From positions 124,001 to 188,000 of the forward strand of contig CAMDHZ010000003.1 of NCBI GenBank assembly GCA_945898275.1: DNA of 64,000 nucleotides, in the 5' to 3' direction. Shown here one piece after another: positions 1 to 64,000 of the stretch (the first letter of the stretch is position 1; each line of letters opens with the position of its first letter). The translations under genes were made by a program, and so were the position numbers. Under the pieces are notes generated by a model. That model worked only from the letters and a program-made list of their open reading frames with translations, searched no databases and was not told the origin of the DNA. Origin of the DNA: Chitinophaga pinensis. Lineage in GTDB: Bacteria > Bacteroidota > Bacteroidia > UKL13-3.

Positions 1-2
1 AA

Positions 3-92
3 TTTAAAAGTAAAAACTCAATTTTCGAAAGTTTGGATAATGATGTAACCTTGCCAAACTCAAATGATTTACAAAAAATGCTATTACAATAG
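3..92 (+). CDS. 3' end of an upstream gene, product unknown
   Basis: An open frame enters from the left edge and runs about 29 codons to TAG at 90-92. It lies on the same strand as the adenylation gene that starts 21 bp later, so it is probably the previous gene of the same operon. The visible residues end in NDLQKMLLQ, and no family can be recognised from so short a tail. That it is coding is inferred only from the open frame and the tight spacing. Confidence 0.35.
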   Translation, partial: FKSKNSIFESLDNDVTLPNSNDLQKMLLQ

Positions 93-113
93 TTGATTAA
101 AAACTTTAAATAA

Positions 114-1613
114 ATGAATCAAAAAAGAACTCAATTTACCGAGCAAATTCTCAATAAAATTGACTCAAACATACTTAAATTTGGAAGTAGAAATGCTTTT
201 TGCATAGCTGAAAAATTCTACACGTATAAAGATTTAGATGAAAAAATTAATGCTTTTAGTGCAAAAATCAATGACCTACAAATTGCTCAAGGCATTATTG
301 GACTAGTTGTAAATGATGATATAGAAACTTATGCGAGCATATTAGCAATATGGAAAGCTAATAAAGCTTATGTTCCTTTGCATCCAAAGCAGCCAACTGA
401 AAGAAATTTAGAAATACTAAGTCAAACTGGAAGTAACTTTTACATTGACTCTGAGAATTCAAATTTTGGTGAAAAATTAATTAATATAAACTCAGCAATC
501 TCAAAGCCAACTGGTTTGGTTATAAATAATATTGACAGCCCTGATGACTTATGTTATATATTATTTACTTCTGGTAGCACTGGACAACCAAAAGGAGTTC
601 AAATTAATTGCGAAAATTTGGTGACTTTTGTTAATTCTTTCGAATTGGCAGGAATAAAGCTAAATGAAAACGATAAGTGTCTTCAGGCTTTCGATTTAAC
701 ATTCGATGTTTCGGTTCAGGCATTTCTAATTCCACTTTTAAGTGGAGCGTGTGTTTACACGATCCCACATGATAAAATTAAATATACTTATGCATATATA
801 CTTATGGATGATCACCAATTAACCTTTGGAGTATTTGCGCCGAGTTTAGTTAAATTACTAAGACCAAATTTTGAAGAAATCAATATCCCAAGTATGCGTT
901 ATTGTATTTTAACAGCTGAAGCATCACCAGTAGATTTAGTTAAGGAATGGCATAATTGCATACCCAATTCTAAAATATTTAATTTTTACGGACCTACTGA
1001 GGCAACTATATATTGCACGTCATATGAGGTGCCACTTGATGGAAGTGAAATTAAACATACAAACGGATTATTATGCATTGGTAGACCTTTTGAAGGTTTG
1101 AATTACTTAATAGTTAATGAAGAAAATAATTCGGTTGATAAAAATGTAAAAGGTAATCTATTGATATCAGGACCTCAATTAACTATTGGTTATTGGAATA
1201 ATAAGGAAAAAACCTCAGAGGTTTTTATAGAAATAAATGGAACAAACTATTACAAAACTGGGGATGTTGTATTTGAGGATAATGATCATCAAATTCATTA
1301 TTTGGGTAGGGCAGACCAACAAGTAAAAATTCAAGGGTATAGAATTGAATTAGGAGAAATAGAATACCATGCTCGTCAATTGATTGATGGAAAGTATGCG
1401 ATAGCATGTGCCGTAAAAGGAAAAAATGATGATAACGAGATTGTTCTATGCTTAGAATCAGACCCAATAGATAATGATGCTATAAACAAACACTTATCTG
1501 TAATTTTGCCCTCATATATGATACCCAGCAAATATTATTTTCATGATATATTTCCTTTAAATCAGAATGGGAAAGTTGACAGAAACGCAGTTAAAAAGCT
1601 TTTTAACTTATGA
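114..1613 (+). CDS. Stand-alone amino-acid adenylation enzyme, DltA-like (AMP-binding family)
   Basis: This 499-residue protein has the ordered core motifs of the ANL adenylation superfamily: FTSGSTGQPKG near residue 151, YGPTEATIY near 292, YKTGD near 380, YRIELGEIE near 409, and the catalytic lysine of NGKVDR near 487. It has no condensation or carrier domain, and its length matches DltA-type D-alanine:carrier-protein ligases. The family activates an amino acid as the adenylate and loads it on the phosphopantetheine arm of a separate carrier protein. The gene two places downstream encodes such a carrier, and MBOAT and SGNH genes follow. The amino acid substrate cannot be read from the sequence. 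The stop overlaps the next start (ATGA), so translation is probably coupled. Confidence 0.85.
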   Translation: MNQKRTQFTEQILNKIDSNILKFGSRNAFCIAEKFYTYKDLDEKINAFSAKINDLQIAQGIIGLVVNDDIETYASILAIWKANKAYVPLHPKQPTERNLEILSQTGSNFYIDSENSNFGEKLININSAISKPTGLVINNIDSPDDLCYILFTSGSTGQPKGVQINCENLVTFVNSFELAGIKLNENDKCLQAFDLTFDVSVQAFLIPLLSGACVYTIPHDKIKYTYAYILMDDHQLTFGVFAPSLVKLLRPNFEEINIPSMRYCILTAEASPVDLVKEWHNCIPNSKIFNFYGPTEATIYCTSYEVPLDGSEIKHTNGLLCIGRPFEGLNYLIVNEENNSVDKNVKGNLLISGPQLTIGYWNNKEKTSEVFIEINGTNYYKTGDVVFEDNDHQIHYLGRADQQVKIQGYRIELGEIEYHARQLIDGKYAIACAVKGKNDDNEIVLCLESDPIDNDAINKHLSVILPSYMIPSKYYFHDIFPLNQNGKVDRNAVKKLFNL

Positions 1614-2278
1614 ACATAGAAATTAGAAAAGCATCAGAAAAAGAAGTTCCGTTTCTTGTGAGAACAATAATTGATGCCGAAAAAAGTGGCACTTCAATTT
1701 TGCCTTATGAGAAAATTTTTGGACTTAGTGAGGACGAAACAGAAAATATTTTAAATAGCATTTTAAAACAAAACGAAGAAGATTGTGAATTATCAATGGA
1801 TGCCTTTTTGGTTGCTTTTCATGATAACAAACCAATTGGTGCTGTTAGTGCTTGGATAGAGGCATTAAATGATGTTTCTTCATCGGTTATTAAAGGAAAT
1901 CTTCTAAGGCAGCATCTATCAATGAAAAATTTAATAAATGCGAGTAAATATTGGCAAAATTTGCAAGAAGTACACTTTGACATACCAGTAAAATCAATTC
2001 AAATTGGGTTGGTTTATGTAGCTGAAGAAGCTAGAGGAAATCGACTAGCTGAAAAGTTAATTAAACAACAACTAGAGGTGTTACAAAAAAAAATAAATCA
2101 AAAAGAAGAAAAAGTTTTTGTTCAAGTTTATCATAATAACTTATCTGCGATTAAAGCTTATAATAGAATAGGTTTTGAAATTATTGAAACTAAAGAAAAC
2201 TTAGACAAAAATCTACTTGGTGTTCTTCCGGATACAAAAAAGGTATTAATGCAATTAATAAATATAAAAAATGAATAA
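1610..2278 (+). CDS. GNAT-family N-acyltransferase within the Dlt-like operon
   Basis: A 222-residue protein with a GNAT fold. The acyl-CoA-binding motif A is visible around residues 137-152 (GLVYVAEEARGNRLAEKL), followed by the usual NxxAIKAYNRIGF segment of motif B. It overlaps the adenylation gene by 4 bp and the carrier-protein gene by 8 bp, so it is an integral operon member. GNAT enzymes move an acetyl or other acyl group from CoA to an amine. An inference is that it caps the amino group of the amino acid carried by the neighbouring carrier protein, or of a sugar in the target polymer. Canonical dlt operons have no GNAT gene. Confidence 0.75.
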   Translation: MNIEIRKASEKEVPFLVRTIIDAEKSGTSILPYEKIFGLSEDETENILNSILKQNEEDCELSMDAFLVAFHDNKPIGAVSAWIEALNDVSSSVIKGNLLRQHLSMKNLINASKYWQNLQEVHFDIPVKSIQIGLVYVAEEARGNRLAEKLIKQQLEVLQKKINQKEEKVFVQVYHNNLSAIKAYNRIGFEIIETKENLDKNLLGVLPDTKKVLMQLINIKNE

Positions 2279-2510
2279 AACAGAAGTAATCTCTCAATTG
2301 ACCCCTATTTTCCAAATAGTATTCAACAATCCTGAAATTCAAATTTCAGAAAATTTAACTGCCAATGATGTTAAAGGATGGAATTCTTTAACTCATATGA
2401 TTTTGATGAGTAATATTGAAGAAAGTTTTAAAATAAAATTCTCATTAAGAGAAATCAATAAAATGCAGAATGTTGGAGATTTAATATCATTAATCGAAAG
2501 TAAAAAATAG
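2271..2510 (+). CDS. Acyl/aminoacyl carrier protein, DltC-like
   Basis: A 79-residue helical carrier protein. The phosphopantetheine attachment site is Ser39 in the motif GWNSLTHM, the form (WNSL) common in carriers that serve stand-alone adenylation enzymes. The size and the helical segments around the site match the PP-binding family. It should carry the group activated by the product at 114-1613 and present it to the MBOAT protein encoded immediately downstream. The start overlaps the GNAT gene by 8 bp and the MBOAT start follows 2 bp after the stop. Confidence 0.88.
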   Translation: MNKTEVISQLTPIFQIVFNNPEIQISENLTANDVKGWNSLTHMILMSNIEESFKIKFSLREINKMQNVGDLISLIESKK

Positions 2511-2512
2511 TT

Positions 2513-3949
2513 ATGACTTTTACTTCAGTCCTATTTCTTCCATATTTAGTTGTATTTTTAATTTTGTTTTATTTATTAAAACAAAACACACTTAGATGGC
2601 TATTATTATTAGGTGCTAGTATTGCATTTTACTTAAATATTCATTTAGGATTTACCCTAATATTATTTTTGGTTTCAATCATTACCTATTTGACATCCAT
2701 AGGAATTAAGAACTCGAAAAACGAAAAATCAAGAGTAAATACATTTCGAATTGGAATATTTTTAACAATATTGCCATTATTAGTATCGAAATATTTACTG
2801 ACGTTGTTTAAATTATTAAATGACTATTTTTATTTTACTGAACAAAGCGATAATCCTTTATCTTGGATTATACTTCCAGTTGGAATTTCGTTTTATACTT
2901 TTATGGCATTGGGTTATATTATTGATGTATATAATGAAGAAATTGAGGCTGAACCTAATTATGGTAAGTTATTGCTATTTTTATCTTTTTTTCCACTTGT
3001 TTTATCCGGACCAATTGAAAGAGGTAAAAACTTGTTAATTCAATTTTCAAATTTGCCAAAATTTGATTTCCATTTCATAAATCAAGGCATAAAATTGATG
3101 ATTTGGGGGTACTTTATGAAACTAGTTGTGGCTGATAGATTAGGTTTATATATAGATTTAGTATACAGTAATCCAAACAACTACTCGGGTTCAAGTATTG
3201 CTTTAGCAGCAATTTTATATCCCTTTCAAGTATATGCAGATTTAGGTGGATATTCTCTAATAACTATAGGAGTTGGCCAATTATTGGGCATAAAAATTAT
3301 TCCCAATTTTAATAGACCATTTTTTGCTTCTACTATGGCAGAATTTTGGCGTCGTTGGCATATGTCTTTAATAAATTGGTTCAATAAGTATCTTTATACA
3401 CCTTTATCTTATGAGTTTAGGAAATTAGGAATCTATGGAATATTAATTTCCTTAATGATTACATTCATTGTTAGTGGAATTTGGCATGGTGCTAACCTCA
3501 CATTCATTGTTTGGGGTATTCTTCAAGGCTTATTTTTAAGCATTGAAGCCACCATGTTATATTTAAAACAAAAAAAAGGGACAGAGTTAAATTCAAATTA
3601 CTTTAAATTACCTGCTATTTTTGGAATGGCTTTGACATTTTTCTTATTTGCAATTTCACAAGTTTTTGCAAGAGCAGAAAGTGTTCCAAATGCGATTTTT
3701 TTATTCAAAAAAATATTTTCAAATTTAGGAATGCCATATATTAGTTCAATATCACTTTTAGTAGGTCTGTTGGCATTATTTATGTTACTTTCATATGACT
3801 TTATGCTTGAATTTAACAAAAAGAGAATTTTGCTATACTTAAATAAATATAAACCACTAAAGTATTTTATCCTCTCGTTAATAATATACAGTATATTAAC
3901 TATTGGAAATACGGGTTCAGAAGGGAAATTTATTTACTTTAATTTTTAA
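2513..3949 (+). CDS. MBOAT-family membrane O-acyltransferase, DltB/AlgI-like
   Basis: A 478-residue polytopic membrane protein with about ten hydrophobic segments. MBOAT signatures are present: FWRRWHMSL near residue 278 and the conserved SGIWHGA block with the presumed catalytic His325. DltB and AlgI take an acyl group from a carrier in the cytoplasm and pass it across the membrane to a polymer or a partner SGNH protein. The gene lies between a carrier-protein gene and a DltD/SGNH-like gene, which points to the DltB role. Bacteroidota have no teichoic acid, so the acceptor here is unknown; lipopolysaccharide O-chain or exopolysaccharide is inferred. Confidence 0.88.
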   Translation: MTFTSVLFLPYLVVFLILFYLLKQNTLRWLLLLGASIAFYLNIHLGFTLILFLVSIITYLTSIGIKNSKNEKSRVNTFRIGIFLTILPLLVSKYLLTLFKLLNDYFYFTEQSDNPLSWIILPVGISFYTFMALGYIIDVYNEEIEAEPNYGKLLLFLSFFPLVLSGPIERGKNLLIQFSNLPKFDFHFINQGIKLMIWGYFMKLVVADRLGLYIDLVYSNPNNYSGSSIALAAILYPFQVYADLGGYSLITIGVGQLLGIKIIPNFNRPFFASTMAEFWRRWHMSLINWFNKYLYTPLSYEFRKLGIYGILISLMITFIVSGIWHGANLTFIVWGILQGLFLSIEATMLYLKQKKGTELNSNYFKLPAIFGMALTFFLFAISQVFARAESVPNAIFLFKKIFSNLGMPYISSISLLVGLLALFMLLSYDFMLEFNKKRILLYLNKYKPLKYFILSLIIYSILTIGNTGSEGKFIYFNF

Positions 3950-3950
3950 T

Positions 3951-4967
3951 ATGATTAAACGGAAAATATTTCAATTTCTGCTTGTTTTTATGATACCAAC
4001 AAGCATAATGTTTGGATCATATATTTATTTTGACCCCTTTAAAATAATTTGGCAAAATAAATCTCAATTTGAATCTGAAGTGCCTTTAAATAGAGATTTT
4101 GTCTCAACTGAATTATTCATTCAACACTATAAAAGTCAACAGTATAATTCGTTTGTTTTTGGAAGTTCAAGAACCATATCTGTGATGGCTGAGGATTGGA
4201 TGAAATATATTCCTAAAGATTCCAAAGTGTTTAAATATGATGCTGCAGGGGAAAACATATATGGAATTTATTGTAAACTAAGGTATTTAAACTCCATAAA
4301 CGACATTGCCATTGACAATTGTCTAATTTTTATATGTCGTGACGCATTTCACAAGGAAATGAATAGTAGTAAACATTTGAATATTAAGCATCCTCTCATT
4401 AGCCAGGAAAGCTGGATTCAATTTCACTTTACGCATATTAAAGTATATTTTACTTTCAAATTTCTTTTAGGCTTTTTTTATTATAAAATTACTGGAAAAA
4501 TTAACTCTTTAAATGAGGATATTATTCAAATAAATAAAACACATTTAGATATTTCAAATAATCAAATTTATGTAGATGGGTTTGAAAATGAATTGTCAAA
4601 AGGTGAGGATGAGTATTATAAAAAAAATAATAACCTTTTTCATATTGAAGAAGAATCATTGGATAAGAAAGCAAAAAGAATTGAAAAGGAGGGATTTAGT
4701 TCAGAGACAATTTATATGCTAAAGGAAATTAAAAAAATCCTTATTAATCATCATACAAATTATAAAATTATTTTATCTCCAACGTTTGACAAAATTCCTT
4801 TTAACAAAAGTGCCTTAGGTACATTAAATGAAATTTTTCCACCTGATAGAATATTTAATTTTACCGGAACCAATTGGATCACCGAGAACAAATACTATTG
4901 GTACGAAAATTACCATTTCAGACCATTTATTGGAGATTCAATACTCAAAAAAGTTTATGAAAAGTAA
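3951..4967 (+). CDS. Membrane-anchored SGNH-like protein, DltD-like partner of the MBOAT
   Basis: I place the start at the ATG at 3951, 1 bp after the MBOAT stop; the longer frame from 3903 would overlap the MBOAT gene. The 338-residue product has one N-terminal membrane helix (about residues 5-25) and then a long extracytoplasmic part. The block FGSSR (residues 70-74) resembles the catalytic-serine block of DltD/SGNH esterases, and the C-terminal ENYHFRP segment could supply the histidine. Sequence similarity to classical DltD is weak by eye; the call rests on motif order and operon position. A likely role is final transfer of the acyl or aminoacyl group to a surface polymer. Confidence 0.6.
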   Translation: MIKRKIFQFLLVFMIPTSIMFGSYIYFDPFKIIWQNKSQFESEVPLNRDFVSTELFIQHYKSQQYNSFVFGSSRTISVMAEDWMKYIPKDSKVFKYDAAGENIYGIYCKLRYLNSINDIAIDNCLIFICRDAFHKEMNSSKHLNIKHPLISQESWIQFHFTHIKVYFTFKFLLGFFYYKITGKINSLNEDIIQINKTHLDISNNQIYVDGFENELSKGEDEYYKKNNNLFHIEEESLDKKAKRIEKEGFSSETIYMLKEIKKILINHHTNYKIILSPTFDKIPFNKSALGTLNEIFPPDRIFNFTGTNWITENKYYWYENYHFRPFIGDSILKKVYEK

Positions 4968-5031
4968 ATCTTTAGACAAATTCTAAATAGTAAAATTTTC
5001 CACCAAGTACGCGGGGTTAAAGATTAGTTTA

Positions 5032-5039
5032 TATATTCG
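5032..5039 (+). promoter_or_regulatory. Candidate -7 box for the act operon
   Basis: TATATTCG in the 186-bp gap before actA resembles the Bacteroidota -7 element TANNTTTG. I see no clear TTTG -33 element at the right distance. The leader would be about 110 nt long. Confidence 0.3.
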
Positions 5040-5153
5040 CGGTCGGTTTGTAAAAAGAGTGCCATTTTATATAACAATAACATGTCACACCAAGCAAACC
5101 AAGGTGATAATCTCTAAAATTAGGCTTTAACAACCGAAAACCATTTCAATTCA

Positions 5154-6440
5154 ATGAAGCTTTCAAAATTATTAACGTTAGCTGTTACAATCTTACTGAG
5201 CTATCAGTTAACGTTTGCCGATGCGGCCGAAGGTGAGCAACTTTACAAAGCAAATTGTACAGCTTGCCACGCAATCAATGAAAAAGTAGTAGGACCAGCT
5301 CTAAAAGACGTCCACAAAAGAAGAGAATCTGCTTGGTTACTCAAGTGGATTAAAAATTCTCAAAAACTAATTGCGTCAGGTGACCCTGTTGCAGTTCAGG
5401 TTTACAAAGAGAACAATGAATCACCAATGTTGGCATTTGAAAATCTTAGCGATGCTCAAATAACCTCCATTGTAGATTACATTAAAAAAGAAAGTGAAGC
5501 ACCAGCTGCACCAGTTGTAGCGTCAACAGTAAATACAACACCTTCTCAAACCAATGACAATGCGAATGGAACAGGTTTCTATTCAAATGGCACTTATTAT
5601 GCCTTAATTGTTATGTCATTAGTATTAGCCATCATAGTTTTTGTACTATTTAGAATTAGAAAGGTTGTTGATGGTTTATATGAACAAAAGTATCCAGAAG
5701 CAGTTGCTGCTGAGAAGGCTCAAGAAGTTAGTTGGAAAGACAACAAACTATCTTTTAGATATAAATTATTTAAAAAGCATCCAGTTGTTGGAACCATAAT
5801 CGTTTCCCTTTTATTCATGGTCATATTTGGTTTATTAGGATTTGATTATGGAAATAAAGAAATCGGAGTTCAAAAGGGTTATGCACCTACTCAACCAATC
5901 AATTACTCACATGAATTACATGCAGGTACCTATAAAATAAACTGTTTGTATTGTCATAGTGGTGCTGATAAAAGCAAGCAAGCAACTATTCCATCTGCCA
6001 GCACTTGTATGAATTGCCATATGCATGTTCAAGCTAAAAAAGAAGACGGCAAAGTATCACCTGAAATACAAAAGATATACAACGCAGTTGGTTGGGATGC
6101 AGAAAAGCGCATGTATGACCCAAGTAAACCAAAAACCCCTATCAAATGGGTAAGAATTCACAATTTACCAGACCATGCTTATTTTAACCATGCACAACAT
6201 GTTAAAATAGGAAAAGTAGAATGCCAAGCTTGTCATGGACCAATTGAGACTATGAAAGTAGTTTCTCAGCAAAAGAGCTTACAAATGGGATGGTGTATCA
6301 ACTGCCATAGAGAAGCGAATGTTGATGTGGCTAACAACGACTATTACGAAAAACTGCATGCAAACCTTAAAATTGAAGGACAAACTTCAATTACTGTTGC
6401 TCAAAATGGTGGTTTGGAATGTGGAAAATGTCATTATTAA
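5154..6440 (+). CDS. actA: ActA: multihaem cytochrome c subunit of alternative complex III (mono- plus pentahaem)
   Basis: The 428-residue product begins with a signal peptide (cleavage near residue 22) and then a single-haem cytochrome c domain with CTACH at residues 35-39. Two hydrophobic segments follow (about 151-171 and 212-232), and then a pentahaem domain with CLYCH, CMNCH, CQACH, CINCH and CGKCH. That gives six CXXCH sites in all. ActA is the periplasmic electron-exit subunit of alternative complex III, a quinol:electron-acceptor oxidoreductase that replaces cytochrome bc1. It is the first gene of a tightly packed six-gene operon in the standard order. The N-terminal monohaem domain is an extension of the pentahaem core. 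Confidence 0.93.
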   Translation: MKLSKLLTLAVTILLSYQLTFADAAEGEQLYKANCTACHAINEKVVGPALKDVHKRRESAWLLKWIKNSQKLIASGDPVAVQVYKENNESPMLAFENLSDAQITSIVDYIKKESEAPAAPVVASTVNTTPSQTNDNANGTGFYSNGTYYALIVMSLVLAIIVFVLFRIRKVVDGLYEQKYPEAVAAEKAQEVSWKDNKLSFRYKLFKKHPVVGTIIVSLLFMVIFGLLGFDYGNKEIGVQKGYAPTQPINYSHELHAGTYKINCLYCHSGADKSKQATIPSASTCMNCHMHVQAKKEDGKVSPEIQKIYNAVGWDAEKRMYDPSKPKTPIKWVRIHNLPDHAYFNHAQHVKIGKVECQACHGPIETMKVVSQQKSLQMGWCINCHREANVDVANNDYYEKLHANLKIEGQTSITVAQNGGLECGKCHY

Positions 6441-6464
6441 TAACTAATCAGAACTAACTTATCA

Positions 6465-9400
6465 ATGGAAAATAAGAATCAATATTGGAGAGGACTAGAG
6501 GAGTTAAATAATGACCCGAAGTTCCTTGCAGGCAAAAAACATGAATTTGCAGAAGGTATTCCACTTGAGGATGTATTTACTGAAGAGGATGGAGATTTAA
6601 CTTCAAACAGAAGAGACTTCTTAAAATACTTTGGATTTGGAATATCAGCCGTAGCATTAGCTGCTTGTAATAAAACACCGGTAAAAAATGCAATTCCTTA
6701 TATAGTTAAACCAGAAAATATTACTCCTGGCATTCCAAACTGGTATGCAAGTACTTGTAATGCTTGTGCTGCTAATTGCAGTATCATAGTAAAAACTAGA
6801 GAAGGAAGACCAATTAAAATAGAAGGTAATGCAGAATCTCCAGTTTTTAAAGGAGGTGTTTGTGGTACTGGACATGGCAGTATTCTTGGATTATATGATA
6901 ATGAACGTTTGCGCAAACCACGTATCAAAGGTGCAGACGCAAATTGGGATGCTATAGACAAAGAGATTAAAGCGGCATTGGGTTCAAGCAAAAATGTTGC
7001 CTTAATTACTGGAACAGTAAATAGCCCAAGCACTAAAAAAGCTATTGCGGCTTTGATAGCTAAATATCCCCAAGTAAAACATATTTCTTACGAACCGTTT
7101 TCATATGGTGCAATTGCGAAAGCTAGCAAAGAATCTTTTGGCAAGGAAGTAATTCCTGGATATAGGTTTGATTTGGCTAAAGTTATTGTAAGTTTTGGAG
7201 CGGATTTCTTAGGCACTTGGATTAGCCCAGTTGAATTTACAAAGCAATGGGCAAAAAACAGAAGTGCTGAGGATAAAATGATGAGCCGTCACATCCAAAT
7301 TGAATCTTACCTTTCAGTAACTGGTTCAAATGCAGATGTACGCTACCCAATTAAGCCATCTGCTGAAACAGCTTATTTAATTAGTTTATATAATAAGGTT
7401 GCAGCTTTAGCTGGAGCACCTACACTTGGCAGTTTACCAGCTGTTGAATTACCTGTTAATGGTATTGAGAATACAGCAAAAGAACTTTGGGCAAATAAAG
7501 GTCAATCTATAGTTGTTTCAGGTTCAAATTCTATTGGGGCACAAGTAATTGTTAATGCAATCAATAGTCTACTTGGCAACATTGGTACCACGGTTGATTT
7601 AGCTAACTATAGCAATCAACATTTCAGTGATGATGCACTATTTGCCTCATTTGTAAATGATTTATCTTCAGGTGCAACTGATGGTGTTATATTCTATAAT
7701 GTAAATCCAGTTTACAGTTACAGCGATGGCGCAAAACTTGCTGAAGCAATAAAGAAAGCCAAATTAAGTATTTCTTCTGGAAGCAATTTAGATGAAACAG
7801 CATCGGTTTGTATGTTTAATACACCTGATTCTCATTATTTAGAAAGTTGGAATGACAATGAACCAAAGGCTGGTTATTTCACATTTACACAACCAACTAT
7901 TAGCAATGTATTTGACACACGTCAAATGCAAGACAGTATGCTGAAGTGGGCAGGAGTTGCTTCAAATTATTATGACTTCATATTGAGCAATTGGGCAAAT
8001 ACACTTAGTGGAGATAGTTGGACAAAAGCACTTCATGATGGTTTTTATCAAGCTCCTGTAAGCCCTGTGGCAGTAAGTTTTAATTCAGAGGCAACAAAAG
8101 GAATTGAAGCTGGAGCATATGAGTTATATACTAATAGTACTAAAAAATTAGAACTAAAATTATATACTAAAATTGGTGTAGGTGCTGGAGAAGGAGCACA
8201 CAATCCTTGGCTTCAAGAAATGCCTGATCCTATTTCTAAGGTTTCTTGGGATAACTATGCGGCTATCAGTCATGCGACAGCTAAGGAGCTTTCAATAAAA
8301 GACGGTGATAAAATAAATATCAGCTTTAAAAACGGTAAAATAGAATCAGTTCCAGTTTTGGTTCAACCCGGACAACCCAATAATGTAATTGCTTTAGCAG
8401 TTGGATATGGAAGAACATCTGGTGGAAAAACAGGATTAAATGTTGGTGTGAATGCCTATACTGCTGCTGTATTTTCTACTACTCAATCCCACATGCAAAA
8501 TGATGTAAAAGTAGAAAAGGCAGAAGGGAAATACGAATTAGCGCATACGCAAACGCACCATACCATAGAAGGTAGAGCTATCATTAAGGAAGCTTCTTTG
8601 GGTGAATATATTAAAGACTCAAAAGCAGGTAATCATGATCACCATAAATCTTTAAAGGAAAATGGTAATTTAATTACACTTTGGAGTGAAAAGGATAGCA
8701 AAGGACACAAGTGGACAATGGCAATTGACCTAAACAAATGTACCGGATGTGGTTCTTGTGTGGTAAGTTGTAATGCGGAAAATAATGTACCTGTGGTAGG
8801 AAGAAAAGAAGTATTGAACCGTAGGGAAATGCATTGGATTCGTATCGATAGATACTATCGTTTCCACAACAAAGACAATAACTTTATAACGAAAGAAGAT
8901 GATTACAATAATGAAGCAACTGGGGTTGACTTTGAAAATGTAAGCGTTACCTTTCAACCAGTAATGTGTCAACAATGTGGACATGCTCCTTGTGAAACGG
9001 TATGTCCAGTATTAGCAACGGTTCATAGCAGTGAAGGTTTAAACCATATGGCCTACAATCGTTGTGTGGGAACCCGTTACTGCGCAAACAACTGTCCTTA
9101 TAAAGTTCGTAGATTCAATTGGTTCAAGTATAGAGATAATGACCAATTTGACTTTAACTTTAACCATGACTTAGGTCGTATGGTTATCAATCCAGATGTT
9201 ACCGTTCGCTCAAGAGGGGTAATGGAAAAATGCTCTTTCTGTGTTCAAAGAATTCAAGCAGGAAAATTAAAGGCTAAACTCGAAAACAGAACGATAGTTG
9301 ATGGTGATGTTAAAACAGCATGTCAACAATCTTGTCCAGCAGATGCCATTATATTTGGAGATATCAATGACGAGAAAAGTAAAGTTAGAGAGCATTTCAA

Positions 9401-9581
9401 AAAGGACAGAGCTTACTTTGTTTTAGAAGAATACAATATTCAACCAGCAGTAGCTTACATGACTAAAATTAGAAATGTAAATGAAACCTTGGTACATGAA
9501 AAGGGCCATGGTGCTGCAAAGCATGAGGCAAAGCCTGAGGAACATAAGTCAGAAGAAAAACACGCTGAACACCATTCATAA
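6465..9581 (+). CDS. actB: ActB: molybdopterin-oxidoreductase-like and iron-sulfur subunit of alternative complex III
   Basis: This 1038-residue protein has a twin-arginine-like N-terminus (NRRDFLK near residue 50) followed by a hydrophobic stretch ending in a lipobox-like LAAC. A domain related to molybdopterin oxidoreductases fills the first two thirds. A ferredoxin-like domain follows at about 755-960, with the cysteine groups CTGCGSC, CQQCGHAPC, CVGTRYCANNC and CSFC...CQQSC, enough for four clusters. In characterised complexes the first domain carries no cofactor and the clusters carry electrons toward ActA. The C-terminal tail is unusually rich in His, Lys and Glu. Confidence 0.95.
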   Translation: MENKNQYWRGLEELNNDPKFLAGKKHEFAEGIPLEDVFTEEDGDLTSNRRDFLKYFGFGISAVALAACNKTPVKNAIPYIVKPENITPGIPNWYASTCNACAANCSIIVKTREGRPIKIEGNAESPVFKGGVCGTGHGSILGLYDNERLRKPRIKGADANWDAIDKEIKAALGSSKNVALITGTVNSPSTKKAIAALIAKYPQVKHISYEPFSYGAIAKASKESFGKEVIPGYRFDLAKVIVSFGADFLGTWISPVEFTKQWAKNRSAEDKMMSRHIQIESYLSVTGSNADVRYPIKPSAETAYLISLYNKVAALAGAPTLGSLPAVELPVNGIENTAKELWANKGQSIVVSGSNSIGAQVIVNAINSLLGNIGTTVDLANYSNQHFSDDALFASFVNDLSSGATDGVIFYNVNPVYSYSDGAKLAEAIKKAKLSISSGSNLDETASVCMFNTPDSHYLESWNDNEPKAGYFTFTQPTISNVFDTRQMQDSMLKWAGVASNYYDFILSNWANTLSGDSWTKALHDGFYQAPVSPVAVSFNSEATKGIEAGAYELYTNSTKKLELKLYTKIGVGAGEGAHNPWLQEMPDPISKVSWDNYAAISHATAKELSIKDGDKINISFKNGKIESVPVLVQPGQPNNVIALAVGYGRTSGGKTGLNVGVNAYTAAVFSTTQSHMQNDVKVEKAEGKYELAHTQTHHTIEGRAIIKEASLGEYIKDSKAGNHDHHKSLKENGNLITLWSEKDSKGHKWTMAIDLNKCTGCGSCVVSCNAENNVPVVGRKEVLNRREMHWIRIDRYYRFHNKDNNFITKEDDYNNEATGVDFENVSVTFQPVMCQQCGHAPCETVCPVLATVHSSEGLNHMAYNRCVGTRYCANNCPYKVRRFNWFKYRDNDQFDFNFNHDLGRMVINPDVTVRSRGVMEKCSFCVQRIQAGKLKAKLENRTIVDGDVKTACQQSCPADAIIFGDINDEKSKVREHFKKDRAYFVLEEYNIQPAVAYMTKIRNVNETLVHEKGHGAAKHEAKPEEHKSEEKHAEHHS

Positions 9582-9602
9582 TCATTAAACTAAAAGTATC
9601 AC

Positions 9603-11024
9603 ATGTCATACGAATCACCCATTAGAGATCAATTAGTTACTGGTGGAAAAACCTACAGTGATGTAACAAGAGACATCACAAGGCCACTAGAAAATGCGCC
9701 ATCTAAAGGCTGGTGGATTGGCTTTAGCCTTTCTACAATAGTCTTAGCCATTTGGATAGGAGCCACTACTTACACTGTTTTAGTTGGTTTAGGCGCTTGG
9801 GGTCTAAATAAAACAGTTGGCTGGGCCTTTGACATTACCAACTTCGTATTTTGGGTTGGTATTGGTCACGCGGGAACCCTAATTTCAGCAGTATTATTAT
9901 TATTCCGTCAAAAATGGCGCATGTCAATCAACCGCTCAGCGGAGGCTATGACCATCTTTGCGGTTATTTGTGCAGCTTCCTTTATTCTTTCGCATATGGG
10001 AAGACCGTGGGTAGCTTATTGGCCAATTCCATTACCAAATGCTTTTGGTACACTATGGGTTAACTTCAACTCACCTTTAGTTTGGGACGTATTTGCAATC
10101 TCAACCTATTTCAGTGTTTCATTGGTTTTTTGGTATGTAGGTTTGATCCCAGACATTGCAACAGTAAGAGACAGAGCAACCACTAAGGCAAGAAAGTTTT
10201 GGTATGGCTTATTTGCGATGGGTTGGACAGGTTCAACACGCACATGGCATAGATATGAAATCATCAGCTTAATTTTAGCAGGTATTTCTACACCGCTTGT
10301 ATTATCAGTACATTCAATTGTATCAATGGACTTTGCGACTTCATTGGTTCCAGGTTGGCATACAACTATTTTCCCTCCATACTTTGTGGCTGGAGCTATT
10401 TTCTCAGGATTTGGAATGGTATTAACTCTGCTAGTAGTAGCTAGAGAGGTAATGAACTACAAAGATTATATCACAGAGTCTCATTTAGATGCTATGGCAA
10501 AAGTGGTTATGGTAACAGGAACTATGGTAGGTATGGCTTATATCACTGAATTCTTTGTTGCAGCTTATTCTGGTGTTGAATATGAGCAGTATGCATTCTT
10601 AAATAGAGCGTTTGGACCATATTGGTGGGCATATTGGACTATGATGAGTTGTAATCTTTTAGCTCCGCAAGTGTTTTGGAGTTCAAAAGCTAGAACAAAT
10701 CCTACAATATTATTTATCATGAGTATTATCGTAAATATTGGAATGTGGTTTGAACGTTTTGTAATTATCGTTACATCATTACATAGAGATTTTATTCCGG
10801 CTAATTGGGCGATGTATACACCAACAATTACAGAGATTGCAATTTTAATAGGTTCATTTGGCTTGTTCTTTTTCTTATTCTTTTTATTTATTAAATTCTT
10901 ACCATCCATCAATATGGCAGAGGTTAAGAGTATTATTCCAACCCATGCACACGGAGAAGAACATCATGATCATGGTAATAGCCATGAATTAGCAACAGAG
11001 AAAGGAGTTTTACATGGCAACTAA
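9603..11024 (+). CDS. actC: ActC: NrfD/PsrC-like quinol-oxidising membrane subunit of alternative complex III
   Basis: A 473-residue integral membrane protein with about ten transmembrane helices and the NrfD/PsrC architecture. The soluble N-terminus (SPIRDQLVTGG) and the aromatic-rich loops are typical of ActC. With ActF it forms the membrane core of the complex and is thought to hold the quinol site. The C-terminus is a short His-rich tail (HAHGEEHHDHG). Its last 11 bp overlap actD. Confidence 0.95.
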   Translation: MSYESPIRDQLVTGGKTYSDVTRDITRPLENAPSKGWWIGFSLSTIVLAIWIGATTYTVLVGLGAWGLNKTVGWAFDITNFVFWVGIGHAGTLISAVLLLFRQKWRMSINRSAEAMTIFAVICAASFILSHMGRPWVAYWPIPLPNAFGTLWVNFNSPLVWDVFAISTYFSVSLVFWYVGLIPDIATVRDRATTKARKFWYGLFAMGWTGSTRTWHRYEIISLILAGISTPLVLSVHSIVSMDFATSLVPGWHTTIFPPYFVAGAIFSGFGMVLTLLVVAREVMNYKDYITESHLDAMAKVVMVTGTMVGMAYITEFFVAAYSGVEYEQYAFLNRAFGPYWWAYWTMMSCNLLAPQVFWSSKARTNPTILFIMSIIVNIGMWFERFVIIVTSLHRDFIPANWAMYTPTITEIAILIGSFGLFFFLFFLFIKFLPSINMAEVKSIIPTHAHGEEHHDHGNSHELATEKGVLHGN

Positions 11025-11553
11025 AGAAACAACAAAACAACTTATCTTGGGAGTTTATGACAACCCAGATAAGGTATATTCAACCACTAAAAAATTAATC
11101 AAAAGTGGTTACAAAATTGAGGATGTATATTCTCCATTTGCCATTCACGGATTGGATAGAGTATTAGGAATTAAACGCTCAAGATTAACCATTGCAGCAT
11201 TCTTATTTGCAATGACTGGTTTATCCTTGGCTGTTACTTTTCAAGTATATGTTTCCTATTTTGATTGGCAAATGAACATTGGCGGTAAGCCGAGTTTACA
11301 TATTCCAACGTATATTCCAATAACGTTTGAGCTTAGTATTTTATTCACAGCATTTGGAATGGTAACTTGCTTTTTTATCGTCAATAAAATGTTTTGGGGT
11401 AAAAATGCAGATATTATGGACCCTAGAGTTACAGATGATTTATTTGTAATTGCAGTAGATGTAAAAGCAAGTAAAGCCGATATGGGTGCATTGAATCAAA
11501 AATTAATTGACGGCGGCGCAATTGAAGTTAGAGAAAGGATTAAAGAGCTATGA
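11014..11553 (+). CDS. actD: ActD: DUF3341 membrane subunit of alternative complex III
   Basis: A 179-residue protein of the DUF3341 family: a soluble N-terminal part beginning with a GVYDNPDKV motif, two transmembrane helices (about 66-86 and 108-130) and a short soluble tail. ActD is a structural subunit with no cofactor. The start lies inside the end of actC, and the stop overlaps the actE start as ATGA, which indicates translational coupling. Confidence 0.93.
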   Translation: MATKETTKQLILGVYDNPDKVYSTTKKLIKSGYKIEDVYSPFAIHGLDRVLGIKRSRLTIAAFLFAMTGLSLAVTFQVYVSYFDWQMNIGGKPSLHIPTYIPITFELSILFTAFGMVTCFFIVNKMFWGKNADIMDPRVTDDLFVIAVDVKASKADMGALNQKLIDGGAIEVRERIKEL

Positions 11554-12155
11554 GATTATCTATTTTATACACCAGCTTAATCATAGGAGCAATTACTGTA
11601 ATTAGTTCTTGCAGCGCTGGAGGCGAGAATACAGGTTATGAGTATGCACCAAACATGTATAACTCATTTGCCTATGAGCCAATGACTCAATTAGAGGAAG
11701 AGCCAAATACCATCAATCCTCATGGCATGAACATGAGAGAACCTGTTAAAAACACAGTTGCTAGAGGCCAATTTGATTATGGTAAATATGACATGAAAGT
11801 TAGCAATGAGTCTTACGAAGCTAGCGCTTCTTTGAAAAACCCGTTGCCAGCTTCTCCTAAAAACATAGCGCAAGGAAATAGGCTATACAATGTTAATTGT
11901 ACACCTTGTCATGGAGAAAAAGGTGCTGGTGATGGAACCATTGTAGCAGCAGGCAAATTCCCTCCTCCACCAGATTATAACTCAGACAGAATCAAGACCA
12001 CACCTGATGGAAAAATGTTTTATTCAATAAAATACGGAAAGAATTTAATGGGAGCCTATGGCACCACACTTACGCCAGAAGAAATTTGGCAAGTAGTACA
12101 TTATATTCATTCTGTAAATGGCACCGCTCCTGTTGCCTTAAGTTCATCTAAATAA
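11550..12155 (+). CDS. actE: ActE: lipid-anchored monohaem cytochrome c of alternative complex III
   Basis: The 201-residue product starts with a lipoprotein signal ending at Cys21 (VISSC). A class I cytochrome c domain has CTPCH at residues 117-121 followed by GEKGAGDG, and a Met (NLMGAYG) that can be the sixth haem ligand. ActE is the periplasmic haem subunit that can hand electrons to a terminal oxidase or a soluble carrier. It lies between actD (4-bp overlap) and actF (25-bp gap). Confidence 0.94.
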   Translation: MRLSILYTSLIIGAITVISSCSAGGENTGYEYAPNMYNSFAYEPMTQLEEEPNTINPHGMNMREPVKNTVARGQFDYGKYDMKVSNESYEASASLKNPLPASPKNIAQGNRLYNVNCTPCHGEKGAGDGTIVAAGKFPPPPDYNSDRIKTTPDGKMFYSIKYGKNLMGAYGTTLTPEEIWQVVHYIHSVNGTAPVALSSSK

Positions 12156-12180
12156 CCTTTAACTCAAGAAAACGAACAAA

Positions 12181-13488
12181 ATGGAACACGCAGAAGTTCA
12201 TATCAGAGAAGAAAAATACACCATTACCTCAGGCAACAAAAAGTGGGCCTTTGGATTAATGATCGTAGGACTTATTTTGGCTGCTATTGGCTATTTTACC
12301 TACCACCCTCATATTGAAGGGTTATCAGAACACGACTTACACCATTTGATTCAAAAGAGATTCTGGGCCAATTTATTGGTTAATGGATATTTCTTTTTCA
12401 TTGTTTCAATTTGTGCAGCTGCTTTTATTTCGATTAGCCAAATTGCAAATGCAGGGTGGTACATTGCCATACGCAGAATTCCTGAAGCAATGAGCGAATA
12501 CACTTTAATTGGTGGACCAATTTTATTAATTATTAGTTTTTTCTCTTTACCTACATTGTACCATTGGGCACATGAAGGTATTATGACAGAAGGAACTAGC
12601 AACTATGATGCATTGTTGGCAAGTAAAGGTTGGTATTTAAACAAACCCTTTTTCTTAATCAGAATGGCAGTATTTATGGGCTTTTGGATTTGGTGTGCGC
12701 ATATGTTTAGAAAATACAGCAGAAATGAAGATATCGTTGGTGGACTAGAAAATTACAAAAAAACATATGCCTTATCAGCTGCTTTCACAGTGATTTTTGG
12801 ATTCACATTTTCTATGTTTTCATGGGATCAAATGATGAGTATTGATGCACATTGGTATTCAACCATTTTTTCAATCTATAACTTTGCTACTGGTTGGGTA
12901 AGCGCATTAACTATTATTTATTTATTTGCACATTATTTACGCAGCAGAGGATATTTAAATATTGCAAGTGACGAACATCAGCATGATTTAGGTAAATTTA
13001 TGTTTGCCTTCTCGGTATTCTGGACATACATGTGGGTTTCTCAATTTTTATTAATTTGGTATGCCAACATGCCAGAAGAAGTTGTTTACTATAAAGATAG
13101 AATCTTTGGTTCTTATAAAGGTTGGATTTTCCTAATTCTATTCTTAAACTTTATTACACCTTTTTTCTTCTTTATGATGCGTGATTGGAAAAGAAGTAAA
13201 ATCTCTGGTTATATTGTTGGTTCAATGCTACTAATTGGACATTGGTTAGATGTTTGGGCAATGGTTATGCCAGGAGCAATGAATCTTGCAACTGACCCAA
13301 CAGATGCTCATCCAGCTGGAGTAATTAAAATTCCTTCTCAAGGAATTGGCTTAATGGAAATAGGGTTCTTATGTTTGTTTGCGGGACTTTTCTTGTGGAT
13401 GACTTTAAGAGCTTTAACTAAGGCAAATCTATATCCAACTAAACATCCTTATGTAATGGAAAGTGCCTTACATGATGTAGGTATTTAA
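12181..13488 (+). CDS. actF: ActF: second NrfD-like membrane subunit of alternative complex III
   Basis: A 435-residue polytopic protein with about ten hydrophobic segments, homologous in layout to ActC but shorter. Motifs such as KRFWANLLVNGYFF and FSWDQMMSIDAHWYSTIF are typical of ActF. It is the last gene of the operon: a strong terminator follows 15 bp after the stop, and no cytochrome oxidase genes follow, although these often come next in Bacteroidota. Confidence 0.94.
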   Translation: MEHAEVHIREEKYTITSGNKKWAFGLMIVGLILAAIGYFTYHPHIEGLSEHDLHHLIQKRFWANLLVNGYFFFIVSICAAAFISISQIANAGWYIAIRRIPEAMSEYTLIGGPILLIISFFSLPTLYHWAHEGIMTEGTSNYDALLASKGWYLNKPFFLIRMAVFMGFWIWCAHMFRKYSRNEDIVGGLENYKKTYALSAAFTVIFGFTFSMFSWDQMMSIDAHWYSTIFSIYNFATGWVSALTIIYLFAHYLRSRGYLNIASDEHQHDLGKFMFAFSVFWTYMWVSQFLLIWYANMPEEVVYYKDRIFGSYKGWIFLILFLNFITPFFFFMMRDWKRSKISGYIVGSMLLIGHWLDVWAMVMPGAMNLATDPTDAHPAGVIKIPSQGIGLMEIGFLCLFAGLFLWMTLRALTKANLYPTKHPYVMESALHDVGI

Positions 13489-13503
13489 TTTTATAACATT
13501 ATA

Positions 13504-13530
13504 AAAAAACCGGCCTAGTGCCGGTTTTTT
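13504..13530. terminator. Rho-independent terminator after actF, usable from both sides
   Basis: An 11-bp perfect stem AAAAAACCGGC / GCCGGTTTTTT with a 5-nt loop (CTAGT). The T-run follows the stem on the plus strand and the A-run mirrors it, so it can end actF and also the leftward esterase gene. Confidence 0.9.
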
Positions 13531-13549
13531 TATGGACTTATTCCAATAC

Positions 13550-14947
13550 CTACTCTAGTGTAATTTTACGCGAATAATAAACTCCATCGGCATGAAATAA
13601 TAATACATAATTTCCTTTGGCAAAATCAACAGTTTCAATTTTGTAGTTATTTGTATTGAGTTGCTGAGTGTATACTAATCTACCTAAATTGTCTAGGAGT
13701 TGAACACTATCAATTATATGTTCTGCTTTTATAGATAAGGTAGTTTGGACTGGATTAGGATAAATAGTTGTTGCATTGTTTAATTTGGCTATCAAACCGG
13801 CCTGCATGCCAACTGGACCGCTGATTAACCAAGTAAATGCCTCTGGAAACTCTCTCTTCCAAAACCATTCGCTATGTGCTCCATCTGCTTTCACTACCAA
13901 CTTTCTATCTACATTGGAGTACCCTTCTGTGGCAAGCAAAGAATCATATCTTTGCATCAAACCAACCATACTGGCACTCTCATTGGCGCCACTAATATGA
14001 AAAAATCGAATTGGTTCAGAAATGGTTTGTTGTTTAATGAATTGCAACAAGGAATCAGAGAACCAATAGGCTGGCGAAAAAACTCCAACTCTGCTGAAAA
14101 TTTCCGGATATTTTATAGCAACATACATGCTAATTAAACCTCCCATAGAGGAACCTGCAATCATGGTGTTAGCTCTGTCTTTTAAGGTTCTATACTTTAC
14201 ATCAATATATGGTTTTAAGGTTTGAACCAAAAATGAAGCATACTCCTCGCCTTGCCCACCACCGTAAGCAAAATTTACAAAAGGAGAATATTCATTGAGG
14301 CGTTGAGCTCCACCATTATCAACTCCAACCACTATACAACCGCTGTAGCCGCTTTTTTCCATGTTACTCATGGCCTCATCTATACCCCACTCTCCTGAAA
14401 ATGAAGTTTGGTTATCAAATAAATTTTGTCCATCATGCATGTATAAAACTGGGTACATTTTAGCAGAACTTGCATAATCATTGGGCAGATAAATCCAAAT
14501 ACGCCTTTTACGATTAAGCGCTGGCATGAAAAAGGTATCACTAATTACCTTGACATTTGGTAAAGCAGTTGATCCTGTGCCGCCGCCCCCACTTTTTTTA
14601 TCTTCCCAGCCTAAAACGTTTAGGTTTAGTTGTAGACCAGTGGAATAATTAAAAGTTCTATCTGGCACAAAACCACCAGTGGCAGTACCTTCCACAGTTT
14701 CCCAAGAACCACGTGTGAACTTAAATTTAGCAGTTTCTGACCCAGAAGGTAAAACAATGCGGTAAACACTTCCCTCCTTAGACAACCTAAAGGCAAACGC
14801 TTTTGGATTCCAATTATTAAAAGAACCAGCAATGTAAATAGAATCATCAGGGGGAGTATTTTCACTTACCGTAAGAGAAATACTAACCTGTGAAAAGGCG
14901 TTTAGGTTCAAACCGAAACCTAAAAGAAATATTAGATATTTATACAT
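13550..14947 (-). CDS. Secreted esterase (esterase D family) with N-terminal carbohydrate-binding-like domain and T9SS tail
   Basis: I start at Met 14947, the beginning of a clear signal peptide (MYKYLIFLLGFG...NAFSQ); the frame is open 20 codons further but that extension has no signal character. The 465-residue protein has a CBM20/CBM48-like module (IYIAGSFNNWNP), a glycine-rich linker, and an alpha/beta hydrolase of the esterase D / Fes-like group with nucleophile motif GSSMGG and late histidine in GAHSEWFW. It ends in a type IX secretion sorting domain (IYPNPVQTTLSI...ITLE). It should be exported and then moved across the outer membrane. The substrate is unknown; this group includes siderophore, polysaccharide-ester and thioester hydrolases. 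Confidence 0.82.
   Translation of the reverse strand: MYKYLIFLLGFGLNLNAFSQVSISLTVSENTPPDDSIYIAGSFNNWNPKAFAFRLSKEGSVYRIVLPSGSETAKFKFTRGSWETVEGTATGGFVPDRTFNYSTGLQLNLNVLGWEDKKSGGGGTGSTALPNVKVISDTFFMPALNRKRRIWIYLPNDYASSAKMYPVLYMHDGQNLFDNQTSFSGEWGIDEAMSNMEKSGYSGCIVVGVDNGGAQRLNEYSPFVNFAYGGGQGEEYASFLVQTLKPYIDVKYRTLKDRANTMIAGSSMGGLISMYVAIKYPEIFSRVGVFSPAYWFSDSLLQFIKQQTISEPIRFFHISGANESASMVGLMQRYDSLLATEGYSNVDRKLVVKADGAHSEWFWKREFPEAFTWLISGPVGMQAGLIAKLNNATTIYPNPVQTTLSIKAEHIIDSVQLLDNLGRLVYTQQLNTNNYKIETVDFAKGNYVLLFHADGVYYSRKITLE
14219..14228 (-). repeat. GGTTYRAACC word, copy 1
   Basis: Within the esterase gene, where the sense strand reads GGTTCAAACC and encodes part of LVQTL. The flanks do not extend to GAA. 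Confidence 0.6.
14905..14914 (+). repeat. GGTTYRAACC word, copy 2 (extended to GGTTCAAACCGAAA)
   Basis: Lies in the esterase signal-peptide codons, where it encodes GLNLN on the minus strand. Flanked by TTTAGGTT / AACCTAAA arms that could form an 8-bp stem. Shares 19 nt with the intergenic copy at 21445. Confidence 0.7.
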
Positions 14948-14983
14948 AAACTTAGATTTTAGACGAAAATAGTTGTAGGCTAT

Positions 14984-14991
14984 TACATTTG
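14984..14991 (+). promoter_or_regulatory. -7 promoter box TACATTTG before the redoxin gene
   Basis: A perfect TANNTTTG match ending only 6 nt before the ATG at 14998, so the transcript would begin at or next to the start codon. The -33 element is poor (a T-run 23 nt upstream). Confidence 0.5.
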
Positions 14992-14997
14992 TAGTTA

Positions 14998-15612
14998 ATG
15001 AACTCAAGAATAAAACAAATATTACTGATTTTCATGTTAAGTAATGCTATCATGCTAAGGACATCTGGGGTTACCTCACAAGGATACCTCAAAAAAAATG
15101 ATGGAATAGGTTTTAAAGGAATGACTTTAAAAAATTTGGAGGGTAAATATGAGTTTATCGGAAACTCTAATAAAAAAAAGGCCTATGTAATCCTTTTTCT
15201 TTCACCTGAATGCCCACTTTGTCAAAGTTATTCCCTTACTATCAAAAAGCTACATGAAAAATTCAAATCACAGGGAATTGATTTTGTGGCAATAGTGCCT
15301 GGAGAAGATTATACCCTTTTGAAAATTGTGGAATATAGAAATGGTTATGGATTGAAAAATATTCCGTTTTTTCTTGACCCAAACTATGCCTTTTCTAAAC
15401 AAACGAAGGCAAGCATAACGCCAGAGGTATTTGTTTTGAACCAATACAATCAATTAGTTTATAGCGGAAGAATTGATAATTGGGCATATGAACTTGGGAA
15501 AAAAAGGGCGGTAATAACCTCACATGATTTAGAAAACGTTTTGCAAAATTTATTAATTGGAAAAGAGTTTAAACCATATCAAACTAAAGCAGTGGGATGT
15601 TTTATAAATTGA
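14998..15612 (+). CDS. Exported thioredoxin-fold (redoxin/TlpA-like) protein
   Basis: A 204-residue protein with an N-terminal hydrophobic segment and a thioredoxin fold. The redox pair sits in the motif LSPECPLCQSY near residue 71, and a cis-Pro-like ITPEVFVL segment follows near residue 140. The CPLC pair and the fold suggest thiol oxidoreductase or peroxiredoxin-like chemistry outside the cytoplasm. Its end overlaps the haem-copper lipoprotein gene by 16 bp, so the two are probably co-translated and may act as a reductant-oxidase pair. The C-terminal GCFIN contains one further cysteine. Confidence 0.75.
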   Translation: MNSRIKQILLIFMLSNAIMLRTSGVTSQGYLKKNDGIGFKGMTLKNLEGKYEFIGNSNKKKAYVILFLSPECPLCQSYSLTIKKLHEKFKSQGIDFVAIVPGEDYTLLKIVEYRNGYGLKNIPFFLDPNYAFSKQTKASITPEVFVLNQYNQLVYSGRIDNWAYELGKKRAVITSHDLENVLQNLLIGKEFKPYQTKAVGCFIN

Positions 15613-16973
15613 ATAAATTGCAAATAGTTCTATTTGGATTGACCCTATTATTAGTAGCTTGTAATAGCAATACAACTAAGCAATATCCATCTGAGGGAGA
15701 ACCAGTTCTGTTTGCCGAACACATTGCACCCATCATTAGAAAAAACTGCAGTAAGTGCCATAATGAAGAAGGGGGAGCTCCTTTTAATTTATATAATTTT
15801 GAGCAGGTTGCAAGCAAAGGAAAACTCATTCAATATGTAACAGAAAATCGCATTATGCCACCATGGCCTGCAGACCCTAACTATACTCATTTTGCCAATG
15901 AAACTTATTTAACTGACGAGGAAATTGCCTTAATAGGAAGGTGGGTAAAAGAAGGAAATCAACCAGGATATACGGCTAGTTTAACAGATTATATTCCACC
16001 TACCAAAAATATCAATGGAACCTTCTCAAAGCTTATAAAAATTCCTACTCCATTTGAAATAAAAGGCGATAATCAAGACCGGTTTTATGTAGTTAAATTT
16101 CCAATAGAATTAGGTTCAGACACCTTTTTAAAAGCAGTTGAATTTGTGCCACACCAAAAGAAATTGGTACATCACATGAATGCGCATTTGATAAATTATG
16201 AAGAAAATGCCAAATCGGATTTGCATAAAGGTAACTATTTTATTAGGCAGGACCAAAGTGAAAGCATGCGAATTCACCAAGATTTAAACCTTACCAATGA
16301 CGATGGCACTTATCCAGCCATGACACCGAGTGTATGCAATTACCTTCCTGGCTCTCAATTTAGCTTTTACCCTCATGGCATTGGTGGATATAGAATTCAC
16401 AAAAAGGCAGCTTTATATTTAAATGATATTCATTTTGGCCCAAGTGCCAAAGATGAACTTGATTCCTCTTACTTTAGATTGTACTTTGATACGAATGCCC
16501 CTACCCGACCGGTTTCTGAATTTCAACTAGGGACTTTGGGTTTAAGTCCGGTTGAACCAAAATTAGTAATCGAGCCAAATACCATAAAAACCTTTCATAT
16601 ACAATTTACCGTTCCCTTAGATATTTCTATTGTGAGTATAGTTCCACATATGCATTTGATAGGAAAGAAATTTTTAGCCTATGCCATTAAACCAAGTGGA
16701 GACACCATTAGGTTAATACATATTCCAAGTTGGGATTTTAGATGGCAGTACTTTTACATGCCCAAAAAAATGCTGCCCATTCCAAGGGGCAGCACAATCT
16801 ATGTCGAAGGAATTTACGATAACACAGAAAACAATCCTAACAATCCTTTCTCGCCACCAAGGCTCATCTCTGAAAAAAACGGCAGCATGAAAACCACAGA
16901 TGAGATGTTTCAACTCATCTTAAGTTATGTAAAATATCAGAAGGGAGATGAGGAGATTGAGTTGGAGGAGTAA
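15597..16973 (+). CDS. Lipoprotein fusing a cytochrome c domain to a PHM-like copper monooxygenase domain
   Basis: A 458-residue protein with lipobox LVAC (Cys22). A small haem domain follows with CSKCH at residues 51-55 and Met87 (RIMPPW) as a possible axial ligand. The remainder resembles copper type II, ascorbate-dependent monooxygenases (peptidylglycine/dopamine hydroxylase fold). The expected ligands line up in order: His191-His192 (LVHHMNAH), His278 (NDIHF), His350-X-His352 (VPHMHLIG) and Met436 (TTDEMF). The family inserts one oxygen atom from O2 into a C-H bond using two separate copper sites and a one-electron donor. An attached haem could supply electrons in place of ascorbate. The substrate is unknown. 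It overlaps the redoxin gene by 16 bp. Confidence 0.75.
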   Translation: MFYKLNKLQIVLFGLTLLLVACNSNTTKQYPSEGEPVLFAEHIAPIIRKNCSKCHNEEGGAPFNLYNFEQVASKGKLIQYVTENRIMPPWPADPNYTHFANETYLTDEEIALIGRWVKEGNQPGYTASLTDYIPPTKNINGTFSKLIKIPTPFEIKGDNQDRFYVVKFPIELGSDTFLKAVEFVPHQKKLVHHMNAHLINYEENAKSDLHKGNYFIRQDQSESMRIHQDLNLTNDDGTYPAMTPSVCNYLPGSQFSFYPHGIGGYRIHKKAALYLNDIHFGPSAKDELDSSYFRLYFDTNAPTRPVSEFQLGTLGLSPVEPKLVIEPNTIKTFHIQFTVPLDISIVSIVPHMHLIGKKFLAYAIKPSGDTIRLIHIPSWDFRWQYFYMPKKMLPIPRGSTIYVEGIYDNTENNPNNPFSPPRLISEKNGSMKTTDEMFQLILSYVKYQKGDEEIELEE

Positions 16974-16978
16974 TATAT

Positions 16979-18820
16979 CTAAAGATTAAAACGCTTTTTA
17001 AACTCATCCTCCAACAATGCCGCCAAATAAATTGCACCAAATCGAGTTAGGTGCATGGTGTCTTGGCTAATAAACTTGCAATCTGGAGTGAAAATTGTAA
17101 CACGCTGGTTATTGTCAATTAAAAAAGATAAAACATCCATATACTTAATTCCCCACTCAGCTTTGAGTTTTTCATTATTATCAAATACACCCAACTTTAA
17201 CTTACCTCTAAGCATATTGCAATCTTCACCATTTTTAATTCTTGAATAAAAAATGCCATTACTATTTCCAAAGTCTTTCAAACCAAAGTAAACCACTTTC
17301 TTTGGGTCTATTGAATAATAATTACATAAACTATTAAATTCATTATAAGAAATAGCTCCAAGAACATCAGTTGCTATAAAAATGATTTCAGCAGCTTTAA
17401 CTCTATCTATCAAATTTTTATTAACCTCTTTAAGTTTAGGATTTAAGAATATTTTTCTACTTACAATCCCAAAATAACTCAAATCAAGTTTGGAAATCAA
17501 ATTCGATTCAGATAGGATATTGATTAAATCTCTTCCATAACTATCACCCATTACTAGCACTTTTTTCTTGCTGATTTCTAAAAAATCTGAATTAAATCTG
17601 TTTGCATTTTCATTGTAGCTAATATGGATATTATCTCTTTTACCAAAAAGATTAGCATTAACTTTTTTATTATCTTTTAAAATACCTAATTGGGGAACAT
17701 CACGCACAACTCCTCCATTTGTATAAAAATAAAAAGCAAATGAGTTAATTACAATAAAAGTTGAAGCTACAGTTAGAATTAATCCTCTATTAGTAATTTT
17801 ATCTCGATTTCGAAAAGGATTTTCGACCAAAAAATATGAAAGAGTTGAAAAAAAGAATGTAACAGCAACTAAAATAAATGAAATTAAAGGGGTAAAGTTT
17901 TCAAAAATATAGTACCTGGAAAAGGCAAAAGAAATTTGATGCCATATGTACAAACTAAAGCTTATTTTACCAAGAAAAACAAAAACCTTATTAGTTAAAA
18001 TTAAGGAGTAAAATGATTTGCCATCTGACTCGAAACTTCCAAAAAACAATAGTAAAGAACTAAAAACGGTAATTAAAATAACCAATAAATCATTTTTAAT
18101 TCCAAAGCTAGAAAACAAAAGGATACAAATTGCAATTAAAAATAAAAAAGAAAGACCCTTAAATTTTGCAAAATTGATGTGTGAATATTTTCGTAAAACC
18201 ATAGACAAAATTCCACCGAAAGAAAGTTCAAAAAATCTATATTGAATAAAATAAAACTTGGCAGCTGAATTGCTGACAATTAAAAATAGAAAAAAGGAAA
18301 TTAAGGCTAAGAAAATCAAGACTGGAAAAATAAGATGCTTAAATTTTCCTGAAAGACAGAAAATGACAAAAGGGAAAACTATATAAAACTGCTCCTCTAC
18401 TCCCAAGCTCCAAGTATGCATAAGTGGCTTAAAATCATTCTTTACAGCCCAATAATCACTTGAAGTAACGTACATTAGAATATTATTTGCTGAAAAATTA
18501 GAAGCAATTATGGATTGGCAAAGATTTTCGAAATCATCAGGAAGCATTACTACATATCCAATAAATAAACTAATTATTGTGGCAAACAAAACAAGCGGAA
18601 AAATCCTTCTTAATCTTCGTTCATAAAACTTAAGAATTGAAAACTTTTCATTTACAACTTCATCAAAAACAATCCCAGTAATCAAAAATCCGCTAATTAC
18701 GAAAAATACATCTACCCCTAAATAACCATTTTTTAAATAACCTAAATGGAAAAGAATTACAGATAAAACTGAAAACGCCCTAATGCCATCAATATCTAAT
18801 CTATATGGTTTTGAAGACAT
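16979..18820 (-). CDS. Membrane O-acyltransferase with C-terminal SGNH domain (OafA-like)
   Basis: I start at Met 18820 (MSSKPYRLDIDGIRAFS), because the upstream codons in frame overlap the terminator hairpin of the previous gene. The 613-residue protein has an acyltransferase-3 domain with about ten helices (motifs DGIRAFSVLSVILFHLG and GVDVFFVISGFLITG). A periplasmic SGNH domain follows, with GDSYGRD as the serine block and DTMHLTRFG as the Asp-x-x-His block. Proteins of this build acetylate O-antigen, peptidoglycan or other glycans using cytoplasmic acetyl-CoA. The gene converges on the copper-haem gene with a 5-bp gap and no terminator between. Confidence 0.87.
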   Translation of the reverse strand: MSSKPYRLDIDGIRAFSVLSVILFHLGYLKNGYLGVDVFFVISGFLITGIVFDEVVNEKFSILKFYERRLRRIFPLVLFATIISLFIGYVVMLPDDFENLCQSIIASNFSANNILMYVTSSDYWAVKNDFKPLMHTWSLGVEEQFYIVFPFVIFCLSGKFKHLIFPVLIFLALISFFLFLIVSNSAAKFYFIQYRFFELSFGGILSMVLRKYSHINFAKFKGLSFLFLIAICILLFSSFGIKNDLLVILITVFSSLLLFFGSFESDGKSFYSLILTNKVFVFLGKISFSLYIWHQISFAFSRYYIFENFTPLISFILVAVTFFFSTLSYFLVENPFRNRDKITNRGLILTVASTFIVINSFAFYFYTNGGVVRDVPQLGILKDNKKVNANLFGKRDNIHISYNENANRFNSDFLEISKKKVLVMGDSYGRDLINILSESNLISKLDLSYFGIVSRKIFLNPKLKEVNKNLIDRVKAAEIIFIATDVLGAISYNEFNSLCNYYSIDPKKVVYFGLKDFGNSNGIFYSRIKNGEDCNMLRGKLKLGVFDNNEKLKAEWGIKYMDVLSFLIDNNQRVTIFTPDCKFISQDTMHLTRFGAIYLAALLEDEFKKRFNL

Positions 18821-18843
18821 AATATAAAATTTGCTGTAAAATA

Positions 18844-18896
18844 AAAAAATTCCACACCAGTCATTGTAAATCAATGATTGGTGAGGAATTTTTTTT
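18844..18896 (-). terminator. Terminator after the bacilliredoxin gene
   Basis: A long stem pairs the AAAATTCC...ACCAGTCATTG side with the CAATGATTGGTGAGGAATTTT side across a 5-nt loop, with one small internal mismatch. The 5' A-run and 3' T-run allow use on either strand. It sits between the bacilliredoxin stop and the acyltransferase start. Confidence 0.8.
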
Positions 18897-18919
18897 TATT
18901 AAAGTTAAGACGATTTAAA

Positions 18920-19339
18920 TCAACAAAACTCCTCGTAAGCTCCTTTAAGATTTTCTGCAATCATTGCAGCACTTCTGCCTTCAATATTGTGTCTCTCGAT
19001 AAAATGTACTAATTCTCCATTTTTAAACAATGCAATAGAAGGTGAAGAAGGAGGATATGGAAGTGTGAACTCTCTTGCTTTAGCAACAGCTTCTGCTTCT
19101 TGACCTGCAAAAACTGTTAATAATTCTGATGGTCTTTTGCCTTCACCGTTGAGGGATTCTAAAACTCCCGGACGGGCAGTACCAGCTGCACAACCGCAAA
19201 CACTGTTAAATACCAATAATTGAGTTCCTGACTTCTTGCTTAATGCTTCTTCCACTTGGGTTGTATTCATTAGCGACTGAAAGCCCGCTGATTCTAATTG
19301 TTGGCGCATTGGCGCAACTAACATTTCTGGATATGACAT
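18920..19339 (-). CDS. Bacilliredoxin-type protein (BrxA/BrxB, YphP/YqiW family)
   Basis: A 139-residue protein that fits the BrxA/BrxB family along its length. The thioredoxin-like fold has the characteristic CGC active site (Cys48-Gly49-Cys50, SVCGCAAGTARPG). In organisms that make bacillithiol this family removes bacillithiol from oxidised protein thiols, and many Bacteroidota make that thiol. It is a single gene with its own terminator, facing away from ahcY. Confidence 0.9.
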   Translation of the reverse strand: MSYPEMLVAPMRQQLESAGFQSLMNTTQVEEALSKKSGTQLLVFNSVCGCAAGTARPGVLESLNGEGKRPSELLTVFAGQEAEAVAKAREFTLPYPPSSPSIALFKNGELVHFIERHNIEGRSAAMIAENLKGAYEEFC

Positions 19340-19432
19340 AAAATAGTTTTACTTAAAATAAAATACAATATTGGTATAAAATAGTTTCAGAACCAACAAC
19401 ACAGGATTGAAATGACCAAATAATTAGGGTTC

Positions 19433-19442
19433 GGTTTGAACC
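19433..19442 (-). repeat. GGTTYRAACC word, copy 3 (extended)
   Basis: In the 224-bp gap between the bacilliredoxin gene and ahcY. The minus strand reads GGTTCAAACCGAACC. Not in a hairpin. Confidence 0.7.
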
Positions 19443-19527
19443 CAACGCTAACTAAATGGCTAAATTAAGTAATCAATAAATTTAGCTAAAAATGACATTG
19501 AGGAAATTAAATTAAATAAAATAACAT

Positions 19528-19535
19528 TAATTTTG
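19528..19535 (+). promoter_or_regulatory. -7 promoter box TAATTTTG before ahcY
   Basis: A TANNTTTG match ending 28 nt before the ahcY ATG. No convincing -33 element; a TTG lies 27 nt upstream, too far for the usual spacing. Confidence 0.4.
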
Positions 19536-19563
19536 CAACTCATATCGAAATAAAACATATTAT

Positions 19564-20877
19564 ATGTCAGACGCAAAAACCGCTCTTCCTTACAAAGTTA
19601 AGGACATCTCCCTCTCAGAGTGGGGAAGAAAAGAAATCAAATTGGCTGAAGCAGAAATGCCGGGATTAATGACTATTCGCAAAGAATACGGCCCGCAGCA
19701 ACCTCTTAAAGGCGCCCGCATTGCTGGTTGTCTTCACATGACCATCCAAACTGCAGTATTAATTGAAACACTTAAAGAATTAGGTGCAGAAGTTACCTGG
19801 AGTTCATGCAACATTTTCTCTACCCAAGACCATGCTGCCGCTGCTATTGCTGCTGCTGGAATTCCAGTTTACGCTTGGAAAGGTCAGAATGAAGAAGAAT
19901 TTGACTGGTGTATTGAACAAACTTTGTTTGCTTTTGAAGGTGGAAAGCCTTTAAATATGATTTTGGATGATGGTGGTGATTTAACCAATATGGTTTTTGA
20001 TCGTTACCCTGAGTTAACTGCTGAAATCAAAGGATTATCAGAAGAAACTACAACAGGCGTACATCGCTTATATGAGCGCATGAAAAAAGGCACTTTAGTA
20101 ATGCCTGCAATCAATGTTAACGACTCGGTTACTAAATCTAAGTTTGACAATAAATATGGCTGTAAAGAGTCTTTAGTTGATGCTATCCGCAGGGCTACAG
20201 ACATTATGATGGCTGGAAAAGTTGCAGTTGTTGCAGGTTATGGCGATGTAGGTAAAGGTTCTGCTGAATCATTACGTGGCGCTGGAGCTCGCGTATTAGT
20301 TACTGAAATTGACCCAATTTGTGCACTTCAAGCTGCTATGGATGGTTTTGAAGTTGTAACAATGGAAGAAGCTTGCACACGTGCAAATATCTTTGTAACG
20401 GCTACTGGTAATTTAAAAATCATTACTGACCGTCATTTTATGAACATGCGCGATAAAGCTATTGTTTGTAATATTGGTCACTTTGACAATGAAATTGACA
20501 TGGCTTGGTTAAACAAAACTTACGGTTCAACCAAATATAATCTTAAGCCACAAGTTGATATTTACAATATCAACGGAACCGAAATCATAATTTTAGCGGA
20601 AGGCAGATTGGTTAACTTAGGTTGCGCTATGGGTCACCCAAGTTTTGTAATGAGTAATTCATTCTCGAACCAAACTTTGGCTCAAATAGAATTATGGAAC
20701 CACAGTGCTAATTATGAAAACAAAGTGTATGTATTACCTAAACATTTAGATGAAAAGGTTGCTGCCTTACACTTAGAACATATTGGTGCTAAATTAACCG
20801 TTCTAGATACTGAACAAGCTGATTATATCGGCGTAAAAGTTGAAGGTCCGTTTAAAGTGGAAATGTACCGCTATTAG
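19564..20877 (+). CDS. ahcY: S-adenosylhomocysteine hydrolase
   Basis: A 437-residue protein of normal family length. It reversibly splits S-adenosylhomocysteine to adenosine and homocysteine and so relieves product inhibition of methyltransferases. Recognisable blocks are [16 protein letters not shown], the catalytic-site segment [14 protein letters not shown], the NAD-binding [18 protein letters not shown] and the C-terminal signature ending KVEMYRY. The gene stands alone between divergent and convergent neighbours, with its own terminator. Confidence 0.97.
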
Positions 20878-20908
20878 ACCATGGTCAATAGACGACAGAC
20901 CATAGATT
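20877..20908. repeat. Short GACCATGGTC / AGACCATAG intergenic repeat
   Basis: A perfect 10-bp palindrome GACCATGGTC begins at the last base of the ahcY stop and is followed by AATAGACGACAGACCATAG, which repeats the AGACCAT word. It looks like a degenerate intergenic repeat unit; no second copy was found in the window. Confidence 0.35.
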
Positions 20909-20913
20909 AAGCA

Positions 20914-20945
20914 AAAAATGCCTCAGAAAAATCTGGGGCATTTTT
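20914..20945. terminator. Terminator between ahcY and the thioredoxin gene
   Basis: A 13-bp stem AAAAATGCCTCAG / CTGGGGCATTTTT with one G-T pair and a 6-nt loop. It separates two convergent genes and can serve both. Confidence 0.88.
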
Positions 20946-20967
20946 GTTTATGGATTTTCAAATCCAA

Positions 20968-21432
20968 TCATTTCGCATCCTCAATCACCTTATCCAAAAT
21001 GGTTAAAAAAGTTTGGGCATTGCGATAGCCTGGGTCTATAAAAACAGATTTCTTTTTCGGGTCTATGAAATAACTAGTTGGAAAACCTGTACTTTCTCCC
21101 CTGCTCAATTGCATATAAAAATCGCGGGCTGAATAAGTTTGACCGTCAATGTCATAAGTTAAATCTCTAAGTTCTGGGTTGAACTTGATCACAATAAAAT
21201 GTTTGTTTAATTTTTTGATGACATCCTGATTGGCATAAGTATCCTTGTCCATCTTTTTACACCAACCGCACCAATCGGTATAGGCATCCACTAATATGAT
21301 TTTCTTTTCTTTTACTGCTATTGGATACCCTTCGTTCCAAGCATACCACTTTAAGGTTTCTTCTGTTGGATTTTTATAGCTAAACAATAAAAACAAAACC
21401 ATTACTAAGGTCAAATTTTTCAGTACTTTCAT
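20968..21432 (-). CDS. Exported thioredoxin-like protein (Thioredoxin_7 type)
   Basis: A 154-residue protein with an N-terminal signal or anchor (hydrophobic residues 6-20) and a thioredoxin domain whose active site is WCGWCK (DAYTDWCGWCKKMD). A cis-Pro-like TGFPTSYFID segment lies near residue 115. This subgroup includes small periplasmic disulfide reductases of Bacteroidota. A role in reducing exported proteins or cytochrome c apoproteins is inferred. Confidence 0.8.
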   Translation of the reverse strand: MKVLKNLTLVMVLFLLFSYKNPTEETLKWYAWNEGYPIAVKEKKIILVDAYTDWCGWCKKMDKDTYANQDVIKKLNKHFIVIKFNPELRDLTYDIDGQTYSARDFYMQLSRGESTGFPTSYFIDPKKKSVFIDPGYRNAQTFLTILDKVIEDAK

Positions 21433-21444
21433 AGCATTTATTTA

Positions 21445-21454
21445 GGTTCAAACC
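21445..21454 (+). repeat. GGTTYRAACC word, copy 4 (extended)
   Basis: In the 43-bp gap between the thioredoxin and hydrolase genes. It has the full form TTAGGTTCAAACCGAAA, identical over 17 nt to copies 2 and 5. Confidence 0.72.
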
Positions 21455-21475
21455 GAAACAATAATTAGACCAAAA

Positions 21476-22162
21476 TTACTTAAAAAATTGTTTAATAGCA
21501 GGTACCAATAATTCTAAAGAAACCTTTTCGAAAGGATGGGCAGTGTGGGGCAATACTAAAAGGCCTGCATTAGGCAGTTTCTTATAGGTTTCTAAGGTTT
21601 CGTAAACAGAGCTAGTTTGATCTCTATCGCCTATTCCAAGCAAAACTGGATGTGAAATGGCTTGTAATTGTTGTTCGGTTAAGGTTACAGTCTCTGAAAG
21701 TTGTTTCATCAGGTCACTTGTGCTTTTAAGCAAGGATTTCCAGAGATGCATGCCATGAATAACCATAAGATTATTAGCAAAACTTGGCACTTTTTCAAGC
21801 ATTTTATCAGCATCTAACATACCGGCTTCTTTTGCAGTTGAAATGGGATCCCAGTTAAACTTTACATTTAAGGTAAAAACCTTAGCCACTCTATTGGGGT
21901 GCAAATGCGCAAAATATAATGCGGCATAACCACCCATGCTGAACCCAAATAGGTTTATTTTTTCTATTTGATGTTTATCTAGGTATTGCAAAATATTATC
22001 TGCAAAGCTTGGAAATGTTAGTCCTTGCGCTGGTATTAATTCTCCTCCATGCCCAGCAAAATTAATGGCATGACACTCATAAGTATCGTTGAGCATACCC
22101 ATAATGGGCTGGAATTGCAGTTTAGATCCAAGTGCTCCGTGCAAAAACAAGATTTTTTCCAT
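21476..22162 (-). CDS. Alpha/beta hydrolase, cytoplasmic
   Basis: A 228-residue protein with no signal peptide. The oxyanion motif HGALGS is near residue 7, the nucleophile elbow GFSMGG near 73, an acid region GIGDRDQ near 180, and the late histidine in LPHTAHPF near 205. This matches small esterases and lactonases of the alpha/beta hydrolase fold. The substrate cannot be told from the sequence. It is divergent from the E1 gene, with about 56 bp between the starts. Confidence 0.75.
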   Translation of the reverse strand: MEKILFLHGALGSKLQFQPIMGMLNDTYECHAINFAGHGGELIPAQGLTFPSFADNILQYLDKHQIEKINLFGFSMGGYAALYFAHLHPNRVAKVFTLNVKFNWDPISTAKEAGMLDADKMLEKVPSFANNLMVIHGMHLWKSLLKSTSDLMKQLSETVTLTEQQLQAISHPVLLGIGDRDQTSSVYETLETYKKLPNAGLLVLPHTAHPFEKVSLELLVPAIKQFFK

Positions 22163-22194
22163 ACTGATTGAGGTTCAAGTTAGCAATTAAACAC

Positions 22195-22202
22195 TATTTT
22201 TG
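22195..22202 (+). promoter_or_regulatory. -7 promoter box TATTTTTG before the E1 gene
   Basis: A TANNTTTG match ending 16 nt before the ATG at 22219. It supports that ATG over the upstream in-frame ATG at 22168, which would put the promoter inside the coding sequence. A TTG lies 24 nt upstream. Confidence 0.5.
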
Positions 22203-22218
22203 CACAACATTTTTTGAT

Positions 22219-24240
22219 ATGCTAAACTTTAACCGCAAACAATATAGCAACGAACTGCTATTAAACTTATACAAAGCCATTGTGATTCCTAGAATGATTG
22301 AGGAAAAAATGCTAATATTATTAAGGCAAGGAAAAGTAAGCAAGTGGTTCAGTGGAATTGGGCAGGAAGCCATATCAGTTGGTTTAACAGCAGCATTAGA
22401 ATCGGATGAATATATTCTGCCACTCCATAGAAACTTAGGCGTATTTACGGGAAGAGACATTCCTTTCGCCAAGCTGTTTTCGCAATGGCAGGGAAAATTT
22501 AATGGATTCTCAAAAGGTCGAGAACGTTCTTTTCACTTTGGAACCAATGAGCATCATATTGTAGGGATGATTTCGCATCTTGGCGCTATGTTAGGCGTGG
22601 CAGACGGAATAGCCTTGGCTAACTTATTGAAAAATGAAAGAAAACTAAGCGTAGTTTTTAGTGGGGATGGCGGTGCAAGTGAAGGTGATTTTCATGAAGC
22701 CTTAAATACTGCAGCGGTTTGGAGTTTACCCGTTATTTTCTTGATAGAAAACAACGGCTATGGCCTTTCAACTCCAAGTAATGAGCAATTTAAATTCAAA
22801 AGTTTTACAGATAAAGGGATTGGTTATGGGATGGAAGCCTACCAAATTGATGGGAACAATATCCTTGAAGTTTATGATATTGTTAGAAACCTTGGTAACT
22901 CAATAAGAAGCAAACCGCGCCCAGTCATTTTAGAGTGTTTAACCTTTAGGATGCGCGGCCATGAAGAGGCTTCTGGAACTAAATACGTTCCTCAAGAACT
23001 ATTTGAAACCTGGGCAAAAAAAGACCCTGTAAGTAATTTCGAACGCTATTTGCAAGATGAAGGCGTTTTAAATCATGAAATCATTGATGAAATTAGAACT
23101 TCCTTCAAAAAAGAAATTGATGAAGGCGTTGAATCGGTATTAAACGAACCAGAAATTATTCCGAATACTGACTTTGAACTCAATGATGTTTATGCACCAG
23201 CCAGTTTTGAAGCCAATGGAAAAAAGGTAGGGAACTTGCATGATGTTGTAATAGCACCAGCGAGCGAGAATGTTAGTAAGAAAAGGTATATTGACGCTAT
23301 TAGCGATGGCTTAAGGCAATCTATGGAAAAGCATCCAGAATTGGTGCTAATGGGCCAAGATATTGCAGAATATGGTGGTGTATTTAAAATTACCCAAGGC
23401 TTTTTAGAGCAGTTTGGAAAAGACCGTGTACGCAATACACCTTTGTGTGAAAGTGCTATTATTGGTGCCGGTTACGGACTTTCCATCAAAGGAATGAAAG
23501 CGATGGTTGAAATGCAGTTTGCAGATTTTGTGAGTGTTGGGTTCAACCAGATTGTAAATAATTTGGCTAAAAGTTATTACCGCTGGGGCCAAAATGCAGA
23601 TGTTGTGGTTAGGATGCCAACGGGTGCTGGCGTGGGTGCCGGACCATTTCATTCTCAAAGCAATGAAGCTTGGTTCTTTCATGTACCAGGCTTAAAAGTT
23701 ATTTATCCATCATGTCCATCTGATGCAAAAGGCTTGTTAACAGCAGCTATTAATGATCCTAATCCAGTTTTATTTTTTGAACACAAGGTATTGTATCGCA
23801 TGACTGAATTGGAAGAAGAAGTTTATGACGATTACTACATGCTAGAAATAGGCAAAGCAAAAACAGTAAAACAAGGCGATGAGTTGAGTATTATTACCTA
23901 TGGCGCTGCAGTGCATTGGGCTGTTACGGCATGTAAAGAAATGCAAATAGATGCAGACATAATAGACCTTCGCACTTTATTGCCTTGGGATAAGGAGTCT
24001 GTAATAGCCAGTGTCAAAAAAACAGGAAAGGTATTAGTATTACATGAAGATACCTTAACAGGAGGCATCGGTGCAGAAATTGCAGCTTATCTTTCGGAAC
24101 ATTGCTTTGAAAACTTGGACGCCCCAGTAATGCGCATTGGAAGTTTAGACTCGCCTGTTCCTTTTAACTTAGATTTAGAAGAGAATTTCTTGCCAAAAGG
24201 AAGACTTAGACAAGCTTTAGTGAAGTTAAGTTCATACTAA
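22219..24240 (+). CDS. 2-oxoacid dehydrogenase E1, alpha and beta subunits fused (branched-chain type)
   Basis: A 673-residue fusion. The alpha half has the thiamine-diphosphate motif GDGGASEGDFHEAL...ENNGYGLS. The beta half starts near residue 360 (KRYIDAISDGLRQSMEKHPE) and contains the MGQDIAEYGGVFK and PTGAGVGAGPFHSQ blocks. E1 decarboxylates a 2-oxoacid and passes the acyl group to E2. The alpha half and the HSQSNEAWFFHVPGLKV block resemble branched-chain or generic 2-oxoacid dehydrogenases; pyruvate cannot be excluded. No E2 or E3 gene is nearby. A longer paralogue lies at 40849-43245. Confidence 0.85.
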   Translation: MLNFNRKQYSNELLLNLYKAIVIPRMIEEKMLILLRQGKVSKWFSGIGQEAISVGLTAALESDEYILPLHRNLGVFTGRDIPFAKLFSQWQGKFNGFSKGRERSFHFGTNEHHIVGMISHLGAMLGVADGIALANLLKNERKLSVVFSGDGGASEGDFHEALNTAAVWSLPVIFLIENNGYGLSTPSNEQFKFKSFTDKGIGYGMEAYQIDGNNILEVYDIVRNLGNSIRSKPRPVILECLTFRMRGHEEASGTKYVPQELFETWAKKDPVSNFERYLQDEGVLNHEIIDEIRTSFKKEIDEGVESVLNEPEIIPNTDFELNDVYAPASFEANGKKVGNLHDVVIAPASENVSKKRYIDAISDGLRQSMEKHPELVLMGQDIAEYGGVFKITQGFLEQFGKDRVRNTPLCESAIIGAGYGLSIKGMKAMVEMQFADFVSVGFNQIVNNLAKSYYRWGQNADVVVRMPTGAGVGAGPFHSQSNEAWFFHVPGLKVIYPSCPSDAKGLLTAAINDPNPVLFFEHKVLYRMTELEEEVYDDYYMLEIGKAKTVKQGDELSIITYGAAVHWAVTACKEMQIDADIIDLRTLLPWDKESVIASVKKTGKVLVLHEDTLTGGIGAEIAAYLSEHCFENLDAPVMRIGSLDSPVPFNLDLEENFLPKGRLRQALVKLSSY

Positions 24241-24284
24241 GTAAGAATTGGTCATAAAAACAATAATTTGTTCTTATTGCTTTC

Positions 24285-24294
24285 GGTTTGAACC
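24285..24294 (-). repeat. GGTTYRAACC word, copy 5 (extended)
   Basis: In the 57-bp gap between the convergent E1 and hydrolase genes. The minus strand reads TTAGGTTCAAACCGAAA. Confidence 0.72.
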
Positions 24295-24297
24295 TAA

Positions 24298-25176
24298 TTA
24301 TTTTTTTCTGATAAAGTCACCCATAATTTTGAGATAGTTTTCAAAACCTGTTAAAACTGGAACCTCTCCATGGTCAGCTTTTTCTATACGATGTGCTTCT
24401 TTATAGGTGCCAGAATAATTTTTAAAAACCACTTCGCCATGTGTTTTGATGCCTAAAAAATTATCATTGGTACCATGTATCCAACAAAGGGGTTGTTTTA
24501 CTTTTTTAATTTCTTCTGCATTATCAATTTTAAGGTTGGTTACAAATGAACCAGGCACATTTAATCCTGCACCATCTGCTGCCATAACTGCACTGCTAGC
24601 AAAGGGTGCTTCTAAAATAAGTTTTAAAGGGCTTAAGGTTCTTGGGTTGGCAGTGAGTTCGGTTGCAGGTGCAGTGCCCATGCTAAAGCCATATAAAATT
24701 AACCTATTACCATTTAAACCTTTTGACTGTAACCATTGCATGGCAGCATTTACATCTGCATACAAACCATCCTCGGTGGGTTTACCTTCAGATAACCCAT
24801 ACCCACGGTAATCTAGCATTAACACTCCATAAGTATGTTTTCCATTGGTATGAGCCAAAAGTTTTGCCCTTTGCCAAAAGAAATCCATATGCCATTTATT
24901 GCCATGGCAATATAAGATAACTGTATCAGAGGCAATTTGGTTAATATCTCCAATAAAGGTTGCATAAATTTTATTTCCCTCCGAATTAAGGGTAAAGGTA
25001 GTGTGCATACTATCTGCGATATTATAGGCTGAACCAAGTTTAAAGTCTTGTTCTCCGGTATAATTATCCTATTTGTATTCAGTAATTTTATCACTCAAAT
25101 TATAGAAATTAGAATCGAGTCGAAGGCAGGCGCTAAAAAGACTTAATGCTAAAGTTATCGTAATGATTTTTTTCAT
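24298..25176 (-). pseudogene. Lipoprotein alpha/beta hydrolase interrupted by an in-frame TAG
   Basis: From ATG 25176 the frame encodes a lipoprotein signal (MKKIITITLALSLFSAC, Cys17) and continues to codon 35. Codon 36 is TAG (25069-25071). The same frame then stays open for 256 codons and encodes a complete hydrolase: YCHGNKWH, LDYRGYGLSEG, nucleophile GFSMGT and late histidine KADHGEVP. The ATG at 25176 starts 1 bp after the stop of the upstream lipoprotein gene, which supports it as the original start. A shorter product could begin at Met 25008, but it would lack the signal peptide and stay in the cytoplasm. One base change explains the stop; a sequencing error is the main alternative. 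Confidence 0.72.
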
Positions 25177-25177
25177 G

Positions 25178-25846
25178 TTAAAACTTTTTCATAATGGAGA
25201 AATAAACACCTAAAGCACCTTTACCGTCAATGCCAATATAATCTGCTACGTTTGGCTTATTTGCTATGCCAGACCCAACCCATTTGCTTTCTATGCCATA
25301 ATTCCATTTATGCTTTCCCCATCTATACCCAAATTGTGGGTGCATGAACCAAAACTTTTCTTGCATTTCATTATGTGGGCGCATTCGGGTTGGTTCAAAC
25401 CAATTACCAACACCTGCATAAATAAAAGATTGGTTGGCAAAGGTTCTATACAATTGGCAATCGATTTGTGGCCAAAAGCGAAATTTCCAATCCCATCTAT
25501 CGAGGGCAAAATGCAAGGCAGGCGAAACTGAAAATCCCAAAGTTTTATTTTGGTTTGACCACAATTGTCGGCAGGCTCCAACTTCCAATTGCATCACACC
25601 AAAGGCCAAAGCTGTAAGGTGTATGCCTCCATAAATTGACGTTTTATCTGTGATTCCTTTGGCAAAAAAGGCAGCAGTGTAAGGCAGGGGAATGGGTGCA
25701 CCTGAAAAGTTAATTATCGGCCCACCTAAGTTCCCGCCAAGGGCCTTTTCACCCTTTTCTAGCGGTTTAATTAGACGCGTAGGGGAGCAAGAGATTTGAA
25801 ATGCCACACAAACAATTAAAAAACTACAGTATTTTAAAGAGAACAT
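25178..25846 (-). CDS. Lipoprotein of unknown function, beta-rich
   Basis: I start at Met 25846, where a lipoprotein signal begins (MFSLKYCSFLIVCVAFQISC, Cys20); the frame is open 13 codons upstream but without signal character. The 222-residue product is rich in Gly, Trp and alternating hydrophobic residues after position 40, which suggests beta strands of an outer-membrane protein, but I recognise no family. Its stop is 1 bp from the start of the interrupted hydrolase gene, so the two formed an operon. Confidence 0.6.
   Translation of the reverse strand: MFSLKYCSFLIVCVAFQISCSPTRLIKPLEKGEKALGGNLGGPIINFSGAPIPLPYTAAFFAKGITDKTSIYGGIHLTALAFGVMQLEVGACRQLWSNQNKTLGFSVSPALHFALDRWDWKFRFWPQIDCQLYRTFANQSFIYAGVGNWFEPTRMRPHNEMQEKFWFMHPQFGYRWGKHKWNYGIESKWVGSGIANKPNVADYIGIDGKGALGVYFSIMKKF
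25392..25401 (+). repeat. GGTTYRAACC word, copy 6
   Basis: Inside the lipoprotein gene, where the minus strand encodes WFEP. Flanks read TTGGTTCAAACCAA, a 14-bp near-palindrome, without the GAA extension. Confidence 0.6.
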
Positions 25847-25911
25847 TACGATTAAATAAGGGTTTTTAAAAATTAATGATTGCAATTGTAAAAAAAAATA
25901 GAAAACCTAAC

Positions 25912-27018
25912 TTATGCTTTGCTCCCATCAATAACTTTACTGGAGAATGAATTGATTTTCGTTCTGAGGAAGTTATTCAAAGGCTCTTCAATTAGAAGAA
26001 ATAGAACAATAGAAATTAACTGCAGAGAAACAAAGGAAATAAAATAATTCTTTGAAACATAAGTATTAACAAATGAGTGAATTACTCCTAAGTGAATTAA
26101 GTAAAAGATGTAACTACTTTTACCTAGCAATACAAACAGTTTTGAACCTAGAATTGCGGAAAATTTTGATTTTTCAGTTATTAGGCCATAGTAAAACAAT
26201 GAGATTCCGAGCAATGGCAATAAAAAGGTGTTTACAATTTTACCAAAGGGAGTTAGTATTCCCGAGGGGTAGACTCCATTATTCTGAAGTAAATAAAGCA
26301 AATAAATGAATAAAAGGGTAAAGAAAAATCCTATATAGGTAGTACCTTTAGGCAATTTAACATCACTTTTAACTAGCAAAGCCAAACCAATTCCTACTAT
26401 AAACTCTGTGCTCCTGCCAAAAAAAGTATAAATTAGCATAAATTCATCGTTTGAAAAGAACCCATGCCAATTGAGGTTTTGAAAACAGCCAACTAAAAGA
26501 TAACCAAAAGAAACAAGCAAAATTGGCAATAAATAAATAAAATAACGAATTTTGATTAAAGCAAAAAACAACAAAGGAGCTAATATATAAAAGGTTTCCT
26601 CAACAGTTAAGGACCAACCTTGAGCAACCAAAGAGAACTTAAATTCTTCAAAAAATCCTCGTAAGAATGAAATATTTAAAATGTATATTATTAACTCATT
26701 TATTGAAATATTAAATGATTTAGGTAAAGAAACAATTAAAGTTAAAGTGGTTAAAATAAAATACATTGGATAAACCCTTGCAGCTCTGTAAAGAAAATAT
26801 TTTTTAAAGTTAAAGTTCTTTAATTCAGAGTATCGATAAGCTATCAAGAAACCTGAGAGTACGAAAAAAAAAGTAACTCCAGTATGCAACTCTTTAGCAA
26901 ATCCTCGTAATACCCCTCCCAATATATTATCACCAAATGGATTATAATGGTGAATAAAAACCATTATGGCAGCAATTGCTCTAACTCCAGTTAACTCGGG
27001 AAAGTAGTTTTTTAACAT
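25912..27018 (-). CDS. Acyltransferase-3 family membrane protein (OafA-like, no SGNH domain)
   Basis: A 368-residue protein with about ten helices. The N-terminal ELTGVRAIAAIMVFIHHYNPFG holds the conserved histidine pair, and FFFVLSGFLIAYRY and YRAARVYPMYF are typical of the family. It probably O-acetylates a sugar of a surface glycan. It is shorter than the protein at 16979-18820 because it lacks the periplasmic esterase domain. It is downstream of the two ketoisomerase genes on the same strand, with a 69-bp gap, so all three may modify one glycan. Confidence 0.85.
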   Translation of the reverse strand: MLKNYFPELTGVRAIAAIMVFIHHYNPFGDNILGGVLRGFAKELHTGVTFFFVLSGFLIAYRYSELKNFNFKKYFLYRAARVYPMYFILTTLTLIVSLPKSFNISINELIIYILNISFLRGFFEEFKFSLVAQGWSLTVEETFYILAPLLFFALIKIRYFIYLLPILLVSFGYLLVGCFQNLNWHGFFSNDEFMLIYTFFGRSTEFIVGIGLALLVKSDVKLPKGTTYIGFFFTLLFIYLLYLLQNNGVYPSGILTPFGKIVNTFLLPLLGISLFYYGLITEKSKFSAILGSKLFVLLGKSSYIFYLIHLGVIHSFVNTYVSKNYFISFVSLQLISIVLFLLIEEPLNNFLRTKINSFSSKVIDGSKA

Positions 27019-27087
27019 TAGACTATATTATGTATTTGAATTGAAATAGATCTGAGTAATAAAAAAGCGAAGACTCTGCTTGATGAA

Positions 27088-27507
27088 TTAAATACTATTG
27101 TACTTCAAAAATTCTTCATAATTCCGCAAATAATCTGTTTCATTATAAGTATGAGAGGCCAACACAAGGCAGATAGAACCAGATGAAAAATTAATTTCGG
27201 AAGCCCAAATTCCAGGAGGAATGTGTAAACCCATGTAAGGCCTATTTAAATGAACAAGTCTTTTTGACCTTCCATCATCCAATAATATTTCAAAAGAGCC
27301 GCTTGCAGCTACTAAAAACTGATGACATTCTTTGTGTGCGTGAGCACCCCTAGATTCCCCACCAGGAATATCATAAAGGTAGAAAACCCTTTTTATTGCA
27401 AAAGGAATTTCTTGGTTATTATGAATAGGTGTGATATGCCCTGATCTATTGCCAATTTTAGGGAGATGAAGCACACTACAATCAAAAACAGTAATATTAC
27501 TTTTCAT
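27088..27507 (-). CDS. FdtA/WxcM-like sugar 3,4-ketoisomerase (copy B)
   Basis: I start at Met 27507 (MKSNITVFDC), which gives 139 residues and an 11-bp overlap with the preceding gene; the longer frame would overlap it by more than 60 bp. A cupin-fold protein with FYLYDIPGGESRGAHAHKECHQF, the family block with the His-Ala-His pair, and a C-terminal YLRNYEEFL. Family members convert dTDP-4-keto-6-deoxy-glucose to the 3-keto isomer, a step toward 3-amino sugars. The usual partners (aminotransferase, RmlA/B) are not in the window. Confidence 0.78.
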   Translation of the reverse strand: MKSNITVFDCSVLHLPKIGNRSGHITPIHNNQEIPFAIKRVFYLYDIPGGESRGAHAHKECHQFLVAASGSFEILLDDGRSKRLVHLNRPYMGLHIPPGIWASEINFSSGSICLVLASHTYNETDYLRNYEEFLKYNSI

Positions 27508-27901
27508 TTCGAATTTCTTTAAATTGTTGAAAGTCTCGGATATATTCGTTTTCATCAAAAGGTTTGTCTGCTAAGACCAATGCCAAAGAATTAGTTGAAA
27601 AGTTCTCCATTGATCTCCAATACATCTTTGGAACATAAAGTCCATAATAAGAGCGATTCAATGTGTATCTATAGTCTGTTTTACCATCATTTAAAATTAC
27701 ATCAAAACTTCCACTTAGTGCAACAATAAACTCTTGTAATTCATGGTAGGCATGACCACCTCTTACTTCTCCGCCAGAAACATCATAAATCCAATAAGTT
27801 CTTTCTATACAAAATGGTATGTTTCTTGCTTCTTCTATAAAAGACAAATTTCCACGAGGATCTAAAAATTTTGGCAAATCTATTATTTTGGGTGTATTCA
27901 T
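27497..27901 (-). CDS. FdtA/WxcM-like sugar 3,4-ketoisomerase (copy A)
   Basis: A 134-residue cupin-like protein clearly related to the next gene: YWIYDVSGGEVRGGHAYHELQEF aligns with its active-site block. The second histidine of the His-X-His pair is Tyr here (HAY), so the catalysis may differ, or it may bind the sugar without isomerising it. Tandem position and shared length suggest an old duplication or two enzymes that act on related nucleotide sugars. It is the first gene of this small leftward operon, and a 451-bp AT-rich gap lies upstream. Confidence 0.75.
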   Translation of the reverse strand: MNTPKIIDLPKFLDPRGNLSFIEEARNIPFCIERTYWIYDVSGGEVRGGHAYHELQEFIVALSGSFDVILNDGKTDYRYTLNRSYYGLYVPKMYWRSMENFSTNSLALVLADKPFDENEYIRDFQQFKEIRNEK

Positions 27902-27999
27902 AATGTTTGTTGAAGTATTAATGCATTAACTTTGTCTTGTTTCCAATTAATACTTACTGTATTTTAACCTTTTAAGTATTGTTTTATTTAAGCAATTAT

Positions 28000-28037
28000 A
28001 AATTAGTGATTTACAAAACTTTTTAAATCACTAATTT
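28000..28037. repeat. Perfect 13-bp inverted repeat with 12-nt spacer
   Basis: AAATTAGTGATTT (28000-28012) and AAATCACTAATTT (28025-28037). No T-run follows, so it is not an ordinary terminator. It could be a regulator site or an untranslated-region hairpin. Confidence 0.5.
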
Positions 28038-28298
28038 AAATGGAAGTTAATTTTTGAGCAATATATTAATTGAAAAAGAATTAAAAAACATATTCAAGTT
28101 AAATAATGCTTGTCAATAGGTGCGTTTATTAAAGGTTTTTTAACTTTAACATAGGTCAATAACTTTATTTTCAAACTATTAATAACTAATATTTTCATCA
28201 TTACAATTATGTCTAGAATGCTAAATATGATTGGCTAATTTTCTATTTTTCAGGTATTTAAATAAATTAGTTTTAATAATTAAACCGAATAAAAGAAG

Positions 28299-28306
28299 TA
28301 TTTTTG
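28299..28306 (+). promoter_or_regulatory. -7 promoter box TATTTTTG before DUF2007/NDH-2
   Basis: TANNTTTG match; the transcript would have a leader of about 40 nt before the ATG at 28353. A TTTT run lies 24 nt upstream in place of a clear -33. Confidence 0.45.
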
Positions 28307-28352
28307 CTTACCAGCAGACAACCAATTTTATTTTCATATTAATAAGTACTTT

Positions 28353-28586
28353 ATGCCTTTAATTACCCTTCGCACTTTTCAATATCCCTTAGAAATTACT
28401 TTATTAAAAAGCATGCTTGAGGATTCTGGAATCCCTGTTTTTGTGAAGGATGAGTTTACAATCCTAATGAATCCATTGTATTCTAATGCAATTGGAGGCA
28501 TTAAACTTCAGGTGTTAGAAGAAGACCTAGAAAAAGCAACTGAAGTGCTTAAGGATTACGAAAGCGAGAATACTAACCAATCTTAA
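28353..28586 (+). CDS. DUF2007 family small protein
   Basis: A 77-residue protein of the DUF2007 (putative signal transducing) family: an N-terminal strand-helix (TFQYPLEITLLKSMLEDSGIP), a central DEFTILMNPLYSNAIGGIKLQV, and a C-terminal helix (DLEKATEVLKDY). It resembles a small ferredoxin-like alpha/beta domain. Its function is unknown. It lies 2 bp before the NADH dehydrogenase gene and is surely co-transcribed with it. Confidence 0.82.
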   Translation: MPLITLRTFQYPLEITLLKSMLEDSGIPVFVKDEFTILMNPLYSNAIGGIKLQVLEEDLEKATEVLKDYESENTNQS

Positions 28587-28588
28587 AA

Positions 28589-29857
28589 ATGTCTTCTAAA
28601 CAAACCATAGTTATTCTTGGAGCCGGATTTGCAGGACTATCAATATCAAAAAGTTTAGATGCTAAACTTTTTGATATTGTGCTAATTGATCGCTTAAATC
28701 ACCATCAATTTCAACCTTTGTTCTACCAAGTGGCGGCAGCACAATTGGAACCTTCCTCTATTTCATTTCCTATCCGTAATATTTTAAGAAACAAAAAGCA
28801 CATTGCAGTCAAGATGTGCGAGGTACTCAACATCGATCCTGCAGCAAAGTTGGTTCAAACCGAAACCGAAAATATACCTTACGACAAATTGGTAATTGCT
28901 ACTGGATGTAAAACCAATTTTTTTAATAACATTAGCATTGAAAAAAATGCTTTTACCTTAAAATCGACCACAGAAGCCATTCAGGTTAGAAACCATCTTT
29001 TAGAAGTATTCGAAGCACTATCTTCAAGTTCACAAGAAAATAGTGACCCGCGGAATAACATCGTAATTGTGGGCGGAGGACCAACAGGCGTTGAACTGGC
29101 AGGCGCCTTTAGCGAAATTATAAAAAGGGTTTTACCTGAGGAATACCCTTTAATTGATTCTAAAAAAATGAAGGTAATCTTGGTTGAAGGAAGCGCTCAT
29201 ACTTTAAACAACATGAGTGATTTGGCTAAAGTTTCTTCCGAAAAATACCTAAAACAAATGGGCGTTGAGATTATTACTGAAACTTTTGTGAAGGATTATG
29301 ATGGAAAAGTTGCGGTATTAAGTAGTGGACAAACCCTTGAAACTTCCACTTTAATTTGGGCTGCGGGGGTTAAAGGAAATATTTTACCTGGCTTAGCTTC
29401 AGAGGCTTACTTACCTAACTCAAGGTACAAAGTAAATCGGCATAATGAGGTATTTAACCATAATGATATTTATGCAATTGGAGACATTGCCTATATGGAA
29501 ACGCCTTTGTATCCAAAAGGTCATCCGCAGGTGGCAAACGTTGCAATCAATCAAGCCAATAATCTGGCAAAAAACTTCAAAAGGGCATTAAAGTCTGAAG
29601 CGCCTAAGCCATACGAATACCTAGATTTAGGAGCAATGGCAACCATAGGAAAAAACAAAGCCGTAGTGGATTTACCTTTTATGCGCTTTAAAGGATTTAT
29701 CGCTTGGCTGGTTTGGATGTTTTTGCATCTCATGCTTATTCTAAGTGTTAGAAATAAGCTAATAATTTTAATCCATTGGAGTTGGGCATATTTCTCTAGT
29801 GACAGCTCATTGAGGTTAATATTTAAAGCTAAACCTAAGCTAGCGATAAAGGATTAA
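28589..29857 (+). CDS. ndh: Type II NADH dehydrogenase (NDH-2)
   Basis: A 422-residue flavoprotein. The FAD-binding GAGFAGLS is near residue 9, the NAD-binding VGGGPTGVELAG near 158, an ATG/WAAGVKGN block near 250, and YAIGDIAYME near 293. A C-terminal hydrophobic helix (WLVWMFLHLMLIL) gives membrane attachment. NDH-2 passes electrons from NADH to quinone without pumping protons and could feed the ActABCDEF complex. The first codons contain an exceptional perfect hairpin (28641-28679). The last 4 bp overlap the convergent Asp-box gene. Confidence 0.9.
   Translation: MSSKQTIVILGAGFAGLSISKSLDAKLFDIVLIDRLNHHQFQPLFYQVAAAQLEPSSISFPIRNILRNKKHIAVKMCEVLNIDPAAKLVQTETENIPYDKLVIATGCKTNFFNNISIEKNAFTLKSTTEAIQVRNHLLEVFEALSSSSQENSDPRNNIVIVGGGPTGVELAGAFSEIIKRVLPEEYPLIDSKKMKVILVEGSAHTLNNMSDLAKVSSEKYLKQMGVEIITETFVKDYDGKVAVLSSGQTLETSTLIWAAGVKGNILPGLASEAYLPNSRYKVNRHNEVFNHNDIYAIGDIAYMETPLYPKGHPQVANVAINQANNLAKNFKRALKSEAPKPYEYLDLGAMATIGKNKAVVDLPFMRFKGFIAWLVWMFLHLMLILSVRNKLIILIHWSWAYFSSDSSLRLIFKAKPKLAIKD
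28641..28679. repeat. Perfect 18-bp hairpin inside the ndh coding sequence
   Basis: Arms 28641-28658 (CAATATCAAAAAGTTTAG) and 28662-28679 (its exact reverse complement) with a 3-nt loop ATG. It lies about 50 nt after the start codon and encodes part of SISKSLDAKLFDIVL. No T-run follows the right arm, so it is not a standard terminator. Confidence 0.9.
28852..28861 (+). repeat. GGTTYRAACC word, copy 7 (extended)
   Basis: In ndh, encoding LVQTETE; the flank reads GGTTCAAACCGAAACCGAA with GAAACC repeated. Confidence 0.7.
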
Positions 29858-30843
29858 TTACTCTTTACAATTTTCAACCAATTTTCATTGCACCTAAGAA
29901 TGTAAACGCCTTCTGCAATGTTTTTCAAAGGTAGGTGTCCATTCTCATCAGTTTGGTTTGAACCAACAAAAACACCCTCAATGGTATAACATTCAACCGT
30001 TTCATTCCTCCAGGCAGGTATTGTAATATAATCTGAGGCAGGATTTGGAAATGCAATAATTTTTCGGTTTGAACCCAACCCTTGCTCAGGTAAAGAAGTA
30101 CTCACTTGTTCACAAATGCTATCGATATACATTTTGTGAGCATTGATAAAGTCTGTTTGCCAAATATTAACACCATATAATACGCGGTAACACCAAGGTT
30201 GTTTGTTATGACATCCACTATACCAATTTAAATTAATTGTCTTCCAAATCGAATCAGGAATCTCAAAGCTAACACTAGTAAAAGCATCTCCAGGCAAACC
30301 AATCATATGATAGCGCGATGTTTTTTGGCAATAATGAACCTGAAAATAATGGGCAATGATAGAACTAAGCCATTTTTGCCAAGTTTTACCTCTGTCGAAG
30401 GAACGCAAGACATCACTTTGGTAATAGCCATCAAAAAGCAACAAGGTGTCCTTTCCTAGCACCTGCACTTGGTTAAGACTTTTATGCTCTGAAACAGAAA
30501 AAAAAGTAGTGTCAAGCTTCCAGGTTTGACCTGCATCTTTGGTTATGAAAAGCTGTGTTGGAAAACCAATGGTATTTCTTCCAATTAAAACCAAAAAGTG
30601 GTTTTCATCAAAAAAATCAACATCCCTAATATAGTAATTGGTATCCTGCCCTTTAAAATCTTTTAATAACTGGGTGGTGTTGCTTCTAGTTGCATATAGC
30701 TTGTATTTGGAAGCATGTAAACTAAGGTTTGAACTTACCCAATAATTGGTACTATCAAATACATGGAAATTTCTTTGGGCGCTAAGATTGGTTAATGCAA
30801 AAAAAACAAAGCTTAGCATTAACAAAAGTTGGTTTGGCTTCAT
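29854..30843 (-). CDS. Secreted Asp-box (BNR) repeat protein with T9SS tail
   Basis: A 329-residue protein with a signal peptide (MKPNQLLLMLSFVFFALTNLSAQ). Two Asp-box motifs are visible, DAGQTWK near residue 107 and DRGKTWQ near 150, which mark beta-propeller folds of the sialidase/photosystem-assembly type. It has only part of a propeller and no sialidase catalytic residues that I can see. The C-terminus (AFPNPASDYITIP...LKIVKSN) is a type IX secretion sorting domain. Function unknown; a surface binding protein is inferred. Confidence 0.75.
   Translation of the reverse strand: MKPNQLLLMLSFVFFALTNLSAQRNFHVFDSTNYWVSSNLSLHASKYKLYATRSNTTQLLKDFKGQDTNYYIRDVDFFDENHFLVLIGRNTIGFPTQLFITKDAGQTWKLDTTFFSVSEHKSLNQVQVLGKDTLLLFDGYYQSDVLRSFDRGKTWQKWLSSIIAHYFQVHYCQKTSRYHMIGLPGDAFTSVSFEIPDSIWKTINLNWYSGCHNKQPWCYRVLYGVNIWQTDFINAHKMYIDSICEQVSTSLPEQGLGSNRKIIAFPNPASDYITIPAWRNETVECYTIEGVFVGSNQTDENGHLPLKNIAEGVYILRCNENWLKIVKSN
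29955..29964 (-). repeat. GGTTYRAACC word, copy 8
   Basis: In the Asp-box gene, encoding GSNQ on the minus strand; only 111 bp from copy 9 in the same orientation. Confidence 0.6.
30066..30075 (-). repeat. GGTTYRAACC word, copy 9 (extended)
   Basis: In the Asp-box gene, encoding GSNRK on the minus strand; reads GGTTCAAACCGAAAA. Confidence 0.7.
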
Positions 30844-30882
30844 GGGTATAAATTTATTAATGTACCCAATAAAATCAAATTT

Positions 30883-32322
30883 TTACACTAAATTCATCTT
30901 AATGCGCTTTGCAATTTCATCAATATCTGCTTTAAACTTCTTGTCTGTTTCCATAAGGTCGTTTACAGTTTGACAAGCATGAATAACAGTAGAGTGATCT
31001 CTACCACCAAAGTGCATTCCAATAGTTTTTAAACTTGATTTTGTAAGGTCTTTGGCATAATACATAGAGATTTGACGGGCTTGTACAATTTCACGCTTAC
31101 GTGTTTTTGACTTTACCTGCTCTACTGGAATGGTAAAATAATCGCAAACCAATTTTTGTATATACTCAATTGAAATCTCTCTGGTATTATTTTTCACAAA
31201 GTTTTTGAGAATTTGTTTAGCCAATTCAAGGTTAACTTCTTTTCTGTTAAGACTAGCTTGAGCTAACAAACTAACCAAAGCTCCTTGCAATTCTCTTACG
31301 TTACTATTGATGTTGTGAGAAACATATTCTACAACCTCTTTATTTAAGGTAATTCCATCATTGTACATCATATGCTCAAGAATGGCCATGCGTGTCTCAA
31401 AATCGGGCGTTTGTAAATCTGCTGAAAGTCCCCATTTAAACCTGCTTAAAAGACGCTCATCCATGCCTTTTAAGTCCTTAGGCGCTCTATCACTTGTAAG
31501 GATGATTTGCTTACCTAATTGGTGCAAATGATTAAATATAGTAAAGAAAATTTCTTGCGTTTTTTGTTTATTTTCTAAAAACTGAACATCATCAACAATT
31601 AAAACATCAATTTGCTGGTAGTAGTTGATAAAATCCTGATTAGAGTTATTTCTTATGGCGTCTACAAATTGGTTAATGAATTTCTCAACAGGTACGTACA
31701 AAACAACCTTATTCTTGCTGCTTTGCTTTATCATATTACCGATAGCGTGAACCAAATGGGTTTTACCTAACCCTGTTTCGCTAAAAATCATTAGTGGATT
31801 AAAAGAAGTGCCACCAGGTTTATTAGCAACAGCTAAACCTGCACTTCTTGCCAATCTATTGCAATCTCCTTCAATAAAATTTTCGAACGTGCAATTTGGG
31901 TTAAGGTTACTATCAATATTAACCTTTTTAATCCCAGGGATAATAAATGGATTTCTAATACTTGGATTTAGGTTGATACCATGTGTTGCAGTTTGCTGTA
32001 ATTCTGACCTAGAACTAGTGCTACCAGGAATATTAACAATATACGGATTTGAAGTACTTGTGCCATTTTCAACTATTATATTGTATTCAAGTCTGGCGCC
32101 TACGCCTAATTCTTGTTTAAGCGTTTTCTTTAGTAAACTAACATAATGTTCTTCCAACCACTCATAAAAAAACTGGCTAGGTACCTGAATGGTAAGTACC
32201 TTGTTATCCAATTTAATTGGCCTTATAGGTTCGAACCAAGTTTTAAAGCTTTGTGCGGGTACGTTGTCTTGAATTAATTTTAGGATACTATTCCAAACAG
32301 ATTCACATGTTTTTTCAGTCAT
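30883..32322 (-). CDS. dnaA: Chromosomal replication initiator DnaA
   Basis: I start at Met 32322 (MTEKTCESVWN), 7 nt after a GGAGG ribosome-binding site, giving 479 residues; the frame is open 12 codons upstream. Domain I (NVPAQSFKTWFEPI), a Thr/Ser-rich linker, the AAA+ domain with Walker A (residues 181-188) and Walker B (VLIVDDVQFL), and the C-terminal DNA-binding helix with the GGRDHSTVIHAC signature are all present. DnaA-ATP binds and melts the origin. The first Walker A residue is Ser181 (SETGLGKT) where the consensus has Gly. Flanks are not the usual dnaN/recF genes. Confidence 0.95.
   Translation of the reverse strand: MTEKTCESVWNSILKLIQDNVPAQSFKTWFEPIRPIKLDNKVLTIQVPSQFFYEWLEEHYVSLLKKTLKQELGVGARLEYNIIVENGTSTSNPYIVNIPGSTSSRSELQQTATHGINLNPSIRNPFIIPGIKKVNIDSNLNPNCTFENFIEGDCNRLARSAGLAVANKPGGTSFNPLMIFSETGLGKTHLVHAIGNMIKQSSKNKVVLYVPVEKFINQFVDAIRNNSNQDFINYYQQIDVLIVDDVQFLENKQKTQEIFFTIFNHLHQLGKQIILTSDRAPKDLKGMDERLLSRFKWGLSADLQTPDFETRMAILEHMMYNDGITLNKEVVEYVSHNINSNVRELQGALVSLLAQASLNRKEVNLELAKQILKNFVKNNTREISIEYIQKLVCDYFTIPVEQVKSKTRKREIVQARQISMYYAKDLTKSSLKTIGMHFGGRDHSTVIHACQTVNDLMETDKKFKADIDEIAKRIKMNLV
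32228..32237. repeat. GGTTCGAACC palindrome in dnaA
   Basis: A perfect palindromic variant of the repeated word. It encodes the WFEPI block conserved in DnaA, so protein constraint alone could explain it; probably not part of the set. Confidence 0.25.
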
Positions 32323-32574
32323 TTCTTTGCCTCCAATTGCGTTCGTGAAAATGACCAAAAAAGTTCACACTACAAAACATTTTCAACAATCGTAAATTGA
32401 AAAACTGGGGGTAAAACATTTTACCCACTGATTTCTAACAGAAATTTTTTTTGTTTGAAAAAAAATTTTTTTGATTGCTAAAAACCATGTAGCGATTTTC
32501 ATAAGAATTTCTTCATAATACCCGAAACAACCAATAAAATCAGCACTCAACAGACGAAACAATTTATTAACAAA
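32323..32574. other. dnaA upstream region: AT-rich tract, inverted repeat, possible origin
   Basis: The 252-bp gap holds a perfect 8-bp inverted repeat GGGTAAAA-CA-TTTTACCC (32409-32426) about 87 nt before the dnaA start, a possible operator. Next come long A/T runs (about 32440-32475) that would melt easily. I see no convincing TTATCCACA-type DnaA box, so a replication origin is only a possibility. Confidence 0.3.
32330..32334 (-). promoter_or_regulatory. Strong Shine-Dalgarno site of dnaA
   Basis: GGAGG with a 7-nt spacer to the ATG. It decides the dnaA start. Most other genes in the window lack such a site, as is usual in Bacteroidota. Confidence 0.7.
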
Positions 32575-33528
32575 TCAAATTTCTTCAATGCTTATTGACT
32601 GTTCACCCTTAAGACGAACAGCTATATTTGTGTTAATAAATGGCTCAAAAGTTATGCGAATGGCACCTAAACGTAACCCAGCCCAGCCTACCTGATTAAC
32701 CATTACATTTTTGTTGATAAGATTCTTAGCAAGGGTAGGCTCATTTAAAAAAGTATGGGTATGTCCTCCAAGTATTAGATCAATGTGTTTTGTTTTCTCT
32801 GCTAGAACTAAATCACTCACTTTATTATTGTTGTATTTGTACCCCAAATGTGACAAACAAATAATCGCATCGCATTGCTCAACTAACTTTAAATGCTCAG
32901 CCGTTTTATTTGCGGCAGCAATTGGGTCATTATATACGATGTTTCCAAAAAGTTTCTCAGGCACTAACCCTTGCAACTCAATTCCCAGTCCAAACACACC
33001 AATTTTAAGGCCTTTCTTTTTAAAAATTGAATAGGGCTTAACAACACCTTCCAAAGCTGTATTTTTAAAGGAGTAATTGGCATTTACAAATTTAAATTGG
33101 GCATGTGGCAATTGTTTCACAATTCCATCAATTCCATTATCTAAGTCGTGGTTGCCTAAAGTAACGCAGTCATAACCCATGGCAGACATAAGCTTATATT
33201 CTAGCTCACCTCCATAAAAATTAAAATAAGGAGTACCTTGAAAGATATCACCTGAATCTAATAGCAAAACCTCCCCTTCCTTGTCGCGTATAGATTTTAT
33301 TAGCGCTGCACGATAGCCTGCGCCACCCATTCCTCCATTTTGTTTATCTATTTCTGGAAATGGCTCAATTCTGCTATGCCAATCATTGGTGTGCAACACT
33401 AACAGTGATTCTCTTGGCCTTTCTTTAGCCAATAGTTTTAAAGGTGTATTGGCTAATGCTCCAAAACCCACTAGATAAATGGTTTTTTGGATAAAATCTC
33501 TTCTTCTAGTTTTTTCTAATTCTGCCAT
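32575..33528 (-). CDS. Exported metallophosphoesterase, catalytic half of a 5'-nucleotidase
   Basis: A 317-residue protein with a twin-arginine-like signal (RRRDFIQK, then a hydrophobic segment). The dinuclear-metal motifs of the UshA/5'-nucleotidase family are all visible: HTNDWHSR, DSGDIFQG, GNHDLDNG, CLSHLGYK and GGHTHTF. It lacks the C-terminal substrate-binding domain, which is encoded by the preceding gene (23-bp overlap). Together they should hydrolyse extracytoplasmic nucleotides or related phosphoesters. Confidence 0.87.
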   Translation of the reverse strand: MAELEKTRRRDFIQKTIYLVGFGALANTPLKLLAKERPRESLLVLHTNDWHSRIEPFPEIDKQNGGMGGAGYRAALIKSIRDKEGEVLLLDSGDIFQGTPYFNFYGGELEYKLMSAMGYDCVTLGNHDLDNGIDGIVKQLPHAQFKFVNANYSFKNTALEGVVKPYSIFKKKGLKIGVFGLGIELQGLVPEKLFGNIVYNDPIAAANKTAEHLKLVEQCDAIICLSHLGYKYNNNKVSDLVLAEKTKHIDLILGGHTHTFLNEPTLAKNLINKNVMVNQVGWAGLRLGAIRITFEPFINTNIAVRLKGEQSISIEEI

Positions 33529-34240
33529 CGATTACAGGTATTAAATGCGCCCCATCGGTATCCATTTTATAAAGTGTCTCAATGAGAACATCTCTAAGTA
33601 ATAAATTTAAGTTAATTCGCTCAATTGGATTTTTTAACGCATCATACTTATCTCCGCCATTGGCGAGATAATCACTTGTTAAAACCCAATACTCTTTTTG
33701 CTCGTCAAAAGGTTGGCCTTGAACCAAAAGTGATTGAATTGCATTATCTTGAATTACTAAGTTAATTCCCGCAACAGGCGCACCTCCAGAGGATGCAAGC
33801 ATTTGCATTAATTCTTTGAACTTGCTTCCTTTAATTTTCACCAGTACTAATTGGTTTTCAAAAGGCATTAACTCATAAACTGTCCTTACAGAAACTTGTC
33901 CTTTATAAATAACAGGAATTCTAAGGCCACCATTATTCATCAAACATAAATCTGCTTGCAAGCTTTTACTTTTGGCATATTGCATCAAAACATCACAAAC
34001 CATGTTTCCAAGACTTCCTTCTGGTTGGGACTTAGAAAAATCTCCTTCTGCAAGAATGAGTTCAACATTCATTGCGCTATCCAATTTGTTTTTATAAGGA
34101 GCAATGGTTTTTAAAATACGTTCATCTGGCTTAATGGAGTCCCTATGAATCCGATAAAATTCAGATTGAACACTTGCCACCTGTTGTTGAGAGTGGCAAG
34201 CTGCAAACGCAACAACAAGTATTAGAAATAACTTTTTCAT
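33506..34240 (-). CDS. Lipoprotein carrying the C-terminal domain of a 5'-nucleotidase
   Basis: I start at Met 34240, where a lipoprotein signal begins (MKKLFLILVVAFAAC, Cys15); the frame is open 15 codons upstream inside the mutase gene. The 244-residue product matches the 5'-nucleotidase C-terminal domain: GNMVCDVLMQYAK, LMNNGGLRIPV, the PFENQLV block and DYLANGGDKY. In UshA-type enzymes this domain binds the nucleoside. The gene order is reversed relative to the domain order of fused enzymes. It starts 1 bp after the mutase stop. Confidence 0.83.
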   Translation of the reverse strand: MKKLFLILVVAFAACHSQQQVASVQSEFYRIHRDSIKPDERILKTIAPYKNKLDSAMNVELILAEGDFSKSQPEGSLGNMVCDVLMQYAKSKSLQADLCLMNNGGLRIPVIYKGQVSVRTVYELMPFENQLVLVKIKGSKFKELMQMLASSGGAPVAGINLVIQDNAIQSLLVQGQPFDEQKEYWVLTSDYLANGGDKYDALKNPIERINLNLLLRDVLIETLYKMDTDGAHLIPVIDGRIRKN

Positions 34241-34241
34241 A

Positions 34242-35792
34242 TTATGCTCTGTATTCGCCAAAAACATTTCTAAAAGTATCGGCAATCTCTCCTAAGGTGA
34301 GATTTCTCTCTACCGCTTCAATGATATGTGGCATTAAATTCCTACCTTCTATTGCCGTACTTTCTAAGGCTACAAAAGAATCTGCTACTAATCCTGCATC
34401 TCTTTCGCTTCTTAGCTGTTTTAATTTTTCGGTTTGATCCAAGCGTATGCTATCGTTAACCTTAAACAACGGAGGCATTACTTCTTTTTCAAGCGAAAAC
34501 TTGTTTACGCCTACAATTATTTTATCACCGTGTTCAATGTCCTTTTGGTAACGATAAGCCGCATCTGCAATTTCTTTTTGCATATATCCTTGCTCAATTG
34601 CACTTACAGCGCCGCCCATGGCTTCAATTTTATGCATGTATTCCCATGCTAATTTTTCTATGGTATCGGTAAGTTCCTCTACAAAATAAGAACCTCCCAT
34701 TGGGTCAACGGTATCTACTACTCCACTTTCATAAGCTATAATTTGTTGGGTTCTAAGAGCGGTTCTTGCAGCGGCTTCTGTTGGTAAACTTAATGCTTCA
34801 TCAAATCCATTGGTATGAAGACTTTGCGTTCCGCCCATTACCGCCGCCAATGCTTGCAAGGTAACCCGCATAATATTATTTTCAGGTTGTTGCGCTTGCA
34901 AGGTAGCTCCCCCTGTTTGGGTATGAAACCTGAGCATCATTGCCTTAGGATTTGTTGCACCCATTTCCTTTGTAATTTGAGCCCACATTCTGCGCGCGGC
35001 CCTAAACTTTGCAATCTCTTCAAAGAAGTTATTATGTGCATTAAAGAAAAATGAAAGTCGCTGACCAAACACGTTTATATCCATTCCCTTTTCTATAGAG
35101 GCATGCAAATAAGCTTTTGCATTGGCAAGCGTAAATGCAATTTCTTGCACTGCGGTAGAACCTGCTTCTCTGATATGATATCCGCTGATAGAAATGGTAT
35201 TCCACTTAGGTACTTCGTTACTGCAATACTCAAAAATATCTGTGATGATGCGCATGCTTGGCTTTGGCGGATAAATATAAGTTCCCCTAGCTGCATATTC
35301 TTTTAAGATATCGTTTTGAATTGTTCCAGAAATTTTCTTGATATCTGCTCCTTGCTTTTTGGCCAATGCTATGTAAAACGCAAGCAAGGTTGAGGCAGTT
35401 GCATTGATGGTCATAGAGGTGGTTATCTTTTCCAAATCTATCCCATCAAAAAGCACTTCCATATCTTTGATAGAATCAATGGCAACGCCTACTTTACCAA
35501 CTTCACCTTCACTCATCGCATGGTCTGAATCATACCCAATTTGCGTAGGCAAATCAAAGGCAACACTTAAACCCATGGTACCATTGGCTAATAAGTACTT
35601 ATATCTTTTATTGCTTTCTTCTGCCGTGCTAAATCCAGCATATTGCCTCATGGTCCAAAGTCTACCGCGATACATGTCTTTTTGAACTCCTCTTGTATAA
35701 GGAAATTCTCCAGGCAATTCGGCGTCAGCTTTTCCAGTATATAATTCTTTGATTGCTATACCAGCATCTGTGGTGAATTTTTTTTCGCTCAT
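34242..35792 (-). CDS. Methylmalonyl-CoA mutase, large-subunit type without B12-binding domain
   Basis: A 516-residue protein with the catalytic TIM-barrel domain only. The [13 protein letters not shown] block, [18 protein letters not shown] and the [11 protein letters not shown] and FHTQTGG segments are those of the acyl-CoA mutase family. The tyrosine in RQYAGFST is typical of methylmalonyl-CoA mutase rather than isobutyryl-CoA mutase. It interconverts methylmalonyl-CoA and succinyl-CoA using adenosylcobalamin, which must come from a separate B12-binding subunit. No such gene and no MeaB chaperone is in the window. Confidence 0.88.
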
Positions 35793-35804
35793 TTTACTTA
35801 AGGT

Positions 35805-36341
35805 TTACCCAAAAACCAAATCAAATTCCTTCTTTATAAAATTAAGTGCTTTAGTACTTGGTATGACTTCAATTTTAATTAGTTGCTCAAAAATTGCTTT
35901 GCTTAAATCTAAGCCTACCGCACTTGGACCCAAATCTGAATAGGCTGTATTGATCAAATTAATAGTTTCTTCCTTTACTACCCTTATTACTTGCCAAGCT
36001 TGTGCCGAAACATAAAGTTGTTGGGATAAATTATGATTAAACTCTGAATTGATAGCAGCAATCAATTCTAATTTAAGTTGTGAAGCACTTATTCCTGGTT
36101 TATGAGTTCTCATCACAAGACTTTCTGGGTTCATTCTTTCCATTAATAAAATACATCTTTCATACGCTTGCAAGCGCAAAGGCTGCATGGTTTTAAGCTG
36201 TTCTGATTTTAAATCTAATGCCCTCTTTTGGTATTCAGATTCAAAAAAAGTTTTAAATTGATAATAGGTAATAATAAATACAATTAATGCGGGAATGAGA
36301 TACTTTGTAATCTCCAAAAACACTACTGCAACTTCGTTCAT
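35805..36341 (-). CDS. Membrane-anchored protein of unknown function (conserved in Bacteroidota by appearance)
   Basis: I start at Met 36341 because a TATATTCG box lies 19 nt upstream; the in-frame ATG at 36374 would place that box inside the gene. The 178-residue product has one N-terminal membrane helix (ITKYLIPALIVFIITYYQF) and then a mostly helical soluble domain with QPLRLQAYERCILLMERM near residue 57. I recognise no named family. It precedes the mutase gene by 12 bp on the same strand and is probably co-transcribed with it. Confidence 0.65.
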   Translation of the reverse strand: MNEVAVVFLEITKYLIPALIVFIITYYQFKTFFESEYQKRALDLKSEQLKTMQPLRLQAYERCILLMERMNPESLVMRTHKPGISASQLKLELIAAINSEFNHNLSQQLYVSAQAWQVIRVVKEETINLINTAYSDLGPSAVGLDLSKAIFEQLIKIEVIPSTKALNFIKKEFDLVFG

Positions 36342-36360
36342 CTTTGTTAGAAAATTTGCC

Positions 36361-36368
36361 CGAATATA
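36361..36368 (-). promoter_or_regulatory. -7-like box TATATTCG for the leftward mutase operon
   Basis: Same octamer as the one before actA. It lies 19 nt before the chosen start at 36341. No clear -33. Confidence 0.35.
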
Positions 36369-36463
36369 ATCCATTTCATTGGATTTGTTTTTTAAAATAG
36401 AACAAACTCATTTGACTTGTGAATTGGTTCAAAAAAAAGCAATCGCTAATCAAAATAAGATGT

Positions 36464-36471
36464 TAGTTTCG
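36464..36471 (+). promoter_or_regulatory. -7-like box TAGTTTCG before ftsK
   Basis: Matches TANNTTYG, ending 13 nt before the ftsK ATG. The -33 element is not evident. Confidence 0.35.
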
Positions 36472-36484
36472 TTACTATAATAAG

Positions 36485-39070
36485 ATGGCTAAAAAGGTAA
36501 AAGAAAATAAACTCATTTTCGGTGAAATTGAGGAGTTTCCAGAGAAAGAAAAGGTAGACGAAAAGCGTCCCAAGAAGGAAAAAAAGGCAAGTGAAAAAAC
36601 CAAATACTTTAATTTTTTGCTGGATGAACGTTTTCAAAAGTCGGCAGGAATTATTTTTATTTTTTTCTCCCTACTTCTATTCATTTCTTGCATTTCTTTT
36701 TTTAACAGTTGGGAAGACGACCAAAGTTTGGTTCAATCTACCTCTTTTGGGATGGTTCAGCTTAATCAACCCAACCTAACCTCTAACCTCCTTGGAACTT
36801 TTGGTGCCTGGCTAAGTTATATTTTTATTTACAAAGGTTTTGGAGTTGCTTCATTTGCTTTTGTTTTGCACTTTTTCTTGTTTGGCATATTGCTTTTGGC
36901 TAAGCTTGAACCAATTCCAATTTTCAAGGTGCTTAGATACAGCTTCTTTGGCGGAATTTGGATTTCATTACTGCTAGGTTTTCTATTAGGCGATTTATTT
37001 CCAGTTGCGGCAGGTTCATTTGGCTATTTTGGTAACTTATACCTTAAAACGCTTTTAGGAAGTTTAGGCACTGGATTGCTTTTAGCCAGCTATTTACTAA
37101 TATTCCTAATTGTGGTATTTAATATTGAATTTTATTCACCACAAATTAAGGCCACACTAGAAAATGAAGCAACAAACAGGATTATTCCACTTTCCGAAAA
37201 TATGGATTTGGTTCAAACCGAAACTGAAGAAGAAGAAATAGCTATAAATGCAGATGATTTTGTATTAAAACAAACCCCAATAATTAATGAGGAAGCAATT
37301 ACAACTGAAACAGAAAAGTCAAATATTGAGCTTGAACCTGAGATTGAAATAGAGAGATTTACTAAGGAAGAAGAAAGTTCAACCTTAGTTTTAGACATTA
37401 ACAATCCTGAGGAATTAATTACAGCAGAAGAACCGTCACTACCTGAAATAAATGCCTTAACTACTGATAGTGGTTTGGTTTTGGAGGTTCAAGATTTGCC
37501 GGAGGAAGAATTGATTGAAGAGGATGCAACCGCACACATCCTAGATTTAAATACACCTTATGACCCAACCTTAGATTTTAGTCGTTACTTGTTTCCAACC
37601 ATAGATTTATTAAACGAATATGGCGATAATAAAGGTAAAGTAGAAAGTGCTGAATTATCCGAAAAAACAAGGATGATTGAGGACACCCTTAAAAATTATG
37701 GAATCGGTATCAAGAAAATTTCAGCCACCATTGGGCCAACGGTAACCTTGTATGAAATAATTCCGCAAGATGGTGTACGCATTGCCAAAATAAAAAACCT
37801 AGAAGATGATATTGCCTTAAGTTTAGCAGCTTTAGGAATTAGAATAATTGCCCCAATTCCAGGTCGCGGAACCATTGGTATTGAGGTGCCAAATTCTGTA
37901 CCGGCTATGGTTAGCATGAAATCTGTTTTGGCAAGTCAGAAGTTTGTAAATGCAGAAATGGATTTGCCAATAGGTTTTGGAAAGACTATTTCGAATGAAG
38001 TATTTGTGGCCGACCTAGCAAAGATGCCTCATTTATTGATGGCTGGAGCTACCGGACAAGGAAAATCTGTGGGGCTCAATGCTATTTTAGTTTCCTTGCT
38101 TTATAAAAAGCATCCTTCTCAAATAAAGTTTGTTTTGGTTGACCCAAAAAAGGTGGAGCTAAACATTTACAAAACAATTGAGCGTCATTTTTTAGCAAAA
38201 ATACCTGGAGACCAAGATGCTATCATTACGGATACCAAGTTGGTTATTCACACCTTAAACTCCTTGTGTAAGGAGATGGATGATAGATATGATTTATTGA
38301 AAGATGCGCAAGTAAGAAATTTAAAGGAATACAATGCTAAATTTATCAGCAGGCGTTTGGCACCAACGGATAAGATTCAACATCGCTTTTTACCTTATAT
38401 TGTTGTGGTAATTGATGAGTTAGCAGATTTGATGATGACGGCAGGCAAGGAAGTGGAACATCCAATAGCGCGTTTAGCACAATTGGCGAGGGCCATTGGA
38501 ATACATTTAATTCTTGCCACACAAAGGCCAAGTGTAAATATTATAACTGGTACCATTAAAGCCAATTTCCCTGCACGGGTTGCCTTTAGGGTTTCACAAA
38601 AAATTGACTCACGAACCATTTTAGATGCTAATGGAGCTGACCAATTAATAGGAAAAGGAGACATGTTGTTTAGCAATGGTAATGACTTAATAAGGTTGCA
38701 ATGTGCATTTGTGGATACACCTGAAGTTGAAAAAATTACTGATTTTATTGGCAATCAACCGGGAAGAGAACCTTATTTATTGCCACTCATTCAAACCGAA
38801 GGCGATGACAGTGGGGTTGGTGGAGAAGGATTTGACCACAGCAACAGAGATGATTTATTTGAAGAAGCTGCAAAAATTATAGTTGTTCATCAGCAGGGAT
38901 CAACCTCTTTGTTACAAAGAAGATTAAATTTAGGGTATAATCGTGCAGGAAGATTAATTGACCAATTAGAAAAAGCGGGAATAGTTGGGGCGTTCAAAGG
39001 AAGTAAAGCGCGCGAGGTTATGGTGCATACAGAAGCTGAATTAGAGGAAATATTACGAAACATGAAATAA
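36485..39070 (+). CDS. ftsK: DNA translocase FtsK
   Basis: An 861-residue protein. It has four membrane helices in the first 220 residues, an acidic Glu-rich linker (about 230-370), and the RecA-like motor with Walker A GATGQGKS near residue 521 and Walker B VVVIDELADLMM. It ends in the winged-helix gamma domain (about 790-861, TSLLQRRLNLGYNRAGRLIDQLEKAG form). FtsK pumps chromosomal DNA toward the dimer-resolution site at the closing septum. Its gamma domain should recognise a polar short DNA word. The gene is followed by lolA. Confidence 0.96.
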   Translation: MAKKVKENKLIFGEIEEFPEKEKVDEKRPKKEKKASEKTKYFNFLLDERFQKSAGIIFIFFSLLLFISCISFFNSWEDDQSLVQSTSFGMVQLNQPNLTSNLLGTFGAWLSYIFIYKGFGVASFAFVLHFFLFGILLLAKLEPIPIFKVLRYSFFGGIWISLLLGFLLGDLFPVAAGSFGYFGNLYLKTLLGSLGTGLLLASYLLIFLIVVFNIEFYSPQIKATLENEATNRIIPLSENMDLVQTETEEEEIAINADDFVLKQTPIINEEAITTETEKSNIELEPEIEIERFTKEEESSTLVLDINNPEELITAEEPSLPEINALTTDSGLVLEVQDLPEEELIEEDATAHILDLNTPYDPTLDFSRYLFPTIDLLNEYGDNKGKVESAELSEKTRMIEDTLKNYGIGIKKISATIGPTVTLYEIIPQDGVRIAKIKNLEDDIALSLAALGIRIIAPIPGRGTIGIEVPNSVPAMVSMKSVLASQKFVNAEMDLPIGFGKTISNEVFVADLAKMPHLLMAGATGQGKSVGLNAILVSLLYKKHPSQIKFVLVDPKKVELNIYKTIERHFLAKIPGDQDAIITDTKLVIHTLNSLCKEMDDRYDLLKDAQVRNLKEYNAKFISRRLAPTDKIQHRFLPYIVVVIDELADLMMTAGKEVEHPIARLAQLARAIGIHLILATQRPSVNIITGTIKANFPARVAFRVSQKIDSRTILDANGADQLIGKGDMLFSNGNDLIRLQCAFVDTPEVEKITDFIGNQPGREPYLLPLIQTEGDDSGVGGEGFDHSNRDDLFEEAAKIIVVHQQGSTSLLQRRLNLGYNRAGRLIDQLEKAGIVGAFKGSKAREVMVHTEAELEEILRNMK
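37210..37219 (+). repeat. GGTTYRAACC word, copy 10 (extended)
   Basis: In the poorly conserved acidic linker of ftsK, encoding LVQTETE, the same peptide as copy 7 in ndh. Confidence 0.7.
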
Positions 39071-39106
39071 CTCATCTTGGCATGGTTTTTCTATTTGATT
39101 GAATTA

Positions 39107-39769
39107 ATGAATATTTGTAGCGTGAAAAAAAGTATAATATTAATTGTAGTATTAATTTCTACAGCCTCGGTTTGGGCGCAAACCACTAAGCAAAATGATG
39201 CAGAAAAACTGATGGATAAAATCAGTAAGCGTTACAAAGCCTTCAAATCAATCAAGGCAGATTTTATTTATACTGTAGAAAATAAACAACAAAAAAGTCA
39301 AGAAAAACAAAAAGGAAATTTATTGGTAAAAGGCAATAAATTCAAGTTAGACATTGCCAATCAAGTTATCATTTGTGACAATAAAACCATCTGGACATAT
39401 AGCAAAGAGGTAAATGAAGTTCAAATAGACAACTATAATCCTAAAGAAGGAGCTATACGCATTGATGACATTTTTACCATGTATGGCAAAGGGTTTTTAT
39501 ATAAAACTTTAGAAACTAAGAAAGAAGGAGTAAAAGAGATTGTAACCTTAGAGTTGACGCCTAAAGATAAAAAGAAAAAGTTCTTTAAGATAAAGGTTGT
39601 AGTAGATAAGACCAATCAAACTATCTTAAGTTCTCAGGTATTTGACAAAACTGGAACCATTCATACCTATACGGTAACGAATCAAGTTCCAAACTTAAAA
39701 TTCGACGATAATCAATTTATGTTTGACCCTAAAAAATATCAGGGTGTTGAAGTAATTGATTTACGATAA
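39107..39769 (+). CDS. lolA: LolA-family outer-membrane lipoprotein carrier
   Basis: The frame is open from 39077; I choose Met 39107. GTG 39122 is an alternative that begins exactly at the signal peptide (VKKSIILIVVLISTASVWAQ). The mature part has the LolA layout: DAEKLMDKISKRYKAFKSIKADF, the strand pattern GNLLVKGNKFKLD, IWTYSKEVNEVQIDNY, and a C-terminal FDDNQFMFDPKKY. LolA ferries lipoproteins across the periplasm. The ftsK-lolA neighbourhood is common in this phylum. 36 bp separate it from ftsK, so it is probably in the same operon. Confidence 0.87.
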   Translation: MNICSVKKSIILIVVLISTASVWAQTTKQNDAEKLMDKISKRYKAFKSIKADFIYTVENKQQKSQEKQKGNLLVKGNKFKLDIANQVIICDNKTIWTYSKEVNEVQIDNYNPKEGAIRIDDIFTMYGKGFLYKTLETKKEGVKEIVTLELTPKDKKKKFFKIKVVVDKTNQTILSSQVFDKTGTIHTYTVTNQVPNLKFDDNQFMFDPKKYQGVEVIDLR

Positions 39770-40213
39770 CTAGAAACCTCCACCTTGGTCAATTCGCACT
39801 GGTGAACTTGGTTCTTTAGGTCTGTCTTCCGAAATGCCTTTAATAATTAATTGCACACCCCCTTGGTTTGCATTTGAAACAACTGAAATACTCTTATTAA
39901 AAGCCCCTCTAAAAGTACCTGGATTATAAATTGCTTTTATCTTTCCTTTTTGTCCAGGCATAATTGGTTCTCTAGGCCATTCAGGTGTTGTGCAGCCACA
40001 AGACGGCTGTACGTTGGTTAAGATTAATGGAACCTCACCAGTGTTTGTAAATGAAAATTCATAAGAAACAGCCTTTCCGTCATATACTAACCCAAAGTCA
40101 TGTACTACATTTTCAAAAGAAATTATAGGCTTCGCAGTTTCCTTTTTAGTTTGAGCAAGGGAGCTAAAGGCAATCAATAACAAGGTTAAAAATGAAATCG
40201 TTGATTTTTTCAT
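39770..40213 (-). CDS. DUF1573 secreted protein (copy 1)
   Basis: A 147-residue protein with a signal peptide (LTLLLIAFSSLAQ) and one immunoglobulin-like DUF1573 domain: VVHDFGLVYDGKAVSYEFSF, the cysteine block PSCGCTTPEWP, and YNPGTFRGAF. The role is unknown; the Cys-Gly-Cys block suggests metal or disulfide chemistry. It abuts lolA convergently with no gap. It is separated from its paralogue at 40276-40683 by a terminator. Confidence 0.85.
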   Translation of the reverse strand: MKKSTISFLTLLLIAFSSLAQTKKETAKPIISFENVVHDFGLVYDGKAVSYEFSFTNTGEVPLILTNVQPSCGCTTPEWPREPIMPGQKGKIKAIYNPGTFRGAFNKSISVVSNANQGGVQLIIKGISEDRPKEPSSPVRIDQGGGF

Positions 40214-40227
40214 GGTTCAAACATAAA

Positions 40228-40259
40228 AAAACCTGCATATTTTTTGGTATGCAGGTTTT
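40228..40259 (-). terminator. Terminator between the two DUF1573 genes
   Basis: Stem AAAACCTGCATA / TATGCAGGTTTT with a loop of about 9 nt rich in T. It ends the upstream DUF1573 transcript on the minus strand. Confidence 0.82.
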
Positions 40260-40275
40260 AATTCTTTAAAATAAT

Positions 40276-40683
40276 TTACTTGGTTTCAGTAGGTTTAACA
40301 TCTCCTTTAAGGTAAAGAAGCACCTGAGAATTTTTAGCATTACTATTTACAGTAACACTTTTAGTAAACGGTCCTGATGCAGCAGCATTAAATGTAGCCT
40401 TAACATAACCTGTTTTACCTGGTTTAATAGGCTCTTTGGTCCATTCAGGAGTTGTACAACCACAGCTAGCAGAAGCACTAGTAATGATAAGGTTGGTTTT
40501 ACCTGTATTTTTAAATGTGAACTCATAAGTAGCAGGTGTACCTTGTGGAATGGTACCAAAATCATGTGTTTCTGAAGTAAACTTGATTTCTGGAGCTTTT
40601 TCATTAGCAGGTTCTGCTGTTTGAGCCGAAGTAGTGATAATACCGCCAATAGCGATTAGAGCTGTTAAAATTAATTTTTTCAT
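40276..40683 (-). CDS. DUF1573 secreted protein (copy 2)
   Basis: A 135-residue protein with a signal peptide (MKKLILTALIAIGGIITTSAQ) and a DUF1573 domain with TSETHDFGTIPQGTPATYEFTF and ASCGCTTPEWTKEP. It is close in sequence to copy 1, so the pair arose by tandem duplication. The terminator between them suggests separate expression. Its start faces the divergent E1 gene. Confidence 0.85.
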   Translation of the reverse strand: MKKLILTALIAIGGIITTSAQTAEPANEKAPEIKFTSETHDFGTIPQGTPATYEFTFKNTGKTNLIITSASASCGCTTPEWTKEPIKPGKTGYVKATFNAAASGPFTKSVTVNSNAKNSQVLLYLKGDVKPTETK

Positions 40684-40796
40684 TTTTTCTGTATTTGCTT
40701 TCTCAAAATAACAATTTCCGTTCCAAAGTTAGTAATACTATGAAATTAATCAAACCTTAGCTGCTTAAAAAATAGTTAATTCATCAAAGCTGAGTA

Positions 40797-40828
40797 TTTG
40801 GCATCCTTAGAGAAATTAGTTAGGTTTG
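40797..40828 (+). promoter_or_regulatory. Bacteroidota-type promoter TTTG-N20-TAGGTTTG for the second E1 gene
   Basis: The -33 box TTTG (40797-40800) and -7 box TAGGTTTG (40821-40828) have a 20-nt spacer, a full match to the phylum consensus. The TTG of the -33 box is in frame with the gene, but it cannot be its start if transcription begins about 7 nt after the -7 box. The ATG at 40849 is the first good start. Confidence 0.75.
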
Positions 40829-40848
40829 GGCCAGAAATCTTGGATAAT

Positions 40849-43245
40849 ATGACTGTTGAAACAATGGCTTCGGCCAATACAAAATACAAATCAGTAGTAT
40901 TAGAGGACTACAGAATTGCTTTCCAAAGCAGACAAGCTAGCCTAATCGGACGCAAGGAAGTGTTAACTGGCAAAGCAAAATTTGGCATCTTTGGTGATGG
41001 CAAGGAGCTTCCACAAATTGCTATGGCAAAGGCCTTCAAAAAAGGGGATTTCAGAAGTGGTTATTACCGTGATCAAACTTTTATGATGGCCTCTGGTTTG
41101 TTAACTGCCCAAGAATTTTTTGCTCAGTTATATGCGCATACAGATGTAAATGCAGAGCCAGCAAGTGCAGGCCGCATGATGAATGGACATTATGGCACAC
41201 GCACATTAGATGAAAAAGGAAATTGGAAAAATTTAAAAGAACTAAAAAACTCTTCTTCGGATATTTCCCCAACTGCTGGTCAAATGTTGCGTTTGGTAGG
41301 ATTAGCGCATGCTTCCAAATATTATCGTTCCCAAGCCTCAGCAATTGGAGAGAATAACTTCTCTAATAATGGTAATGAAGTGGCATGGGGAACTATTGGA
41401 AATGCGAGTAGTAGTGAAGGACATTTCTTCGAATCCATCAATGCCGCCGGGGTTTTACAGGTGCCAATGGTGGTTTCTGTTTGGGATGACTCTTATGGTA
41501 TTTCTGTTCATGCAAAATATCAAACCACCAAGGAAAGTATTTCCGAAATATTAAAAGGATTTCAAAGAGATGATAAAGGAGAAGGTTTTGAAATATTTGT
41601 TGTAAAAGGTTGGGATTATGCAGATTTGTGCCGTGTTTATGAGGAAGCAGGAAAAATTTCCAGAGAGAAACATATTCCTTGTTTAGTACATGTGACGGAA
41701 CTTACTCAACCCCAAGGCCACTCCACTTCGGGTTCTCATGAGAGATATAAAAGTAAAGAAAGGTTAGCCTGGGAAACTGATAATGATTGCATCAAAAAAT
41801 TCAGAGAATGGATTTTAGCCAATGATGTTGCTACATCAGAGGAATTAGATGCCTTAGAAAATGAAGCAAAAATTCAGGTAAATGTTTCGAAGAAAAATGC
41901 TTGGGAAAATTATCTAAACCCTATCAAAGCAGATTTGTCAGCAGCCTGCCAACTATTGGCACAATTGGCTATGGTTTCGAGCAAAGGGAGTGAAATTGCT
42001 GCATTAGAGAACCAACTACAAAATATTAACGAACCTATCAGAAAGGAAATAGCCGCAACAGTTCATAAATCGCTTAGGTTAAGCGCCAATGAAAATTCAG
42101 TTGAACGCCAACAATTGATAAATTGGCAATCTGAATTTAAAGCTTTAAACCAAGAAAGATATAATTCTTATCTATTTAGCGAATCCAATGAACAAGTGCT
42201 AAAAGTTGATGCAACAGAACCTGTTTTTTCTGAAAATAGCAAGGTAGTAGATGGCAGAGAAGTATTGGTTGCTTATTTTGATAATTTATTAAGTCGCGAC
42301 CCAAGAGTATTTGCTTTTGGTGAAGACCTAGGAAAGATTGGTGATGTGAACCAAGGATTTGCGGGACTTCAAGAAAAATATGGAGAGTCTAGGGTATTTG
42401 ATACGGGTATCAGAGAACTAACCATTATTGGCCAAGGAATAGGTGCTGCCATGAGAGGTTTAAGACCAATTGCCGAAATTCAATATCTGGATTACTTATT
42501 GTATGGTTTGCAACCTTTGAGTGACGACTTAGCCACACTTCAATACCGCACAAAAGGCGGTCAAAAAGCGCCGTTGATTGTTAGAACCAGAGGTCATAGA
42601 TTAGAAGGCATTTGGCATTCTGGCTCCCCTATAGGTATGATTCTAAACTCACTAAGAGGCATGCATATTTTGACACCAAGGAATATGGTTCAAGCTGCTG
42701 GTCTTTATGAAACATTAATGAAGAGTGATGAACCTGCTTTGATGATTGAATGTTTAAATGGCTACAGGCTAAAGGAAAGACTTCCGGACAATATTGGTTC
42801 ATATACAGTACCTTTAGGTATTCCAGAATTGTTAGAAACAGGAGACGATTTAACCATTGTTTCTTACGGTTCAACCCTAAGAATTGTGCAGGATGCCTTG
42901 CAAATGCTAAAAGAAATTGGCATTACTGCAGATTTAATAGACCCACAAACCTTGTTACCTTTTGACATAAATCATGCTATAGTAGCATCGGTAAAGAAAA
43001 CCAACAAATTGGTGGTTATTGATGAAGATGTACCTGGAGGTGCGAGTGCCTATATCCTTCAACAAATCTTGGAAGAACAAAATGCTTACCAATGGTTAGA
43101 TGCAAAACCACTAACTATAACTGCGCAGCCTCATAGGCCTGCCTATGGAACAGATGGCGATTACTTTAGTAAGCCAAATGCTGAGGATATTTATGATAAA
43201 ATCCTAGGAATGATGCAAGATTATTCGCCTAATAAATTCAATTAA
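40849..43245 (+). CDS. 2-oxoacid dehydrogenase E1, alpha and beta fused (second, longer paralogue)
   Basis: Start chosen at ATG 40849, 20 nt after a full promoter; ATG 40864 is the next alternative. The 798-residue protein has an alpha-type N-terminal half (SGYYRDQTFMMASG, WGTIGNASSSEGHFFE, VSVWDDSYGISV) and a beta half from about residue 465 (GREVLVAYFDNLLSRDPRVFAFGEDLGKIG, IAEIQYLDYLLYGLQPL). The thiamine motif in the alpha half is GNASSSEGHFFESIN, a divergent form. The alpha half is about 120 residues longer than in the paralogue at 22219, mostly a linker. Substrate unknown; branched-chain 2-oxoacids or pyruvate are likely. No E2 or E3 nearby. Confidence 0.83.
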   Translation: MTVETMASANTKYKSVVLEDYRIAFQSRQASLIGRKEVLTGKAKFGIFGDGKELPQIAMAKAFKKGDFRSGYYRDQTFMMASGLLTAQEFFAQLYAHTDVNAEPASAGRMMNGHYGTRTLDEKGNWKNLKELKNSSSDISPTAGQMLRLVGLAHASKYYRSQASAIGENNFSNNGNEVAWGTIGNASSSEGHFFESINAAGVLQVPMVVSVWDDSYGISVHAKYQTTKESISEILKGFQRDDKGEGFEIFVVKGWDYADLCRVYEEAGKISREKHIPCLVHVTELTQPQGHSTSGSHERYKSKERLAWETDNDCIKKFREWILANDVATSEELDALENEAKIQVNVSKKNAWENYLNPIKADLSAACQLLAQLAMVSSKGSEIAALENQLQNINEPIRKEIAATVHKSLRLSANENSVERQQLINWQSEFKALNQERYNSYLFSESNEQVLKVDATEPVFSENSKVVDGREVLVAYFDNLLSRDPRVFAFGEDLGKIGDVNQGFAGLQEKYGESRVFDTGIRELTIIGQGIGAAMRGLRPIAEIQYLDYLLYGLQPLSDDLATLQYRTKGGQKAPLIVRTRGHRLEGIWHSGSPIGMILNSLRGMHILTPRNMVQAAGLYETLMKSDEPALMIECLNGYRLKERLPDNIGSYTVPLGIPELLETGDDLTIVSYGSTLRIVQDALQMLKEIGITADLIDPQTLLPFDINHAIVASVKKTNKLVVIDEDVPGGASAYILQQILEEQNAYQWLDAKPLTITAQPHRPAYGTDGDYFSKPNAEDIYDKILGMMQDYSPNKFN

Positions 43246-43290
43246 TCTATTCTCAAATTAACTTTCTATCTTTTTCTTTTTAAGGTTTTT

Positions 43291-43300
43291 GGTTCAAACC
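43291..43300 (+). repeat. GGTTYRAACC word, copy 11
   Basis: In the 142-bp gap before the TonB receptor gene. Reads TTTGGTTCAAACCATT, without the GAA extension. Confidence 0.6.
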
Positions 43301-43387
43301 ATTATTAAGTTATTATTTACTGTTTTTACTTCTGTTCATTTGTTTTAATTTGCACTGCTGTTTCAACTATACACCAAAAACTAATTG

Positions 43388-46249
43388 ATGAACAGGATTT
43401 TACAATTTTTGGCTTTAAGCCTCCTACCAATCTTTGCATTTGCCCAAAATACAGCAAGTCTGAAAGGTAAAGTAATTGATAAAAAAGACCAATCTGAATT
43501 AATTGGTGTAACCGTTTTAATCAAAGGAACTTCGTTTGGAACTGCTACAGATATCAATGGAAATTTTCTAATCAAAAATATTAAACCGGGTCAATACGCA
43601 ATCGAAATATCATTTATTGGTTATAAAAAGGTAATTCAAACTGACATTCGTGTTAAGGCTGGCGAAACCAAAGACTTAGGCACTTATCAACTAATTGAAT
43701 CCACTGCAAATATTGATGAAGTTGTAATTTTAGGTAAGAAACCGCTCATTGATATCGAAAAAGGTCAAAGCTTAAACACCATCACCCAAGAGAACATTGA
43801 ACTTGGTCCTGCGCGTCAATTGCAAAAAATCATCAATACACAGCCTGGTGTCATTCAATCCCCTGCGGGAGTTAGCATTAGAGGAAGTAGAACCTATGAA
43901 ACGGGAACATATATTGATGGCGTTTCTGTGACCGACCCCATGGCTGGAACAGGTTTTGGTTTAGACATTGGGGCAAATGCAATTGGTGAAATTGAAATTA
44001 CAACGGGTGGTGTGGGCGCAGAAATTGGAGATGCCACCGCTGGTGTAGTAAGCGCAAGAACCAAAACTGCTGGAAACAAATTAGATGTAAGCGGTTCTTA
44101 TAAAAGAGACAATTTTGGGTTCAACAACGATTGGATCAGCACATGGAACAGCCAAGTTTTAGAGGTAAACATTGGCACACCTATTTTTAAAAAAGCATTT
44201 GACGGCAGGTTGAAATTTAACACCGCCTTAAGAGCCTCTTTTACTGACGAGTTTTACAGAAACCCAGCGAATCAATTGCAATCTTCTGTGCTTCAAGAAA
44301 AAGGAATGAACCCCACCCGTTGGACACCCTTTCAAGATAACCGATGGAGTGGCTTCATGAAGTTTAGCTATGATTTTAAAAAGGGAAAAATCTTAACTGG
44401 AACGGTATTAAGAAGTTTGTCTATTAATCAAGATGTAAACATGTTGCGCATTTTTGGCAATGATGTTCCCTTTCAACCGGGCTACCAATATAATTTTAGC
44501 CAACAAATGGACAATGCCAATACCTTTACCCATGAGGCATTTATGCAAATGTTAAACTTTAAGCATTCTGTAAATAAGCGCTTAAGTTATAATGCAACTG
44601 TTTCTAGGTTTTTAGTTCAACTTCGTGCAGATGCAAATGGCAGAGTTTGGCGTCCGGTTAATGTAGACCAAGTATTTGACCCAGGTTCAATTAACCAGTT
44701 TCCAATAGAGGTTTTTCCTCCTACAGCTGCGGACAGCGTAGTGTATGTCAATCCGCCCTCTGGCTTTTTTAACAATAATGGGATAGCAACTTTGTGGCAT
44801 CATCATTATTTAGAAGAATATGTTGCCAAAGCAACGGGTAATTATTTTAGCAAAAACTCCCTCAACAAACTCACCTTTGGCTTTGAAATGAAGTTCCAAG
44901 AAATGTTATGGATTGATATAGTTCGTCCATGGATAGGAGCTCCAATTCAATTAGCCGATGGCACATATTCACAAACCTTTCGTTTAGGTCAACAAAGCGA
45001 TGTTTGGCAGGTAAGTCCAAGACGTGGCGGCTTTTTTGTTACAGACCAAATAAAGTACAAAGGCTTAATTGCCAGCATTGGCGGACGATTTGAGTATTGG
45101 GCTCCGGGCAAATATGTAGACGATGCAGTTGAAGACCCAAGAGCTCCCATTTTAGATGCGGTGAGAGAAGATTATAAAAACAGTACCGTAAAAATTGGTA
45201 ACCTTAGGTACAAATTTAGGTTTCTACCTAAAATAAATGCAACCTTCCCGATAGCCGAAAACAAAATGTTGTATTTCAATTATGGCCATACCACTATTCT
45301 GCCCCATCCAAGCTTTATTTATCCCGGTTTGAACCCAAACTATCAGGACAGATCAACACTTTCGAGGGTTGGAAATCCTAACCTAAATCCAGAAGTTGAT
45401 ATTAGTTATGAAATAGGTTTAAAAAGCTCGCTTGGTTCAAACGATGCTTTAATCATTTCTGCTTTTTTTAAAGACAAATATGACTTTGTAACTACAACAT
45501 CAGTTATCATTAAAGACATTACTGGCAGAGAAGTATCCAGAACTATTAGGATTAACAGTGATTATGCGCGCACAAGGGGTTTGGAAGTAAATTACATCAA
45601 ACGTTATAAAAACTGGTACCAAGGCCAGGCGGCCTTTACTTATATGGTGAGCACAGGCCAAAGTGCTTCTGCCAATGAGGCATTGAAGGATATTTTAGCC
45701 ACTGGAACTGTTGAAGACACAAAAGAGTATTACCTGCCATGGGATGTTCCCTTCGATTTTAAAACCAATCATGTTTTCAAAATTGAAAAGAAAGGTGGAT
45801 TGTTTAATTTGCCTTGGCTCAACAATATGAGTTTTTATTTTGAAACGGTATTTAGAACTGGGGTGAGGTACACACCATTTGTTTTTGATAGAAACGACCC
45901 AAGTACAGGAAGACCTATTTTTGTAGAAAATCCAGACCCAGATGCGCGTTGGAGTAAAATTGGAACGCCATGGTTCTGGGCAGATTTCACCTACAGTAAA
46001 TATTGGAAAATTAACAAAACCACACTTGGCTTTAACATACAAATCACTAACATTTTAAATAATAAGAACGCTTCTATCATAAATCCAGTTACAGGCAGAG
46101 CCTACCAATTAGGAGATAATGTTCCGGATTCTTGGGTTGACCCAAGGTATGTTGATCCAAGATTGGGCGTGAGTGGTCCGCCACCTACAAATCCAGCTAG
46201 ATTTTTGGAACAAAGGCATATTATGTTAGGCTTAACATTTAAGTTTTAA
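43388..46249 (+). CDS. TonB-dependent outer-membrane receptor with carboxypeptidase-like regulatory domain
   Basis: Start at ATG 43388; the TTG codon just before it is in frame but less likely. The 953-residue protein has a signal peptide (LSLLPIFAFAQ), a carboxypeptidase-regulatory-like domain (KGKVIDKKDQSELIGVTV...IKNIKPGQY), a plug domain (NTQPGVIQSPAGVSIRGSRT, YIDGVSVTD) and a large beta barrel ending in the aromatic MLGLTFKF. It should import a large substrate across the outer membrane using TonB. No SusD-like partner or enzyme follows, so the substrate cannot be predicted. Confidence 0.93.
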   Translation: MNRILQFLALSLLPIFAFAQNTASLKGKVIDKKDQSELIGVTVLIKGTSFGTATDINGNFLIKNIKPGQYAIEISFIGYKKVIQTDIRVKAGETKDLGTYQLIESTANIDEVVILGKKPLIDIEKGQSLNTITQENIELGPARQLQKIINTQPGVIQSPAGVSIRGSRTYETGTYIDGVSVTDPMAGTGFGLDIGANAIGEIEITTGGVGAEIGDATAGVVSARTKTAGNKLDVSGSYKRDNFGFNNDWISTWNSQVLEVNIGTPIFKKAFDGRLKFNTALRASFTDEFYRNPANQLQSSVLQEKGMNPTRWTPFQDNRWSGFMKFSYDFKKGKILTGTVLRSLSINQDVNMLRIFGNDVPFQPGYQYNFSQQMDNANTFTHEAFMQMLNFKHSVNKRLSYNATVSRFLVQLRADANGRVWRPVNVDQVFDPGSINQFPIEVFPPTAADSVVYVNPPSGFFNNNGIATLWHHHYLEEYVAKATGNYFSKNSLNKLTFGFEMKFQEMLWIDIVRPWIGAPIQLADGTYSQTFRLGQQSDVWQVSPRRGGFFVTDQIKYKGLIASIGGRFEYWAPGKYVDDAVEDPRAPILDAVREDYKNSTVKIGNLRYKFRFLPKINATFPIAENKMLYFNYGHTTILPHPSFIYPGLNPNYQDRSTLSRVGNPNLNPEVDISYEIGLKSSLGSNDALIISAFFKDKYDFVTTTSVIIKDITGREVSRTIRINSDYARTRGLEVNYIKRYKNWYQGQAAFTYMVSTGQSASANEALKDILATGTVEDTKEYYLPWDVPFDFKTNHVFKIEKKGGLFNLPWLNNMSFYFETVFRTGVRYTPFVFDRNDPSTGRPIFVENPDPDARWSKIGTPWFWADFTYSKYWKINKTTLGFNIQITNILNNKNASIINPVTGRAYQLGDNVPDSWVDPRYVDPRLGVSGPPPTNPARFLEQRHIMLGLTFKF
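45326..45335 (-). repeat. GGTTYRAACC word, copy 12
   Basis: In the TonB receptor gene, encoding GLNPN on the plus strand; preceded by CCC in place of TTC. Confidence 0.6.
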
Positions 46250-46319
46250 CATCTTTTTTTTAACAAAATTTTGAGATTTGGTTTCTTAGTTTGGTTTAAA
46301 TACTAACTATAAAAATTGC

Positions 46320-46327
46320 TACCTTTG
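46320..46327 (+). promoter_or_regulatory. -7 promoter box TACCTTTG directly before rocD
   Basis: A perfect TANNTTTG match only 4 nt before the ATG, so the rocD transcript is likely leaderless. A TTTG lies 26 nt upstream, longer than the usual spacer. Confidence 0.5.
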
Positions 46328-46331
46328 GGCC

Positions 46332-47573
46332 ATGATTGCTACAGAAGTAAAAGACAGCCAGTATTTCATTGAATTAGAACATCATTTTGGGGCACATAAT
46401 TATCATCCCATTCCGGTGGTAATAGAAAAAGGCGAAGGAATTTTTGTTTGGGATGTTGAAGGCAAACAATATTTCGACTTTCTTTCTGCGTACAGTGCGG
46501 TTAATCAGGGTCACGGGCACCCGAAAATAATTGAGGCATTGACTTCTCAAGCCTCTAAAATAGCCTTAACTAGCCGAGCCTTTCATAACAATAGGTTAGG
46601 AGAATATGAAAAGTTCATCACCGAGTATTTTGGATTTGATAAAGTGCTCCCAATGAATACTGGTGTTGAAGGTGGTGAAACTGCCATCAAGCTTGCTAGG
46701 CGTTGGGGATACACGGTAAAACAAATTCCGGAAAACCAAGCCAAGATAGTCTTTGTTGAAGGCAATTTCTGGGGAAGAACCATGGCAGCCATTAGTTCTA
46801 GCAGCGACCCGAGTAGTTATGCCGGATTTGGTCCATTTATGCCAGGTTTTGGTTTAATTCCATATAATGATATTGACGCATTAGAAAACATATTAGCCTC
46901 AGACCCTCACATTGCTGGATTTATGTTTGAACCCATTCAAGGTGAGGCAGGCGTTGTGGTTCCTGAGGCAGGTTATTTACAAAAGGTGCGAGAACTTTGC
47001 ACAAAATATAAGGTTTTAATGATTGCTGACGAAGTTCAAACTGGACTTTGCAGAACAGGAAAAATGTTGGCTTGCGACCATGAAGGTGTTAAACCAGATA
47101 TTCTAATTTTAGGCAAGGCCCTCTCGGGAGGCTTGTTACCCATTTCTGCAGTTTTGGCAAATGATGAAATTATGTTAACCATTAAACCAGGTGAACATGG
47201 TTCTACTTACGGAGGCAATCCATTGGCATGTGCAGTAGCAACCTCCTCTTTGAAAGTTTTGATAGATGAAAATCTAGCAGAAAATGCCGAGAAAATGGGT
47301 GTCATTTTTAGAGAAAGAATGAATGCACTAATGGCCAAAACAAATCTCATAAGTGCCGTAAGAGGTAAAGGACTTCTAAATGCAATTGTTATCAAACCTT
47401 TTGGTAATAAATCTGGATGGGATATTTGTTTAATGCTCAAAGAAAACGGACTGCTAGCCAAACAAACCCATGGCGATATCATTAGGTTTGCCCCTCCCCT
47501 TACCATCAATGCCTCTCAAATGCATGAGGCTTGTGACATTATCGAAAGCACCTTGTTGTCCTTAAATAAATAA
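46332..47573 (+). CDS. rocD: Ornithine-oxo-acid aminotransferase
   Basis: A 413-residue class III PLP aminotransferase. [47 protein letters not shown] and [15 protein letters not shown] (with the PLP lysine) and [16 protein letters not shown] are the blocks of ornithine aminotransferase. It converts ornithine and 2-oxoglutarate to glutamate semialdehyde and glutamate, linking arginine breakdown with proline synthesis. It is followed 7 bp later by fhs and is probably co-transcribed with it. Confidence 0.92.
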
Positions 47574-47580
47574 ACATAAC

Positions 47581-49245
47581 ATGAAATCAGATATAGAAAT
47601 TGCACACGAAGTTGCATTGCAACCTATCAAAGATATAGCCGCAAGTATTGGCATTTCAGAAGAAGCGTTAGAAGCTTATGGTAAATTTAAAGCAAAGGTT
47701 CGGTTTGAACCAAACGCTGATAAAATAAATCAGTGCAATTTGATATTGGTTACCGCTACTACACCCAATAAAAGTGGCTCAGGAAAAACTACTACTTCTG
47801 TTGCTTTGGCGCAAGGCCTCAACAAGATTGGCAAAAAAGCAATTGTGGCTTTGAGAGAACCAAGCTTGGGACCTGTGTTTGGCATGAAAGGTGGGGCTGC
47901 AGGCGGGGGCTATTCGCAGGTTTTACCCATGGAAGACATTAACTTGCATTTTACCGGAGATTTTCACGCCATCACCTCAGCCAATAATACCTTGGCCGCA
48001 TTGTTAGATAATTATCAATACTACAACAAAAACAATCCAAACGGACTCAAGCAAATTGTTTGGAGAAGAGTGCTTGATGTTAATGATAGATCTTTAAGAT
48101 ATATGCTAAGTGGCCTAAACGGCAGCAGCAATGGCATTCCAACCGAAACCGGATTTGACATTACCCCTGCAAGTGAAATCATGGCCATTTTTTGTTTGGC
48201 AAATTCTTTAACCGATTTAAGAAGTAGGATAGAGAATATTCTTCTTGGGTACAAATACGACGATGCCCCTTTTTATGTAAAAGACCTTGGCGTTAGTGGT
48301 GCTTTGGTAGCCTTACTGAAAGATGCTTTTATGCCAAACTTGGTTCAAACCATAGAAGGAGGCGCAGCGTTTATACACGGCGGACCATTTGCCAATATAG
48401 CCCATGGTTGCAATAGCATTATGGCAACTAAAGCAGCCATGCAACATTCAGAATACACTGTAACAGAATCAGGTTTTGGCTCTGATTTAGGTGGTGAGAA
48501 ATTTTTAAACATCAAATGCAGAACAGCAGGTATTGCGCCAAAGGCATGTGTTTTGGTAACTACCACCCAAAGCATAAAACTCCATGGAAAAGTAGATGAA
48601 AAATTGATTAAGCAACCCAACTTGGAAGGCTTAAAAGCAGGAATTGTTAATGTGCAACGTCATATAGAAAACTTACAACAATTTGGACAAACAGTAATTC
48701 TTGCGCTCAACAAATTTGGCTTTGATACAGAGGAAGAAATTTCATTTATTGAAAATTGGTGTAAAGAACTGGGTGCTCATTTTGCAATTAACGAAGGCTT
48801 TGCAAAAGGTGGTGAAGGAGCGGCAAGTCTTGCAAAAAAGGTGGTTGAGATTGTTGAAAATCAAGCTTCAAAACCAATTGTTCATACCTATGAGTTGAGC
48901 GATAGCATCGAAGACAAGATTTTTAAAATTGTGACCAAAGTTTATAAAGGCAAATCTGTTACGTTTGGCAAGAACGCGAAAACAGCACTCAAAAAAATTA
49001 AAACGCTTGGATTAGCGCATTTACCAGTATGCATCGCCAAAACCCAGTTTAGCTTTACCGAGAACGCCACTTTGGTGGGCGCAGAAGAAGGTTTTAACAT
49101 TCATATAGACAATTTGGTTATCAATGCAGGTGCAGGCTTTATAGTTGCCGTAGCAGGTGAAATCATGCGCATGCCAGGTTTGCCCAAAGAACCCGCTGCC
49201 AATGTAATTGATGTGGTGGATGGAGAGATTGTGAATTTGAGTTAA
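47581..49245 (+). CDS. fhs: Formate-tetrahydrofolate ligase
   Basis: A 554-residue protein of normal family length. The ATP-binding TPNKSGSGKTTTSVALAQGL, the REPSLGPVFGMKGGAAGGGYSQV block and DFHAITSANNTLAALLDN are characteristic. It makes 10-formyltetrahydrofolate from formate and ATP, feeding one-carbon units to purine and formyl-methionine synthesis. The gene contains two copies of the repeated word. Confidence 0.96.
   Translation: MKSDIEIAHEVALQPIKDIAASIGISEEALEAYGKFKAKVRFEPNADKINQCNLILVTATTPNKSGSGKTTTSVALAQGLNKIGKKAIVALREPSLGPVFGMKGGAAGGGYSQVLPMEDINLHFTGDFHAITSANNTLAALLDNYQYYNKNNPNGLKQIVWRRVLDVNDRSLRYMLSGLNGSSNGIPTETGFDITPASEIMAIFCLANSLTDLRSRIENILLGYKYDDAPFYVKDLGVSGALVALLKDAFMPNLVQTIEGGAAFIHGGPFANIAHGCNSIMATKAAMQHSEYTVTESGFGSDLGGEKFLNIKCRTAGIAPKACVLVTTTQSIKLHGKVDEKLIKQPNLEGLKAGIVNVQRHIENLQQFGQTVILALNKFGFDTEEEISFIENWCKELGAHFAINEGFAKGGEGAASLAKKVVEIVENQASKPIVHTYELSDSIEDKIFKIVTKVYKGKSVTFGKNAKTALKKIKTLGLAHLPVCIAKTQFSFTENATLVGAEEGFNIHIDNLVINAGAGFIVAVAGEIMRMPGLPKEPAANVIDVVDGEIVNLS
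47702..47711 (-). repeat. GGTTYRAACC word, copy 13 (extended)
   Basis: In fhs, encoding VRFEPN on the plus strand; the minus strand reads GGTTCAAACCGAACC. Confidence 0.68.
48342..48351 (+). repeat. GGTTYRAACC word, copy 14
   Basis: In fhs, encoding the LVQT of NLVQTIEGG, part of a region conserved in the family; protein constraint may contribute. Confidence 0.5.
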
Positions 49246-49281
49246 TTTCAGGTTTGATAGATTCTGCCGTCTTTTTTATAT

Positions 49282-49659
49282 TCAATCTTTTTTAAAACCG
49301 ATTTGCGTTCTTTCTGTAAAAGTTGGCCTTACAAGTTCTTCAATGATGCTGTAAATATTACGAATATGCTCGTTATGCTCACCCTGTGTTTCATCAAGTT
49401 CATTTATTTTCTTTGCTAACTCATCATAATTGGCAGACCATTGCCGCATTTTTACAAATACCCTCATAATTGATATGTTTACCTGAATGGCTGTTTTACT
49501 GCTAAGAACAGAAGATAGCATTGCAACACCTTGTTCTGTGAACATATAAGGTGGGGTCCTTCGACCGCCCCAACTTGCGGTCACAAAATGTGACTTCAAG
49601 TTTTCCCATTCATTGACGGTAATTTGGAACATGAAATCTTCAGGGAACCTTGATTCCAA
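49282..49659 (-). pseudogene. 3' remnant of an ORF6N-domain protein gene
   Basis: The 125-codon frame starts in the middle of the ORF6N domain: RFPEDFMFQIT, then FTEQGVAMLSSVLSSKTAIQVNISIMRVFVKMR, and a coiled-coil tail. Intact members begin about 60 residues earlier with the start of the domain. Upstream of 49659 the frame reads Ile-Leu and then meets TGA, and no ATG precedes the domain. It is therefore a 5'-truncated gene. ORF6N proteins occur in phages and as chromosomal orphans. A TTG start giving a short product is possible but unlikely. Confidence 0.7.
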
Positions 49660-49762
49660 AATCTTTCAATTGGCTTATAATTTTGCTAGGTGAAATTGTA
49701 TTTATAGGAGCCATTAGCTTACTCATTAAAAGGGATAATAAAGCTGTGACTTAAACAAAAAT
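49660..49762. other. Gap with a possible 3' gene fragment on the plus strand
   Basis: A plus-strand frame across about 49640-49753 reads a hydrophobic segment (FNWLIILLGEIVFIGAISLL) ending with TAA and no start. It could be the tail of a deleted membrane-protein gene. The junction of two truncated pieces suggests a deletion here. Confidence 0.3.
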
Positions 49763-50410
49763 TTATTGTAAAACCCAACTTATACCATTAACTTTTTTAA
49801 TCCCTACTAAACCTTTGGAGAAAGAAATGTATAGGTCTTTGATTTCAGTAGAAAGCGAAGTCGCCGCCTTATTAATTGGTAAATGATAAATATCCGAATA
49901 AGATTTACCATTAATGGTAGTATCACCAACAAAAATATACCCCTTTTGGAGCCCATTACTGCCAGTCATGCTCGAGCTTTTTACAAGGCCTAAATCATGT
50001 AAATCGGTATCGATGCTAAAGTAATAGGTCTGGTTTACCTCTGTATGCAAAATTCCAGGTTGGTTTTTTGAAGATAATGAAAAATCAATATCAATATAAT
50101 CATTTCCAGACTGTCCATAACTTGAATAATTATAATTCTTTTCAATATATTCACGATAAACTGGACAAGCACCTTGTTTTAACTGTTCCCCTATATAGGT
50201 ATAAAAATTAACATAGACTGCAAAACTAATAATTTGCCCATTTGATGATTTAAAAGACACCTGTTGGTAACGCTCCTGCAATGATTCAAAAAAAGCAATT
50301 TGCTTTGGGTTTAGTTTCATCAATTTATTTTGAACATTATCACAATTGCAAGCGCTCCAAATAGAAGTTGTTGCAATCAAAACAATACAAATAATAATTT
50401 TAGTTTTCAT
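49763..50410 (-). CDS. Predicted lipoprotein of unknown function
   Basis: A 215-residue protein with lipobox IWSAC (Cys21) followed by CDNVQ. The mature part has many Tyr, Ser and Asn residues (NYNYSSYGQSGNDYIDIDF) and predicted beta strands; no family recognised. It lies 12 bp downstream of murI on the same strand, so it may be in the murI transcript. Confidence 0.6.
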   Translation of the reverse strand: MKTKIIICIVLIATTSIWSACNCDNVQNKLMKLNPKQIAFFESLQERYQQVSFKSSNGQIISFAVYVNFYTYIGEQLKQGACPVYREYIEKNYNYSSYGQSGNDYIDIDFSLSSKNQPGILHTEVNQTYYFSIDTDLHDLGLVKSSSMTGSNGLQKGYIFVGDTTINGKSYSDIYHLPINKAATSLSTEIKDLYISFSKGLVGIKKVNGISWVLQ

Positions 50411-50422
50411 AAAAATATAAAT

Positions 50423-51259
50423 TTAGTCTTCCCAAATATTAAACTGTTTAAGCTTCACCTTTTCCTCAAAGAAAATTTTACTGGTTTCTTCAAAACTTTG
50501 TGTATAATCGCTCACAAAGAATTGTTTATCTGCTTTGCTTAAACCAAATTTACTACCAGGATTAAGCAAATTATGCTTTTCTAAAACAGATTTAACGTGA
50601 TTGGCAACTACTTCACTGCTATCAATTACAGCTACCTTTTTACCATAAAATTTTTGTATCTCATTCTTAATTAACGGATAATGGGTACAACCCAAAATTA
50701 AGGCATCTATATCTCCCAATTTAGATTTGGAAAGATAAGAATTGATAATCGTTTGACTTATCTTATTGTTATAAAAACCTTCTTCAATCATTGGAGCTAG
50801 CAGGGGGGTAGCTAATTGAGAAACATCAGCAACAGGGTCTAAATGAGAAATTCGTTTACTATAAACATTTGAGCTAACGGTTCTTTTGGTTGCTATAACG
50901 CCAATTTTCTTTCTGTAGTAATTTTTAACTACAAATTCGGCTGCAGGGTCAATCACATTAACTACTAAATCTTTCATACCCGTGTGTTTAAGGACAGCCT
51001 TATAGCCCGCAGCAGAGGCAGTATTGCAAGCAATCACAATCATCTTGCAGTTTTTAAACATAAGGAATTCAGCAATTTTAAGAGAATAATGTTTAATCGC
51101 CTCTGCACTTTTCTCTCCATAAGGCATATGTGCAGTGTCTCCAAAATAAATTATCTTTTCATTTGGAAGTAAGCGTGTGATTGCACGGGCAACGGTTAAA
51201 CCGCCGATACCTGAATCGAAAATGCCAATGGGTTGAATAGGTTTAGGAAATGTAATCAT
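50423..51259 (-). CDS. murI: Glutamate racemase
   Basis: A 278-residue protein with GIFDSGIGGLTVARAI at the N-terminus and the two catalytic cysteine motifs IACNTASAAGY (near residue 81) and LGCTHYPLI (near 189). It supplies D-glutamate for peptidoglycan. The gene follows the OmpH/Skp operon but a strong terminator lies between. Confidence 0.95.
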   Translation of the reverse strand: MITFPKPIQPIGIFDSGIGGLTVARAITRLLPNEKIIYFGDTAHMPYGEKSAEAIKHYSLKIAEFLMFKNCKMIVIACNTASAAGYKAVLKHTGMKDLVVNVIDPAAEFVVKNYYRKKIGVIATKRTVSSNVYSKRISHLDPVADVSQLATPLLAPMIEEGFYNNKISQTIINSYLSKSKLGDIDALILGCTHYPLIKNEIQKFYGKKVAVIDSSEVVANHVKSVLEKHNLLNPGSKFGLSKADKQFFVSDYTQSFEETSKIFFEEKVKLKQFNIWED

Positions 51260-51286
51260 GTAATTGCAAGGTAATAAAATAAAACA

Positions 51287-51318
51287 AAAAAGGCTGCCTG
51301 AAACCAGGCAGCCTTTTT
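51287..51318 (-). terminator. Terminator of the bamA-skp operon
   Basis: A perfect 14-bp stem AAAAAGGCTGCCTG / CAGGCAGCCTTTTT with a 4-nt loop. It lies between the second OmpH gene and murI. Confidence 0.92.
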
Positions 51319-51337
51319 AAGTTAATGTAGGTTAAAA

Positions 51338-51850
51338 TTACAATATTCCTAATTTCTTTTTAACAGCAGCTAAAACATTGGTATCATCTGGCTTGTATAA
51401 GAAACCTGCAACACTGCTATCCATAATGTAAGTATATCCAGATTCCTTGGCAACTTGCCCAATTGCGCCTTTAGCCTTTTCGATAATTGGCTTTAATAAT
51501 TCAGCTTCTTTTTTACGAATATTTTCTTGCGCACTTTGCTGGAAATCTTGGATACGAGTTTGCATATCTTGCAATTCTTGTTGTTTTACGTTACGAATTG
51601 CTTCAGGCATTGTTTTTTCGCCTTTTTGGTAATCAGCAACTTTCTTTTGAAATTCATCACTCATCTTTTTCAATTCATCTTCCAAAGACTTTCCAAAAGC
51701 TTCCATATCAGTATTTGCCTTTTTGTATTCAGGCATTAGTTGCATAAGTTCTTGTAAATCTACGTATCCGATTTTTTGAGCATTTACGTTGCTACCTGCC
51801 AAAATCAGCATGGCAAAAAAAGCAATAAGGATTCTAAAATTGTTTTTCAT
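51338..51850 (-). CDS. OmpH/Skp family periplasmic chaperone (copy 2)
   Basis: A 170-residue protein with a signal peptide (MKNNFRILIAFFAMLILAGSNVNAQ) and the family start KIGYVDLQELMQLMPEY. A long coiled coil (about residues 45-125) follows, then a C-terminal GYTYIMDSSVAGFLY. Skp trimers hold unfolded outer-membrane proteins on the way to BamA. It is the last gene of the operon, followed by a strong terminator. Confidence 0.9.
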   Translation of the reverse strand: MKNNFRILIAFFAMLILAGSNVNAQKIGYVDLQELMQLMPEYKKANTDMEAFGKSLEDELKKMSDEFQKKVADYQKGEKTMPEAIRNVKQQELQDMQTRIQDFQQSAQENIRKKEAELLKPIIEKAKGAIGQVAKESGYTYIMDSSVAGFLYKPDDTNVLAAVKKKLGIL

Positions 51851-51895
51851 TTTTATTAGTATTGGTTAAATTATTTCTTTCTAAAATCATGCCAT

Positions 51896-52480
51896 TTACC
51901 TGTCACCAGTTGCTGGCTTTGTTTTGTCGTTTCCTTGGGTTTTATTTTTGGTAACATTAACGCCCAATTCTGCTAAAACCTCGTCACTCTTATCATACTT
52001 AGCATTACTGTACATCATAATTACCTCTCCACCTTTGGCAAATATAAAGTCTAGTGCACTTTGTTTTGCAATTTTTTGGCATGCATCAAAAACTTTATCT
52101 TGGATAGGTTTTACCAATTCTTGACGTTTTTTAAAAAGTTCACCTTCATAGCCAAATTTCTTATTCATAAAATCCTTAAGTTCTGTTTCTTTGGCCTTGA
52201 TTTCGGTTTCTTTCTTTTTTTTAAGTTCTTCTGTAAGTAGTACTTGCTCTGCTTGGTACTCCTTTTCCATCTTATCGATTTCTTGCTTCATCGCTTCTGC
52301 TTCCTTTTGCCAATTTTCCGCGATTAAGTCGAGCTGCTTTTGCGCCGACTTATAATCTGGAAGCATATCCATGATATAATCCGTATCTACATAGGCAAAA
52401 CGTTGTGCAAACAAATTTGAATTTCCTAAAAGAAATAGGAAAGCCAATGTGCTAAATAATTTCTTCATTTTCATATTCAT
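51896..52480 (-). CDS. OmpH/Skp family periplasmic chaperone (copy 1)
   Basis: A 194-residue protein. The start overlaps the bamA stop by one base (TAATG), which fixes it. Signal peptide to FAQRFAYVDTDYIMDMLPDY, the family start, then a charged coiled coil (EKEYQAEQVLLTEELKKKKETE) and a C-terminal DFIFAKGGEVIMMYSN. The tail after residue 175 is hydrophilic (KTQGNDKTKPATGDR) and longer than in copy 2. Confidence 0.9.
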   Translation of the reverse strand: MNMKMKKLFSTLAFLFLLGNSNLFAQRFAYVDTDYIMDMLPDYKSAQKQLDLIAENWQKEAEAMKQEIDKMEKEYQAEQVLLTEELKKKKETEIKAKETELKDFMNKKFGYEGELFKKRQELVKPIQDKVFDACQKIAKQSALDFIFAKGGEVIMMYSNAKYDKSDEVLAELGVNVTKNKTQGNDKTKPATGDR

Positions 52481-55011
52481 TAAAATTGTTGACCCAATAA
52501 AAAGTGAAAATTACCCCCATTAATCCTAGATGGATTAGGGTGATTTGGCGGCAAATCTAGCCCCCAACCATAATCTAAACCTATCATACCAAACATTGGT
52601 AAGAAAATACGAACACCTAAACCGTAAGAACGATTTACCTCAAATGGATTAAATTTCCTTTCGTCTAACCAAGTTCCGCCTGCTTCTAAAAACAACAAAG
52701 GAAAAACCGTAGCTTGGGGATTTAGTGAGATTGGGTAACGCAGTTCCATTGTATATCTGTTATAAATGGTTGCTCCAGTTTGTTGATAGGAAGCAGTGTT
52801 TGGATTGATAACATATGGTGTTAGCGAATTATCCTGATAGCCTCTAAGTGCAACTAATTCCCTTCCATCCAAACTAAATCCAGTTAACCCTGAGCCACCT
52901 ACCCAAAAACGCTCAAATGGGGTTATATTCATGTTTGAATTATAGGCCCCTAAAAACCCAAAATTAACCCTAGTCATCAACACAAGAGGTCTTTTATTTC
53001 CAGCAATTTTATTGAACCAAGTGGCATCAAATTTCCATTTATAAAATTCTAACCATTTGGTATTTGGAATATTATCCTGATCCGAATAATCCTTTCCATT
53101 TATTAGAGAATAGGGAGGTGTAAACTGCAAACTCAATGAAATGTTTGAACCTGTTCTTGGATAGATGGGCTGATCAGTTGAATTTCTACCTAAAATAACC
53201 CTAAAACTCAAGTTATGTGATTTCCCGCTTGGAATGGTAGCAAAAAATAGCCCTCCATTTTCATCTGGGTCATTATTGTATAACTGATAACTTAATTGAT
53301 ATTGAATTGTAAAAAAGTCATCTGGAAAACGCAATCTCTTCCCTAATCCAACCGATGCTCCAGTTGTATATAAACCAGAACGTAGCTCCCCTTGTCTGCC
53401 ATTCGATTGTATTGAATGAAATACTGATGTAGTTAAAGAATTAGGTCGTTTTCCACCTAACCAAGGCTCTGTAAAAGAGGCTGAATACGATTGAAAAAAG
53501 CTTCCATTTGTTTGTGCACGTAGCGAAACTCTTTGTCCATCTCCAGAAGGTATAGGATTCCAATATTTACTTTGACCTGCTTTTCTCACCGAAAAGTTGT
53601 TTAAGGTTAAACCTAATGTTCCTACCACAAATCCAGCACCCCATCCTCCACTTAATTCTATTTGGTCATTTGCTCTTTCTTCAACAATATACTCAATGTC
53701 AACTGTTCCAGTATTAGGATTAGGCACTGGGTTAACATTTAAAGCCTCAGGATTAAAGTACCCTATCTGAGCTAATTCGCGAATAGAACGTGTTATATCC
53801 GTTTTGCTAAAAAGCTGTCCGGGTTTTGTTCTTAACTCCCGCAAAACAACATGGTCGCTCGTTTTGGAATTCCCTCTTACGGTAACTTTATTAATATATG
53901 CCTGATTTCCTTCCATGATTCTAATTTCTAAATCAATAGAATCCTTTTCAATGGCAACTTCTACTGGGTCAACCCTAAAAAACAAATAACCATCGTCCAT
54001 ATACAAAGTGGATATGTCATTTCCATCTGGACTACCATTTAACCTAGAATCCAAAATTGACTGGTCAAACACATCTCCATTCTTGATTCTCAAAATTCGG
54101 TTCAAGGTATCACTTGAATATTTTGAATTGCCGACATAGGTGATATTTCTAAAATAATATTTCTGACCTTCAAAAACATACAATTTAATTTTGATACCTT
54201 TTTTATCTCTCCAAACGCTATCTTTTATAACTGTGGCATCTCTAAAACCAAGACTTAAATATTTATTAAGGATATTCTGTTTATCCTCTTGATAAAGGTC
54301 GTCTATGAATTTAGATTTAGTGAAGAAGTACTTCTTAACCTTAGTTTCTTTCAAAACTTTTCTCAACTTCCTAGATTCAACTTCCTTATTCCCAACAAAT
54401 TCAATACTTGAAATAATAATTTTCTTACCCTTAAAAACATTGATTCTAAGGCGAACCATATTTTTCTTATTTTCCTCAGGGATTTGTTCAAAAGTTGCAT
54501 AGGCATCTAAAAACCCCTTTTCTTCGTAATACTTTCTAATCTCCCTGTAGGTGCTATTAAGCACATTTTCTGTAACAATTTGCCCAGATCTTAATGTGAG
54601 TTGTTCTCTAAGTTCTTCTGCTTTGCCTTTTTTGAGCCCTTTAATGGTAAAACTTGAAAGTCTTGGCTTTTCTTTTAAATAAATCTCGAACCAAACTTTG
54701 TCATCCTCAATTTTTGCAATTACAATTTTCACATCTTCAAATAACTTTTGTTTCCAAAGATTATTGATTGCCTTTGAAATATCTTCAGATGGAATACGAA
54801 TTTTTTGACCAATACTTAGACCAGAAATAACAGCTAGTGCAGGTTTGTCATAATACTCTGTACCAATAATATTTATTCCTTCTATTATATATTGCTTTGG
54901 ATTATTATAGTTTATATCCATGTAGCGGAGAGTGTCACCGACAGAAATTTGAGCATTGACAAAATTTGCCAATGTCAATAGAAAACCGAATATGACTAAC
55001 TTTCTTTTCAT
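52480..55011 (-). CDS. bamA: BamA, outer-membrane protein assembly factor
   Basis: An 843-residue Omp85 protein. Signal peptide, about five POTRA domains (to about residue 440, for example FTIKGLKKGKAEELREQL) and a 16-strand barrel with the conserved loop motif ALRGYQD in the barrel. It ends in the aromatic FHFLLGQQF. It inserts beta-barrel proteins in the outer membrane. It overlaps uppS by 4 bp and the OmpH gene by 1 bp. Confidence 0.95.
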   Translation of the reverse strand: MKRKLVIFGFLLTLANFVNAQISVGDTLRYMDINYNNPKQYIIEGINIIGTEYYDKPALAVISGLSIGQKIRIPSEDISKAINNLWKQKLFEDVKIVIAKIEDDKVWFEIYLKEKPRLSSFTIKGLKKGKAEELREQLTLRSGQIVTENVLNSTYREIRKYYEEKGFLDAYATFEQIPEENKKNMVRLRINVFKGKKIIISSIEFVGNKEVESRKLRKVLKETKVKKYFFTKSKFIDDLYQEDKQNILNKYLSLGFRDATVIKDSVWRDKKGIKIKLYVFEGQKYYFRNITYVGNSKYSSDTLNRILRIKNGDVFDQSILDSRLNGSPDGNDISTLYMDDGYLFFRVDPVEVAIEKDSIDLEIRIMEGNQAYINKVTVRGNSKTSDHVVLRELRTKPGQLFSKTDITRSIRELAQIGYFNPEALNVNPVPNPNTGTVDIEYIVEERANDQIELSGGWGAGFVVGTLGLTLNNFSVRKAGQSKYWNPIPSGDGQRVSLRAQTNGSFFQSYSASFTEPWLGGKRPNSLTTSVFHSIQSNGRQGELRSGLYTTGASVGLGKRLRFPDDFFTIQYQLSYQLYNNDPDENGGLFFATIPSGKSHNLSFRVILGRNSTDQPIYPRTGSNISLSLQFTPPYSLINGKDYSDQDNIPNTKWLEFYKWKFDATWFNKIAGNKRPLVLMTRVNFGFLGAYNSNMNITPFERFWVGGSGLTGFSLDGRELVALRGYQDNSLTPYVINPNTASYQQTGATIYNRYTMELRYPISLNPQATVFPLLFLEAGGTWLDERKFNPFEVNRSYGLGVRIFLPMFGMIGLDYGWGLDLPPNHPNPSRINGGNFHFLLGQQF

Positions 55012-55757
55012 GCTTTACTGCTTAATTGTTCGCTAGTTTTTCCAAATCTTCTTTCGCGCTGTTGGTAATCTAAAATTGCTTGATACAAATCTTCTTCTGT
55101 AAAGTCTGGCCATAACTTTTCTGTGAAATACAATTCACTATAAGCGATTTCCCATAGCAAAAAGTTACTGATTCTTTTTTCACCACTTGTTCTTATCAAA
55201 AGTTCTGGATGAGGCATTTTATGGGTAGAAAGATAAGAATTAACCAATTTATCATTAATTTCTTCTTCCTTCACCTTGCCATTTTTTACATCAACTGCAA
55301 TATTTTTTATGGCTTGAACCAAATCCCATTTTGCACTGTAACTCAAAGCCAATACTAGATTCATTCTGGTATTTTGAGAAGTCGCCTCCATAGTGGAAGC
55401 CAATTGCTTCTGGCATTTTTCAGGCAAATCATTAAAATTACCAATAAAAGACAAGCGAATATTATTCTTTTGAAGGGTAGGAAGCTCCTTTTTCATGGTA
55501 TCTACTAATAACTCCATCAAAGCTTTAACCTCAAAAGCAGGTCTATTCCAGTTTTCAGTCGAAAAGGCATATAAAGTTAAATATTTAACCCCAACCTTAG
55601 CGCAGGCTTCAGTAATTGTCTTAACAGTAGTAACACCATTATGATGGCCAAAAATTCGGAGTTTCCCCTTACCTTTTGCCCATCGTCCATTCCCATCCAT
55701 AATGATGGCAATATGCTCAGGCAATTTTTTTTCGTCTATCTTTTCCTTCAAACTCAT
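55008..55757 (-). CDS. uppS: Isoprenyl transferase (undecaprenyl diphosphate synthase)
   Basis: A 249-residue protein with the catalytic HIAIIMDGNGRWAKGKG near residue 16, LTLYAFSTENWNRP near 64, and TSGEKRISNFLLWEIAYSE near 195. It makes the C55 lipid carrier for peptidoglycan and surface glycans. Its stop overlaps the bamA start (ATGA). Confidence 0.95.
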   Translation of the reverse strand: MSLKEKIDEKKLPEHIAIIMDGNGRWAKGKGKLRIFGHHNGVTTVKTITEACAKVGVKYLTLYAFSTENWNRPAFEVKALMELLVDTMKKELPTLQKNNIRLSFIGNFNDLPEKCQKQLASTMEATSQNTRMNLVLALSYSAKWDLVQAIKNIAVDVKNGKVKEEEINDKLVNSYLSTHKMPHPELLIRTSGEKRISNFLLWEIAYSELYFTEKLWPDFTEEDLYQAILDYQQRERRFGKTSEQLSSKA

Positions 55758-55783
55758 TTTCTAAATAGGGTAAGCGTGCGAAG

Positions 55784-56578
55784 TTAATAAAATCTAGCAC
55801 ACTTTATTTTCGTATTGAGACGCATGGCTATCGAAATAGTTGCGCTCATATACCAATCATTATGGTTGGAATTTCCTCTTTTGTACCCTTTTGCATACTG
55901 AGGAACACCATATAATTCTATTGAACGATCTGTTAAAGTTGCATTTAAAACACCACTGTTTTCTAACCTAGACTGAACATCAGGGTATACAGTACTTACA
56001 TCATCCATATAGTCAGTAAATGTTTTCCTAAAACCAATCTGACTTTCAAGCGCAAAACGGTTATTTAACATCCATTTAACACCCATTCCAAAAGGCACTG
56101 CCATTGAAAATCGGCTGTAAACTTTTCCTTCTGTTTGAAAATCTCTTAACTCATAAACCTTACCATCCATTACTGTTTGCGGATTGAAGACAAAGCCGCC
56201 AAAACCAGCAAAGAAATAAGAAGTAAATTTTTTGTCTAAAACAAAAGGTCCATATTTTGAATAGTTATATTCAAATAAAATGGCCCCTTCGCTAATTGGA
56301 CTAAAAAAGCTCAAGTTTCTATTTTTATTGAATTCGAAATTTTGGTCTGTACCAGAAACTTCCAATCTATTGAACTCTGCCTTTATAGCCCAAGTATTAT
56401 TGATATTAACTCTCATAAAAGCACCAGCTGTAAAATGAGATTCTGATAATTTAACTTTTGGAGCTAAATCACCCCAATAGTTGCATGCACCAGCAGATAG
56501 GCCAAACTCTACTCTCTGCGCTGATAACATTTGAGCCAAAAAAGTGAAAGAAAATAAAATTAAATTCCTTTTCATCAA
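55784..56578 (-). CDS. DUF6089 family outer-membrane-like protein (copy 2)
   Basis: A 264-residue protein with a signal peptide (MMKRNLILFSFTFLAQMLSAQ) followed by EFGLSAGACNYWGDLAP. The pattern of alternating residues, the AGAFMRVNIN segment and a C-terminal aromatic end suggest an eight-stranded beta barrel. It shares this layout with the preceding gene (NYWGDL versus NYLGDL), so the two are tandem paralogues. Function unknown; the position between nadK and uppS-bamA implies an envelope role. Confidence 0.78.
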   Translation of the reverse strand: MMKRNLILFSFTFLAQMLSAQRVEFGLSAGACNYWGDLAPKVKLSESHFTAGAFMRVNINNTWAIKAEFNRLEVSGTDQNFEFNKNRNLSFFSPISEGAILFEYNYSKYGPFVLDKKFTSYFFAGFGGFVFNPQTVMDGKVYELRDFQTEGKVYSRFSMAVPFGMGVKWMLNNRFALESQIGFRKTFTDYMDDVSTVYPDVQSRLENSGVLNATLTDRSIELYGVPQYAKGYKRGNSNHNDWYMSATISIAMRLNTKIKCARFY

Positions 56579-56581
56579 AGC

Positions 56582-57499
56582 TTAAAAGGTTGGGCACCCT
56601 TGGCCTCTAAACCTAATTACATAAGAAATGGTAATACCAGCCATAAAATACATGTCGTTACTAAAGGTTTTTCTGTCGCTGCGCTTGAAACCTTCTTCAA
56701 ATAAGTAGTCATTGTTTAAAGGGAAATCTAAATCTGGAGATACGTTAACATCAGGTCTTTCCCAGCTTCTATCAGACATTAGTAATCCAACCCTTCCAGT
56801 AGCGCCATTTACTACCGAATTAGAAGCATATAACCCACCAACATCATCCAAATAATTGGTTCGAGTGAACCTAAGTCCAGCTTCAACCCCAATAAAAAAA
56901 TCATCCCCAATTTTTTGTCTGAAACCTAGTCCTACTGGCAAACAAATGGAAGTAAGTGAATATTTTTTCAAATCGTTATAGGTAGTTGAACCTTGCCCTT
57001 CTGTTGCTAACGGTTGAAGTTCAACCTCTTTACCATCAAATGTGCTCTTAGGATTGAAGTGAAACAAACCAATTCCACCAAATACATAAGGAATAAATGG
57101 ACGGGATTGGTAAGTATTTAAGTCCATTTTCCTCAAATTATATTCTGCATGAACCGATGCTTCATATATGTCAGAATAAAAGTTCAAGTTTCTGTAATAA
57201 TTAAACTTAAAATCTTCTATTCCAGAATAGGAACGTGTTTCATCCTTAAAATTATTATCATCCCCAGCAACTCGACCGTAACCAATAAAACCTTTCATTG
57301 AGAAACGAGGCAAAAAATTATACCTACCAAAAATTGAGGCAGAAAATTTTGTTTGATCCATCAAAAAGGTTTCATTGCTAAGGTCTCCAAGGTAATTGGA
57401 ACCTCCCAACATTAATCCTACCTCAACATTTTGAGATTTTAATCCTGAAACCAAAAATAGGTTCAAGGCAATTAATATATAGCTTTTTGAAATGCGCAT
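56582..57499 (-). CDS. DUF6089 family outer-membrane-like protein (copy 1)
   Basis: I start at Met 57499 (MRISKSYILIALNLFLVSGL), a clear signal peptide; the frame is open nine codons further. The 305-residue product begins its mature part with NVEVGLMLGGSNYLGDLS and has the alternating beta-strand pattern of a small barrel, with FGGIGLFHFNPKS near residue 130. It is longer than its tandem paralogue because of loops such as the one near residues 210-260. Function unknown. Confidence 0.78.
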   Translation of the reverse strand: MRISKSYILIALNLFLVSGLKSQNVEVGLMLGGSNYLGDLSNETFLMDQTKFSASIFGRYNFLPRFSMKGFIGYGRVAGDDNNFKDETRSYSGIEDFKFNYYRNLNFYSDIYEASVHAEYNLRKMDLNTYQSRPFIPYVFGGIGLFHFNPKSTFDGKEVELQPLATEGQGSTTYNDLKKYSLTSICLPVGLGFRQKIGDDFFIGVEAGLRFTRTNYLDDVGGLYASNSVVNGATGRVGLLMSDRSWERPDVNVSPDLDFPLNNDYLFEEGFKRSDRKTFSNDMYFMAGITISYVIRFRGQGCPTF

Positions 57500-57576
57500 A
57501 AAGGCAAAAATACTGAAAAACATCAAATCACAAAGTTAAACGTTAGTAAAGTGCAAAATGATATGAAGAAATTTGC

Positions 57577-58470
57577 CTAAGCCTTGAAATTTCTATTGTC
57601 ATGACCCCAAAGTAACTTTTCTCTCAAGGTATTTAGATAATTATCTCCATGAAAGCGCAATAAGCAAATTTCAAAATCTGCCTTTTTAATGGCAAGTTGG
57701 GTGCTATTGTCTATACTTTCCGACCGAGAATCTAGTGTGGCTAAAAAACTGCTGCTTCTTCCTTCAATTTCAAAAGAAATTACGTTTTGGTCGGAAATGA
57801 TAATTGGTCGAACATTTAAGTTATGCGGCGCAATAGGCGTAATCACAAAACTTTGAGAACTTGGATAAAGAATTGGCCCACCACAACTAAGGTTATAACC
57901 CGTTGAACCTGTTGGTGTTGAAATAATTAAGCCATCGCTCCAATACGAATTTAAGAATTCACCATTGATATAGGAATGAATGGTTATCATACTTGAGCTG
58001 TCCTTTTTATGCAAAACAAAATCGTTAAGCGCAAATTTAACTCCACCAAAAAGCGGTTTATTAGATGCCAATTCTAACAGGGTTCTTTTATCTTGGGTGA
58101 ATCTACCTTTCTCTAATTCTGTAATTATTGCGGAGGCATTTATTGCGGCAACACCGGCTAAGAATCCTAACCTACCTGTGTTAATTCCCACTATAGGGAT
58201 TGGCCTATCTAGCATTATTTCAACACAGTTTAATATAGTACCATCTCCTCCAATACTAAATAAATAATCAAAATTACCCTCCACAAATTCCTCATGGTTA
58301 TTAAATTGAGGTAAATTGGAAGGCAGGTTTAAACCATTCCTGATACAATCGTCGTAATATTTTCTATAAACAGAGAAAAAGATCTTCTTGTGTTGGAGTT
58401 TTTCGAAGAACTCTTGAATTTCAGAAAACTTCTCTTCTTTAAAATATTTACCAAAAATGGCGATTCTCAT
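57577..58470 (-). CDS. nadK: NAD kinase
   Basis: A 297-residue protein with FSIGGDGTILNCVEIM near residue 70, GINTGRLGFLAG near 98, NDFVLHKKDSSSMI near 160 and STPTGSTGYNLSCGGPI near 188. It phosphorylates NAD to NADP. It follows the CBS-domain gene by 4 bp in the same operon. Confidence 0.95.
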   Translation of the reverse strand: MRIAIFGKYFKEEKFSEIQEFFEKLQHKKIFFSVYRKYYDDCIRNGLNLPSNLPQFNNHEEFVEGNFDYLFSIGGDGTILNCVEIMLDRPIPIVGINTGRLGFLAGVAAINASAIITELEKGRFTQDKRTLLELASNKPLFGGVKFALNDFVLHKKDSSSMITIHSYINGEFLNSYWSDGLIISTPTGSTGYNLSCGGPILYPSSQSFVITPIAPHNLNVRPIIISDQNVISFEIEGRSSSFLATLDSRSESIDNSTQLAIKKADFEICLLRFHGDNYLNTLREKLLWGHDNRNFKA

Positions 58471-58474
58471 GTTT

Positions 58475-59134
58475 TTAGGTGTTTAGGTACTTAACCAGCC
58501 ATTTATACCTATCATCAAATGAATGGTTAGGATCGGCAAAACCACTACTAAAAGTAACCTTATAAGAAAACCTTTCTAGGCTAGCTATTACGTATGCTGG
58601 ATAACTCGTATTTAGCTTAATAGAAATTTGGAGCAGATTTGCCTCACTCTTTATTGGCTCAATCATTAAATGTATAATTTTTGCCTGATTAGCCTCGCAA
58701 ATCCTAGCAATTTCTGCTAATGAATATTGAATTGCTTCAACCTCTAAAACAAGAATCGCTCCTTCTTGCATAAGGGCCGAATGCGCAAAAGATTGGATGG
58801 ATAAATCTTTATGATGAATTTGCCCTGCAAACATGCCGTCTTCTTGTTGCAAACACACTGTTGTTAAGCCTAATGATTGAAATTTACTCCAAACCTCCCA
58901 AATATGCAAATTGGTATTCACCAAAAAAGCATCAGGTAATTGCATGAATTCATCTACACGTTTGCCAGGGTTTTCAAAAGCTTGATTGTAGGTAATCATG
59001 CCTATTATTTTGCCAGATTCTACCACAGGCAATTCTTTCACTTGCCAATCTTCCATAAATAGCATGGCATTTTCAGAAGCGTCAGAGCGTTTTAGAGGAA
59101 ATAACTCTTGCGATACAAATTGAATTGCAAACAT
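58475..59134 (-). CDS. CBS-domain protein
   Basis: A 219-residue protein with two CBS motifs in the first 120 residues (WQVKELPVVESGKIIGMITY, and FQSLGLTTVCLQQEDGMFAGQIHHKDL) and a C-terminal ACT-like part (EGAILVLEVEAIQYSLAEIARICE). CBS pairs bind adenosine nucleotides and regulate partner proteins. Its place directly before nadK suggests an energy- or NAD-linked signal, which is inference. Confidence 0.75.
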   Translation of the reverse strand: MFAIQFVSQELFPLKRSDASENAMLFMEDWQVKELPVVESGKIIGMITYNQAFENPGKRVDEFMQLPDAFLVNTNLHIWEVWSKFQSLGLTTVCLQQEDGMFAGQIHHKDLSIQSFAHSALMQEGAILVLEVEAIQYSLAEIARICEANQAKIIHLMIEPIKSEANLLQISIKLNTSYPAYVIASLERFSYKVTFSSGFADPNHSFDDRYKWLVKYLNT

Positions 59135-59137
59135 GAC

Positions 59138-59902
59138 TTATCTATTGATTTGTTTGGCATAAAAGGCCGAAGCAATTATATTAAAAGAAGCAGGCTGCTC
59201 CATCATAGGTGCATGGCCACATTTATCTATAAAATGTTTCTCCGAATCTGGGAAAAGCTCATGAAATTCATCACATACTTCTGGTGGAGTTATGGTATCT
59301 TGTTGACCCCAAATCAGGCAAACTGGCATTTTGAAATTTGGAATATCATTTCTCATATTGTGCCTAATGGCTGATTTTGCCATGGTTAGGATTCGCAATA
59401 ATTTCCCTTTATCCTGTATGGTTTCATATACTTCATCCACCAATTCATCGGTGGTAGAAGCTGGATCATAAAAGGTTTGACTAATTTTTTCCTTTAAAAA
59501 CGCTTTATCTCCTTTACGAGGATAGGAAGCTCCAAATGCATTTTCATACAAACCAGAACTACCCGTTAGCAAAAGCGTTTTAACCTTTTGTGGGTGCTTT
59601 TTAACATAAACCAAAGCCACGTGCCCACCCAATGAATTTCCTAGAATATGGACCTTTTCAAAGCCTTTGAACTCAATAAAATCATGAATAAAATTGGCTA
59701 ACCCATCAACACTTAATTTAAGAATATTCATCTCAAAGATTGGCATAAGCGGAATTACCACACGATGTTCCTTGCTAAAATGGTTCAAAACATCCTTCCA
59801 ATTACTGAGCGCGCCAAATAATCCGTGAAGCAGAAGTAAAACTTCTCCCTCCCCTTCATCAATGTAGTTAAACTTGCCTTCTTTGCGAATATGATAATCC
59901 AT
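59138..59902 (-). CDS. Alpha/beta hydrolase
   Basis: I start at Met 59902 (MDYHIRKEGKFNYIDEGEG) because a full promoter (-7 box at 59921-59928) lies just upstream; the in-frame ATG at 59923 would overlap it. The 254-residue protein has LLLHGLFGALSNW, nucleophile GNSLGGH, acid IWGQQDTITPPE and histidine CGHAPMMEQP. It has no signal peptide. Substrate unknown. It is the first gene of the leftward envelope operon. Confidence 0.82.
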   Translation of the reverse strand: MDYHIRKEGKFNYIDEGEGEVLLLLHGLFGALSNWKDVLNHFSKEHRVVIPLMPIFEMNILKLSVDGLANFIHDFIEFKGFEKVHILGNSLGGHVALVYVKKHPQKVKTLLLTGSSGLYENAFGASYPRKGDKAFLKEKISQTFYDPASTTDELVDEVYETIQDKGKLLRILTMAKSAIRHNMRNDIPNFKMPVCLIWGQQDTITPPEVCDEFHELFPDSEKHFIDKCGHAPMMEQPASFNIIASAFYAKQINR

Positions 59903-59920
59903 TAACGCTCTTTTGTAGGC

Positions 59921-59950
59921 CAAATATAGACAATTTATTATTTGAGCAAA
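59921..59950 (-). promoter_or_regulatory. Promoter TTTG-N18-TATATTTG of the leftward envelope operon
   Basis: On the minus strand TTTG (59950-59947) and TATATTTG (59928-59921) are separated by 18 nt, close to the phylum consensus. Transcription would start about 12 nt before the ATG at 59902. Confidence 0.6.
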
Positions 59951-60012
59951 TTTAATTTTAGGAAATTATCTGATGTTGGCTTGAACCAAAATTTAAATAA
60001 GTTTGTAACCAA

Positions 60013-60020
60013 TAAATTTG
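60013..60020 (+). promoter_or_regulatory. -7 promoter box TAAATTTG before the FkbM gene
   Basis: TANNTTTG match ending 14 nt before the ATG. The -33 element is unclear. Confidence 0.45.
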
Positions 60021-60034
60021 ATTTGTAAAAATAA

Positions 60035-60718
60035 ATGGCAAGTTCACTTTCCCAAATGCTTTATAAGCTGAAGCAGCAAATTTTAGGGTATCACAGAAAA
60101 TCATATGCCCAAGAAGGGGAAGATCTTATTTTGGCAAGGCTTTTTGAAGGGGATACCAAAGGTTTTTATATCGATATTGGCGCCCACCACCCTTTTAGGT
60201 TTTCTAACACTTATTTTTTTTACAAAAAAGGTTGGACAGGTATAAACGTAGATGCAATGCCCAATAGCATGGCTATTTTCAATCGTAAAAGACCCAAAGA
60301 TATAAATATTGAGGCAGCCGTTTCGGATACCCCAATTACATTAACCTATTATGCGTTTGAAGAACCTGCCCTAAATACAATCGACGAGGAAGGATATAAG
60401 TTTCATGCCGCAAATGGAAGTAAACTCGCTTTTAAAAAAGAAATATTCACTCAAAGGTTGGATGAAATTTTAACTAAGAATTTGCCCTTAAACCAAACCA
60501 TTAGCTTTATGAGTGTAGATGTAGAAGGACATGATTTACAGGTGTTAAAATCTAATGATTGGAGTAGGTTCAGACCAAAAATTGTTTTGGCTGAGGTATT
60601 ACTTAAGCATATGGATGAAATAATGAATGACAAAGTACATCATTATTTAACGCAACAAGGATATGTTTTGGTGGCGAAATCTGTAAATACCTGCTTCTAT
60701 AAAGACGCCAAAAATTAA
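60035..60718 (+). CDS. FkbM family methyltransferase
   Basis: A 227-residue protein. The SAM-binding region starts at FYIDIGAHHPFRFSNTYFF near residue 48, with GWTGINVDAMPNSM near 72 and the FkbM block FMSVDVEGHDLQVLK near 165. FkbM enzymes O-methylate sugars, polyketides or other hydroxyls. The next gene is a glycosyltransferase, 10 bp downstream, so a methylated surface glycan is a reasonable inference. Confidence 0.85.
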   Translation: MASSLSQMLYKLKQQILGYHRKSYAQEGEDLILARLFEGDTKGFYIDIGAHHPFRFSNTYFFYKKGWTGINVDAMPNSMAIFNRKRPKDINIEAAVSDTPITLTYYAFEEPALNTIDEEGYKFHAANGSKLAFKKEIFTQRLDEILTKNLPLNQTISFMSVDVEGHDLQVLKSNDWSRFRPKIVLAEVLLKHMDEIMNDKVHHYLTQQGYVLVAKSVNTCFYKDAKN

Positions 60719-60728
60719 TTTTTGCTGG

Positions 60729-61832
60729 ATGAAAAAGCCGCAGATTTTAATTGATGATGAAATTTTTATTCGCCAAAGATTTGGGGGGGTAAGCAGAATT
60801 TTTATCGAAATTCTTAATGCTAGAAATCTATTTGCTAATGCAGATATTACCTTCCAAAACCTTTATTCTGAAAATGAATATTTGCAAGAAGCTGGATTAA
60901 GTAAACTTAAACCTTATTTAAAAAATCACCAATTCCCTTTAAAAGGTAAAACAATCCGATTCTTAATTGGTAATTTGAGTCATTTTGTGACCAATCAAAA
61001 ACTAAAATCAGGAAACATCAGCATTTTTCATCCAAGCTTTTATTCAAATTACTTTTTTTCTGCCCTACCCAAGGCAACAAAACTGGTTTTTACGCTGCAC
61101 GACCTGACCCATGAAAAGAGCAATGACTTCTTGGCGCATATAAAAAAACAAAATTTGGAACGTGCTGATCATATCATTGTGGTGTCGGGTCAAACCAAAA
61201 AAGAAATGGAAGAATATTACCCATTTACAAAAAACAAACAGGTTAGCATTATTCATTTGGCACAAAACCTTCCTGAACAAAGTATTCCTATTAAAAACCT
61301 AACAAATAATTACTTATTGTTTGTGGGAGAGCGCAGTCATTATAAAAATTTCAATACTTTACTCAATGCATTTGGCAGTTTATCTGAAGACTTTCCAGAA
61401 TTAAATTTGGTATGTTGTGGTGGACAAGCGTTATCAAATCAAGAAAACCAAATCATTTCAAGGTTGAACCTAACTCAGAAAGTATTTCATTATAAATTGA
61501 CAGATGCGGAATTAAAGTATGCTTATCAAAATGCGCAGGTTTTTGTATACCCAAGTTTTAATGAAGGCTTTGGGATTCCAACCTTAGAGGCGATGAGTTG
61601 CTCAACACCCACTATTTTGAGCGATATCCCTGTATTTAGAGAAGTAGCAGCTGATGCTGCCTTATACTTTAACCCTAATGACGAAGAAGATCTTGTAAGC
61701 AAAATAAAATTGATACTAACAAACGCTTTGGTTCAAACCGAACTAAGAAGCAAAGCAGTAAGGAGAAGCACTGATTTTAGCTGGGAGAATCATTTACGAA
61801 AAACATTTAAAGTTTATCAATCCCTACTTTAA
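60729..61832 (+). CDS. Glycosyltransferase family 4
   Basis: A 367-residue GT-B protein. The N-terminal half is divergent, and the C-terminal half has LLFVGERSHYKNFNTLL near residue 197, FNEGFGIPTLEAMSCSTPTI near 278 (with the EX7E pair) and VFREVAADAALYFNP near 305. It transfers a sugar from a nucleotide donor. It is co-transcribed with the FkbM gene, and its stop overlaps the next start (TAATG). Confidence 0.87.
   Translation: MKKPQILIDDEIFIRQRFGGVSRIFIEILNARNLFANADITFQNLYSENEYLQEAGLSKLKPYLKNHQFPLKGKTIRFLIGNLSHFVTNQKLKSGNISIFHPSFYSNYFFSALPKATKLVFTLHDLTHEKSNDFLAHIKKQNLERADHIIVVSGQTKKEMEEYYPFTKNKQVSIIHLAQNLPEQSIPIKNLTNNYLLFVGERSHYKNFNTLLNAFGSLSEDFPELNLVCCGGQALSNQENQIISRLNLTQKVFHYKLTDAELKYAYQNAQVFVYPSFNEGFGIPTLEAMSCSTPTILSDIPVFREVAADAALYFNPNDEEDLVSKIKLILTNALVQTELRSKAVRRSTDFSWENHLRKTFKVYQSLL
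61730..61739 (+). repeat. GGTTYRAACC word, copy 15 (extended)
   Basis: In the glycosyltransferase gene, encoding LVQTEL; reads GGTTCAAACCGAAC. It is more than 13 kb from the previous copy. Confidence 0.65.
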
Positions 61833-62413
61833 TGAACGTTTTACTAATTGATAATTTTGACTCTTTCACCTACATGCTGAAAGATTATATTGAGCAATCT
61901 GGTGGCACCTGTGAGGTGTTTAGGAATGACGTTTCTTTGGATTTGATTAATCCTTTAGCATATGATGCACTCGTGATTTCGCCTGGGCCAGGTACGCCAC
62001 TTGAAGCCGGTAATACCATGGATATTCTTGCGCTTACGGCAGGTAAAATACCCATCTTAGGTGTATGTTTAGGCCATCAAGCAATTGGATTATACTTTGG
62101 GGCAAAGCTAATTAAAGGGTTAAAGCCCATGCATGGAAAAGTTAGTGTAATTGAACATAATGACGATGCCTTGTTTTTGGATTTACCCACCCAATTCAAT
62201 GCCACAAGATATCATTCATTGGTAATAAAAGAATTACCAGCATGTTTGAACCAATTAGCCATAAGCATAAATGACAATGAAATAATGGCTATTTCCCACG
62301 TTGAATTGCCTATTTATGGTATTCAATTTCATCCAGAATCTTGTTTAAGTGAAGGCGGACTAACCCTTATACAAAACTTTTTAGGCCTTGCTAGTTTAAG
62401 TAAACTAGATTAA
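61832..62413 (+). CDS. Glutamine amidotransferase of anthranilate or aminodeoxychorismate synthase (TrpG/PabA)
   Basis: A 193-residue class I glutamine amidotransferase. LLIDNFDSFTYML at the start, VISPGPGTP near residue 48, the nucleophile GVCLGHQAIG near 78 and FHPESCLSEGG near 170. It delivers ammonia from glutamine to chorismate for tryptophan or folate synthesis. TrpG and PabA cannot be separated by eye, and no TrpE/PabB gene is in the window. It overlaps the glycosyltransferase gene by one base, an unusual pairing. Its stop overlaps the convergent gene by 4 bp. Confidence 0.88.
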   Translation: MNVLLIDNFDSFTYMLKDYIEQSGGTCEVFRNDVSLDLINPLAYDALVISPGPGTPLEAGNTMDILALTAGKIPILGVCLGHQAIGLYFGAKLIKGLKPMHGKVSVIEHNDDALFLDLPTQFNATRYHSLVIKELPACLNQLAISINDNEIMAISHVELPIYGIQFHPESCLSEGGLTLIQNFLGLASLSKLD

Positions 62414-63099
62414 TGACATTCACTTGATTCTATGGTGTTACTTTGAAGTTGTGGACTTAAATATGGAATTCCCAAGTTTAGTCCACGAACAATAAAAATC
62501 ACCCCAATTAAAATGGCAAAAATGGGCGTTAAGCGAAACAAATTAGAGCGTACTTTTTGAGACAAAAACTGACCAACAATAGACACACCAAACATCATGG
62601 GCAATGTTCCTAATCCAAACAAAGCCATAAAAATTGCTCCATCTAGAAGATTTTGAGTAACGCTTGAACCTACTAAAGCGAGGTAAACAAAGCCACAAGG
62701 CAGCAAACCATTTAGTAAACCTATACTCAATAAAGAGGTATAAGAAGCATTTCCCATTAATTTTGAAAAATATCCTTTTCCTAACCAAGAAAGCGGTTGA
62801 AACTTAATTACGCGCAAACCCAAATATTGATACAAAGCCCATAAAAGTATTAAAATGCCTGCAGCAATACTAAGTCCTTGTTGGATGCCTGCTAGTTTTA
62901 GTCCTGAACCAAACAGGCCCATTAATAACCCTAAAAAGGAGTAGGTAATTATTCTACCAAGGTTATAAATGAACCTACCTAAATAAAAATTTAAATTTCC
63001 AGCTTGCTTAAAAGGCAAAGCGAAGGCAATTGGGCCGCACATTCCAGCACAATGAAAACTACCTAAAACCCCTGTTATAAATGCTGTAAAGAACAACAT
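62410..63099 (-). CDS. TauE/SafE-like (DsbD_2) membrane protein of the cbb3 cluster
   Basis: A 229-residue protein with about six membrane helices. The N-terminal FITGVLGSFHCAGMCGPIAFALP has the His-Cys-x-x-x-Cys motif of the DsbD_2 group that is often encoded next to ccoG and ccoH. These proteins probably move reducing power or copper for maturation of the cbb3 oxidase. It shares the last base with ccoH. Confidence 0.82.
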   Translation of the reverse strand: MLFFTAFITGVLGSFHCAGMCGPIAFALPFKQAGNLNFYLGRFIYNLGRIITYSFLGLLMGLFGSGLKLAGIQQGLSIAAGILILLWALYQYLGLRVIKFQPLSWLGKGYFSKLMGNASYTSLLSIGLLNGLLPCGFVYLALVGSSVTQNLLDGAIFMALFGLGTLPMMFGVSIVGQFLSQKVRSNLFRLTPIFAILIGVIFIVRGLNLGIPYLSPQLQSNTIESSECH

Positions 63100-63539
63100 T
63101 ACCTGTTAATGGGTTTTTCGATTTTATAACGTTTACCGTCTCTTGTCCAAGTGAATTTAAGCGTCCATTTACCTGGATTTAGTGTATACAGTGGGAATTG
63201 AAACTCTTTTTTAGAAGGAATGGAAATCTCCGCTTCTGTGTCTTCCTTATCATTTGAAGGCCTATAAAAAGTAAGTTTTCCGTTAGGGATATCGGAACTT
63301 GAAACATTTAATATTACCAAGTTCTGGTTACCGCTATCATCCTTGAAAACATTAAATTGAACCATGGTATCGGTATGAGTACTGTTGTTAATTTCGTCTT
63401 GGTAATTGAGTCCTTTTTCATAATAGTTTTCCTCCACCATTGGCACATCTGTACGCATAATACGCACTACCAAAACAATAATGAAGGTCATGAATAGCAG
63501 TGCAAAAAACACCAATTTTGTTCCCCAATTAATTTTCAT
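63099..63539 (-). CDS. ccoH: CcoH/FixH-like cbb3 oxidase assembly protein
   Basis: A 146-residue protein with one N-terminal membrane helix (LVFFALLFMTFIIVLVVRIM), the MVEENYYEKGLNYQDEIN motif typical of FixH near residue 35, and a beta-sandwich domain ending WTLKFTWTRDGKRY. It assists assembly or stability of cbb3 cytochrome oxidase. It lies 8 bp after ccoG. Confidence 0.9.
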   Translation of the reverse strand: MKINWGTKLVFFALLFMTFIIVLVVRIMRTDVPMVEENYYEKGLNYQDEINNSTHTDTMVQFNVFKDDSGNQNLVILNVSSSDIPNGKLTFYRPSNDKEDTEAEISIPSKKEFQFPLYTLNPGKWTLKFTWTRDGKRYKIEKPINR

Positions 63540-63547
63540 ATATCGTA

Positions 63548-64000
63548 TTATTTAAAAATTGGCCCATTAAATTTCGACTTCATTTCTTCGATAAGTTTAC
63601 CATTGCTCAACACTTGAATTCTCACAGGTGTATTTAGCTTTTTGATGTTTTCAGGTTTCATTTGAAGAAAGAAACTTACCTTTCCAACACTTTCTTTATG
63701 CACCACAACATTATCACCTTCAACCATTTTGATTTCAGAACCTGCTGGTTCAATAATTTGCAAGGTTATTGGTAATTCATCAAAAGTCTTATTAACAAAC
63801 TCTATGGTATACAAATTACTTATATTACCGTCTGCGGTTTTTTGGTACAACATGCCAGGGGTTCTTAGTAAAGTAGTTTCTACTAATTTTCTTGTGGTGA
63901 GCAAATATACAAAAACGCTTAAAAGAGCAATCAAAACCACACCATAGGCGCCATTTCTCAAATTCAATTTTAATTTTTTACCTTCAGTGATATTATTAAG
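63548..64000 (-). CDS. ccoG: CcoG/FixG-like iron-sulfur protein, C-terminal part
   Basis: Partial: the frame runs off the right edge with no start in the window. The visible 150 codons are the last membrane helix (RNGAYGVVLIALLSVFVYLL) and the FixG C-terminal immunoglobulin-like domain (NLYTIEFVNKT...VRIQVLSNGK). The polytopic part and the ferredoxin clusters lie outside. CcoG reduces copper for insertion in cbb3 oxidase. The gene order ccoG, ccoH, TauE/SafE-like supports the call and implies ccoNOP beyond the window. Confidence 0.85.
   Translation of the reverse strand, partial: LNNITEGKKLKLNLRNGAYGVVLIALLSVFVYLLTTRKLVETTLLRTPGMLYQKTADGNISNLYTIEFVNKTFDELPITLQIIEPAGSEIKMVEGDNVVVHKESVGKVSFFLQMKPENIKKLNTPVRIQVLSNGKLIEEMKSKFNGPIFK

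Follow-up and report, generated by a model that had tools for sequence, protein, structure and literature searches.

Several bacterial systems decorate the cell envelope with acyl or aminoacyl groups. In Vibrio cholerae, a Gram-negative organism, the AlmEFG system places glycine onto lipid A, using an adenylation enzyme and a carrier that load the amino acid for the surface molecule. Dlt-like systems also exist in Gram-negative Bordetella. The Dlt pathway itself (DltA, DltC, DltB, DltX and DltD) is responsible for the D-alanylation of teichoic acids. Among pathways built on an MBOAT enzyme and an SGNH partner, the Dlt type has a carrier and a separate DltX, while the Pat type uses acyl-CoA and a hexapeptide fused to the MBOAT, and non-Dlt pathways of this kind work without a carrier; the hexapeptide, FXYXXF, is the motif of PatA and DltX (PMC12148441). 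Finally, Gram-negative polysaccharides bear N-acetyl-D-alanyl, N-acetyl-L-alanyl, N-acetylglycyl and N-(3-hydroxybutyryl)-alanyl groups, as amides (PMC3210612).

A five-gene run that closes an exopolysaccharide locus

The window, by which we mean the whole stretch of 64,000 nucleotides of Chitinophaga pinensis DNA analysed here (contig CAMDHZ010000003.1), carries five ORFs on one strand at positions 114-4967, neighbours overlapping or lying apart by a few bases and encoding an adenylation enzyme, a GNAT, a carrier, an MBOAT and an SGNH protein (Table 1). The initial annotation had described this set, in this order and with an overlapping GNAT gene, and all of it is present, as seen in the ORFs, the family matches and the fold of the fifth protein. 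The longest frame of the SGNH gene opens at TTG 3903, although ATG 3951, directly after the MBOAT stop codon, is the likelier start. No terminator or promoter signals exceeding chance were found.

Table 1. Features of the five-gene run and of the gene preceding it (window positions unless indicated).
Feature	Position	Strand	Evidence and remarks
4,6-dehydratase gene, 3' end	1..92	+	PseB/WbpM/CapD-like, UDP-sugar; NCBIfam PseB E 5e-59, below cut-off
Dehydratase gene, full extent	L001:10123-12093 = G000:C3:122122-124092		
Stand-alone amino-acid adenylation enzyme (loader)	114..1613	+	Pfam AMP-binding E 7e-56
GNAT acyltransferase	1610..2278	+	Pfam Acetyltransf_1 E 9e-10; overlaps adenylase gene by 4 nt
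Acyl/aminoacyl carrier protein	2271..2510	+	NCBIfam acyl carrier E 6e-6; overlaps GNAT gene by 8 nt
DltB-like MBOAT	2513..3949	+	Pfam MBOAT E 8e-18; 2 nt after carrier gene
Codons for MBOAT C-terminal FIYFNF (acyl-shuttle hexapeptide)	3929..3946	+	Sequence
Membrane-anchored SGNH acyltransferase, DltD/PatB-like (predicted)	3951..4967	+	Alignment, predicted fold, Foldseek

The dehydratase gene ends 21 nt before the adenylase gene and probably belongs to the same operon. Upstream, beyond the reach of the initial annotation, lies an exopolysaccharide locus, which includes Wzc-, Wza-, UpxY-, exosortase- and PseB/TviB/TviC-like genes and is terminated by the five-gene run; the opposite flank is an alternative complex III respiratory operon. 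Because the adjoining upstream genes are exopolysaccharide genes, the polysaccharide setting proposed earlier is supported. An unrelated lipid pathway around the cluster, which would have spoken against that proposal, was looked for and rejected, since the flanks consist of these polysaccharide and respiratory genes. The holo-ACP synthase family PF01648 had no match in the genome; as the assembly is incomplete, this absence carries no weight.

Properties of the five proteins

The adenylation enzyme is predicted to activate an amino acid, in agreement with the initial annotation. It matches the amino acid adenylation model TIGR01733 (AA-adenyl-dom) with E 4e-93 (312.3 bits, just below the 317.4 cut-off) and, in the pocket analysis, keeps the equivalents of Asp235 and Lys517. 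Since the pocket Asp is retained and amino-acid adenylation models score best, activation of a fatty acid or a polyketide starter was rejected. The curated DltA models TIGR01734 and NF003417 gave 276 and 293 bits, against cut-offs of 560 and 476, and the pocket code, DVQVITFIYK, differs from that of DltA. It shares D235, V236, Q239, I299 and K517 with the proline code, DVQLIAHVVK; the remaining five positions differ, so proline is not claimed as the substrate. Within the window's class the pocket is nearly invariant: the pattern D[VI]Q[VAST][IL][TC][FL][IV]YK is common to the window and 18 adenylases from 16 other loci, and a single substrate for the class is therefore likely.

Next to the MBOAT gene, as in Dlt-type systems, lies the gene of a dedicated carrier with a phosphopantetheine serine. 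The carrier scores 17.7 bits in Pfam, slightly short of the 20.8 cut-off; its phosphopantetheine site is W-N-S-L, with Ser39 of GWNSL as the modification site, and this serine is conserved in 34/34 aligned carriers. The MBOAT, which reaches 157.5 bits with TIGR04091 LTA_dltB (cut-off 375), contains the histidine motif GIWHGA and a C-terminal FIYFNF (FXYXXF), the features expected of the MBOAT in an MBOAT-SGNH pair, and the shuttle motif is kept in practically every complete copy. No separate DltX microprotein is encoded, the motif being fused to the MBOAT and no ORF-sized space existing among the five genes.

The fifth ORF has no Pfam match and no NCBIfam assignment, and the DltD family PF04914 matched neither this ORF nor anything else in the genome; its family was read from the fold search. 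The AlphaFold model, of modest confidence (pLDDT 66), has an SGNH fold, with DltD (6pfx, 6o93; E 2e-3 to 5e-3) and then PatB as the top Foldseek matches. Structure comparison with SGNH proteins gave Z values up to 12.7, DltD scoring 11.5 over 251 residues with an rmsd of 5.3. Candidate catalytic motifs are the serine of GSSR and a C-terminal histidine in YENYH, with Glu replacing the usual Asp of the triad in the window; in an alignment of 15 sequences the Ser and the His are invariant.

Membership of the second protein in the GNAT superfamily was confirmed by Pfam, by its AlphaFold model (pLDDT 95) and by structure comparison (4m85 ranking first, with Z 18.1 and an rmsd of 2.8 over 180 residues), and the solved structures closest to it in profile and fold comparisons are GNATs of the acetyl-CoA type. 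The P-loop, RGNRLA, deviates from the Q/R-x-x-G-x-G/A consensus for CoA, and none of the 21 GNATs of DVQ/DIQ loci has the full consensus. Since atypical P-loops are present in active GNATs, and a comparable loop, G-Q-R-L-V, serves AAC(2')-Ic in CoA binding (PMC4964394), the loop is a deviation which does not exclude the protein from the superfamily. It does make acetyl-CoA uncertain as the donor, because the departure from the consensus is seen in the window's class.

Recurrence of the gene set in Bacteroidota

We searched public genomes with the GNAT alone, using a four-sequence alignment because an alignment of all GNATs was too diverse; the resulting list of loci is for that reason not exhaustive. 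The query led to 25 further loci, practically all in Bacteroidota, so the five-gene set, for which such a search had been suggested, does recur. Of the 28 loci examined that have this GNAT subfamily, 22 show adenylase, GNAT and carrier in succession, generally with MBOAT and SGNH genes adjoining; in 15 of these the MBOAT comes next on the same strand. In some loci (L030, L042, L049) no MBOAT is adjacent. The full set is present, for example, in the cultured Arcticiflavibacter luteus SM1212 (L033), while L030 is from Ferruginibacter paludis. By comparison, in 13 control loci, where the GNATs were all distant, neither an adenylase nor an MBOAT lay nearby. The gene order is therefore not due to chance, and this GNAT subfamily is tied to the adenylase and the carrier. 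Literature searches gave nothing relevant on this gene combination.

In a quick MBOAT tree the window falls in a branch of 24 rows, 22 of which have a carrier close by. The carrier-near state required 7 changes against a mean of 22 in shuffled trees (0 of 500 shuffles as low), although shared descent accounts for part of this clustering and of the distance correlations, and the GNAT was the criterion by which loci were chosen.

A proposed carrier-fed acylation pathway and its relation to known systems

On balance we favour, with modest confidence, an envelope-acylation pathway in which a carrier feeds MBOAT and SGNH and the group delivered is an N-acylated amino acid. The adenylase would activate one particular amino acid and attach it to the carrier through the phosphopantetheine arm at Ser39, where the GNAT would N-acylate it. 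The MBOAT would then move the N-acyl-aminoacyl group across the inner membrane, onto the tyrosine of its own C-terminal FIYFNF on the periplasmic side; from there the SGNH serine would accept it and form an ester on a hydroxyl of the polysaccharide that the adjoining locus makes and exports. Loading, shuttling and final transfer are based on the evidence of family, motif, fold and synteny, and carrier-fed transfer is well supported; the N-acylation of the carrier-bound amino acid, its identity and the acceptor polymer we infer. In favour of this reading, N-acyl-aminoacyl groups are known from Gram-negative polysaccharides, as amides (PMC3210612), and in L030 the same trio neighbours FdtA, a sugar aminotransferase and a NeuD-type acyltransferase, without an MBOAT, which is the gene set to be expected for amides of this kind. 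If the GNAT step is true, the locus would also show how N-acyl-aminoacyl groups can be made enzymatically for surface sugars, and the amino acid ester would be neutral, not cationic.

The GNAT could instead use the aminoacyl-carrier as its donor, handing the amino acid over to an amine, either on a nucleotide amino sugar or on a second amino acid, while MBOAT and SGNH handle a different acyl group. The atypical P-loop of the window's class is compatible with such a role, as is locus L030, where the trio accompanies amino-sugar genes and the locus contains no MBOAT. In two further loci (L057, L058) an adenylase, a carrier and GNATs of other subfamilies adjoin genes for sugars or the cell surface, and the short flanks show no MBOAT. 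However, at most loci an MBOAT lies in or beside the trio and carrier-near MBOATs form their own cluster, which makes it most likely that the MBOAT is fed by the carrier; in three Ignavibacteria loci (L025, L041, L045) the GNAT adjoins carrier-MBOAT-SGNH cassettes with no adenylase within the piece seen. We consider this donor role rather unlikely.

Both the Dlt-like gene logic, with its DltB and DltD resemblances, and the AlmEFG and Bordetella precedents in Gram-negative bacteria are in keeping with a plain Dlt-type pathway, in which an un-acylated, positively charged amino acid is esterified to a surface polymer and the GNAT is an accessory that, for example, clears mischarged carrier or acts elsewhere in the sugar pathway. 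Against it stand the constant place of the GNAT in 22 of 28 loci, its duplication together with the adenylase (L026, L036, L040), and its replacement by a GNAT of another subfamily in L039, where one operon encodes adenylase, GNAT, thioesterase, carrier, MBOAT and SGNH; we regard this pathway as improbable. Some GNAT-fold enzymes accept acyl-carrier donors, and a FeeM-like transfer of a long acyl chain, giving a lipid-like delivered group, would suit the atypical P-loop. Given the acetyl-CoA-type nearest relatives and a neighbourhood from which lipid genes are absent, it seems very improbable.

Returning to the N-acyl-aminoacyl pathway, we tentatively suggest, at somewhat less than even confidence, that Bacteroidota have carrier-fed MBOAT-SGNH systems of a class not described so far, in which one loader can take the place of another (adenylase plus GNAT, or FkbH). 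Such systems would esterify extracellular polysaccharide or, with LysM-bearing SGNH proteins, peptidoglycan with N-acyl-aminoacyl or glyceryl-type groups. The adenylase-carrier-GNAT trio is small and probably soluble.

Judged from its sequence, the locus is not a DltABCD operon. The earlier reading as a Dlt-like operon with an added GNAT holds for the logic of a carrier feeding MBOAT and SGNH, but the locus is not simply Dlt plus one gene. With Dlt the locus has in common consecutive genes for a stand-alone adenylase, a carrier, an MBOAT and an SGNH protein, and presumably the carrier as acyl donor. It differs in its Gram-negative host, its polysaccharide locus, the extra GNAT and the order A-GNAT-C-B-D, and also in lacking DltX, in the Pat-type shuttle tyrosine fused to the MBOAT, in the pocket code and in missing all curated Dlt models, and widely. 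AlmEFG likewise combines adenylase and carrier in a Gram-negative organism, but instead of MBOAT and SGNH it has AlmG, a lysophospholipid-acyltransferase-like enzyme, and it is not known to have a GNAT. PatA/PatB and the other MBOAT-SGNH acetylation systems (alginate, cellulose) share the MBOAT with C-terminal FXYXXF and its partner SGNH, but use acetyl-CoA and no carrier (PMC12148441), whereas here adenylase and carrier would provide the acyl group. Carrier and fused hexapeptide are thus combined in one family, and the two traits are therefore separable. The N-acetylalanyl and N-acetylglycyl decorations of the O-antigen sugars Qui3N and Qui4N are groups of the kind proposed here, carried as amides on an amino sugar (PMC3210612), whereas we propose an ester placed outside the cytoplasm. 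The locus is probably a cross of two known envelope-decorating systems with one extra step.

Genes and surroundings of the five-gene set

The gene order proposed by the initial annotation (adenylation enzyme, GNAT, carrier, MBOAT, SGNH) is present near the start of the window (C3:124001-188000), as five open reading frames separated by gaps of 1-2 nt or overlapping by 4 and 8 nt. The first four proteins are recognised by Pfam and NCBIfam, the carrier with a Pfam score narrowly under the cut-off. The fifth has no sequence-family match in Pfam or NCBIfam; its AlphaFold model (pLDDT 66) adopts an SGNH fold, with DltD (6pfx and 6o93) and then PatB as top Foldseek matches, and its GxS and His are invariant across 15 relatives.

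We fetched positions 112000-131000 of the contig (C3) to read the neighbourhood. Because of its upstream surface-polysaccharide neighbours, the set closes an exopolysaccharide locus. The adenylase was found in none of 18 other genomes of the genus, and the set is therefore accessory. A carrier protein needs a 4'-phosphopantetheinyl transferase; this family (PF01648) had no match in the whole genome, whose assembly of 106 contigs may lack the gene.

Features of the window, its contig and the comparison loci (L codes; plain numbers are window positions)
Position	Feature	Strand or setting
114-4967	Five-gene set	+
3903; 3951	SGNH frame open from TTG; ATG right after MBOAT stop	+
C3:119383-122026 (L001:7384-10027, locus fetched around window start)	XrtX/XrtF-like exosortase gene; LIC_10190-family membrane protein	Within exopolysaccharide locus, shortly before window start; same strand
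	Small membrane protein gene	Upstream, same strand
	PseB/WbpM-like UDP-sugar 4,6-dehydratase	Ends 21 nt before adenylase, same strand
	UpxY antiterminator, Wza-like export protein, Wzc-like kinase, TviB-like and TviC-like nucleotide sugar enzymes	Divergent to same-strand upstream genes
From 5154	Cytochrome/alternative complex III respiratory operon (our reading of ORFs)	Downstream, unrelated to set
L043:8560-8967; L050:7157-7567; L051:6350-6757	Methylmalonyl-CoA-epimerase-like VOC protein	Between adenylase and GNAT
L063:1498-4378; L100:1381-4352	FkbH-carrier-MBOAT-SGNH cassettes	No adenylase or GNAT
L027:12621-14207; L029:9722-11311	SGNH proteins with C-terminal LysM domain	Beside module
L026:174-9360; L052:232-5660	Adenylase-GNAT-carrier, then SDR, AMP-ligase, LuxE-like, LuxC-like genes: a longer pathway	Ignavibacteria
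L057:748-3069; L058:1036-3303	Adenylase, carrier, GNAT of another subfamily	No MBOAT in short flanks
L054:299-3191	Adenylase and carrier with 383-aa protein	No MBOAT in short flanks
L042:4971-13787	One run of adenylase, four GNATs, FkbH, one carrier	Adjoins muconate-lactonizing/dipeptide-epimerase-like gene

Recurrence and variants

Using the GNAT protein alone as bait, we found a close GNAT in only 3 of 395 genomes drawn from the phylum, its own included, and 25 loci when 84,980 species genomes were scanned. These loci come from Flavobacteriaceae, Chitinophagaceae, Bacteroidales, Marinilabiliaceae, Ignavibacteria and further groups. With the window and two loci from a separate search, 28 were compared. 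The adenylase-GNAT-carrier trio recurs, consecutive and on one strand in 22 of the 28, with the MBOAT next in 15 of these. An MBOAT lies near the trio on the opposite strand in L029, L034 and L051, and about 3 kb away in L027. Neither adenylase nor MBOAT was found at 13 control loci whose GNATs are all distant relatives. Pairwise adenylase and GNAT distances correlate (r = 0.80), as would be expected of co-inherited genes; shared descent alone can suffice for this. L034 comes from a record filed under Candidatus Planktophila (Actinomycetota). Its module is Bacteroidota-like and almost identical to the one in L029; given the near identity of the two MBOATs, the contig is probably misbinned.

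The composition varies. The adenylase-GNAT pair is doubled in L036 and L040, and L026 reads, in our interpretation, A-GNAT-A-GNAT-carrier before its SDR, ligase, LuxE-like and LuxC-like genes. The two operons of L039 both place a 4HBT thioesterase ahead of the carrier, and in one a GNAT of a different subfamily occupies the same slot. In the Ignavibacteria loci L025, L045 and L052 the GNAT is flanked by SGNH-carrier-MBOAT cassettes. The VOC protein is possibly an epimerase of the carrier-bound residue. Since the FkbH cassettes do without adenylase and GNAT, the loader appears exchangeable; these cassettes suggest that machinery of this type also delivers a glyceryl-type group. The LysM domains suggest peptidoglycan as acceptor in L027 and L029. 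In Ferruginibacter paludis (L030) the trio stands with FdtA, a sugar aminotransferase and a NeuD-type acyltransferase at a locus with no MBOAT, the gene set that would be expected for an N-acyl-aminoacyl amide; this genome has four MBOATs elsewhere, one within an FkbH-carrier-MBOAT-SGNH cassette.

Proposed loading, acylation and transfer

Pocket positions were set by motif alignment to GrsA numbering. The window code, DVQVITFIYK, is matched by D[VI]Q[VAST][IL][TC][FL][IV]YK in 18 adenylases from 16 other loci, which belong to widely differing families. A second class (DLMLLCVIFK) is presumably closer to the DltA code; DFICLC.. and DFFALC... also occur. Judged from these codes, window-class adenylases likely share one conserved substrate, which is probably not D-alanine.

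The GNAT model (pLDDT 95) has an ordinary GNAT fold, closest to solved acetyltransferases that act on small amines and on the N-termini of proteins. The P-loop of the window class (R-G-x-x-L) lacks the consensus glycines; AAC(2')-Ic, with a similarly atypical loop (G-Q-R-L-V), still binds CoA (PMC4964394). The GNAT goes with the adenylase-carrier pair and a carrier-linked MBOAT, and Gram-negative polysaccharides are known to bear N-acetyl-aminoacyl groups, in amide linkage (PMC3210612). On these grounds we infer with moderate support that the likeliest role of the GNAT would be to N-acylate the carrier-bound amino acid.

The carrier serine is conserved in 34 of 34 aligned carriers, and nearly all complete MBOATs terminate in an FXYXXF-like motif (FIYFNF in the window), whose tyrosine bears the acyl group in PatA and DltX (PMC12148441). 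The genes, their order and recurrence, the type of locus, the motifs and the folds are shown by the data; from them we infer with good support that the group would pass from the carrier to the tyrosine of the MBOAT and on to the serine of the SGNH protein. In a quick tree of 69 MBOATs, part of them gathered through the GNAT, carrier-adjacent MBOATs cluster (7 changes against a shuffled mean of 22, 0 of 500 as low), which is consistent with an MBOAT adapted to the carrier. Among random Bacteroidota MBOAT-SGNH pairs at 35-38% identity, most are without an adjacent carrier.

According to PMC12148441, MBOAT-SGNH pathways other than Dlt work without a carrier. Pat acetylation shares the FXYXXF-type MBOAT terminus with the window set, whereas only the latter has a carrier; in window-type sets carrier and MBOAT-borne motif occur together. 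The Dlt-like reading of the initial annotation stands for the manner of working, which is also Pat-like, but not for membership, since the set does not pass as a member of Dlt, and we file the set as a variant of MBOAT-SGNH envelope acylation.

Follow-up and report, generated by a model that had tools for sequence, protein, structure and literature searches.

A perfect 18-bp hairpin lies inside the coding region of ndh in the stretch of DNA analyzed here (64,000 nucleotides in length and referred to as the window), and we consider it likely that this hairpin arose through template switching, i.e., quasipalindrome correction, in the window's lineage. The case comes from one lineage and one metagenome assembly, with close homologues in only three species. 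An earlier note on this DNA had described two exact 18-nt arms, separated by ATG and located about 50 nt past the start codon; the sequence itself and a repeat search confirmed this description, with an exact distance of 52 nt. The gene and the parts of the hairpin, in window coordinates, are as follows.

28589-29857, plus strand: ndh, encoding a type II NADH dehydrogenase (NDH-2) of 422 aa (open reading frame, Pfam, and full-length relatives)
28641-28658, plus strand: left arm of the perfect inverted repeat, CAATATCAAAAAGTTTAG (sequence and repeat search)
28659-28661, plus strand: loop, ATG, 3 nt, out of the reading frame (sequence and repeat search)
28662-28679, plus strand: right arm, CTAAACTTTTTGATATTG, unchanged in the nearest relative (genome G008) and the putative template

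The repeat search of the window gave 100% complementarity of the two 18-nt arms within a total palindrome of 39 bases. The stem ends there, with a mismatch at the next outward positions (T at 28640 and T at 28680). It begins at the 53rd base of ndh, 52 nt past the first base of the start codon, and spans +53 to +91, so that codons 18 to 31, directly after the GAGFAG motif, hold the stem. When the 39 bases were folded alone as RNA, the predicted energy was -18.7 kcal/mol (z = -9.7). The arms are AT rich (G or C at 4 of 18 bases), and the sequence 3' of the stem, TGCTAATT, has no T-run; an intrinsic terminator could therefore be ruled out. A dispersed, REP-like repeat was also rejected, as arm matches with at most two mismatches comprised the two arms themselves and 2 other places in 3,522,268 bases.

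The assignment of the ndh product is supported by Pfam matches to Pyr_redox_2 (7e-43) and NDH2_C (1.5e-9). Two further genes in the vicinity are relevant here.

28353-28586, plus strand: DUF2007 gene upstream of ndh (Pfam PF09413, 6.4e-12)
30883-32358, minus strand: dnaA, near ndh

Only 2 nt separate the end of the DUF2007 gene from the ndh start codon, and the two genes probably form one operon. An origin-linked cruciform, considered because of the nearby dnaA gene, was rejected: DnaA-box-like sites (allowing one mismatch) were not enriched in the window (15 versus 22.4 expected), and the GC skew showed no clear origin. Two other inverted repeats were observed in the window, namely, an intergenic 19-nt repeat (95%, 2-nt gap) at 27999-28038, flanked by a gene on the minus strand (27497-27901) and by the DUF2007-ndh pair on the plus strand, and a 33-nt repeat (85% complementary, 5-nt gap) at 18834-18904. 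The DUF2007-ndh stretch (window 28365-29836; C3:152365-153836 of the home contig) shares 85.6% identity with G008, and the long alignments adjoining it (C3:128971-138928, 153861-170249, and 173645-198903) share 94 to 95%. On both flanks of this stretch, there are G008 stretches that do not align in order. The DUF2007-ndh stretch is possibly a recombined segment.

That a hairpin of this kind would form in ndh by chance is very unlikely. On the home contig (C3; 199,065 bases), it is the sole perfect hairpin with arms of at least 18 and a loop of 3 to 10, and third-order Markov simulations of C3 (n = 10) yielded means of 0.2 hairpins at 12 bp and 0.1 at 13 bp, with none longer. The earlier claim that chance formation is negligible thus holds for random sequence; the hairpin is nevertheless not unique, as 3 of the 22 perfect hairpins of at least 12 bp in the 588,183 bases examined of the window's genome (G000) lie inside open reading frames of at least 100 aa, a count that relies on mechanically called reading frames and misses hairpins truncated at the edges of sampled stretches. 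Besides the ndh hairpin, these three comprise a hairpin where a universal-stress-protein-like gene ends and another in a frame of 107 aa. Hairpins of 14 to 15 bp on C3 lie outside such frames, with one partial overlap. The hairpin in the 107-aa frame (G000:C12:6218-6258; L177) is a perfect 19-bp stem with a 3-nt loop, and nothing in G008, G005, or G017 matches the stretch bearing it; the frame presumably resembles a shortened RhuM-type protein. Another perfect hairpin, of 21 bp with a 4-nt loop, at G000:C11:14514-14559 (L176) partially overlaps an open reading frame and has a T run in its right arm.

We next compared the stem among relatives. Of 98 genomes subjected to a protein search, including the window's own, 53 gave matches, and a contig scan gave 79 loci, which are partly the same records. 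Each of the resulting 109 loci had a match to the first 110 residues. Ten that had an indel at the stem or lacked coverage there were left out, so that 99 loci with 91 distinct DNA sequences remained. Aligned at the nucleotide level, as the earlier note had proposed, the relatives do not keep the full pairing: the 18-bp stem is absent from 90 of the 91 distinct homologues, the window alone having it. At the homologous register, G008 (L002/L031) has 14 of 18 pairs, including a perfect 12-bp core with a loop of 3, and G005 (L003/L032) has 11. The remaining 88 homologues form a mean of 5.76 pairs (maximum, 10), with 6 of 18 in G017. Since the same 88 sequences form between 2.7 and 6.6 pairs at slid registers, no stem is kept among them, and this lack of conservation is directly observed. 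A predisposition driven by the codons (those of KKL and KLF are approximately reverse complements) was rejected on the same comparison, with 5.76 pairs at the homologous register versus up to 6.56 at slid ones for the 88 homologues.

A different pattern was found for a stem of 15 bp elsewhere in G000 (G000:C10:12289-12328; L187-L190), where the 3' ends of two convergent genes meet; we take these to be rho-like and universal-stress-protein-like (uspA-like) genes. Here, 15 of 15 positions pair in G000 and G008 and 14 of 15 in G017 and G005, or 15 of 15 in all four when G.U pairs are allowed, even though the sequences differ among the four genomes; compensatory changes are present. This stem is probably a two-way terminator that is also protein coding. 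Judged from the sequence comparison, a hairpin that is kept in these genomes has this appearance, and the ndh stem does not.

This bears on the proposal that the hairpin represses ndh or acts as a cruciform, i.e., that it is a lineage-specific cis-acting element (an mRNA structure or a cruciform) selected for ndh control while growing from 11 through 14 to 16 and then to 18 pairs. The stability of the stem is consistent with such a role, and its span past the start codon may be compared with the zone, about 25 to 60 bp past start codons, for which an enrichment of cruciform-capable repeats is described in E. coli (PMC6060812). One A-T to G-C double change that preserves a pair, distinguishing G005 from the G008/window pair, points in the same direction, but it was rejected as a sign of selection, since about 0.4 such changes are expected (a hand estimate from 5 left-arm and 4 right-arm differences with a perfect end state). 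Against this proposal, the other 88 homologues pair at the slid-register level, the stem is located away from the ribosome-binding site and is followed by no T-run, and the kept uspA/rho stem behaves differently in the same genomes. We thus regard selected control of ndh by this hairpin as decidedly unlikely. The hairpin probably has no selected role and would be a relic of mutation, not an element of control.

The comparison with the relatives instead supported the suggestion that the hairpin is a fresh product of template switching. Near-full-length ndh matches at the DNA level were found in 3 of 19 genomes of the genus, including the window's own (identities of 100, 85, and 74%), and the window and G008 genes differ at 205 of 1,260 sites. 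Within the 39 bp, their differences fall into one part of the hairpin.

28647-28673, plus strand: inner core of 12 bp with the loop, common to the window and G008
28641-28646, plus strand: outer left arm, putative converted tract (4 differences from G008)

All four differences (28642, 28643, 28645, and 28646) are located in the outer left arm, as is read directly from the sequences, and there is no difference between the window and G008 in the right arm or the loop. At each of the four sites, the base in the window is complementary to its right-arm partner, and the base in G008 is not. Two more differences are located just 5' of the stem, at 28636 and 28639.

The polarity of two of the four changes could be determined with G005 as an outgroup. 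G005 shares C at 28643 and G at 28646 with G008, and it shares A at both 28642 and 28645 with the window. By parsimony among these three taxa, 28643 C>A and 28646 G>T occurred on the window's branch; at 28642 and 28645, G008 may be the changed one. The parsimony ancestor of the window and G008 has 16 of 18 pairs, and the two window-branch changes repair precisely its two mismatches. If the ancestor had T at 28642 and 28645, all four changes would have been simultaneous. The C>A and G>T changes each alter a first codon position, in codons 19 and 20, respectively, and lead to L19I and A20S. Both are conservative replacements, in agreement with the view that the site tolerates sequence change.

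We propose the following course of template switching. The common ancestor of G008 and the window would have had a quasipalindrome at this site, with about 16 of 18 positions paired and all 12 bp of the core matched; the core with its loop of 3 seen in G008 is the substrate that a template switch needs and thus supports this reading. During replication, the nascent strand would have folded back on the core, and up to 6 nt of the outer left arm (from 28646 back to 28641) would have been copied from the right arm before synthesis returned to its template. At least two bases (C>A and G>T) would thereby have been altered together, most simply in a single event, converting Leu19-Ala20 to Ile-Ser, a change that the enzyme apparently tolerated. 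Because it is the left arm that changed, and the strand copies the right arm first, a fold-back within one strand would point to the minus strand, whose synthesis proceeds toward lower window coordinates.

The steps from 11 pairs in G005 to 18 in the window might also reflect a self-reinforcing mutational ratchet, in which repeated template switches in both directions build up the stem without selection. Right-arm changes would then have preceded the split of G008 and the window, followed by left-arm changes in the window. We consider this extension doubtful; if true, palindromes would be written into a coding gene, driving E>A near the loop as well as L19I and A20S.

The two changes could also have been independent point mutations that completed an AT-rich quasipalindrome by chance. 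The gene is sufficiently diverged from that of G008 for this to be considered, and the clustering of the differences is unremarkable. In permutations that preserve codon position, four differences within 5 bp occurred somewhere in ndh in 65% of cases and inside the 39 bp in 2.8%, and we therefore treat the clustering as weak evidence. The kinds of change, in contrast, speak against point mutation. Both are first-position transversions, and at first positions where the relatives agree, the window's branch shows C>A at 3 of 42 sites and G>T at 1 of 103 (the events under study counted), the single first-position G>T in ndh on this branch being the stem site itself. Treated as independent, both exact changes have a probability of 2.9e-4 (the events under study left out and a half-count added). 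In 400 forward simulations of point mutation at 15% divergence on a G008 contig of 188,715 bases, none reached 18 of 18 pairs, and a mean of 0.23 registers with 18-bp arms had at least 16 pairs. There would thus be only a few candidates with 16 of 18 pairs per genome, roughly four, and multiplying the estimates gives roughly a thousandth of an event per genome by point mutation. The probability and the simulation figures both ignore codon-level selection and concern a site that was chosen because it is perfect. Real contigs are also unlike the simulated ones, with 11 registers of at least 16 pairs in C3 and 0 in the G008 contig. Taken with these provisos, we regard completion by independent point mutations as unlikely.

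We also scanned 81,139 aligned bases of G000 and G008 (alignments of at least 80% identity) for repeats with at least two differences, all of them confined to one arm. There was no excess of such short-armed inverted repeats over mirror-repeat controls, either with G000 derived (6 versus 9) or with G008 derived (4 versus 8), a result that favors point mutation insofar as it provides no separate indication that template switching is frequent in these two genomes. The template-switch reading of the ndh hairpin consequently rests on the length of this stem and on the fit of each change. Among the inverted repeats in the scan, the ndh case is the only one with arms of at least 10 bp.

An assembly or library artefact, in which fold-back end repair or a chimeric consensus perfected the stem, was considered as well, since the window comes from a draft genome of 106 contigs. 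A search of viral contigs for the 39-mer gave no match, although none would be expected there. The frame is uninterrupted, however, the alignment with the relatives is gapless at the stem, and 12 of the 18 bp also occur in the G008 sequence, which was recorded separately (JAIYAT010000017.1). We thus regard an artefactual origin as highly improbable.

Template switching of this kind is already known, and the ndh hairpin adds a further example, from the coding sequence of a bacterium. In E. coli, where the mechanism is established, quasipalindromes are described as growing more perfect through template switching (PMC7202029); as in that system, one arm appears to be copied from the other, with clustered changes on one arm, but the mutation described there was seen in the laboratory, whereas the ndh event is deduced by comparing species within a lineage of uncultured Bacteroidota. 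For yeast coding genes, homogenization of arms of 7 to 16 bp, mostly with amino acid replacements, is described (PMC8604942). The ndh case likewise appears to show in-gene arm homogenization with amino acid replacements, with arms of 18 bp, but it is a bacterial one and comprises one proposed event and three taxa, so that its polarity is less firm. Template switching is also described as making and maintaining RNA hairpins, with one event being able to complete a stem (PMC8794818). Here, too, compensatory changes need not imply selection; unlike the RNA genes treated in that work, however, ndh is a coding sequence with no sign of a kept RNA structure. Finally, perfect inverted repeats inside protein genes are described for Nematomorpha mitochondria, where they are numerous and reach up to 284 bp (PMC6649704), whereas ndh presents one short case that would have arisen from a pre-existing quasipalindrome. 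Our literature search followed the mechanism, with the organism and the gene outside the search terms, and found no report of the ndh site.

Apart from what it implies in three respects, the ndh hairpin is ordinary. The presence of a perfect stem within a gene is no evidence that it has a function. A pair of nonsynonymous changes can result from one event, and tests for positive selection would then be misled. And a hairpin that looks regulatory is, in this natural bacterial lineage, more plausibly left over from a single error of replication.
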